A stretch of 36,702 nucleotides of DNA, from contig JAISUP010000015.1 in the NCBI GenBank assembly GCA_031272025.1, positions 1-36,702 of the forward strand. The letters are read 5' to 3'. Shown here piece after piece: positions 1-36,702 of the stretch (position 1 is the stretch's first letter; each line of letters begins with the position of its first letter). The notes beneath the pieces were generated by a model. The model did no database searches, had not been told where the DNA came from, and saw only the letters and a program-made list of their open reading frames with translations. This DNA is from Bacteroidales bacterium (GTDB lineage Bacteria > Bacteroidota > Bacteroidia > Bacteroidales > WCHB1-69). Both the position numbers and the translations under genes were made by a program.

Positions 1-450
1 ATTCAGAAATGGAGATCAACCCTTATTGTTTGGACAGTATGGGAGTTAGACAGTAGGACAGTAGGACAGTAGGACAGTAGGACAGTAGGACGGTTTCGTG
101 TCTTCTTCGTGAGACTTCGAGAATTTAGAAATGGAGGAATGAAATCCGTGAAAATCCGTTTAATCCGTGTTATCCGTGTGCCAAAAAACAATCATGGTTC
201 AGACAATTTAGAATTCAGAAAATTTGGAATAAAGATTATGGAAAGCCGTAAAATGGATCGCTTCAGGCTTCGCCTTCGCGATGACGGGACGACCTTCAGG
301 CTTCGCCTTCGCGATGACGGGGCTATTGCAGGGGATTCCCGCCTTCGCGGGAATGACGGCATTAATCTTGGCAATCAAGAAAATCTTGTGAAAACCTGTA
401 TTGAGCAAAGCCGAAATATCATGGTTCAGACAATTCAGAAATTTAGAATT
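1..450. repeat. Mosaic intergenic repeat locus A
   Basis: Shares modules with 28896-29745: 8-bp array, cGTGTCTTCTTCGTGAGACTTCG, AATCCGTGAAAATC..TAATCCGTGTTATCCGTGTGCC, 33-bp CTTCAGGCTTCGCCTTCGCGATGACGG units. Confidence 0.85.
51..90. repeat. 8-bp tandem repeat (CAGTAGGA)x5, short copy
   Basis: Five consecutive CAGTAGGA units; same unit as the long array at 28901-29048. Confidence 0.95.
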
Positions 451-466
451 AACTCAGACAGGATTT

Positions 467-685
467 TCATTTTTTGTCTAATAATTCGCGCACCACGATA
501 TCTTCTTTTTCTATTTCACTTTTTCCGGATAACACGGGTTTGAAGAAAAAGATGCGCAACACGGCAAACATGATGAAAAGTTTAATTAAGATTAAAATCC
601 ACAATGTTTTGCCCCATGTCATATTTTTAAATCCATCGACATAAAAGGAAAATATGGTTTTGAAAATATTTTTCTTTTTTGGCAT
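467..685 (-). CDS. DUF4492-like small membrane protein
   Basis: 72 aa; FYVDGFKNMTWGKTLWILILIKLFIMFAVL is typical of DUF4492. Confidence 0.8.
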   Translation of the reverse strand: MPKKKNIFKTIFSFYVDGFKNMTWGKTLWILILIKLFIMFAVLRIFFFKPVLSGKSEIEKEDIVVRELLDKK

Positions 686-695
686 GATTATTTTT

Positions 696-1301
696 TTACA
701 TACCTAAAAAAGCCATGAACCCCAATCCCATAAGTCCGGTAGTAATAGCGGATATACCAAGACCTTGTAATGGTTTTGGGATTTGAGAGTAGGACAATCT
801 TTCGCGAATAGCGGCGAATGCCACGATAGCGAGTAGCCAGCCCAAGCCGGATCCCAGCGCGTAAATGGCACTGTGTGCTACCGTGGGGAAGTGTTTTTCT
901 TGCATGAAAAGCGATGCCCCCAATATGGCACAGTTCACGGCAATGAGTGGCAAAAAAATGCCCAGCGCGTTGTACAACGAAGGTGAATATCTCTCGATAA
1001 TCATTTCAAGTAATTGTACGATGGCTGCCACGACCGCGATAAAAACAATGAGTGAAAGAAAGGATAGGTCTACCCCCGACAGCCCTTCTATTGATGTCCA
1101 TGACAAGGCTCCTTTTTTTAACAAATAATTATCAATAAGATAATTAACGGGAACGGTAATCAATAGAACGAATGTAACCGCCACACCAAGCCCGAATGAG
1201 GTTTTCACGTTTTTTGATACGGCAAGGTAAGAGCACATACCCAAAAAGTACGCGAAAATCATGTTATCCACGAATATTGATTTGACAAATAAATCCAACA
1301 T
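696..1301 (-). CDS. nqrE: Na+-translocating NADH:quinone reductase subunit E
   Basis: 201 aa; [47 protein letters not shown]; NqrE rather than RnfA signature. Confidence 0.92.
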
Positions 1302-1344
1302 GTTTCTTATGTTTTATATATTATGATTTAAGGCTACCTTTATC

Positions 1345-1959
1345 TTATTTGGTATCAGGATTTAATCGGGTGCTACGTTGTATCCATATCAACACGCCCA
1401 ATAGAATCAGTGCCATAGGGGGCAATGCCATGAGTCCGTTGTTCATGTAGCCGTGTGCGTATAGAGCAGTAGGAAGCACTTGTTGATTCCAAATAGTCCC
1501 ATTCGCGAGCAATTCGCGGGTAAATCCAATCACCACAAGTACCATCCCGTATCCCAACCCGTTGGCAATACCGTCTATAAGTGAGGGCAAAGGCTTATTT
1601 GACAGGGCAAAAGCCTCAATACGTCCCATGAGAATACAATTCGTGATAATCAACCCTACATAAACAGAGAGCATTTTGCTAATATCGTAGACATAAGCCT
1701 GCAAAATCATATCCACGAGAATGACCAATGCCGCGACAACAACCAATTGCACGATAATTCTAATACGCGGGGGAATGGTTTTTCTGAAAAGAGATATGAT
1801 AAAATTGCCTATGGCACAGACTACGGTTACGGAAATGGTCATCACGATAGCCGGTTTTAACTGTGCGGTTACAGCCAACGCCGAACAAATTCCCAAGATT
1901 TGTATCAGCACGGGGTTCTCTTTATTGAGCGGACCGAGATATTTACGAATACTAATCAT
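1345..1959 (-). CDS. nqrD: Na+-translocating NADH:quinone reductase subunit D
   Basis: 204 aa; NPVLIQILGICSALAVTAQLKPA, LSVYVGLIITNCILMGRIEAFA. Confidence 0.92.
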   Translation of the reverse strand: MISIRKYLGPLNKENPVLIQILGICSALAVTAQLKPAIVMTISVTVVCAIGNFIISLFRKTIPPRIRIIVQLVVVAALVILVDMILQAYVYDISKMLSVYVGLIITNCILMGRIEAFALSNKPLPSLIDGIANGLGYGMVLVVIGFTRELLANGTIWNQQVLPTALYAHGYMNNGLMALPPMALILLGVLIWIQRSTRLNPDTK

Positions 1960-1981
1960 TTTGTTTTTTATTTAAATAAAA

Positions 1982-3985
1982 TTAGAGCGTGGTTATTTTA
2001 AGTACGGCACCGCCGCCCGGGGCTAATTTAAGCGTGTGGACAGAGGTTGGGGCGGCGGGAATAAAGGCATATTCGTGTTTGTAGTCGTGGGCGGCGGCAC
2101 GGAAAGCGTTAATGCCGTCTTTGAAGATTTCGAGCGATAGTCCTTGTTTGTTTTCGATAAAAGAGAGGTCGAGGGTGAGGTCTCTGGCTTCCCAGTTGCT
2201 TATCGCGGCTACGTACCAGGTATTTCCTTTTCTACGGGCAATGGCAACCCATTCGCCCACGGTACCCCCCACGGCAACGGTCTCGTCCCACGTGGTAGGA
2301 ATAGAGGCAATAAAACGGGCACACGCGTCTTCGGCACGATAGTGCACGGGGTTGTCGCTCATCATGGCTAAGGGCATCTCGTAGAGTACGTATGTGGCTA
2401 ATTGTCTGCAACGGGTTCCCTGACTCATGCCGTCGCTATTGATAGGGGCAAACCCCCCTCGGGTACTGTTGCGCATGATACCGGGGGTATAATCCATGGG
2501 ACCTGCTACCATGCGAATATAAGGAACGGTAACTTCATAAGGAACTTGATCGGGATTGGGATTCCACTTTAACTGCTCCATCCCGTAAACTCCCTCAAAA
2601 TTAAGTACGTTGGGATAAGTGCGCTGCAACCCGGTAGGCTTGTATGTCCCATGAAAATCAACAAGTAACTTGTATTTTAGAGTCATCTCGGCGGCTTTAC
2701 GATGAAAATCAGTGCTTATTTGGTCATCTCTATCCATGAAGTCTATCTTAAAACCTTTGATGCCCATATTCGCGTAATGATTGCATACCCGCTCCATGTC
2801 GCGCGAGAAAGGATAATAGCCGCACCACAAGATAATGCCCACGTTACGTGCCGTGGCATATTCCACGAGTTCTAATAAATTGATTTCAGGAACTACATGA
2901 AAAAGATTTCGTTTGCCACTCACCGACCAACCTTCGTCCATGATAATATAGGGAATATGATAGTCGGCAGCAAAATCAATAAAATATTGGTAGGTTTTGT
3001 TGTTCACTCCCGCCATGAAATCTACCCCGTAAAGATTCCAGTTGCACCACCAATCCCACGCGACCATGCCCGGCTTAATCCACGAGTAGTCGCCCGCGGG
3101 GGCAGGAGTGGCCAGTTTGTATACCATATCATTGTTTAACAATTCTTTATCTTCTTTACTTACAATAAATACTCGCCATGGAAATGTCTCGCCTTTCGAG
3201 TAACGGGCAATGTAGTTTTCGCGGGAAATAACATCAATATTGCGGTCCCCGGGCAGTAATTCTTTGGGATACGGGGCAAAAATACCGCGCAACGAATTTG
3301 GGGCATTTCCTTTATTGAGAAACATGCCCGCGTAGTTGAGCAAGTCGGCTTCCGTGATACAAAGTTTGCGCCCCCCTGCAACTTCTGCCAAGACAGGCAT
3401 GAATATCAACCGTTGGAGTTCGATGTCCGAGATAGAAATATAACGATACGTGTTCTCGAAAGAATTTTTATACTGTTGCTCGTGATTTTCAGGATTTTGA
3501 TAGTTCACGTAGGCTACGTGTACGTGCGCGTCATCGGGAAAAACAATCTCTGCCCGCTCGTTTTTTACCACAAAAGGCTTTTTGCTTAACGAAACAAAAC
3601 GATAGGCGAAACCATCATTATATGCCCTGAAAATCAATTGAAATGGTTCTATAAAATGGATAGTTAACTCGTTGAAATGATCATCTACGATTTTTTTCTT
3701 GTACACGACAGGCTGTAACTGTTGACGTACTTTTCTTGTACTGCTTCCCGTGCAGCGCGACTTTAGCCCGTAAGAACTTCCGTCTGTCATTTGCATGGCT
3801 GCACACGAAGGTTTGAGCAAAAGCTCGCCTTCATGACGTAGTGAGTACGTGATACTGTCCCCCACGATGATTTTCACTTCCACTTTTGCATCCGGCGAAT
3901 ATAACGTGAATACCTTTTTCGCCCACATCGGGTTGCTATATCCAAAAAATAAGACACTCAATAATATATAAAAACAATGTTTCAT
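1982..3985 (-). CDS. Glycoside hydrolase family 97 (SusB-like alpha-glucosidase/galactosidase)
   Basis: Start set at internal Met (MKHCFYILLSVLFFGYSN.. signal peptide); W-DWWCNWNLYGVDF, KIDFMDRDDQ, LNFEGVYGMEQ are GH97-like. Confidence 0.9.
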   Translation of the reverse strand: MKHCFYILLSVLFFGYSNPMWAKKVFTLYSPDAKVEVKIIVGDSITYSLRHEGELLLKPSCAAMQMTDGSSYGLKSRCTGSSTRKVRQQLQPVVYKKKIVDDHFNELTIHFIEPFQLIFRAYNDGFAYRFVSLSKKPFVVKNERAEIVFPDDAHVHVAYVNYQNPENHEQQYKNSFENTYRYISISDIELQRLIFMPVLAEVAGGRKLCITEADLLNYAGMFLNKGNAPNSLRGIFAPYPKELLPGDRNIDVISRENYIARYSKGETFPWRVFIVSKEDKELLNNDMVYKLATPAPAGDYSWIKPGMVAWDWWCNWNLYGVDFMAGVNNKTYQYFIDFAADYHIPYIIMDEGWSVSGKRNLFHVVPEINLLELVEYATARNVGIILWCGYYPFSRDMERVCNHYANMGIKGFKIDFMDRDDQISTDFHRKAAEMTLKYKLLVDFHGTYKPTGLQRTYPNVLNFEGVYGMEQLKWNPNPDQVPYEVTVPYIRMVAGPMDYTPGIMRNSTRGGFAPINSDGMSQGTRCRQLATYVLYEMPLAMMSDNPVHYRAEDACARFIASIPTTWDETVAVGGTVGEWVAIARRKGNTWYVAAISNWEARDLTLDLSFIENKQGLSLEIFKDGINAFRAAAHDYKHEYAFIPAAPTSVHTLKLAPGGGAVLKITTL

Positions 3986-4021
3986 ACTTGTTGATTTATT
4001 TAAGTAAAAAAAAAAACGCTG

Positions 4022-4029
4022 CAAATATA
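4022..4029 (-). promoter_or_regulatory. Bacteroidota -7 box TATATTTG upstream of GH97 gene
   Basis: CAAATATA on + strand, 37 bp upstream of the start codon. Confidence 0.5.
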
Positions 4030-4109
4030 CATTTATTTTTATTAAGAAAATATAGTAACAAGAGGGGTACGCGTGCAAAAAAATGTTATTTTCGCGGTTT
4101 ATTTTAATT

Positions 4110-4961
4110 ATGAAAAAAATGAAGGAATATCTTACGCGTGAAAAGAAATATTATGATTTTATTACTTCTCCGGATGCATTGGAGAAAGTGGTGAAAAACG
4201 TGAGGTTGGCAACGAGCCAATACGTGGAAAAATACCATTTAAAATCCTTGGTATTAGGAATTTCAGGAGGTATAGACAGTGCCTTTTGCGCGGCATTGTG
4301 CAAACCGGTGTGCGACTGTCTTAGTATTCCCTTGGTGGGACGCTCCATGACCATAGAAACCAATACTACTGAAGAAATAGAACGGTCTATCATGGTAGGA
4401 GAAACCTTTTGTCACGATTTTGAATACATGGACTTGACCGATATTTTTTTGTATAATAAGAAAATATTGGGTAAATTAGATGGTTCTGACCTGTCGAAAA
4501 GAAGGCAGGGAAATATGAAAGCACGTACCCGCATGATGGTGCTTTACGACCTTGCCCAACTACATGGAGGTTTGGTTGTTTCTACCGACAATTTGACGGA
4601 ATTTTTGACCGGTTTTTGGACATTGCATGGGGACGTGGGGGATTTTGCTCCTATTATCAATTTGTGGAAAACCGAAGTCTATGATATTGCTAAATATTTA
4701 TTGTCAGAATGTTCGGCAAAGCAAAGACAAGCCTTAGAAGCCTGTATCGCGGCAACCCCGGTCGATGGGTTAGGTATTAGCAAAAGCGATTGCGAGCAAC
4801 TCGGTGTGTCCAATTATGGAATGGCGGATCAATATCTATGGAAATACATTTTTAATGATGAGAAAGATTTAGAAAAAGAAACGGTCATTCAAAAGCATTT
4901 GAACTCTATGTATAAGCGAGAAAATCCTTTTGTCATTTCTCGCGAAACCCTGTTATTTTAA
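4110..4961 (+). CDS. nadE: NAD+ synthetase
   Basis: LVLGISGGIDSAFCAAL PP-loop, STDNLTEFLTGFWTLHGDVGDFAPI; start may be 4083 or 4110. Confidence 0.9.
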   Translation: MKKMKEYLTREKKYYDFITSPDALEKVVKNVRLATSQYVEKYHLKSLVLGISGGIDSAFCAALCKPVCDCLSIPLVGRSMTIETNTTEEIERSIMVGETFCHDFEYMDLTDIFLYNKKILGKLDGSDLSKRRQGNMKARTRMMVLYDLAQLHGGLVVSTDNLTEFLTGFWTLHGDVGDFAPIINLWKTEVYDIAKYLLSECSAKQRQALEACIAATPVDGLGISKSDCEQLGVSNYGMADQYLWKYIFNDEKDLEKETVIQKHLNSMYKRENPFVISRETLLF

Positions 4962-5023
4962 TGATGTTTGTTTGAAAAAAATCTGTACCTTCGCGGCATT
5001 AAAAAAGTATTTGAAAAAACTGC

Positions 5024-7000
5024 ATGAACTACATAGAGTTTAATCAGGAAAAATTGGTGAATTTGGCTTTTTCGGGGCATCGGGAAATTTTACGATGCAG
5101 TGGAACGGGAGCCTTTGCCAATAGTACGCTTTCGGGCTTAAATACCCGAAAGTATCATGGCTTGTTTATCGTGCCACAAGAAAACGTGGACGGGGAACGT
5201 CATTTGCTCGTTGCCTCTCTTAACGAGGTCATTGTTATCAATCAAATGGAATTTCATATTGGAATACAACAATATAAAGGAGGTATTATTGCTCCTAAGG
5301 GGCATAAATATTTGCAATCCTTTCGTGCCGATACCGTGCCTACGTATGATTACAAAGTGGGGAAATTCCATTTTTCTAAAAGTTTTCTATTTGAACATGG
5401 CGCCGACCGTCTGTTACTCAAATACACGATTGTAGAAGACCCTGAAAGTGCGGTAATTCGATTTCAACCGTTGTTGGCATTTAGGCAAATTCATCGTCTT
5501 ACTCGCGAAAATCCCGATGCGAATACACAGTATTTGCCGGTCAATCATGGGGTAGGCTATTGCTTGTATCCCGACTACACGCCTGTTTTTTTGCAATGTT
5601 CTATAGATGACCAACTTTACTATGAGCACGAACCGGTATGGTATAAAAATTTCGAATACGCGGAAGAAATTAAACGAGGCTACGATGGAATAGAAGATTT
5701 ATTATGCCCGGGAAAAATGAACGTGCAAGTGAAAAATAAGGAAATATACCTTGCTATTGGCACGAGCGAAATAAACCCTGAAGAGATTGAACATCTTTAT
5801 AACGAACAACTTAAGTATCATACGGCACGTTCTACCTATTTTAATTGTTTGCAAAATGCTGCCGAGCAGTTTATCGTGAAACGCAATCATCGCACAGAGG
5901 TTATCGCGGGCTACCCGTGGTTCGGACGTTGGGGACGCGATACCTTTATCGCGTTGCCCGGTCTTACCCTTGACCTTGCTAAACCCGAATTGTGTAAAGA
6001 AATTATAGACAGCATGTTGCCGGAACTCGAACATGGGCTCTTCCCTAACGTGGGACAAGGCGAGCAGGCTGCCTACAACTCGGTAGATGCCCCCTTGTGG
6101 TTTATCCGTGCTCTACAGCAATATACTGCTTACACGAAAAACGAACGCGCGATTTGGGGAATGTATGGTACCTATATTAAAAAAATACTCGATGCCTATA
6201 CCGAAGGCTCGTTGTATCATATTCGCGTGTTGCCCAATGGGTTGATACATGCAGGAAATAAAGGAGTGGCATTGACATGGATGGATGCGGTAATCAATGG
6301 TGAACCGGTAACCCCGCGTACCGGTTGCCCCGTAGAAATCAATGGATTGTGGTACAATGCCGTGCGTTTCGCGATAGAAATGGCACGGGTAGCCAAAGAC
6401 CACGATTTCGCGGACAAGTGGAAAAACAAGATACAAACTTTTCCTGCCGTTTTTAAAGACACCTTTTGGTCAAAAGAGCATGGTTATCTTGCCGATTTCG
6501 TGAACGGGGATGATAAAAATTTTCAGGTACGTCCAAATATGCTCATTATTACATCGTTACCATATTCTCCGGTGAGCGAGAAAATCAAACAGTTGATCTT
6601 GAAAAAGACTTTGGCGGAGTTGTTGACAGACAAGGGAGTTAGAACGCTATCGCCTTCGGATCCGGACTACAAGGGGCGTTATGAAGGGGGACAAGAAAAC
6701 CGCGACAGGGCGTATCATCAAGGTACCTGCTGGCCTTGGCTACTCGCGCCACTTGCCGATGGACTTCTTACCGTGTACCAAAAAAGCGCGCTTCCCATGT
6801 TAGAAAAGATGCTCTACCGCTTCGAGCCTTGCATGAAAGAATACGGGATTTCTACTATCGCCGAGATTTATGATGGCGACCCGCCCCATCGCCCTAATGG
6901 GGCGATATCGCAGGCTTGGAGCGTTTCGGCATTATTGCATATCAAAGCCTTAATAGAACACGGTCGCGTAAACGAGAAATATTATTCATCAAATGGTTAA
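5024..7000 (+). CDS. Glycogen debranching enzyme (amylo-alpha-1,6-glucosidase, GDE N/C type)
   Basis: 658 aa; NTRKYHGLFI N-terminus, AGYPWFGRWGRDTFIALPGL, YHQGTCWPWLLAPLADG. Confidence 0.93.
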   Translation: MNYIEFNQEKLVNLAFSGHREILRCSGTGAFANSTLSGLNTRKYHGLFIVPQENVDGERHLLVASLNEVIVINQMEFHIGIQQYKGGIIAPKGHKYLQSFRADTVPTYDYKVGKFHFSKSFLFEHGADRLLLKYTIVEDPESAVIRFQPLLAFRQIHRLTRENPDANTQYLPVNHGVGYCLYPDYTPVFLQCSIDDQLYYEHEPVWYKNFEYAEEIKRGYDGIEDLLCPGKMNVQVKNKEIYLAIGTSEINPEEIEHLYNEQLKYHTARSTYFNCLQNAAEQFIVKRNHRTEVIAGYPWFGRWGRDTFIALPGLTLDLAKPELCKEIIDSMLPELEHGLFPNVGQGEQAAYNSVDAPLWFIRALQQYTAYTKNERAIWGMYGTYIKKILDAYTEGSLYHIRVLPNGLIHAGNKGVALTWMDAVINGEPVTPRTGCPVEINGLWYNAVRFAIEMARVAKDHDFADKWKNKIQTFPAVFKDTFWSKEHGYLADFVNGDDKNFQVRPNMLIITSLPYSPVSEKIKQLILKKTLAELLTDKGVRTLSPSDPDYKGRYEGGQENRDRAYHQGTCWPWLLAPLADGLLTVYQKSALPMLEKMLYRFEPCMKEYGISTIAEIYDGDPPHRPNGAISQAWSVSALLHIKALIEHGRVNEKYYSSNG

Positions 7001-7021
7001 AACGATAAAAAACACGTATCT

Positions 7022-8299
7022 ATGAAAGTACTCATGTTTGGTTGGGAATTCCCGCCTCATATTGCAGGGGGATTGGGTACTGCCTGTCATGGGATAGCCA
7101 AAGGGCTAACCCTGAATGGGGCAGACGTGATTTTCGTGATGCCAAGAGCTTTTGGAGACGAAGATACTTCGGTAGCAAGGGTCATCAACGCGAGCGAAGT
7201 TGCCATAGATCCCCGACACGCGACTTTCTATAATCAGGCTTCTCATATATCTTTCATAGAAGTAAATTCCAAATTCATTCCTTATGTGGGGTTAGATGAT
7301 TATTACAATCTGGTAAATCAAACGCGAAGCACTACCTGGGCAGAACGAGAACCACACAAAAGGGTCTATCGTTTCGCGGGGGGGTACACGGCAAATTTAA
7401 TGCAGGAGATAGAACATTACGCGGTCGTGGCGGAAGAATTAGCACGAACCGAAACTTTTGACATTATTCATGCCCACGATTGGCATACCTATAAGGCAGG
7501 AATCGCGGCACGAGAAGTGAGTGGAAAACCTTTGGTCGTGCATGTGCACGCGACCGAATTTGACCGCTCAGACGAAAAACATAGAAATACATTAGTCGCT
7601 GATATAGAAAGAGAAGGAATGATGGCTGCCGATGCCGTGCTCGCCGTGAGCGACTTTACCCGACAACGAATTATAGAAGGCTATCATATTCCCGAAAATA
7701 AAGTCTTCACGATACACAATGCCGTAGAACCCGGACAGAAAGAAATTACGCGGTACAAAACCGTGAACGAAAAAATCGTAACTTTTTTAGGGAGAATTAC
7801 TTTTCAAAAAGGACCGGACTATTTCGTGGAAACCGCCCGTTTGTTGTTACAAAAAGACCGTAACCTGCGTTTCGTGCTTGCCGGTGACGGAGACATGATG
7901 GAACAGATCATAGAGCGAGTCGCCGAGTTGGAAATCTCCGACCGGTTTCATTTCACGGGTTTTTTGCGGGGAGGCGAAATCAACTTGCTCTTTGGAATGA
8001 GTGATGTATATGTTATGCCCTCTGTTTCCGAACCTTTTGGCATTTCTCCCTTAGAGGCAATGGAGGCTGGAGTACCCGTAGTGATTTCAAAGCAATCGGG
8101 GGTAGCAGAAGTACTCGACTATGCCATTAAAGTCGACTTTTGGGACATTGAAGCCATGGCAGATGCCATTCATGGGATACTACATTATAGTGCCCTCGCT
8201 AATTTTTTTGCCCAAAATGGGACAAAAAATGTTCAACAACTCACGTGGGAGAAAGTCGGGCAAAAAATCTTGCGTTGCTACGAATTCCTGACAAAATAA
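7022..8299 (+). CDS. Glycosyltransferase (GT4/GT5-type, glycogen synthase-like)
   Basis: 425 aa; MFGWEFPPHIAGGLGTA, FLGRITFQKGPDYFVE, MPSVSEPFGISPLEAMEAGVPVV. Confidence 0.88.
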   Translation: MKVLMFGWEFPPHIAGGLGTACHGIAKGLTLNGADVIFVMPRAFGDEDTSVARVINASEVAIDPRHATFYNQASHISFIEVNSKFIPYVGLDDYYNLVNQTRSTTWAEREPHKRVYRFAGGYTANLMQEIEHYAVVAEELARTETFDIIHAHDWHTYKAGIAAREVSGKPLVVHVHATEFDRSDEKHRNTLVADIEREGMMAADAVLAVSDFTRQRIIEGYHIPENKVFTIHNAVEPGQKEITRYKTVNEKIVTFLGRITFQKGPDYFVETARLLLQKDRNLRFVLAGDGDMMEQIIERVAELEISDRFHFTGFLRGGEINLLFGMSDVYVMPSVSEPFGISPLEAMEAGVPVVISKQSGVAEVLDYAIKVDFWDIEAMADAIHGILHYSALANFFAQNGTKNVQQLTWEKVGQKILRCYEFLTK

Positions 8300-8310
8300 A
8301 GGGTACTTTT

Positions 8311-9375
8311 CTATTTTATTTCCTCATCGTTCACGATAGCGACTTTGCCACATTTTCCTTCTGCCATGATAGCGTAAGCGTCCGCGGCGCGGTCGAGTGT
8401 GAAACGGTGGGTAACTAAATCTTCGGGGTGGATATTCCAACGCACGATACGTTCTACCAACTCTTCCATGCGCCATAGATTTGTAACCCACGAGCCGTAG
8501 ATAGTTTTTTGTTCATGAATAATGTCGGGACTTGGGTTAAACTCCACGGTACCGCCTTCGCCGAGGAAGACTACGTGTCCCCATTTTCGTGCCCCGCGAA
8601 TGGCTAACTGCCTGCCGAGCGTGTGCCCCGAACAATCCACGCTTTTTTCTACCCCAAAGCCTCCGGTAAGGGCATGTATTTTGCTCAAACTTTGTCCGTC
8701 TGACACGAAAGCCTCATTTACCAATCCTTTATCTTTTGCCAATTGTATTCTTTCGGGTACGGTGTCGCAGCCTATAATCATTTGCGCGCCCATTGATTTT
8801 GCCAACATACAAGTGGCTAACCCCACAGGTCCCAATCCTACAACCAAGACCGCATCGTTGCCACAGATGCCTATTTTTTCAAGTCCTTCGTACACGGTAC
8901 CAAAACCGCAAGCCACTTGCGCGCCGTCTGTATAAGAAAGGGTAGGGGGGAGTAGCACCAAATCTTTTTCTTCGGCGAGCATATATTCTGCCATGCCCCC
9001 GTCGCGCTGCCAACCGTAAGCCCTACGATATTCGCTCGTGCAACTGATCATGTAACCTCTTCTACAATCGTTACATACCCCACAGCCGGAAATATGATAC
9101 ACGATAACCCTGTCGCCTTCTTTGAACCGGCGTAACCCGCGCCCGGTTTTCACTATTTGTCCGCAAGGCTCGTGCCCGCATATTTTATCTTGATAGCCCT
9201 CCGGTCCCTTTCCCAAGTGTTCCCGATAAATGGCTCTAATGTCGCTACCACAAATCGTGGAAGATTTCACGCGAATAAGCACCTCCCCGTGTCCCGGTTC
9301 GGGAATAGGAACTTCTTTGAGCACTACCGTGCTGTTTCCCGGCAAATATGCCGCTTTCATCATACTGTCTTTCAT
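8311..9375 (-). CDS. Zn-dependent alcohol dehydrogenase (MDR family)
   Basis: CGHEPCGQIVKTG, C-x2-C-x2-C-type structural zinc loop (GCGVCNDCRRGYMISC), GLGPVGLATCMLAKSMGA; start trimmed to internal Met MKDSMMKAAY. Confidence 0.85.
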   Translation of the reverse strand: MKDSMMKAAYLPGNSTVVLKEVPIPEPGHGEVLIRVKSSTICGSDIRAIYREHLGKGPEGYQDKICGHEPCGQIVKTGRGLRRFKEGDRVIVYHISGCGVCNDCRRGYMISCTSEYRRAYGWQRDGGMAEYMLAEEKDLVLLPPTLSYTDGAQVACGFGTVYEGLEKIGICGNDAVLVVGLGPVGLATCMLAKSMGAQMIIGCDTVPERIQLAKDKGLVNEAFVSDGQSLSKIHALTGGFGVEKSVDCSGHTLGRQLAIRGARKWGHVVFLGEGGTVEFNPSPDIIHEQKTIYGSWVTNLWRMEELVERIVRWNIHPEDLVTHRFTLDRAADAYAIMAEGKCGKVAIVNDEEIK

Positions 9376-9494
9376 ATTATTATATGTTTTTTTTGGTGAA
9401 AATTTCAAAATGCAAAAATACGTTTTTTTACGGGTTATCTCCATTTTTTCGACTATATATTTCTTTTTTTTTCTGTTATTTGAAAATTTTCATG

Positions 9495-9502
9495 TATTTT
9501 TG
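9495..9502 (+). promoter_or_regulatory. Bacteroidota -7 box TATTTTTG upstream of lptE
   Basis: TATTTTTGC 22 bp before ATG at 9524. Confidence 0.5.
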
Positions 9503-9523
9503 CAATCCTATTTATTGAAAATT

Positions 9524-10036
9524 ATGGGTAAAACATTTTTGTCATATAGCGTAACCGTGATATTTTTATTGCTTTACACGAGTTGCAAAATGACTGTTTC
9601 TTTATCGGGCGGAACGGTAGACCCGCGTGCGAAAACAGCTTATGTCGGGCATTTTATCAATAACTCCTCATTGGTAAATCCTGCATTAAGCCAAGAATTT
9701 ACTACTGCACTCAAAAATAAAGTACAAAACCAAACTTCGTTGGCTATTGTCAATAGTAGTGGCGATTATAATATAGAGGGAGAAATTGTCAATTATTCTA
9801 TTTCACCCGTGGCAATTCAAGGAAACGAAACCGCCGCGATGAACCGGCTCACGATTACCGTTAGGGTATCTTTCACAAATAAATTTGACGAAAAATTAAA
9901 TTTTGAACAGTCTTTTTCACGATATGCCGATTATTTAAGTACTCAAAATTTCTCGTCCGTGGAAAGCACGCTCGTTTCTACTATCAACGAAGCCCTTACC
10001 GAAGATATTTTTAATAAAGCATTTGTCAATTGGTAA
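9524..10036 (+). CDS. lptE: LptE-family LPS assembly lipoprotein
   Basis: Lipobox LLYTSCKM, VSLSGGTVDPRAKTAYVGHFINNSSLVNPALSQEFTTALKNKVQ; ORF trimmed to the lipoprotein start. Confidence 0.8.
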   Translation: MGKTFLSYSVTVIFLLLYTSCKMTVSLSGGTVDPRAKTAYVGHFINNSSLVNPALSQEFTTALKNKVQNQTSLAIVNSSGDYNIEGEIVNYSISPVAIQGNETAAMNRLTITVRVSFTNKFDEKLNFEQSFSRYADYLSTQNFSSVESTLVSTINEALTEDIFNKAFVNW

Positions 10037-10040
10037 TGGA

Positions 10041-10610
10041 ATGAATTATAACGAAAATATACAGTTTTCAGAAAAAACAGGAGACAAACTCAGGGAATAT
10101 TTGCAACAATATCCTGCCTCTTCGGTATTGGTATATTATTATATACAATGGCTACAAGACTACGACCCTGCTACTTTGGAAAAAGAAAAACCCCGGTTAT
10201 TGCTATCGTTGCTTAACCGCAAGGCATATCGAGAAGCCGGTGGAAATCCTGATTTTTCTACCGTGAGCGAAGACGAGTTGACGAGCGCGGAAACAACTAC
10301 TCCAAAAGAAGCAAAAAACGAAGAAATTATTGACCACCTAATTGACACTTTTAGCAAAAATCCTCCCAAAATTCAGTTCGATCCGGAACGTCACGATGCC
10401 CACGCGAATTACGAAAAAGAATCCTCAGAAGAAGATATTGATGTTATAAGTGAAACATTAGCAATTATTTATGCGAAACAAGGCAGCATAAATAAAGCCA
10501 TAAAAATTTATAAAAAGTTGGGCTTGATTTTTCCGGAAAAAAGTTGTTACTTTGCAAATCGAATTTTGGAGTTGAAAAATAACAAAATTGAAAAGGAAAA
10601 AACAAGATAG
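10041..10610 (+). CDS. Hypothetical protein with C-terminal TPR-like helix pair
   Basis: Between lptE and secG; ETLAIIYAKQGSINKAIKIYKKLGLIFPEKSCYFANRI resembles one TPR; start 10023 or 10041. Confidence 0.65.
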   Translation: MNYNENIQFSEKTGDKLREYLQQYPASSVLVYYYIQWLQDYDPATLEKEKPRLLLSLLNRKAYREAGGNPDFSTVSEDELTSAETTTPKEAKNEEIIDHLIDTFSKNPPKIQFDPERHDAHANYEKESSEEDIDVISETLAIIYAKQGSINKAIKIYKKLGLIFPEKSCYFANRILELKNNKIEKEKTR

Positions 10611-10661
10611 ATATAAAGAAGTTTTAGAGAAAGTATATAATTAATGTAAAGTATTGTAGAT

Positions 10662-10964
10662 ATGGTAATTCTTATTGTTATTTTGATCGTGATTGCTTGT
10701 GTAGTGTTAGGGCTTGTGGTTTTGGTACAAAACTCTAAAGGAGGTGGATTAGCCTCTAATTTCGCGGGGTCAAATCAAATTATGGGCGTGAAAAAAACGA
10801 CAGATTTTATAGAGAAAGCCACGTGGGGCTTGGCAGCATTTATCATGGTGCTTTGTCTCGCCTTTGCTTTCATGACCAAATCTGAATTTAGAAAGGCTTA
10901 TCCCTCCGAAGGGGTGGCTTCCGAACAGTCGGCAATGCCTACCGATACCGAAGATGCAGAATAA
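10662..10964 (+). CDS. secG: Preprotein translocase subunit SecG
   Basis: 100 aa; VLVQNSKGGGLASNFAGSNQIMGVKKTTDFIEKATW. Confidence 0.93.
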   Translation: MVILIVILIVIACVVLGLVVLVQNSKGGGLASNFAGSNQIMGVKKTTDFIEKATWGLAAFIMVLCLAFAFMTKSEFRKAYPSEGVASEQSAMPTDTEDAE

Positions 10965-10970
10965 CTTTTT

Positions 10971-11849
10971 TTAGTTTGTCTTTTTTATCTTCATCATACG
11001 GGGTTTCTGATTGATGTCCGTTCTTTTTTCCACATGTTGAAACCCGTGGGCATGAAACATGTTTTCTAATTCCGTATGAAAATTTTCGTGTGTTTCCACG
11101 TAAATATTCCCGTTTGCAGCAAGTAAATGTTGGGCTATCGCGGCTATCTTTTCATAGAAAAACAAAGGGTTTTCCGTGGGTACGAAAAGGGCAGTTTCCG
11201 GTTCATGTTCCCGTACGTTTAAAGGCAATTTTTCTTTTTCTGCCCAAGGAATGTAAGGTGGGTTGCTCACGATGATATTTACAGGGGCAATTTTCCAATC
11301 CTCCAATCGTTTTCGCGTGATGTCTATTTTTTGGAAAAGCACGTTTGTGGAGTTATTCGCGCAGGCGTTTTGTTGTGCCACGTATAGCACCTCCCGCGAA
11401 TAATCGATAGCCGTTACGCGGGCGAGCGGTAAATGGTGGGCTAACGCGATGGCAATAGCCCCGCTACCGGTACCTATGTCCAAAATATGAACCGGGACAT
11501 CGCTTTCTGTTTCTTGTAAAATCCATTCTACCAATTCTTCCGTTTCAGGGCGAGGAATAAGAACCGCGGGGGTAACGCGAAAAGATAACCCGTAAAAGTC
11601 GGTAGTGCCACATACTTGCTGCACGGGAGTGCCCTCTGTTAAACTGGCTATATCAGACAGTAATGTCTTCATCTCGGTTGAAGACAAGGTACGATAGGGG
11701 TATAAACAAATGCTTGCCTTTTTTAGTCCCCATCTTTTTTCCATGTAAAAATAGAAAATAGAAAGAATCTCTCTATCTTCGTATAAGGAACATAATTTTT
11801 TTAAAAACAATAATTTAATATCAACAAAAGTGCTAAGATGTATTCCCAT
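10971..11849 (-). CDS. prmC: Peptide chain release factor N5-glutamine methyltransferase
   Basis: ILDIGTGSGAIAIALAHHLP, VSNPPYIP, QVCGTTDFYGLSFRVTPAVLIPRPETEELVE. Confidence 0.93.
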   Translation of the reverse strand: MGIHLSTFVDIKLLFLKKLCSLYEDREILSIFYFYMEKRWGLKKASICLYPYRTLSSTEMKTLLSDIASLTEGTPVQQVCGTTDFYGLSFRVTPAVLIPRPETEELVEWILQETESDVPVHILDIGTGSGAIAIALAHHLPLARVTAIDYSREVLYVAQQNACANNSTNVLFQKIDITRKRLEDWKIAPVNIIVSNPPYIPWAEKEKLPLNVREHEPETALFVPTENPLFFYEKIAAIAQHLLAANGNIYVETHENFHTELENMFHAHGFQHVEKRTDINQKPRMMKIKKTN

Positions 11850-11948
11850 TTTATAGTTTGATTATTGATGAAAAATGATTTTTGTCAAACATGCAAAAAT
11901 ACATGAAAAAATATTTGTTGAAAGTATGAATGATAAAAAAAAAACATG

Positions 11949-11956
11949 TACATTTG
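11949..11956 (+). promoter_or_regulatory. -7 box TACATTTG upstream of GH57 gene
   Basis: TACATTTGC 25 bp before the likely ATG at 11981. Confidence 0.5.
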
Positions 11957-11980
11957 CACCGTAAAAAAACACGATTTATC

Positions 11981-13165
11981 ATGCAATATCTTTGTTTCCA
12001 TTTTCAAATTAGTCAGCCATATCGTTTGCGTACCTATCGTTTTTTCGACATCAATAGTAAACACGACTATTTTGATGAGTTTCAAAATCGTTATATTACG
12101 AAACGGCTATCCGAGCGATGTTATCTTCCTGCCCATCAATTGTTATTGGATTGTGCACGGGCGTATGGGGAACGTTTTGCAGTAAGTTTTAGTGTAGCGG
12201 GTAGTTCTTTGATGCTTTTCGAGGCATACGAGCCTGAGGTTTTACATTCTTTTCGCGAGTTATTGCAAACAGGTCGTGTCGAGTTTACCGGAAGCACGTT
12301 TACTCATAGTCTTGCCTCTTTACATGGCAAATCGGCATTCATGGAACAAGTACGGTTGCAGGAAAAAAAACTGAAACAATTGTTTGGAGTGAAACCGGTT
12401 ACCTTTTGTAATACAGAATGTATTTATTCTGATGAGATTGGAGAATGGATACACGAGGCGGGTTATCACACGGTACTTACCGAAGGGGCAAAACATATCT
12501 TGGGATGGAAAAGTCCGGGCTATCTTTATTGTAATCCTTATCAAACTGATTTACACATTCTTACTCGTAATTATCGGCTTTGTGATGATATTACTGTCCG
12601 TTTTGGGGACCACACGTGGAATCAGTCCCCGTTGACCGCGGAGAAGTTTATACATTTTTTAGATGCCACGCCCGAAGAGATACCTCTTATCAATATTTAT
12701 CTTGACTACGAAATTTTGGGAGAATTGTATACCGCGGACACGGGTATTTTTGACTTTTTCGGGGCATTGTGGAGGCAATTGTCTCGATCTTCGCGCTATC
12801 GTTTAATTACCCCGTCAGAGGTGCCTGCATTGTCGCTTCCGGTATCGACAATGCATGTCCCATGGGCAATATCGGGGTCTTCGGGAGAAGAAAAGGATAC
12901 CGGAGAATGGTTGGGAAACGAATTGCAACGGGAAGCCTTTCAGCAGTTGTTTAAACTCGAAAACGCTTACCGGCAATCGGAAAATGAAACTGCCAAATTA
13001 GATTGGTTATTACTACAAGCCGCCGACCATTTTGATTACATGGCAACCAAATGGTTCCCGAAAAAAGCAGTACGCAAAAATTTTGAGGTGTATTCATCGC
13101 CCTATCAAGCATTCATCAATTACATGAACGTGGTCAATGATTTGGAATTAGTTTTACAGTCTTGA
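11981..13165 (+). CDS. Glycoside hydrolase family 57 (alpha-amylase-like)
   Basis: MQYLCFHFQISQPYRLRTYRFF..., GRVEFTGSTFTHSLASL, FCNTECIYSDEIGEWIHEAGY, INIYLDYEILGE. Confidence 0.9.
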   Translation: MQYLCFHFQISQPYRLRTYRFFDINSKHDYFDEFQNRYITKRLSERCYLPAHQLLLDCARAYGERFAVSFSVAGSSLMLFEAYEPEVLHSFRELLQTGRVEFTGSTFTHSLASLHGKSAFMEQVRLQEKKLKQLFGVKPVTFCNTECIYSDEIGEWIHEAGYHTVLTEGAKHILGWKSPGYLYCNPYQTDLHILTRNYRLCDDITVRFGDHTWNQSPLTAEKFIHFLDATPEEIPLINIYLDYEILGELYTADTGIFDFFGALWRQLSRSSRYRLITPSEVPALSLPVSTMHVPWAISGSSGEEKDTGEWLGNELQREAFQQLFKLENAYRQSENETAKLDWLLLQAADHFDYMATKWFPKKAVRKNFEVYSSPYQAFINYMNVVNDLELVLQS

Positions 13166-13167
13166 TA

Positions 13168-15231
13168 CTATGTATTTTTATTCATTTTGGCTTTGCCCCA
13201 AAAACGTAAAAGCAATATTTCGGCAAGGAAACAGCCTAAGGCAGCCACGATAAAGTAACGCCAGAGGGCTTGCCCGTTGAGTGTGGCACTTACTTTTCCG
13301 GTTAGGTTTTTGGTGTTTCCTGAGATGATTTCCACGTGAGCATCGGCATTCGCGTCCGCGAAGCGACTTAATTCAGCATCTGTATAATAATTTAAAGAAG
13401 ACTCTTTTCGTAGTGCATTGAATGCCAATGTAGTAATTTGTTCATCTCCTTTCATCATATTGTAAAACCCGGGCACGCATATTTGCTCGTGCATGTAGAA
13501 AATGGTTTGCCGACCGAAGCCCCGTTGTTCGGGAATAAACTCGCTATGGTCGTGTAGTGCCTTTATTTTAAATAAATCTTCGGAATGATTGCTCACGCGG
13601 TTGATGGCTATCGGGTCATTACTGCCGACAGGAAAATACAGCGGTTGTCTCAGGTTGCTCATGAGCCCGATATTGTGTAATGCCACGAAAAAAAGCGCGT
13701 GTTTGTGGGCATCGCCATGCAGGTCGTTCATGGCAGAGGCAGATAAGAACACTTGCCCTTGTCCTGTTTTGCAGCACACGAGAAAGGGAGTCCCATTTTC
13801 GAGTGTCAGAATGGTTGATATTTCTCCCGTTGATGGTATAATTTCGCGATATTGTGTTACCAAAGGCATATCCACACGGGTATTTTTTCCTTCTAAGGCA
13901 CCATTAAAATAATGATTTTCATTATCAATATTGCCAAACTTTTGAGGAATAGTTTGCCATGAGCCATAGGTAGCACAATGTAAATTGTTCAGGAGCGTGT
14001 TCCATGACGTGTTGTCTTGATTTTCGCATGAAAAGATGAGCACCTGACCGCCTGCCAGCACGTATTTTTCTAACTCATTTGATAAGCCTGATGTTATGAC
14101 AGGGAGTTGATCAAGAATGACTAATTCTGCTTGTGTCAATGTCGCGTAATTAACCCTGTCATCGCTCATTTCTTGTAACCGGAAAAGAGAATCTTTCCCG
14201 TAGAGGGCTTGTAAATAACGGTTGCGTGTATTTTGGTGAGAAATAACTACCACGGGAGAGGCGGCATGAACAGTGAACGTGAAATACAACTGGTCGTCAA
14301 AAGTAATGGGACTATCGTCAATTTGAACTATCCCGCGTTGTATACCTTCCGTGTCTAAAAAGTAAGAAAAACGCACTTCCGAAAAACTGTTGGCAGTCAG
14401 GTCGGCAGTAGCCAATGCCCTTTGTTGGTCATTGACAAACAAACGCACGGGGAGTTTCATAATTTCAGAGTTGCCATAGTTATGCACGCGAGCCGTAAGT
14501 GTAACCGATTGTCCTGTTTTAAAGACCGGAGTAGTAAACCAACAACTGTCCACGGCAATATTTGCTGCTTGTTTGGCGGCTAACGGTAATAAGAAAATGT
14601 GGGCGGCAGTGTCTAAGGAAAGTCTGTCGAAATTAAATTGACTCTTTTGAAAGTCAGAAATCACGTAAGAAAGGGTTTGAGGTGAATGAACACGGGTGAT
14701 GGTGCGCGAAGCAAAATCAAACATTTCATCGAAAGTTTTGCTATTTACCGAAACGCGGATATTGTCTAAGGTCTCCAACATTTCATCACGGTTCATCACC
14801 GTGGCTTCATTGGCAGAAAAATCATTGGTAACGAGCATGAAGTCATCGGAAAAAGAAAAAGCGTTCACCACGTTTTTCGCCGCGTCACAAGCCTCTTGCA
14901 ACAACGAGCCATCAGGAGAATTGGCTTCCATGGAATAAGAGTTATCTAAAAATATCGTAACCAATTTGTTAGATGAATCTATTTGTCGGTTTTGGGGAAT
15001 ATACGGACGAGCGAAAGCCAATACCAACAACGCGATACCCAATACACGAAACAAAAGAACAACCAAATGTTGCAGGCGAGATTCTCTTTTGGTTTGCTGT
15101 AAAATATACTGTAATAGTTTCACGTTGGAAAAATAGGTGGTTTTATAACGCCGAAAATTGAAAAGATGAATCACCACCGGCACTAAAATCGCCCATAAAC
15201 CATAAAGAAATAAAGGATTTGTAAAATTCAT
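13168..15231 (-). CDS. BatA-domain / vWA-type membrane protein
   Basis: 687 aa; FLYGLWAILVPVVIHLFNFRRYKTTYFSNVKLLQ, then FLDNSYSMEA (MIDAS-like). Confidence 0.88.
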   Translation of the reverse strand: MNFTNPLFLYGLWAILVPVVIHLFNFRRYKTTYFSNVKLLQYILQQTKRESRLQHLVVLLFRVLGIALLVLAFARPYIPQNRQIDSSNKLVTIFLDNSYSMEANSPDGSLLQEACDAAKNVVNAFSFSDDFMLVTNDFSANEATVMNRDEMLETLDNIRVSVNSKTFDEMFDFASRTITRVHSPQTLSYVISDFQKSQFNFDRLSLDTAAHIFLLPLAAKQAANIAVDSCWFTTPVFKTGQSVTLTARVHNYGNSEIMKLPVRLFVNDQQRALATADLTANSFSEVRFSYFLDTEGIQRGIVQIDDSPITFDDQLYFTFTVHAASPVVVISHQNTRNRYLQALYGKDSLFRLQEMSDDRVNYATLTQAELVILDQLPVITSGLSNELEKYVLAGGQVLIFSCENQDNTSWNTLLNNLHCATYGSWQTIPQKFGNIDNENHYFNGALEGKNTRVDMPLVTQYREIIPSTGEISTILTLENGTPFLVCCKTGQGQVFLSASAMNDLHGDAHKHALFFVALHNIGLMSNLRQPLYFPVGSNDPIAINRVSNHSEDLFKIKALHDHSEFIPEQRGFGRQTIFYMHEQICVPGFYNMMKGDEQITTLAFNALRKESSLNYYTDAELSRFADANADAHVEIISGNTKNLTGKVSATLNGQALWRYFIVAALGCFLAEILLLRFWGKAKMNKNT

Positions 15232-15285
15232 TACTTTTTGTTTTTAACAAATGCAAAAATAAGGATTTTTTTCAAAAATTTAATG

Positions 15286-15293
15286 TACCTTTG
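15286..15293 (+). promoter_or_regulatory. -7 box TACCTTTG upstream of the Cys-rich protein gene
   Basis: TACCTTTGCC just upstream of 15312. Confidence 0.45.
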
Positions 15294-15755
15294 CCAACGA
15301 AATTTTATCGTGTGAAAAAGATAGTAAAATATACGATTATCATGTTCGTATGCACCGTGTACACGATTTTTTCTACCGGTGTTTATGTTTCTTTATGTTT
15401 GTGTTGTGGGCACATGGCAGTAGGAGAGGACGTGCTGTGCCCGGTAGAGGCTTCGTGTGCTTGTGCCGAACACGAACCTGTTTCTTGTTGTTCCATAGAA
15501 AATATCCCTATCGATCACACTTGTGAAAATCTGCATTTCTTTTTTAAAATTCAAGACAGTTACGATAAAACAGGGGATAATATTTTTTCGCGCATACAAC
15601 CTTCACACGCTTGTTTGCTCCCTTTTCGTGTACCGGTGTTGGAAAAAAACATAACTTTGCCTCATGCTTTTTGGGGTTGGCAGGTGGTATTTTTGCCCAT
15701 CACGCGGGGGAGAACTTTCTTATGCTCGGTTCATCAACTTATTTTTTACGCGTAG
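15291..15755 (+). CDS. Small Cys-rich membrane/exported protein (HYC_CC_PP-like)
   Basis: 154 aa ORF (start uncertain); N-terminal TM, VSLCLCCG, CACAEHEPVSCCSIENIPIDHTC; immediately upstream of a TonB receptor. Confidence 0.6.
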   Translation: MPTKFYRVKKIVKYTIIMFVCTVYTIFSTGVYVSLCLCCGHMAVGEDVLCPVEASCACAEHEPVSCCSIENIPIDHTCENLHFFFKIQDSYDKTGDNIFSRIQPSHACLLPFRVPVLEKNITLPHAFWGWQVVFLPITRGRTFLCSVHQLIFYA

Positions 15756-15865
15756 CATTTGCCTGATTTGGGTACCGCGTTTTATTTTATGTTCACACGG
15801 GTTAGTTTCGTGTATTTATTCGCGGTGAATATAGCATTATTTTTTTTATTAAAAGAGTCATTAAG

Positions 15866-18148
15866 ATGGATAAAAAGATATGGCTTGCTGTCGGCATTTG
15901 GCTTTGGGGGTTGGTCAGCCTCCAAGCACAGGATACCCTGAAAGGCAGCGTGACCGAACATGATGCGAGCAAGAAACAACCTTTGCCTTTGGCGGGTGCG
16001 ATATTGCAGTGGCATCAAACCGATGTGGGGACATATTCCGGCGCGGACGGACATTTTGTATTGCCTAAGGTGAAGTCAACCCGTGTACTTATCGTGAAAT
16101 ACCCGCGCTATGCCACGGACACAATTATCATAGAAGATGGGCAACAAATTTTGAATGTCTTATTGTCTTCGGCAAACATGTTGCAATCGGTGGAAGTGGG
16201 CTCTTCGCGCGGCGATTTTATTTCCGTGAAACCCATTCTCACTATGGTTATCGGGACAGAAGGGCTTCGAAAAGCCGCTTGTTGTAACCTGTCGGAAAGT
16301 TTTGACAACAGCGCGGCGGTGGACGTGGAATATAGCGATGCCGTTACCGGGGCTAAACAAATTTCGATGCTGGGACTCGCGGGAGTGTACAGTCAAATCT
16401 TGCTCGAAAATATTCCTTATGTAAGACTGCTTTCCCAACAGTTTGGACTGGCTTTTGTTCCCGGTTCGTGGATGGAATCAATTAGCATATCCAAAGGGAC
16501 ATCTTCCGTGATAAATGGATATGAAGGTATTACGGGACAAATTAACGTAGACTACAAGAAACCGGAAACGAATAGGGAAAAAATGTTTCTCAATCTTTAT
16601 GGCAATTCTCAAGGCAAGGGGGAACTGAATTTAAACAGCAGGGTAGGGGTGAACGAACATGCTTCTACCTTGTTCTTTCTTCATGCCGAAAGTCAAATGG
16701 CAAAATGGGACATGAATCACGACCATTTTCTTGATGTCCCGCTCAATTACAGTGTCAACGCCATGAATCGTTGGGATTATCACCGTGGGGCATGGGAAGG
16801 TCGTACTTTGCTTTCCTACTTGTGGGAAGACCGCGTTGGGGGCGAGAAAGGTTATCGACCTAACGAAACCCCAACAACTTTTGATGGCATTGTCCCAACC
16901 GATTCGAACAAGGTGAAATGGGGATTCTTTAATCGCACGCACCGGTTAAATGCAGTTACCAAAAACGGGTTCTTGCTGAAAGGAGATGACGAGAGCGTGG
17001 GCACGATTCTATCTTTCACTTTTCACGATACCCGTGCCATCTATGGACCGCGAAATTATGATGCTCGACAATATAGCGGTTATGTCAATATTCTTTATTC
17101 TAATAAATATGGTCGAAAAAAACGCTCCAAACTCACTATGGGGGGGAGTTTGCAATTCGACTATCTTAATGAACAATTGACTTTCTTATCGGGGGGCGAG
17201 TGGCTTACTACCCCGGGGATCATGCCACAACGAATAGAAACCGTACCGGGGGTATTTGTTGAATATGCCTACGTGCTTGATGAAAAATTAGTGGTCATGC
17301 CTGCTTTTCGCGTGGATTATAACACGCTTTATAAAGAGATATTTTGGACACCGCGGTTTCATCTCAAATGGATGCCTCTCCCTAACACGTCATTGCGGCT
17401 TTCGGCAGGAAAAGGTTATCGCACCCCCGCGATTCTTTCCGAAAACAGCGCGTTGCTCGTGAGCAATCGACAATTCGCGTTTCCCGCTACTTTGCAACCG
17501 GAAGAAGCCTATAACGGGGGCATAAGTTTAGTGCAGTCGTTCGTGATGAAAGGTGGAAAATCTTCTTTCTCTATTGATTATTATTATACTCGTTTTGTGC
17601 GGCAGTGGGTTATTGACCTTGACCAAGATCCCCGTTGGGTGTATATTTACAACCTGCAAGGGCAGTCGTATTCTCATTCTATTCAGGGCGAGTTCACGCT
17701 TTTCCCGCTACCCCGTTTTGAAATCACGTTAGCATATCGCTACAATCATGTGCAACAAACCACCAATAATCAATTGCAGGCAAAGGCGTTGACCGTGCCT
17801 CATAAAGTATTGCTTAATTTGCACTACGCGACCAAATTTGATAAATGGAAGTTCAATATTACCGCGCAATACAACAGCAGCACCCGTTTGCCCGACACGA
17901 AACAAAATCCACAAGAATATCAATTACCTTCGTATTCAAAAGATTATGTAGTATTGAACGCGCAAATTACTAAGAAATTTCGTAAAATAGAAGTCTATGT
18001 CGGGGGCGAGAATTTGCTCAATTATCGGCAACAAAACCCGCTTATATCTGCTCATCAGCCTTTTGGAGACTATTTTGATGCTTCTATCATTTATGCCCCT
18101 ATTATGGGAATCATGGGCTACGCGGGAATGCGATGGACCATCAACTGA
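15866..18148 (+). CDS. TonB-dependent outer membrane receptor with carboxypeptidase-regulatory-like N-terminal domain
   Basis: 760 aa; LKGSVTEHD..., plug and beta-barrel features, MRWTIN C-terminus. Confidence 0.9.
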   Translation: MDKKIWLAVGIWLWGLVSLQAQDTLKGSVTEHDASKKQPLPLAGAILQWHQTDVGTYSGADGHFVLPKVKSTRVLIVKYPRYATDTIIIEDGQQILNVLLSSANMLQSVEVGSSRGDFISVKPILTMVIGTEGLRKAACCNLSESFDNSAAVDVEYSDAVTGAKQISMLGLAGVYSQILLENIPYVRLLSQQFGLAFVPGSWMESISISKGTSSVINGYEGITGQINVDYKKPETNREKMFLNLYGNSQGKGELNLNSRVGVNEHASTLFFLHAESQMAKWDMNHDHFLDVPLNYSVNAMNRWDYHRGAWEGRTLLSYLWEDRVGGEKGYRPNETPTTFDGIVPTDSNKVKWGFFNRTHRLNAVTKNGFLLKGDDESVGTILSFTFHDTRAIYGPRNYDARQYSGYVNILYSNKYGRKKRSKLTMGGSLQFDYLNEQLTFLSGGEWLTTPGIMPQRIETVPGVFVEYAYVLDEKLVVMPAFRVDYNTLYKEIFWTPRFHLKWMPLPNTSLRLSAGKGYRTPAILSENSALLVSNRQFAFPATLQPEEAYNGGISLVQSFVMKGGKSSFSIDYYYTRFVRQWVIDLDQDPRWVYIYNLQGQSYSHSIQGEFTLFPLPRFEITLAYRYNHVQQTTNNQLQAKALTVPHKVLLNLHYATKFDKWKFNITAQYNSSTRLPDTKQNPQEYQLPSYSKDYVVLNAQITKKFRKIEVYVGGENLLNYRQQNPLISAHQPFGDYFDASIIYAPIMGIMGYAGMRWTIN

Positions 18149-18188
18149 TCATGCAGGGTAGGCACTTTTATTTTAGATAATGAATATA

Positions 18189-19484
18189 TTACCGAGACAT
18201 ATCAAAATAGAGTGCCCACACTTGTTCCAATCGTTTGGCTATATGAAAAGCCAAAAACGGGGGGACGGCATTTCCTATGACTTTGTATGCCATGGACGGG
18301 CTCACGATAAAACGTTGCCGTTGTCCTTCGGGACGGATAAAAGAATAGTCAGGGGGGAAAGTTTGAATTAGGGCACATTCTCTGGGGGTTAGTCGCCTTT
18401 CAAGATAGCCTCGCGATAACTCTTCGTTCATTTGTCCGCCATGTTCTATCGACAAGCGGCGAAATTCGATATTACCATGATGCTCCGCCCGAATCGTGGG
18501 GGATACGTCTTGTAAGTTTACCTCCCGTTGTCCTTGACAATGTTTGCCCATGTAGCGGGCTTTGGAATAATATTTTTGGTCAGGGTCGCGACTATGTTCC
18601 GGTTCCGACAAAGGGGCAAAGATTTTTTGCAAAGATACAGGAGGCATCAAATGGGGGTGCGCGTTGCTGCTGTACGCGTGGGTAGGTTTCGGGTAAGGAT
18701 CGTAGGTCTCGGGAATCGTGTCTTGTTGTAAATTTTGCAAAGCCTCTGTTCGTAAGGCGGATTTGCGAATACCGATAAAGATGACCCTTTCACGCGATTG
18801 AGGTACGCCATAGTCTGCCGCTTGTAAAACCCGCGGTGGCAATACCAAATACCCTTGCCCGCAACTATTGGAAAAATCTTGCTGAATAATATCTTTTACA
18901 TTCGACAAATTGACTAAGCCCTTAACGTTTTCGGCAATAAAGATTTTGGGTTGCACGAGTTCTATCACCGACTTCATCCAGATGTATAATTTCCCGCGGG
19001 TTTCTTCGCTCGCGACCGGCAAAGTAATGATTTGTCCATGATGGTCTTTATGAGACTGAAAACCACGTCTTTTTCCCGCCAAACTGAAATCTTGACAAGG
19101 AAAGCCGCCGGTAACGACATCTATTTGTTGGGGAAAACTCCATTGTCTTGCCCGTGCCTGTTTTACCAAATCTACGATACTTTCCGTATGAAACATTTCA
19201 GGGAGATGACCTCTGGGCACGAAATACGATTGCCATGTTCGAGCGGCGGCAGGCAAAATGTCATTGGCAAAAACCGTGCGAAATGGAGTCCCCCTTAATT
19301 GTACATAATAATCGTCTATCTCGTTTTCAATAAAATATCTTGCAAACTGTGGGTGAATGCAGGGACGGGGTACCCTAAAATTTCCTTCCATGCCCAAATC
19401 CATGCCTCCACAACCGGAAAAAAGAGAAAGTACGCGAAGACTACCCTGACTAATTTTTGCTTCTTGTTGTTTTTTATTGCTCAT
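18189..19484 (-). CDS. DNA (cytosine-5-)-methyltransferase
   Basis: Motif I LSLFSGCGGMDLGMEG, IV GGFPCQDFSLAGKRRGF, VI ENVKGL, VIII QSRERVIFIGIR, IX RRLTPRECALIQTFP, X YKVIGNAVPPFLAFHIAKRL. Confidence 0.96.
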   Translation of the reverse strand: MSNKKQQEAKISQGSLRVLSLFSGCGGMDLGMEGNFRVPRPCIHPQFARYFIENEIDDYYVQLRGTPFRTVFANDILPAAARTWQSYFVPRGHLPEMFHTESIVDLVKQARARQWSFPQQIDVVTGGFPCQDFSLAGKRRGFQSHKDHHGQIITLPVASEETRGKLYIWMKSVIELVQPKIFIAENVKGLVNLSNVKDIIQQDFSNSCGQGYLVLPPRVLQAADYGVPQSRERVIFIGIRKSALRTEALQNLQQDTIPETYDPYPKPTHAYSSNAHPHLMPPVSLQKIFAPLSEPEHSRDPDQKYYSKARYMGKHCQGQREVNLQDVSPTIRAEHHGNIEFRRLSIEHGGQMNEELSRGYLERRLTPRECALIQTFPPDYSFIRPEGQRQRFIVSPSMAYKVIGNAVPPFLAFHIAKRLEQVWALYFDMSR

Positions 19485-20181
19485 ATATTGCTGTTATTAT
19501 CCATTTTTTACGGGGATTATACCCCTTTTTACGCGAAAATTCGGTACAGGCAACATTCAGTTGACAGTTGTTACAAGCCGGTGCTTTCGCGGTACATACC
19601 GTAGCGGCATAATCCAATATTGCCCAATTTAAGGTTTTACAATCTTTGGTTTGTACAATTTGATTTGCCATAGATTGTATTGCCTTGTCGTGCCGCACAT
19701 CTACGTATTCTCCCGGCGAAAAATACCGCTTGAGCAGTCGAGACATGTTCACGTCTAATAAAGGTTTTCGTTTGTTTAAGATAAAGAGTTCGTAGGCATT
19801 TCGTAGATACAACCCGCTAAAACCGGCTTCCTGTAATTCGGCTGGCTTTATTTTAGGAGTATATTCACGAGTTGCCAAACGTTTTTTCATGCCTTGTGCC
19901 AACGTGTAAAGACGAGTAGCCCGCTGACGGTGTAAACCCAACGGTTTCATCATGTCTTCCAATTCTACTAATGTAGCCCCCATTAAGGCATCCCAATGTG
20001 GATATTTCTCGAAAAAAAAAGCATAATATTTTGCAACGGTTTCTGCTTTCGTGCGTTGCAATAATATTTCCGAAATAATAGTCTTGTAATAACCTATCCC
20101 TTCTTCTCGCCAAGGAAAAGAACGACGATTTTTTTCAAACCATTGTAAGAGCACTTCCCGAAAATAATCTTGTTTGCGCAA
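19474..20181 (-). CDS. HhH-GPD DNA glycosylase with C-terminal 4Fe-4S loop, MIG (T/G mismatch)-like
   Basis: FPWREEGIGYYKTIISEILLQRTKAETV, LDVNMSRLLKRYF catalytic-Asp region, C-x6-C-x2-C-x5-C (CTAKAPACNNCQLNVAC); overlaps MTase start by 11 bp. Confidence 0.88.
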   Translation of the reverse strand: MRKQDYFREVLLQWFEKNRRSFPWREEGIGYYKTIISEILLQRTKAETVAKYYAFFFEKYPHWDALMGATLVELEDMMKPLGLHRQRATRLYTLAQGMKKRLATREYTPKIKPAELQEAGFSGLYLRNAYELFILNKRKPLLDVNMSRLLKRYFSPGEYVDVRHDKAIQSMANQIVQTKDCKTLNWAILDYAATVCTAKAPACNNCQLNVACTEFSRKKGYNPRKKWIITAIYEQ

Positions 20182-20193
20182 CGACTTGTTTTT

Positions 20194-22650
20194 TTACTTA
20201 TTACAATTTTTACAAACCATTTTTTTCACTTCGGCGTTATCAAAAATCGTAACGGGCAGTTTGTCAAACAAGGCACAAAGACGGGTTGGATTTTTGGCTA
20301 TTGCCATGTTTACCGATTTCGTGAAGAGCGCACCCAAATAGGTTTCGGGGCGATGTGCTGCCAAACTCACGTATGAAAATAGAAAATCTTCGCTAATGCT
20401 TTCATCCGACAAAAATGGGGTCATTAAATCTAAGGCAAACATGTAATCATAGTTTTTGATATAATAAGATGCTAATTTATATGCAGTTTGCCACGAAGAC
20501 AATTTGTCTCCGGTTAAGGTTTTGATTTTGGCATAGATATTTGTAAGCAGTTGCGGCTGTGTAGATGAAGGGTGTGTAGTTAAGTAATTGATAAATTTGA
20601 GTTGCCATTCCAAGTTTAACAAGTCTATTTTTTTCTTAGGTAAAGTATTTATACTGTATAGTTTATCTACGGCTGCCTGTAATTTGGCGATCTCGTTTTC
20701 TGCCATTATGGTGGTTTGATAAAGGCTAATGACATTCATGTTGTATTGTGCCGCGGGATTAGCGGGATTATAGTCGTATATTTTTTTCATGTCTGCCGCT
20801 ATGGATTCTGTCATTTTGGGTTGCACGAGATATTTCAGGTAGCATTCGTTGAGCAGGAAAGTTTGTCTCGAAGCCAAATCGGGCACTTGCATCCCCGCGA
20901 GAATTTGGGTTTCGTATTTTTGTTTTTCCACGTGATCCATGAGATATTTTTGTATGGCAATGGCTAATGGAAACTGTTTTTTGCGCCGCACGGATTCATT
21001 AAATTTATACAATGCCACGTTCAGGGCATTTTCGGGGGTATTCACGTTGAGCGAGAAATGGATGACTGCTCGCATGTAATGATGTTTGGTCAAAAAAGTA
21101 TCTAATTCTCTGGCTACTTGATTTTTATTTTTAGTCAGTTTTTCTATTACCTGTTCTTTGGGTTCCAAAATTAAGTAGTAATATTCGGCACTGTATAGCA
21201 AATCTTTTTTAAAGTCGCTCCACCCGTCGTCGGTACAGGATTCTATTTTCGCGGACGGGAAGCGCTTCGCGAAAGCCGCCGCCGCCGATTTGCCTTGCAT
21301 TTCTAATGCCTTCATGTAAGTAGCATTCTTCGCGTTGTCGAGCGATGTGTGCGCGATAATTTCTACTTTTGTTACCGTGTAAGCAGGCAATTTCATCGCC
21401 TTCATTTGAGGCTCAAAATCGGCATAAGTATAGGTAGTCTTTTTGGGCTTCATGGGCAAATCTATCGAACGGATAACCTCCTCTTCCGATGGAATATAAG
21501 CACCTGCCGGCTTCTCGGTTTGAAAATCAGGCAAAAAATTGATTTTTGTCTCAAATTCGGCATGTTTGCACTCTATATTTTTCTTAATAATGGTCCTACA
21601 AGCATATTTTCCTTCTTTAAGCACGATAACATTGATGTCGTAGTCGGCATTGGGGTCAATGGTTTCCGGAATTTTACAAACCGTAGCAATCAGTTTGGAA
21701 GATTTTTTATCTGCAATTTCGTTAGATTCCAATATTTTGGCAAAAGTAAAAGATTTGGTTACTGTTCCGCGAAAAGGTTTACTGTTATCCACGATAGTCG
21801 CGTGTTCGCAGTCATATTGTTTGTGTTGCACGAAGTCGAGTACTATCTCATCGCCTTCTTTTCCTATCATTTTCCTAATGGCACGATAGTCATCACACGA
21901 GAATATCACGTCATCGCCTTTGACCGTGAAACAAGAGGACAAGATTTCCATAGAAATATCTTTGCTGCAACGGGCACATACCTGAGCGTTGTATGGCGAT
22001 ATGCCCGCTCGCCCTTTCGTGTAGGGCAAATTCTTATCGGAAGGGGTAGTTTGATACGTTTGGAAGATGCGGTCATTTCCCAATATCAAAGAACCGTACA
22101 TGTTGCGAAGGTTGTTGTCGGGTTTTAGTCCAATGCCCACGCAAGTGTACGAAGAATTTAAAAGAATCTCCGCGGTTTTTAAATTCTTGAGCAAAGGCTG
22201 TATCAATGCTAAACAAACATCGTAATAAGAATAGTCGCTATCGCCCGCGTATGCTTTGGCTTTGAGTAGCAGTTCTGTCCCTTGTGTGGCAAGCCCGTAT
22301 TTTTTCAACCGCATGTTCAATGTTTTGTATTGAGCAATGTTTTCCCCTGTTTTCTCGTCTTTTGACGCTTGATAATTTGCCTGAAACTGTGCCGTGGAAT
22401 CTATTTTGCTGTCATGTTTTAAGGCAGGCAAAAACGAGTATTGTGCACGGGCAGCATCCAACATGTCGCTCATACATTGATACAAAACTTTTTCCGAATA
22501 AGTACCCGCGTTAAAATTCTTCTGATACTTATCGTTTTTTTTCACCACCTCCGGCGCGAAATTAAGATAAGGATTTTCATTTTGCGAAAATGATAATTCG
22601 CTCATTACCAATAAGCAAAAACATAAAAAAAAGATATTTATTCTTCTCAT
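20194..22650 (-). CDS. Large secreted protein with N-terminal CAP/SCP-like domain and possible OmpA-like segment
   Basis: 818 aa; signal peptide; ARAQYSFLPALKHDSKIDSTAQFQANYQA...GENIA...LLNSSYTCVGIGL; VEIIAHTSLDNAKNATYMKALEMQGKSAAAAFAKRFPSAKI. Confidence 0.65.
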   Translation of the reverse strand: MRRINIFFLCFCLLVMSELSFSQNENPYLNFAPEVVKKNDKYQKNFNAGTYSEKVLYQCMSDMLDAARAQYSFLPALKHDSKIDSTAQFQANYQASKDEKTGENIAQYKTLNMRLKKYGLATQGTELLLKAKAYAGDSDYSYYDVCLALIQPLLKNLKTAEILLNSSYTCVGIGLKPDNNLRNMYGSLILGNDRIFQTYQTTPSDKNLPYTKGRAGISPYNAQVCARCSKDISMEILSSCFTVKGDDVIFSCDDYRAIRKMIGKEGDEIVLDFVQHKQYDCEHATIVDNSKPFRGTVTKSFTFAKILESNEIADKKSSKLIATVCKIPETIDPNADYDINVIVLKEGKYACRTIIKKNIECKHAEFETKINFLPDFQTEKPAGAYIPSEEEVIRSIDLPMKPKKTTYTYADFEPQMKAMKLPAYTVTKVEIIAHTSLDNAKNATYMKALEMQGKSAAAAFAKRFPSAKIESCTDDGWSDFKKDLLYSAEYYYLILEPKEQVIEKLTKNKNQVARELDTFLTKHHYMRAVIHFSLNVNTPENALNVALYKFNESVRRKKQFPLAIAIQKYLMDHVEKQKYETQILAGMQVPDLASRQTFLLNECYLKYLVQPKMTESIAADMKKIYDYNPANPAAQYNMNVISLYQTTIMAENEIAKLQAAVDKLYSINTLPKKKIDLLNLEWQLKFINYLTTHPSSTQPQLLTNIYAKIKTLTGDKLSSWQTAYKLASYYIKNYDYMFALDLMTPFLSDESISEDFLFSYVSLAAHRPETYLGALFTKSVNMAIAKNPTRLCALFDKLPVTIFDNAEVKKMVCKNCNK

Positions 22651-22751
22651 ATTACATTTATTTTTAATTTGAAAAACACGCTACAATAATAACACTTTTT
22701 TTTGAAATATGCAATAGTCTTTTTTTAAAAAAAAACATCGCGTACAATTTT

Positions 22752-23495
22752 TCATTTCTGTGTTAGCGTGCGGAACATATCTTCTAAGGGGGTATGCTGT
22801 GGGTTAAAATTTTGGTGTTCCCGTTCCTCTTCCGCCATTTTAAGCAATTGATTAAGAGATGAATCTATGACAATTTTCCCATGATGGATGATGATAACTC
22901 TGTCGCAAACGGCTTGCACTTCTTGCATGATATGCGTGGAAAGCAACACCGTTTTTTGTTGTCCGCATGTCCTGATCAGTTCGCGAATTTCTACCAATTG
23001 ATTGGGGTCTAAGCCCGTGGTAGGCTCGTCTAAAATAAGCACTTCGGGGTCATGAATCAGTGCTTGTGCCAATCCTACTCGTTGTTTGTAGCCCCGCGAC
23101 AACGCCCCGATTTTTTTGTGCTGCTCTATTTTTAAACCGGTCATTTCCACTACCTTATCTATTGCTTTCTTTTTATCGGGAAGATGATGCAGCCCCGCGA
23201 TAAAATGAAGAAATTCGCGCACGTACATGTCATGATACAAAGGATTGCTCTCTGAGAGGTAGCCTATTTTGGAACGCAACAACAAAGAATCATTCCAAAT
23301 ATCCAAGCCACACACCGACACGTTTCCTTCGGTAGGCGGCAAAAAACAGGTAATGATTTTCATCATGGTGGATTTGCCCGCGCCATTAGGTCCTAAAAAA
23401 CCAACAACTTCTCCTTTTGAAATTTCAAAGGTTACCTTATTTAAGGCATACTGACTTCCATAAAGTTTGGTTACGTTTTGTACGATGATTGACAT
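22752..23495 (-). CDS. ABC transporter ATP-binding protein, GldA-like
   Basis: GPNGAGKSTMMKIITCFLPPTEG, LSRGYKQRVGLAQALIHDPEVLILDEPTTGLDP. Confidence 0.88.
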   Translation of the reverse strand: MSIIVQNVTKLYGSQYALNKVTFEISKGEVVGFLGPNGAGKSTMMKIITCFLPPTEGNVSVCGLDIWNDSLLLRSKIGYLSESNPLYHDMYVREFLHFIAGLHHLPDKKKAIDKVVEMTGLKIEQHKKIGALSRGYKQRVGLAQALIHDPEVLILDEPTTGLDPNQLVEIRELIRTCGQQKTVLLSTHIMQEVQAVCDRVIIIHHGKIVIDSSLNQLLKMAEEEREHQNFNPQHTPLEDMFRTLTQK

Positions 23496-23600
23496 ATTTA
23501 GACTTGTTATTTAAACCGCGAATATAGTAAAAAAAGGGTTACGGCAACTATTTTTTTTTAAAATTTACTTCAAAGAGTTGTCATTTTTCTTAATTTCGCG

Positions 23601-23608
23601 TACCTTTG
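23601..23608 (+). promoter_or_regulatory. -7 box TACCTTTG upstream of clpC
   Basis: TACCTTTGCA 20 bp before ATG at 23629. Confidence 0.55.
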
Positions 23609-23628
23609 CATTCTGAATTTATAAGGCG

Positions 23629-26178
23629 ATGGATTTAAATGATAAGTATTCAAAAGGGATGCAATTTGCTATTAGCGAAGCACTTAATGTTGCAGTACAA
23701 TACCAGTCTCCCTATATAGGGGTGGAACATATCATGCTTGGTATTTTGCGATATATAGATAAAGAGCCGGTTGGTCATTTTCATGATTGGTGGGTTCATG
23801 TAGTAAGCAATCTCGGCTCCCAACGAGTACGCGAAGAATTGGAAGATATATTAGACAACAATCGTTCGAGAGAAGATATACCGGTAGGAGATATTAAACA
23901 AAACATGCAAGCCGAGAACATACTGCGTCTTGCTTTCTTGATATCGGTTGAACGCAAAGCCTCAAAAATTGAAGATAAGCATTTTGTTTTGGCTATCTTA
24001 AAAGACGGACGCTCTAATGTCGTGAAAATGCTATTGGAAAAGAAAGGTATAACTTATGATTCGTTATACACGCATGTTGACCAAGAGGAGGAATGCGATA
24101 TGTTGAGAAACGCAGCCGATGAGGGTTTTCGAGCAGCGCTGGACATGTATTCTAATATTGCTGAAAGTTCTTCTCCCCCTACGAAGAAGGGCAACAACAA
24201 GAGTAACAACAAGGGGAGTTCCACGCCTATTCTCGACAGTTTTGGTAAAGATTTAACGCATTTAGCGGCAACAGGTAAATTAGACCCTACCGTGGGCAGG
24301 GAAAAAGAATTGGAACGTATAACGCAAATATTGAGTCGCCGCAAAAAAAATAATCCTGTCCTGATTGGCGAACCGGGGGTGGGAAAATCGGCAATTGCCG
24401 AAGGATTAGCCCTTCGTATTGTAGAAGGAAAAGTGTCGCGAATGCTTATTGACAAAAGAATTATCACCTTAGATATGGCTTCTTTGCTCGCGGGCACGAA
24501 ATATCGCGGGCAATTAGAAGAACGCGTAAAGGCGATATTGTCAGAGATAGAGTCAAACTCTAACCTGATTCTTTTTATTGACGAACTGCATACCATGATC
24601 GGGGCGGGAAGTACTTCGGGATCGGCGGTAGATATTGCCAATATGTTCAAACCCGCGTTGGCAAGGGGCGAAATGCAATGCATTGGGGCTACTACCTTAG
24701 ACGAATACAGACAATATATTGAAACAGACGGGGCGTTGGAGAGACGTTTTCAAAAAATTATGGTAGAGCCTACGTCTTTGGAAGAAACAACGGTGATTCT
24801 TAACAATATTAAGTGTAAATACGAAGACCATCATTTAGTTACCTATTCCAATGAAGCCATTCAAGCCTGTGTTTCATTAAGCAATCGCTATATTACAGAT
24901 CGTCATTTACCCGATAAAGCCATTGATGTTTTAGACGAAGTAGGGGCACGGGTTCATATTTTCAATCTCCGTGTGCCGCAAGGGCTGTTGGAAATAGAAC
25001 AGGAAATAGAAACTTTGCAAAAACTGAAAAACGACGCGATTAAAGAACAGCAATATGGGGTAGCGGCTACCTATCGAGACCAAATACGACAAGAGGAAGA
25101 CCGCCTTGCCGAAGTGAAAAAAGAATGGGAAACCGAAAATAGCCTTTCGCGCCCCGTGGTTACCGGAGAAAATGTTGCCGAAGTCATTGCCATGATGACC
25201 GGCGTGCCGGTGCAAAGTGTGGCTAAAAATGAAAAAGAAAAACTGTTAAATATGGCTACCGCGCTCGCGGGGAAAGTGATAGGGCAAGATGACGCGATTC
25301 GTAAAATCTCGAAAGCCATCCTTCGCAATCGGGCGGGACTGAAAGACCCGAATAAACCCATCGGTGTCTTTATTTTTCTTGGACAGACAGGGGTAGGTAA
25401 AACTTACCTTGCCAAAATCCTTGCCGAGTACATGTTCGATTCTATAGATACCTTGATACGATTCGACATGAGCGAATTTCAAGAAGCCCATTCCGTGTCA
25501 AGACTCATCGGTTCACCCCCCGGGTACGTGGGATACGAAGAAGGGGGACAACTGACCGAAAAAGTGAGACGTAAACCTTATTCTATCGTACTCCTTGACG
25601 AGATAGAAAAAGCCCATCGTGACGTTTATAACGTGCTACTACAAGTTTTTGACGAAGGAGTGCTTACCGATGGGGCAGGACGTAAAGTAGACTTTAAAAA
25701 TACTATTGTCATCATGACTTCAAATATCGGTTCGCGAGAGTTAAAAGATTTTGGCACCGGGGTAGGATATGCTACAGGGGCCACCGAAGCCGCCAAAGAG
25801 AAAAATACACATGCTATACTGCAAAAAGCACTCAAACAAACCTTTGCCCCCGAATTTCTAAACCGTATAGACGACATCATATATTTTAATTCATTGGATA
25901 AAGAAAATATAATTAAAATTATTGATATTGAATTAAACAAACTCTTTAAACGAGTTCAACAAATGGGTAAGGAGGTGCAAATTACCGAAAGTGCCAAAGA
26001 ATTTCTTGCCGATATAGGGTGGGATAAAAGTTACGGGGCACGCCCGCTCAAACGGGTAATACAAAAACACGTGGAAGACCTGCTCTCGGAAGCCTTACTA
26101 ACCCAACCAACCGAAGATGCCGATAAAATCACGATTGACTACGATACCCAAAAAGAGGAAATAATACTATGTTCATAA
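23629..26178 (+). CDS. clpC: ATP-dependent Clp protease ATP-binding subunit (ClpC type)
   Basis: 849 aa; two Walker A (GEPGVGKSAIAEG, GQTGVGKTYLAK), UVR-like linker, Clp_N repeats. Confidence 0.93.
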   Translation: MDLNDKYSKGMQFAISEALNVAVQYQSPYIGVEHIMLGILRYIDKEPVGHFHDWWVHVVSNLGSQRVREELEDILDNNRSREDIPVGDIKQNMQAENILRLAFLISVERKASKIEDKHFVLAILKDGRSNVVKMLLEKKGITYDSLYTHVDQEEECDMLRNAADEGFRAALDMYSNIAESSSPPTKKGNNKSNNKGSSTPILDSFGKDLTHLAATGKLDPTVGREKELERITQILSRRKKNNPVLIGEPGVGKSAIAEGLALRIVEGKVSRMLIDKRIITLDMASLLAGTKYRGQLEERVKAILSEIESNSNLILFIDELHTMIGAGSTSGSAVDIANMFKPALARGEMQCIGATTLDEYRQYIETDGALERRFQKIMVEPTSLEETTVILNNIKCKYEDHHLVTYSNEAIQACVSLSNRYITDRHLPDKAIDVLDEVGARVHIFNLRVPQGLLEIEQEIETLQKLKNDAIKEQQYGVAATYRDQIRQEEDRLAEVKKEWETENSLSRPVVTGENVAEVIAMMTGVPVQSVAKNEKEKLLNMATALAGKVIGQDDAIRKISKAILRNRAGLKDPNKPIGVFIFLGQTGVGKTYLAKILAEYMFDSIDTLIRFDMSEFQEAHSVSRLIGSPPGYVGYEEGGQLTEKVRRKPYSIVLLDEIEKAHRDVYNVLLQVFDEGVLTDGAGRKVDFKNTIVIMTSNIGSRELKDFGTGVGYATGATEAAKEKNTHAILQKALKQTFAPEFLNRIDDIIYFNSLDKENIIKIIDIELNKLFKRVQQMGKEVQITESAKEFLADIGWDKSYGARPLKRVIQKHVEDLLSEALLTQPTEDADKITIDYDTQKEEIILCS

Positions 26179-26199
26179 AAAAATACGAGAATCGCGGAG

Positions 26200-27918
26200 A
26201 TGAATTTAGAACAAGTTAAGTCCTTCCTGAATATTATTTTTTCTTTTGACAATACTTACCCGTTACTTTTTACTCAGTTTTATTTCTGGGCTTTCTTTGC
26301 TATCATTTTTGCAGGATTTAGTTTGTTGGGAAACCGTGTGCTGTCGCGTAATATTTTTCTCTTTGCCGCCAGTTTGTTTTTCTACTACAAAACTTCAGGC
26401 TTATTCGTGATATTGCTCGTGTTCACGGTTATTCTTGGTTTCTTCGCGGGCAAACAAATACATCTACGCGCGAGCAAGTCTGCCCGAAAAGGTCTCCTCT
26501 TTGTAGGGGTATTCATCAACTTAGGCGTGTTGTGCTATTTTAAATATGCCTATTTCTTCACGGATGCCTGTAATGCCTTATTTCATACTAAATATCATGT
26601 TATAAATTATTTAGCACGATGGGCAAATGAATGGGGACAAACGTCTCGTTTCGATGCCTCTAAAATATTGCTCCCCGTGGGAATTTCTTTCTTCACGTTC
26701 CAAAATATCAGTTATCTTGTTGATATTTACCGAAAAAAAGTAGAACCTGTGCGTAATATCTTTAATTTCGGTTTCTATCTTTCTTTTTTCCCGCAATTGG
26801 TTGCCGGTCCTATTGTACGTGCCAATCAATTTATCCCACAATTATATAAGAAGTTTTTTCTTTCGCGAAAACAATTTGGCATTGCCTTGTTTTGGATACT
26901 CAATGGTTTGATTAAGAAACTCATTCTTAGCGATTACCTTGCCGTGAATTTCGTGGACAGGGTATTCAATAACCCGGATCTTTTTACCGGGTTCGAAAAT
27001 CTTTCGGCACTGTTTTTCTATTCTTTACAAGTGTATGCCGATTTTTCGGGCTATACCGACATCGCTATCGGCGTGGCTATGCTCATGGGTTTTTATTTGC
27101 CCACCAACTTCAATTCCCCGTATAAGGCAACCAACTGTGGAGATTTTTGGAAACGTTGGCATATATCGCTCTCCTCGTGGCTCAAAGATTACCTCTATAT
27201 CCCCTTGGGCGGTAGTAGAAAAGGAAAAATACGCGCTAAAATAAATCTCATGCTCACCATGTTGCTGGGCGGCTTATGGCATGGTGCAAGTTGGAATTTC
27301 ATGATTTGGGGCGGACTAAACGGGATTGGAATCCTTATTTACAAAACATGGAAAGACATGAAAAAAAACATACGGGCTCTGCTCGCTTTCGTGTTTTTTC
27401 TTAATTTTCTTCTATTGCAAATATTGTTCCCACATCCGGCGTGGCTTATCGGGACTATATGGAGCGGGGTTATTTGCTTGGGAACCTGTATCGATTACCT
27501 GTACTCGGCATGTATTCGGCAACGTCCTTTGTATGGGCTCAACCGGGGGTGGTCTATTTTACTCACCTTCGTTTTTATCACTTTCACGCGACTGTTTTTT
27601 CGGTCAGGCTCTAATTTAGACCCTGCCGAAGCCAATCAAGTGGCATGGGATACCGCTACCCGCGTGGTAACCCGTATTGGCGGCAAATGGCAATGGGAGG
27701 TAATCCCCCAAATTATCTATCAATATCGTTTTATTTTTTTGCTCTTCACGGCGGGCATGCTCATTCATTGGCTCCCTGACAAATGGAAACGATGGTATAG
27801 ACTGCGCTTTGCTACTTTGCCGGTGTGGGCACTTGCCATCACTATGGTAGCCGCCGTTTTCGCGCTCTATCAATTCGTAGTCGCCGACCTGCAACCGTTT
27901 ATCTATTTCCAGTTTTAA
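26200..27918 (+). CDS. MBOAT family O-acyltransferase (AlgI/DltB-like)
   Basis: 572 aa; FFPQLVAGPIVRANQFIPQ, DFWKRWHISLSSWLKDYLYIPLGG, GGLWHGASWNFMIWGGLNG. Confidence 0.93.
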   Translation: MNLEQVKSFLNIIFSFDNTYPLLFTQFYFWAFFAIIFAGFSLLGNRVLSRNIFLFAASLFFYYKTSGLFVILLVFTVILGFFAGKQIHLRASKSARKGLLFVGVFINLGVLCYFKYAYFFTDACNALFHTKYHVINYLARWANEWGQTSRFDASKILLPVGISFFTFQNISYLVDIYRKKVEPVRNIFNFGFYLSFFPQLVAGPIVRANQFIPQLYKKFFLSRKQFGIALFWILNGLIKKLILSDYLAVNFVDRVFNNPDLFTGFENLSALFFYSLQVYADFSGYTDIAIGVAMLMGFYLPTNFNSPYKATNCGDFWKRWHISLSSWLKDYLYIPLGGSRKGKIRAKINLMLTMLLGGLWHGASWNFMIWGGLNGIGILIYKTWKDMKKNIRALLAFVFFLNFLLLQILFPHPAWLIGTIWSGVICLGTCIDYLYSACIRQRPLYGLNRGWSILLTFVFITFTRLFFRSGSNLDPAEANQVAWDTATRVVTRIGGKWQWEVIPQIIYQYRFIFLLFTAGMLIHWLPDKWKRWYRLRFATLPVWALAITMVAAVFALYQFVVADLQPFIYFQF

Positions 27919-27919
27919 T

Positions 27920-28366
27920 TTATTGATAAAAATCCAAGGTGATGTTGTCGCCTTGGCTATCCGTGTAAGTATATTTTAATTGATGATCCGAAAATTTTAT
28001 AATTCGTGCTTCGTATTGATATTCTTTATTTTGTAATCGAAAGTCGATATTTAATTTTTTATAATTATCAAAAAACACGTAAGAGCCTTTGACAGATTGC
28101 GTGGGCGACAGATTTTCGTCGTAAACAGTAACAATAAGAATATTCGCGTACTCGAACCGGTAATAGGCATCGCGACACAACGCGGCACGTGTCTCGGAAT
28201 CCGGCATGTCTTCTCCATTCTTCTTAATGTTTTGCAATTGCCATATCCCTATGATGCGATCCTCAGGGTGGTCTAAACTCCACGAGTATTCAGGATACCT
28301 GCAACCCGAACATAAAAATGACATCAAACAAATGACAAAAATCGCTTTCCCGGCTATATTATTCAT
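27920..28366 (-). CDS. Lipocalin-like lipoprotein, hypothetical
   Basis: MNNIAGKAIFVICLMSFLCSGCRY lipobox; IIGIWQLQNIKKNGEDMP. Confidence 0.65.
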   Translation of the reverse strand: MNNIAGKAIFVICLMSFLCSGCRYPEYSWSLDHPEDRIIGIWQLQNIKKNGEDMPDSETRAALCRDAYYRFEYANILIVTVYDENLSPTQSVKGSYVFFDNYKKLNIDFRLQNKEYQYEARIIKFSDHQLKYTYTDSQGDNITLDFYQ

Positions 28367-28415
28367 AAACTCTTTTATTTTTCGCGAAAATACAAAAAAA
28401 ATCAAAAAATTGTAG

Positions 28416-28423
28416 TATTTTTG
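28416..28423 (+). promoter_or_regulatory. -7 box TATTTTTG upstream of the DUF2147 gene
   Basis: TATTTTTG 32 bp upstream of ATG at 28455. Confidence 0.5.
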
Positions 28424-28454
28424 TCGACACTAATATTCAAAAAACAATAAAGTT

Positions 28455-28895
28455 ATGAAAAAGTATTTTTTATGGGTCTTTGTCATGACCATCGGGTTGC
28501 ATGGAGTTCATGCACAAGTAGAACGTGTGGTAGGATATTGGAAAACCGTAGATGACAATAGCGGGGAAATAAAGTCGATGGTACGCGTCTACAAAATGTC
28601 TGATGGTACCTATCAGGGCAAGATAGAAAAGTTATATTTGCATCCCGGGGCAAAGTGCGATAAATGTGAAGGTGCCGATAAAGGAAAGCCCGTTACAGGG
28701 ATGGTGATTATTCGTGACATGAAAGCCGATGGAGATAAACTGTCAGGTGGATACGTCCTTGACCCTGAAAGTGGAAAAAAATATTACGGGAGTATTAGCA
28801 TAGACGAGAAAACCGGAAAACTGAAATTGCGAGGCTCGATAGACAAATTTGGAGTGCTCGGACGTACGCAATACTGGATCCGTGCCACAAATTAG
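28455..28895 (+). CDS. DUF2147 family exported protein
   Basis: VVGYWKTVDDNSGEIKSMVRVYKMSDGTYQGKIEKL, LRGSIDKFGVLGRTQYWIR. Confidence 0.88.
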   Translation: MKKYFLWVFVMTIGLHGVHAQVERVVGYWKTVDDNSGEIKSMVRVYKMSDGTYQGKIEKLYLHPGAKCDKCEGADKGKPVTGMVIIRDMKADGDKLSGGYVLDPESGKKYYGSISIDEKTGKLKLRGSIDKFGVLGRTQYWIRATN

Positions 28896-28900
28896 AAATA

Positions 28901-29048
28901 CAGTTGGACAGTTGGACAGTTGGACAGTAGGACAGTAGGACAGTAGGACAGTAGGACAGTAGGACAGTAGGACAGTTAGACAGTAGGACAGTAGGACAGT
29001 AGGACAGTTAGACAGTAGGACAGTAGGACAGTAGGACAGTAGGACAGT
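28901..29048. repeat. 8-bp minisatellite, CAGT(T/A)(G/A)GA variants, about 18 units
   Basis: By direct reading: CAGTTGGAx3, CAGTAGGAx6, CAGTTAGA, CAGTAGGAx3, CAGTTAGA, CAGTAGGAx4, then degenerate. Confidence 0.95.
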
Positions 29049-29318
29049 TGTAGGGTAGGGGATATGTATTTTTATCCCTTATTCTTTTATTGTCTGAATC
29101 GCTTCGTGGTTCTTGGTGTCTTCTTCGTGAGACTTCGTGGTTCAGACGAATGAGAATGTAGAATGTAGAATGTAGAATGGAAAATGGAAATTATGGAAAG
29201 GAATGGGATAAGGAACCGTCATGGGGCACCTGACCCGCGATTCCCTGATAAAGCAGGGGGTTTTCCGCCTTCGCGAGGGGCTGGCAGGAAACAATCAGGG
29301 AAGCCGTAAACTGGATCG

Positions 29319-29417
29319 CTTCAGGCTTCGCCTTCGCGATGACGGCACGACCTTCAGGCTTCGCCTTCGCGATGACGGCACGACCTTCAGGCTTCGCCTT
29401 CGCGGGAATGACGGGAT
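29319..29417. repeat. 33-bp tandem repeat x3 (CTTCAGGCTTCGCCTTCGCGATGACGGCACGAC)
   Basis: Units start at 29319, 29352, 29385; two related units at 261-326. Confidence 0.95.
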
Positions 29418-29746
29418 AGGAAACCGTCATCGCGGGCTCGACCCCGCGATCTCCTGATAAAGCAGGGGATTCCCGCTTTCGCGAGAGGCAGGTGTCCGCG
29501 TGCTCCGCGTCTTCTTGGCGATCTCCGCGTGAAAAACAAACCCTTATTGTCTAAACCGCTTCGCGGTTCTTCGTGTCTTCTTCGTGAGACTTCGTGTACT
29601 AAAAATAATTACACGAAAAAATCCGTGAAAATCAGTATAATCCGTGTTATCCGTGTGCCATGTGCCATGTGCCAAAAAACAATCATGGTAATCAAGAAAA
29701 TCTTATGAAAATCATGGTTCAGACAGAAAATTAAAAAAAAATCACG

Positions 29747-29754
29747 TATTTTTG
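29747..29754 (+). promoter_or_regulatory. -7 box TATTTTTG upstream of ettA
   Basis: TATTTTTGCA 24 bp before ATG at 29778. Confidence 0.5.
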
Positions 29755-29777
29755 CATCTTCATTAATAAGATATATT

Positions 29778-31457
29778 ATGGCAGCAGACGACAAGAAGAT
29801 TATTTTTTCGATGGTCAACGTGAGTAAAATTTATCCACCTCAAAAACAGGTGCTTAAAAACATTTACCTGTCTTTTTTTTATGGGGCAAAAATAGGTGTT
29901 TTAGGACTAAACGGGGCGGGCAAATCTTCGTTATTGAAGATCATCGCGGGGTTAGATAAATCCTATCAGGGAGAAGTGGTTTTTGCTCCGGGTTATAGCG
30001 TGGGCTATTTGCCACAAGAGCCACAATTAGATAATCACCTGACCGTGAAAGACATCGTGATGGAAGGAATGAAAGAAGTTGCAGACGTTTTGAAAGAGTA
30101 TGAAGCCGTGAATCTGCAATTTATGGAGCCAATGAGCGATGAAGCGATGACCAAACTCATTGAACGACAAGGGGAATTGACCGAATGGATAGAGCAACAC
30201 GATGGGTGGGAGTTGGACAACAAACTCGACAGGGCTATGGAGGCATTGCGCTGTCCCGAAGGCGACACCCCCGTGAAAAACTTGTCAGGGGGCGAACGCA
30301 GGCGAGTTGCCTTATGCCGGTTGCTCTTATCGGAACCCGATATTCTCCTATTGGACGAGCCCACCAACCACTTGGATGCCGAATCCGTGCAATGGCTTGA
30401 AATGCACTTGCAACAGTATAAGGGAACCGTGATTGCCGTTACACATGACCGCTATTTTTTAGATAACGTTGCAGGATGGATTCTCGAACTTGACCGTGGC
30501 GAGGGTATCCCTTGGCAAGGAAATTACAGTTCGTGGCTCGAACAAAAAAGCAAACGTCTCGCGCAAGAAGAAAAGCAAGAAAGCAAACGTCTGAAAACCC
30601 TTGAGAGGGAATTAGAATGGATACACATGTCCCCGAAAGCCCGTCAAGCAAAAGGAAAAGCCCGCCTCAACGCGTATGACAAACTACTCAACGAAGACGT
30701 GAAACAAAAAGAAGAAATTTTGCAAATATATATCCCCAATGGTCCCCGATTGGGCGACAAAGTCATTGAAGCATCCGCGGTTTCGAAAGCCTTTGGAGAT
30801 AAATTACTCTTTGAAAATTTAAATTTTAGCCTTCCCCCTAATGGCATCGTGGGGGTCATAGGTCCTAACGGGGCAGGCAAAACTACACTTTTTCGACTTA
30901 TCATGGGATTAGAAAAACCCGATACCGGCAGTTTTTTCGTGGGCGATACCGTGAAAATAGGATATATAGACCAACAACACACCGACATTGATCCCGATAA
31001 AACCGTGTGGGAGATCATCTCCGGTGGCGATGAACAAATGATGCTGGGCAACCGTCTCACGCATTCGCGGGCATACGTGTCCCGGTTCAATTTCGGGGGC
31101 ACTGATCAGAATAAAAAAGCCGGGGTACTATCCGGCGGTGAGCGCAACCGCTTACACCTCGCCCTTGCCCTTAAATCAGAAGCCAATGTCTTACTACTCG
31201 ACGAACCTACCAACGACATCGACGTGAACACGCTCAGGGCTTTAGAGGAAGGATTAGACCATTTCGCGGGCTGCGCCGTAGTTATATCGCACGACCGTTG
31301 GTTTCTCGACCGCATTTGTACACATATCCTTGCTTTTGAAGGCAACTCCAATGTCTATTTCTTCGAAGGAACTTATAGCGAGTACGAAGAAAACCGAAAA
31401 AAAAGATTGGGAAATGATATCCCCAAGAGAATCAGGTATAAGAAACTCGTGAAATGA
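29778..31457 (+). CDS. ettA: ABC-F energy-dependent translational throttle protein
   Basis: 559 aa; IFSMVNVSKIYPPQKQVLKNIYLSFFYGAKIGVLGLNGAGKSSLL, two ABC domains, LSGGERRRVALCRLLL. Confidence 0.94.
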   Translation: MAADDKKIIFSMVNVSKIYPPQKQVLKNIYLSFFYGAKIGVLGLNGAGKSSLLKIIAGLDKSYQGEVVFAPGYSVGYLPQEPQLDNHLTVKDIVMEGMKEVADVLKEYEAVNLQFMEPMSDEAMTKLIERQGELTEWIEQHDGWELDNKLDRAMEALRCPEGDTPVKNLSGGERRRVALCRLLLSEPDILLLDEPTNHLDAESVQWLEMHLQQYKGTVIAVTHDRYFLDNVAGWILELDRGEGIPWQGNYSSWLEQKSKRLAQEEKQESKRLKTLERELEWIHMSPKARQAKGKARLNAYDKLLNEDVKQKEEILQIYIPNGPRLGDKVIEASAVSKAFGDKLLFENLNFSLPPNGIVGVIGPNGAGKTTLFRLIMGLEKPDTGSFFVGDTVKIGYIDQQHTDIDPDKTVWEIISGGDEQMMLGNRLTHSRAYVSRFNFGGTDQNKKAGVLSGGERNRLHLALALKSEANVLLLDEPTNDIDVNTLRALEEGLDHFAGCAVVISHDRWFLDRICTHILAFEGNSNVYFFEGTYSEYEENRKKRLGNDIPKRIRYKKLVK

Positions 31458-32590
31458 AATATTTTATTATTGCCGGAGAAGCCTCCGGGGACATGCACGC
31501 GGCAAAATTAATACAAGCCATCAAGGTCCAACAACCCGAAGCCATTTTTGAAGGTTGGGGCGGCAACCGCATGGAAAACGCCGGCTGTAAAGTGCTTAAA
31601 CATTACAAGCAATTGGCATTCTTGGGATTTTGGGAGGTTTTTACCCACCTGCGCACGATTATCGGTTTTTTAAAAGAGTGCAAAAAAAACATAAAAGCAT
31701 ATCACCCTGATATACTCATCACCGTAGACTACCCCGGTTTTAATTTGCGTATGGCTAAATTTGCAAAAAAACGAGGCATCAAAACTGTCCATTACGTGTC
31801 GCCACAAGTGTGGGCGTGGAAAAAAGGAAGAATAAAGCACATCAAAAAATACATAGATACCCTGCTCGCGATATTGCCCTTTGAAAAGGCTTTCTACGCC
31901 CGTTACAACTACCCCGTGCATTATGTAGGGCACCCCGTTTTAGACGAGTTAGCACGCTTTAATCCCGAAGACAAGCAAGTAAGCGACTTTCGTACCCGTT
32001 ACGGGTTAAAACAGGATAGACCTGTGGTTGCCATAATCCCGGGTAGCAGGGAACAAGAAATAAAATACATGCTACCCGTGCTCGTGCGAACCGCGAAACA
32101 ATTCCCTGATGTGCAATTTTTAGTCTCTGCCGTTCCTTGGCTTCCTGCTAAACTCTACCAAAAATGGACCGGCGATATACCCTTGGTAACCGAAGGTATG
32201 TACCCTTTGCTCTATCATGCCGATGCCGCGTTGGTAACCTCCGGCACCGCATCCTTGGAAACCGCCCTGATGAACGTCCCGCAAGTCGTGGGTTACAAAG
32301 GCAGTTGGCTCTCCTATCGCATCGCCCGTTGGTTAGTGAAAGACTTAAAATATATATCATTGGCAAATATAATCTTAGACAAACCCGTCTTTCGCGAATG
32401 GATACAAAACAACTGCTCGTCAACCCAACTAACAAATGAATTGAAAAAACTATTATATGACAAACAAATCATAGAAACTATGAAAAACGACTACCTGCAA
32501 TTGCACGAAATACTGGGTAACGGCAGTGCCTCAGAACGGGCAGCACAAATCGTGATAAAACTAAATTTGAAAGCGGCTGTCTCAAAGTAG
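31454..32590 (+). CDS. lpxB: Lipid-A-disaccharide synthase
   Basis: MKYFIIAGEASGDMHAAKLIQAI, GFWEV, YYVSPQVWAWKKGR-type motif, LPFEKAFYARY, VGHPVLDEL; ATGA overlap with ettA. Confidence 0.95.
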   Translation: MKYFIIAGEASGDMHAAKLIQAIKVQQPEAIFEGWGGNRMENAGCKVLKHYKQLAFLGFWEVFTHLRTIIGFLKECKKNIKAYHPDILITVDYPGFNLRMAKFAKKRGIKTVHYVSPQVWAWKKGRIKHIKKYIDTLLAILPFEKAFYARYNYPVHYVGHPVLDELARFNPEDKQVSDFRTRYGLKQDRPVVAIIPGSREQEIKYMLPVLVRTAKQFPDVQFLVSAVPWLPAKLYQKWTGDIPLVTEGMYPLLYHADAALVTSGTASLETALMNVPQVVGYKGSWLSYRIARWLVKDLKYISLANIILDKPVFREWIQNNCSSTQLTNELKKLLYDKQIIETMKNDYLQLHEILGNGSASERAAQIVIKLNLKAAVSK

Positions 32591-32753
32591 AAAAGCTGCA
32601 TCATTCCCGCGAAAGCGGGAATCCCCTTCTAATCGTTAAAGATTAATATACAATCATTTAGTATTTGACGGTTTTCGGGAGATGGCGGAGAGATCCCGTG
32701 TCGCGGCACGGGACGCCATGACGGGCTTTTGAGACAGACTCTTAATAAAGTTC

Positions 32754-32916
32754 TGTCCCGTTAGGGACATTATGTTGGTAGAAATGTGTTTCTTTTACCC
32801 TTCTTGCCGTCCCTATCGGGACGGAATGTGTATTTGTTGTTCACATTTTGTCCCTATCGGGACAAGAGGCAGGGGGATATTCATTTTTCTACCAATATTT
32901 TGTCCCTAACGGGACA
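32754..32916. repeat. Nested palindromic MITE/REP-like element with four GTCCCnnnnGGGAC palindromes
   Basis: Palindromes at 32754-32769, 32807-32824, 32848-32865, 32901-32916; outer arms 32754-32786 and 32882-32916 are inverted copies. Confidence 0.85.
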
Positions 32917-33002
32917 TTTCACCCCCAAAGCACAAATCCATCGCCCGACTCTTTGACCAAAATTTTTGGGCTAAATCCGCGGGGGTGTCGTGTTGACGAA
33001 GT

Positions 33003-33040
33003 CATAAAATATGAAACATAAAATATGAAATGCAAAGATA
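33003..33040. repeat. 38-bp direct repeat, downstream copy
   Basis: CATAAAATATGAAACATAAAATATGAAATGCAAAGATA, identical to 34330-34367. Confidence 0.97.
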
Positions 33041-33181
33041 GTGTTTTTTGGTTAAATTTTATTTCAAATTTAATTTTTTTCTTCGCGAGTCTTCGTGTGT
33101 CCTTCGTGTAATCGAAAATTCTTACACTAAGTTCACGAAGAAGACACGAAGTTACACGAAGATGAGGCAGGTTACAAAAGG

Positions 33182-34312
33182 TTATAATCTTTCCAACCAA
33201 AGCGAGAAAAATCGGTCATAGACAAAATATTTCCCGTCTTCGTCTTTCAAAACTAACGATTTGTTTATCAATGCTTTGAGTGCTAATTTTACACTGCTTG
33301 GCGCTGTGAGATTATAGCGTTGCATAAAGCGCGATTCATACGGCTCTGCAACCTTCCCTTCTGCCGCAATCGCCTTTAACAGACGCAGTTGCCCTTTGGT
33401 TATCAATTCGCAATAAGTTTTATAAATGGCATTTTCTTCTTTCAAAAGTTTTTCGATAGTCGTATCCGCATCAATCTGAGCATACTGCTGTTTATTGTCC
33501 GTAAACAACTTATTCAGAATGACTTGAATATACCAAGTATGACCGAACATTTTATTGTAAATATAATCAAATACCTGACTGTCAAAATTTTTGCCGTATT
33601 TTGAGAACAAATTCAAAGCAAAAATCCGATAGGTTTCAATCGGAATTTCTTGCAGGTTCATTATCTGCGAACTGCGATAGAATGGGCGATTCGCGGCAAA
33701 AAACATCGCGGTCATCAGATGCTGTTTGCTGCCGGAAAAAATAAAATGCACATTCGGCAAAAACTGGATATACGAGCGCAACAACGCTTCCGTGCCTTTT
33801 TCGGGATATTCGGTAATCTGCTGAAATTCATCGAAAGCGATAAAAATTTCTTTACCCGACTGTTTCAAATAATCGAAAATTTCTTTTAATGTATTTCGCG
33901 CCTTATCGGGCTGAATATCAAACGAAACGGTTGGCACACCGGATTGTTGGTCAAAACTGAACAGAGGTCGAATACTTTTGAAAAACGCGGTAATGTTACT
34001 TGCAACCTTCTCGGAAAAACTGTCTAACTGCCCCAAAACGCTTTCGCCGAAAAGTGTAACAAAATCCGACAGGTTTTGAGTGGAAAAAATGTCGATGTAG
34101 AAACAGCGGGCAGTTTTATCGTTCTCTTTCAAACGATAAAACACGTTGTGTATCAAGCCGGTTTTGCCGATACGTCTGGGGCTTATCAGCGCTACGTTGC
34201 GTCCGTTTTTCAATGCCGAAATCACGGTTCCCGTTTCAGTTTCGCGGTCGCAAAAGTAGTCGGGACTTTCGTAACCTGCTACCAAAAAAGGATTATCCAA
34301 CAATTTTTCCAT
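33182..34312 (-). CDS. STAND/AAA ATPase (ATPase_2-like)
   Basis: 376 aa; Walker A SPRRIGKTGL, Walker B IFIAFDEFQQI, C-terminal winged-helix-like region. Confidence 0.88.
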   Translation of the reverse strand: MEKLLDNPFLVAGYESPDYFCDRETETGTVISALKNGRNVALISPRRIGKTGLIHNVFYRLKENDKTARCFYIDIFSTQNLSDFVTLFGESVLGQLDSFSEKVASNITAFFKSIRPLFSFDQQSGVPTVSFDIQPDKARNTLKEIFDYLKQSGKEIFIAFDEFQQITEYPEKGTEALLRSYIQFLPNVHFIFSGSKQHLMTAMFFAANRPFYRSSQIMNLQEIPIETYRIFALNLFSKYGKNFDSQVFDYIYNKMFGHTWYIQVILNKLFTDNKQQYAQIDADTTIEKLLKEENAIYKTYCELITKGQLRLLKAIAAEGKVAEPYESRFMQRYNLTAPSSVKLALKALINKSLVLKDEDGKYFVYDRFFSLWLERL

Positions 34313-34329
34313 CTCTATTTTATTTAAAA

Positions 34330-34367
34330 CATAAAATATGAAACATAAAATATGAAATGCAAAGATA
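34330..34367. repeat. 38-bp direct repeat, upstream copy carrying the likely ATPase promoter
   Basis: Identical to 33003-33040; minus strand reads TATCTTTGCA (-7 type) 46 bp upstream of the ATPase start. Confidence 0.95.
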
Positions 34368-34402
34368 CGAAATATTTTTTATTTCGCAAACAATTCTGCA
34401 TT

Positions 34403-34887
34403 TTACTTCCTTTCGGTAATTTCCTTCACCACTTTTGCCGGTCTGCCTGTCGCTATTGTCCACGCCGGAATATCTTTCGTAACCAACGAACCTGCGCCTA
34501 CAATGGCGCCTTCGCCAACAGTTACACCCGGCATAACAATTGTACCCATTCCCAACATACAGCCTTTTTTCAATACAATCGGTTTTCTGTGATACGGTAA
34601 AGATGCTGAATCATCCCCAATATAATAATCCGTTAAGTCGCGTTTATGACATAACAACAAACAGCGATTCGTTATGTGAACGTGGTCTTCCAACTCAATT
34701 AAATCAGTGTTTGTCATATCCACCCAAACTTCGTATCCGATATAACAGTTTTTCCGATTTTCGCCCCCATCCATCGCCAGATAATCGGGCGGATTTTGCG
34801 ATAATTAAGAGGCGACAGAATAACGGAATACATCGAATATTTCAGCAAAAAAGCGTTGCGGATGTGCTTGAATACGGATTTAATCAT
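34403..34887 (-). pseudogene. Hexapeptide-repeat (LbH) acyltransferase, frameshifted
   Basis: MIKSVFKHIRNAFLLKYS..IRPIIWRWMGAKIGK in one frame continues as NCYIGYEVWVDMTNTDLIELEDHVHIT..GEGAIVGAGSLVTKDIPAWTIATGRPAKVV in another; a one-base change in an A-tract restores continuity. Confidence 0.8.
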
Positions 34888-36114
34888 TTTTGCAACAGAT
34901 ACATTACCGTATTCTTTTTCCGAGAAATTTAATCCTAATAATTTCAAAAAGCGGTAAGACACTCTGAAGCCGTAAGCATTCCGTTTCATAACCTTTATCT
35001 TATTGTTTATGCCCTCCACTTTTCCTGTTGATATATGACAGTCGTACCATGCAAGTATCCCCGTTCTGTGAGCCATAATGGTATTTGCCATCTTTATTAA
35101 CAGAGGGACTTTGCTCTCTGTAGCCTGAGCCACCCAGTCAAGAATAACATTCTCGGCCTCCTCCTTGCTGATTTGCATCCATATTTCCTTGAGATGTTCC
35201 TTGAGATAGTATGCTTGCGATAGAGGCCGATTCATTTCCAAGGCATTTTCAAGTCTTGTCTTATACTTCGTGTCATAGATGTCTGTTCCGTTCATAAGTA
35301 AAAGATATCGTGTTCCTTTCAATACCTTACGCTTATTGATGTCCTTTTCCATGTGGTATTGTGCCTTGCGTATAACATCCAGTTTATCGTTCATCAGTTT
35401 TACCACGTGGAAATGGTCAAAAACATGAACGGCATCCGGACAATTCTCATATACGGACGCGATAAAAGCAGCTGACAGATCCGTTGTGATGTATTTGATG
35501 TTGATACCTCTCTTCTTTATCCGCTTCCAGAACTTATTTAAGGCTTCGCAACCTTTTCCATAACCGACGTAGAGAATACGACCGCTCCTTAAATCAACCA
35601 CAATTGTCTTATACACATGCCCTTTCCTAACCGAAAATTCATCTATACCAATGCTTTCAACACCATCTAATGAAGGTGGAGAATAACGATATTCCAGGTA
35701 ATTTGTATGTATCTCTTTAATTGTGTCCCATGAGATTCCCAACAGGTTGGCTGTATCTTTTAGAGTCATGCCCCTGAGAAGTCCGACAACGTATTTCGCA
35801 AAGCGATGGGTATAGCTACGGCTACCTGTGGCAAAGGGGATTGTCTCTTGTTGGTCGTAAGCACACTCTTTGTTCTTGCACTTGTAACGCTGCACTTTCA
35901 TACGAATTATCAACTTTTTGCCACCAATGGGAAGATCGATGAAGTCACGAATGCGATAGCCATTCTTCACCAAATGACGATGACCGCACTGTGGACATAC
36001 TTTCTGGCGCTCTTTTGATTCCACATGCAAGATAATTGTGTTACCTTTGTATTCCTCACGAGTGCATCTGTGGTTATAGAGACCCCATGCATGATATAGA
36101 AAACTGCTGTTCAT
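34714..36114 (-). mobile_element. ISL3-type transposase ORF, probably 3'-truncated, reading into the acyltransferase
   Basis: CPQCGHRHLVKNGYRIRDFIDLPIGGKKLIIRMKVQRYKCKNKECAYDQ zinc ribbon, IGIDEFSVRKGHVYKTIVVDLRSGRIL, KVEGINNKIKVMKRNAYGFR. Confidence 0.9.
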
Positions 36115-36238
36115 TATTGTACATTTGTTTGTGGTTATTCAAATATACAATTTGTTCAGCGGTTTTCTCCTTTTTACATCGTATCACTCGAAATGTCGGA
36201 TGAACCGTTTTCCGAAATAATTTTAGTACCTTTGTCGT

Positions 36239-36313
36239 GTAGCATTTTACTTGATTTTTGTTTGACACCACAAAGTTACTGAAAATCAGCGACTTAACCA
36301 AATAAAATGCTAC
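36239..36313. repeat. 11-bp inverted repeat GTAGCATTTTA...TAAAATGCTAC
   Basis: Perfect arms 36239-36249 and 36303-36313. Confidence 0.75.
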
Positions 36314-36407
36314 TTTTTTTGTTAAAAATCAGCAAGTTAACGAACTTGCGAAAGTTGAATTAATTTATTTTAGAATAGGGAAAAAGTATGACTGATAAGG
36401 TTATTTT

Positions 36408-36702
36408 TCAGTCAAATAAGGCTCTTTGCCTGTTTATCAGTTCAATATATTTTTCTTGCAACTCTTTCGTTAAGAACGAATTTTCGATAAAACCAAGCCA
36501 TTTTGGAATGATTCTTTTGTATTTTGCAGAAATATTTTCTGCTACTTTTTTGTCCAAACCCGACTGTACAAAAGCTGTTTCAAAATCCGAGATGCGTAAT
36601 TTCCGCTTTTTGCCGTTCAAAGTCAGCGCAAGTTCTTCGGTATCTTCGGGCATTGCCAAAGCGGTGGAAAGCAGGTCGTAAGCGGGCGTGAGCAGGTATT
36701 GC
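36408..36702 (-). CDS. HipA-type kinase, C-terminal part (runs off the window)
   Basis: Frame open to the window edge: QYLLTPAYDLLSTALAMPEDTEELALTLNGKKRKL is a HipA_C signature. Confidence 0.88.
   Translation of the reverse strand, partial: QYLLTPAYDLLSTALAMPEDTEELALTLNGKKRKLRISDFETAFVQSGLDKKVAENISAKYKRIIPKWLGFIENSFLTKELQEKYIELINRQRALFD

Follow-up and report, generated by a model that had tools for sequence, protein, structure and literature searches.

A MIG-type DNA glycosylase gene overlapping a cytosine-5 methyltransferase gene in a Bacteroidales genome: probable modification-and-repair half of a restriction-modification system

In a Bacteroidales genome the gene of a complete C5-cytosine DNA methyltransferase (MTase) is overlapped by the gene of a small DNA glycosylase, and no restriction endonuclease (REase) adjoins the pair. 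The question raised by this locus is what a writer of m5C and a base-excision enzyme are doing together, and whether a nuclease belongs to them. The answer which we favor, with a probability of about 0.82, is that a Bacteroidota type II restriction-modification (R-M) system has lost its REase here, leaving the modification-and-repair half as the present locus, and that a MIG-type glycosylase excises T opposite G in the place of the very-short-patch endonuclease (Vsr).

Layout of the locus and the methyltransferase

The window, i.e. the whole stretch of 36,702 nucleotides that was analysed, contains the following features at the locus:

15866-18148, + strand: convergent TonB-receptor gene, 40 bp from the MTase stop
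18149-18188, no strand: 40-bp spacer at the position of the REase gene in relatives, without REase or remnant here
18189-19484, - strand: C5-cytosine DNA methyltransferase, 431 aa (PF00145, intact catalytic motifs)
19474-19484, - strand: 11 bp shared by the end of the glycosylase gene and the start of the MTase gene; fused relatives have a linker of about 30 aa here and one continuous ORF
19474-20181, - strand: predicted MIG-type HhH-GPD/[4Fe-4S] DNA glycosylase, 235 aa (Pfam HhH-GPD, 1KEA sequence and fold match, tree, pocket residues)

The MTase ORF has 431 codons and an ATG start, and the glycosylase ORF has 235 codons and begins with TTG, the sole ATG, GTG or TTG after the previous in-frame stop. 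Both ORFs and their overlap of exactly 11 bp, in different frames, were reproduced as given in a preliminary description of this DNA, and the match of each domain lies well beyond chance expectation (Pfam HhH-GPD, 3.1e-14; Pfam DNA_methylase, 1.1e-51). The two genes are presumably translationally coupled. The same description saw no endonuclease, which agrees with the window ORFs on both flanks: neither a REase nor a REase remnant adjoins the pair, the TonB-receptor gene follows after the 40-bp gap, and on the other side an 818-aa secreted protein (20194-22650, - strand) is encoded 12 bp upstream of the glycosylase, on the same strand and in the same frame. This protein has no Pfam family match, and three more genomes of this genus have copies 43-50% identical to it, set among different neighbors. 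A clean empty site was sought by synteny of the window and none was obtained, the 818-aa gene being kept in the genus and the flanking genes being variable. The module contains no GGCC, CTAG or AGCT and 11 CGCG, and its oligonucleotide signature is that of the rest of the window; therefore a very recent arrival is probably to be discounted. No tRNA or Rfam features were found. Close to the end of the window there is an ISL3-family transposase gene (34714-36114, - strand).

The MTase is the assembly's single PF00145 match. The C5-cytosine MTase motifs I, IV (PCQ), VI (ENV), VIII (QxRxR) and IX/X are present, with GGFPCQDFS, ENVKG, QSRERV and GNAVPP intact. It is 59-64% identical to the MTase parts of the fusions described below and to a Parabacteroides plasmid MTase, and 58% identical to the MTase of the Psychrobacter plasmid pP60P2, whose REase is a predicted CGCG cutter (PMC3632715). 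Because the site predicted for this homologous system is CGCG, the target of the window MTase is probably CGCG as well.

Fused relatives and the missing endonuclease

The glycosylase was searched for in 84,980 species genomes, which gave 28 loci, with an m5C MTase within 5 kb at 19 of them. Eleven of the 28 are fusions of glycosylase and MTase (ten distinct sequences, L045 and L047 being apparently identical), and a stop interrupts one of them. In G001, a genome from the same genus, the two parts form one ORF of 658 aa, with the gene of a 349-aa protein only a few bases further on; a second copy in G001 is also fused, with a truncated REase protein. Fusions of about 660-710 aa are present in G001 and in eight further Bacteroidota MAGs, mostly followed by the same REase family of about 350 aa: downstream of the 11 fusions the REase is full in seven, truncated in one, in fragments in two (one at a contig end) and missing in one (L052). 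The 349-aa protein is recognised by a PADLOC model for type II REases (4e-32) and a PD...EVK motif is invariant in seven homologues; no relatives of the family were found in PDB or Pfam, and its structure model is weak (pLDDT 61). Directly upstream of the G001 fusion and REase lies an AbiEi_3 antitoxin/regulator gene (L038:3369-4145, - strand), for which no AbiEii partner was seen on the short contig. The preliminary description proposed a self-contained module for writing m5C and repairing its damage. The coupling of the glycosylase to an m5C MTase is borne out by this survey, and what has to be given up is a free-standing module, as the pair belongs to a Bacteroidota R-M lineage that is usually fused and followed by a REase. 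The lack of an endonuclease is therefore true of this genome and not of the family. The literature searched, with REBASE and subscription journals outside its scope, holds no mention of a glycosylase-MTase fusion.

The other loci show looser arrangements. Eight further glycosylase genes have other m5C MTases no more than 5 kb away, in some cases together with MvaI/BcnI-type REases or GHKL ATPases. At four loci (L054, L055, L056, L059) a MIG-type glycosylase is found near an m5C MTase and a protein of about 780 aa, which has two GHKL ATPase domains according to Pfam in L054 and L056 and is alike in size and opening sequence in L055 and L059; these are possibly defence loci with a MIG-type glycosylase in place of Vsr. 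No m5C MTase is nearby at L048, L051, L053, L058, L061 and L066. The lone glycosylases of Petrimonas and relatives (L048, L051, L053, L065) nest inside the fusion clade, as would be expected if the MTase was lost, and they are possibly a repair domain freed by that loss; in L051 and L053 the gene adjoins gapA and an ABC-F gene. Two Butyricimonas genomes have a lone glycosylase and, at a distant locus, the same MTase family (L039/L186 and L040/L183), with a REase after the MTase in one (G788) and without it in the other (G789). The order of the split and fused states was not settled by the MTase tree.

The MTase-REase core also occurs alone. Besides this genome the MTase family was found in four of 396 genomes of the phylum (L124-L127), each time with the REase behind it and no glycosylase, as is also the case on the Parabacteroides plasmid (L104). 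On a Klebsiella plasmid the same REase family is accompanied by an MTase and Vsr. T:G repair is thus an optional addition to the R-M core, for which one lineage uses Vsr and another a MIG-type protein. Since the fusions mostly precede a REase, the core is also found with no glycosylase and the REase family has been seen together with an MTase and Vsr, we conclude that the ancestor of the locus was an R-M system with a MIG-type glycosylase in the Vsr role. MIG-type genes are furthermore located beside or near different m5C MTases on plasmids of Thermus, Caldicellulosiruptor, Alisedimentitalea and Haloplanus, and likewise on Methanothermobacter pFV1 (L110); a homologue on a Gloeothece plasmid has no m5C MTase nearby. 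Nothing else speaks as strongly for the proposed function of the glycosylase as this recurrent association.

The preliminary description supposed that the nuclease was lost or encoded elsewhere, and its absence can be followed through the assembly. A profile of the REase family, the one family searched for, has no match in this assembly at E <= 1 and recovers both copies in G001, which served as a positive control. As the assembly is 91% complete (90.9%, in 104 contigs), the absence of the REase is probable, short of proof. That it was lost here, and not gained in the relatives, is suggested by the wide occurrence of the MTase-REase core. The R-M system could nevertheless be complete, its REase being in the missing ~9% of the genome or being an unrelated nuclease elsewhere, and the unlinked glycosylase of G788, distant from its MTase-REase pair, means that the parts of such a system can be scattered. 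We consider this rather unlikely, although it is the best of the alternatives, given that in nearly all relatives the REase comes right after the MTase, a position taken here by the 40-bp spacer on a continuous contig, and that CGCG is over-represented in this genome rather than avoided.

Assignment of the glycosylase

The glycosylase contains HhH-GPD only, with no Vsr domain detected by Pfam, NCBIfam or fold search, and the cysteines of the [4Fe-4S] cluster are intact (C196-C203-C206-C212, C-X6-C-X2-C-X5-C). Its top PDB sequence match is 1KEA, which is Mig.Mth, with 95.5 bits compared to at most 78 for MutY. For the AlphaFold model (pLDDT 87), Foldseek likewise ranks 1KEA first, and MutYs follow closely. 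In both sequence and fold the glycosylase is nearer to Mig.Mth than to MutY or to Nth.

A second, truncated MutY which removes A opposite 8-oxoG and stands beside the MTase by chance would be the obvious alternative, and several observations are in accordance with it. The best NCBIfam model is TIGR01084 mutY with 121 bits, and the PADLOC "Type II nicking endonuclease" model, which is built on Mig.Mth (533 bits), scores the MutY of this genome at 113 bits and the glycosylase at 101, so we did not retain it as proof of a MIG. The tyrosine after the hairpin (Tyr125), which had been put forward as a detail in favor of MIG, is shared by all 17 aligned Bacteroidota MutYs, that of this genome included; it therefore fails to separate MIG from MutY and was dropped as a marker. 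However, the 121 bits are far under the mutY cut-off of 286, the C-terminal 8-oxoG domain is missing, and a normal MutY (359 aa) is already present in the genome, as is Nth. In the tree all MIG-type sequences are separated from the 17 Bacteroidota MutYs (that of this genome and 16 others) by a split with 100/100 support, so that the glycosylase falls outside the MutYs; the basal branching order among the MIG-type sequences is weakly supported.

The pocket residues point largely in the same direction. Six of the seven thymine-pocket residues of Mig are kept, F22, E38, R43, A46, Y125 and D143 (Mig F27, E42, R47, A50, Y126 and D144). Y125, E38 and D143 are common to MutYs too, and the positions of Phe22, Arg43 and Ala46 are occupied by Leu/Met, Gln and Val/Ile in 16 of the 17 Bacteroidota MutYs, one MutY having Ala at the third. 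The specificity determinants V45 and Q182 of E. coli MutY correspond to A50 and L187 of Mig (PMC2714593), and in the glycosylase these adenine determinants are replaced by Ala46 and Trp186. It is consequently Phe22, Arg43, Ala46 and the lack of Gln at 186, together with the tree, that uphold the earlier preference for MIG over MutY or EndoIII. The pocket residues, the tree split and the missing C-terminal domain, along with the fusion to and linkage with m5C MTases, make the MutY identity very improbable. We therefore classify the glycosylase, on its sequence, fold and position in the tree, as MIG-type and not MutY, and it very probably repairs the C-to-T damage that results from cytosine methylation. 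No relatives were found in viral contigs; the phage matches look MutY-like.

Two features depart from Mig. The seventh pocket residue, L187, is Trp186 throughout the glycosylase family, so that to judge from the alignment the family is neither Mig nor MutY at this position; Trp is also found there in Alisedimentitalea, Thermus and apparently Nth. The HhH hairpin is, as described earlier, degenerate, with EAGFSGLYL in place of LPGVGKYT (AGFSG versus the canonical LPGVG). It is most degenerate in the clade of the window and the fusions, where the glycine preceding the conserved Tyr is missing or displaced, and a GQY hairpin is retained in relatives that are not paired with a window-type MTase. 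Because of the Trp for Leu187 and the hairpin without glycines, the substrate or the mode of DNA binding could differ from that of Mig. One possible reading of the hairpin is that the fused or co-made MTase now supplies the positioning on DNA.

Two further functions can be imagined for such an enzyme. In the first it would be a restriction effector that replaces the REase by base-excision attack on DNA left unmethylated by its partner, for which R.PabI-type restriction glycosylases are a precedent (PMC10273834), and there is no other effector in the window. This has even less to recommend it than a second MutY, as the fold is HhH-GPD/MIG and not the PabI half-pipe, the glycosylase coexists with the REase in most fused relatives, and it occupies the place of Vsr beside the same REase family. 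Least credible of all is removal of m5C itself in a ROS1/DME-like write-and-erase switch, for which the HhH-GPD domain with its Fe-S cluster, ROS1 at rank 50 in the fold list and a pocket altered by Trp at the Leu187 position may be cited, against which the T:G enzyme is nearest by sequence, tree and fold, a constitutive eraser fused to a writer would, by reasoning, be futile, and losing the methylation would presumably kill any cell that has the REase.

Mechanism, known systems and sequence composition

From the favored reading, a modification-and-repair half with T:G excision, the following sequence of events may be proposed. The MTase would write m5C at a short palindrome, probably CGCG, and spontaneous deamination of m5C (or C) would give a T:G (or U:G) mismatch. 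The glycosylase, according to its predicted activity, would remove T, and probably U, opposite G, after which AP endonuclease, polymerase and ligase of the host would restore C:G. The overlap here, and the covalent fusion in relatives, would keep writer and repairer in step, and the glycosylase would take the position held by Vsr in Dcm-type and other R-M systems.

The closest known system is that of Mig.Mth (Mig.MthI; MthTI R-M system, Methanothermobacter pFV1), which has the same fold, the Fe-S cluster, the setting in an m5C R-M locus, a similar size (about 221-235 aa across both) and the same thymine-pocket residues except one. The differences are an identity of only about 30%, the Trp for Leu187 and the degenerate hairpin; Mig is a separate unfused gene, whereas the window gene overlaps the MTase gene and its relatives are fused, and the Mig.Mth locus has MTase and REase families of another kind (NgoPII/MthTI type), whereas the window has no REase. 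Vsr with Dcm-type MTases follows the same logic of a T:G repair enzyme that travels with an m5C writer. Vsr has an unrelated fold and chemistry, however, and nicks DNA at T:G within its site, while MIG takes out the base and depends on an AP endonuclease. The MTase-REase cores of L104 and L124-L127 and the Psychrobacter pP60P2 system have MTases 57-62% identical to that of the window and no glycosylase; the former have the same REase family after the MTase, and pP60P2 shares the MTase only, its REase being different. MutY shares the HhH-GPD/Fe-S core, with a nearly as good fold match, and is set apart by its own C-terminal 8-oxoG domain, Val45/Gln182, housekeeping context and separate clade.

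Mig.Mth is usually presented as a single archaeal oddity explained by heat. The loci collected here indicate instead that MIG-type glycosylases are recurrent partners of bacterial m5C R-M systems, many from non-thermophiles, and are interchangeable with Vsr. The association of a MIG glycosylase with an m5C R-M system was already known; what is new is the bacterial, often MTase-fused and Vsr-replacing architecture. Fusion is the tightest possible coupling, in which one polypeptide writes m5C and carries a repair domain for its main hazard. A Vsr-like partner has been proposed in a 2026 study to stabilise solitary m5C MTases (PMC12907096), and the REase-free pair described here bears on the question of why such MTases persist.

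Sequence composition was examined in 313 kb of this genome (L128-L147), window included. CGCG is found at 1.78 times expectation and TGCG/CGCA at 0.50 times, and in another genome of the same genus (G003) CGCG is at 0.46 times expectation. At synonymous third positions before GCG codons the ratio of C to T is 921:108, compared to 375:422 expected from within-gene codon shuffles, which is the largest shift of all codon contexts. CGTG and several other CNNG words are also raised in this genome. Two genomes without the REase were compared: G795 was similar in a 35-kb sample and much weaker with more data (CGCG 1.27 times expectation), and G789 has no CGCG excess. Vsr is held to leave a trace of T:G-to-C:G over-repair at Dcm sites in E. 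coli. The richness in CGCG and poverty in TGCG are suggestive of such over-repair at CGCG. A wider proposal, that in Bacteroidota the writer and the T:G glycosylase were welded together and that a REase-free pair persists, converts TGCG to CGCG and so makes the genome rich in CGCG, is tentative, and we regard it as doubtful. Other words, most of them palindromes, are avoided in this genome, some to an extreme degree: GGCC and CTAG (each 0.03 of expectation), AGCT (0.07), GTCAC (0.19) and GATC (0.33), and in the 313-kb sample CATATG occurs 0 times compared to 89 expected.
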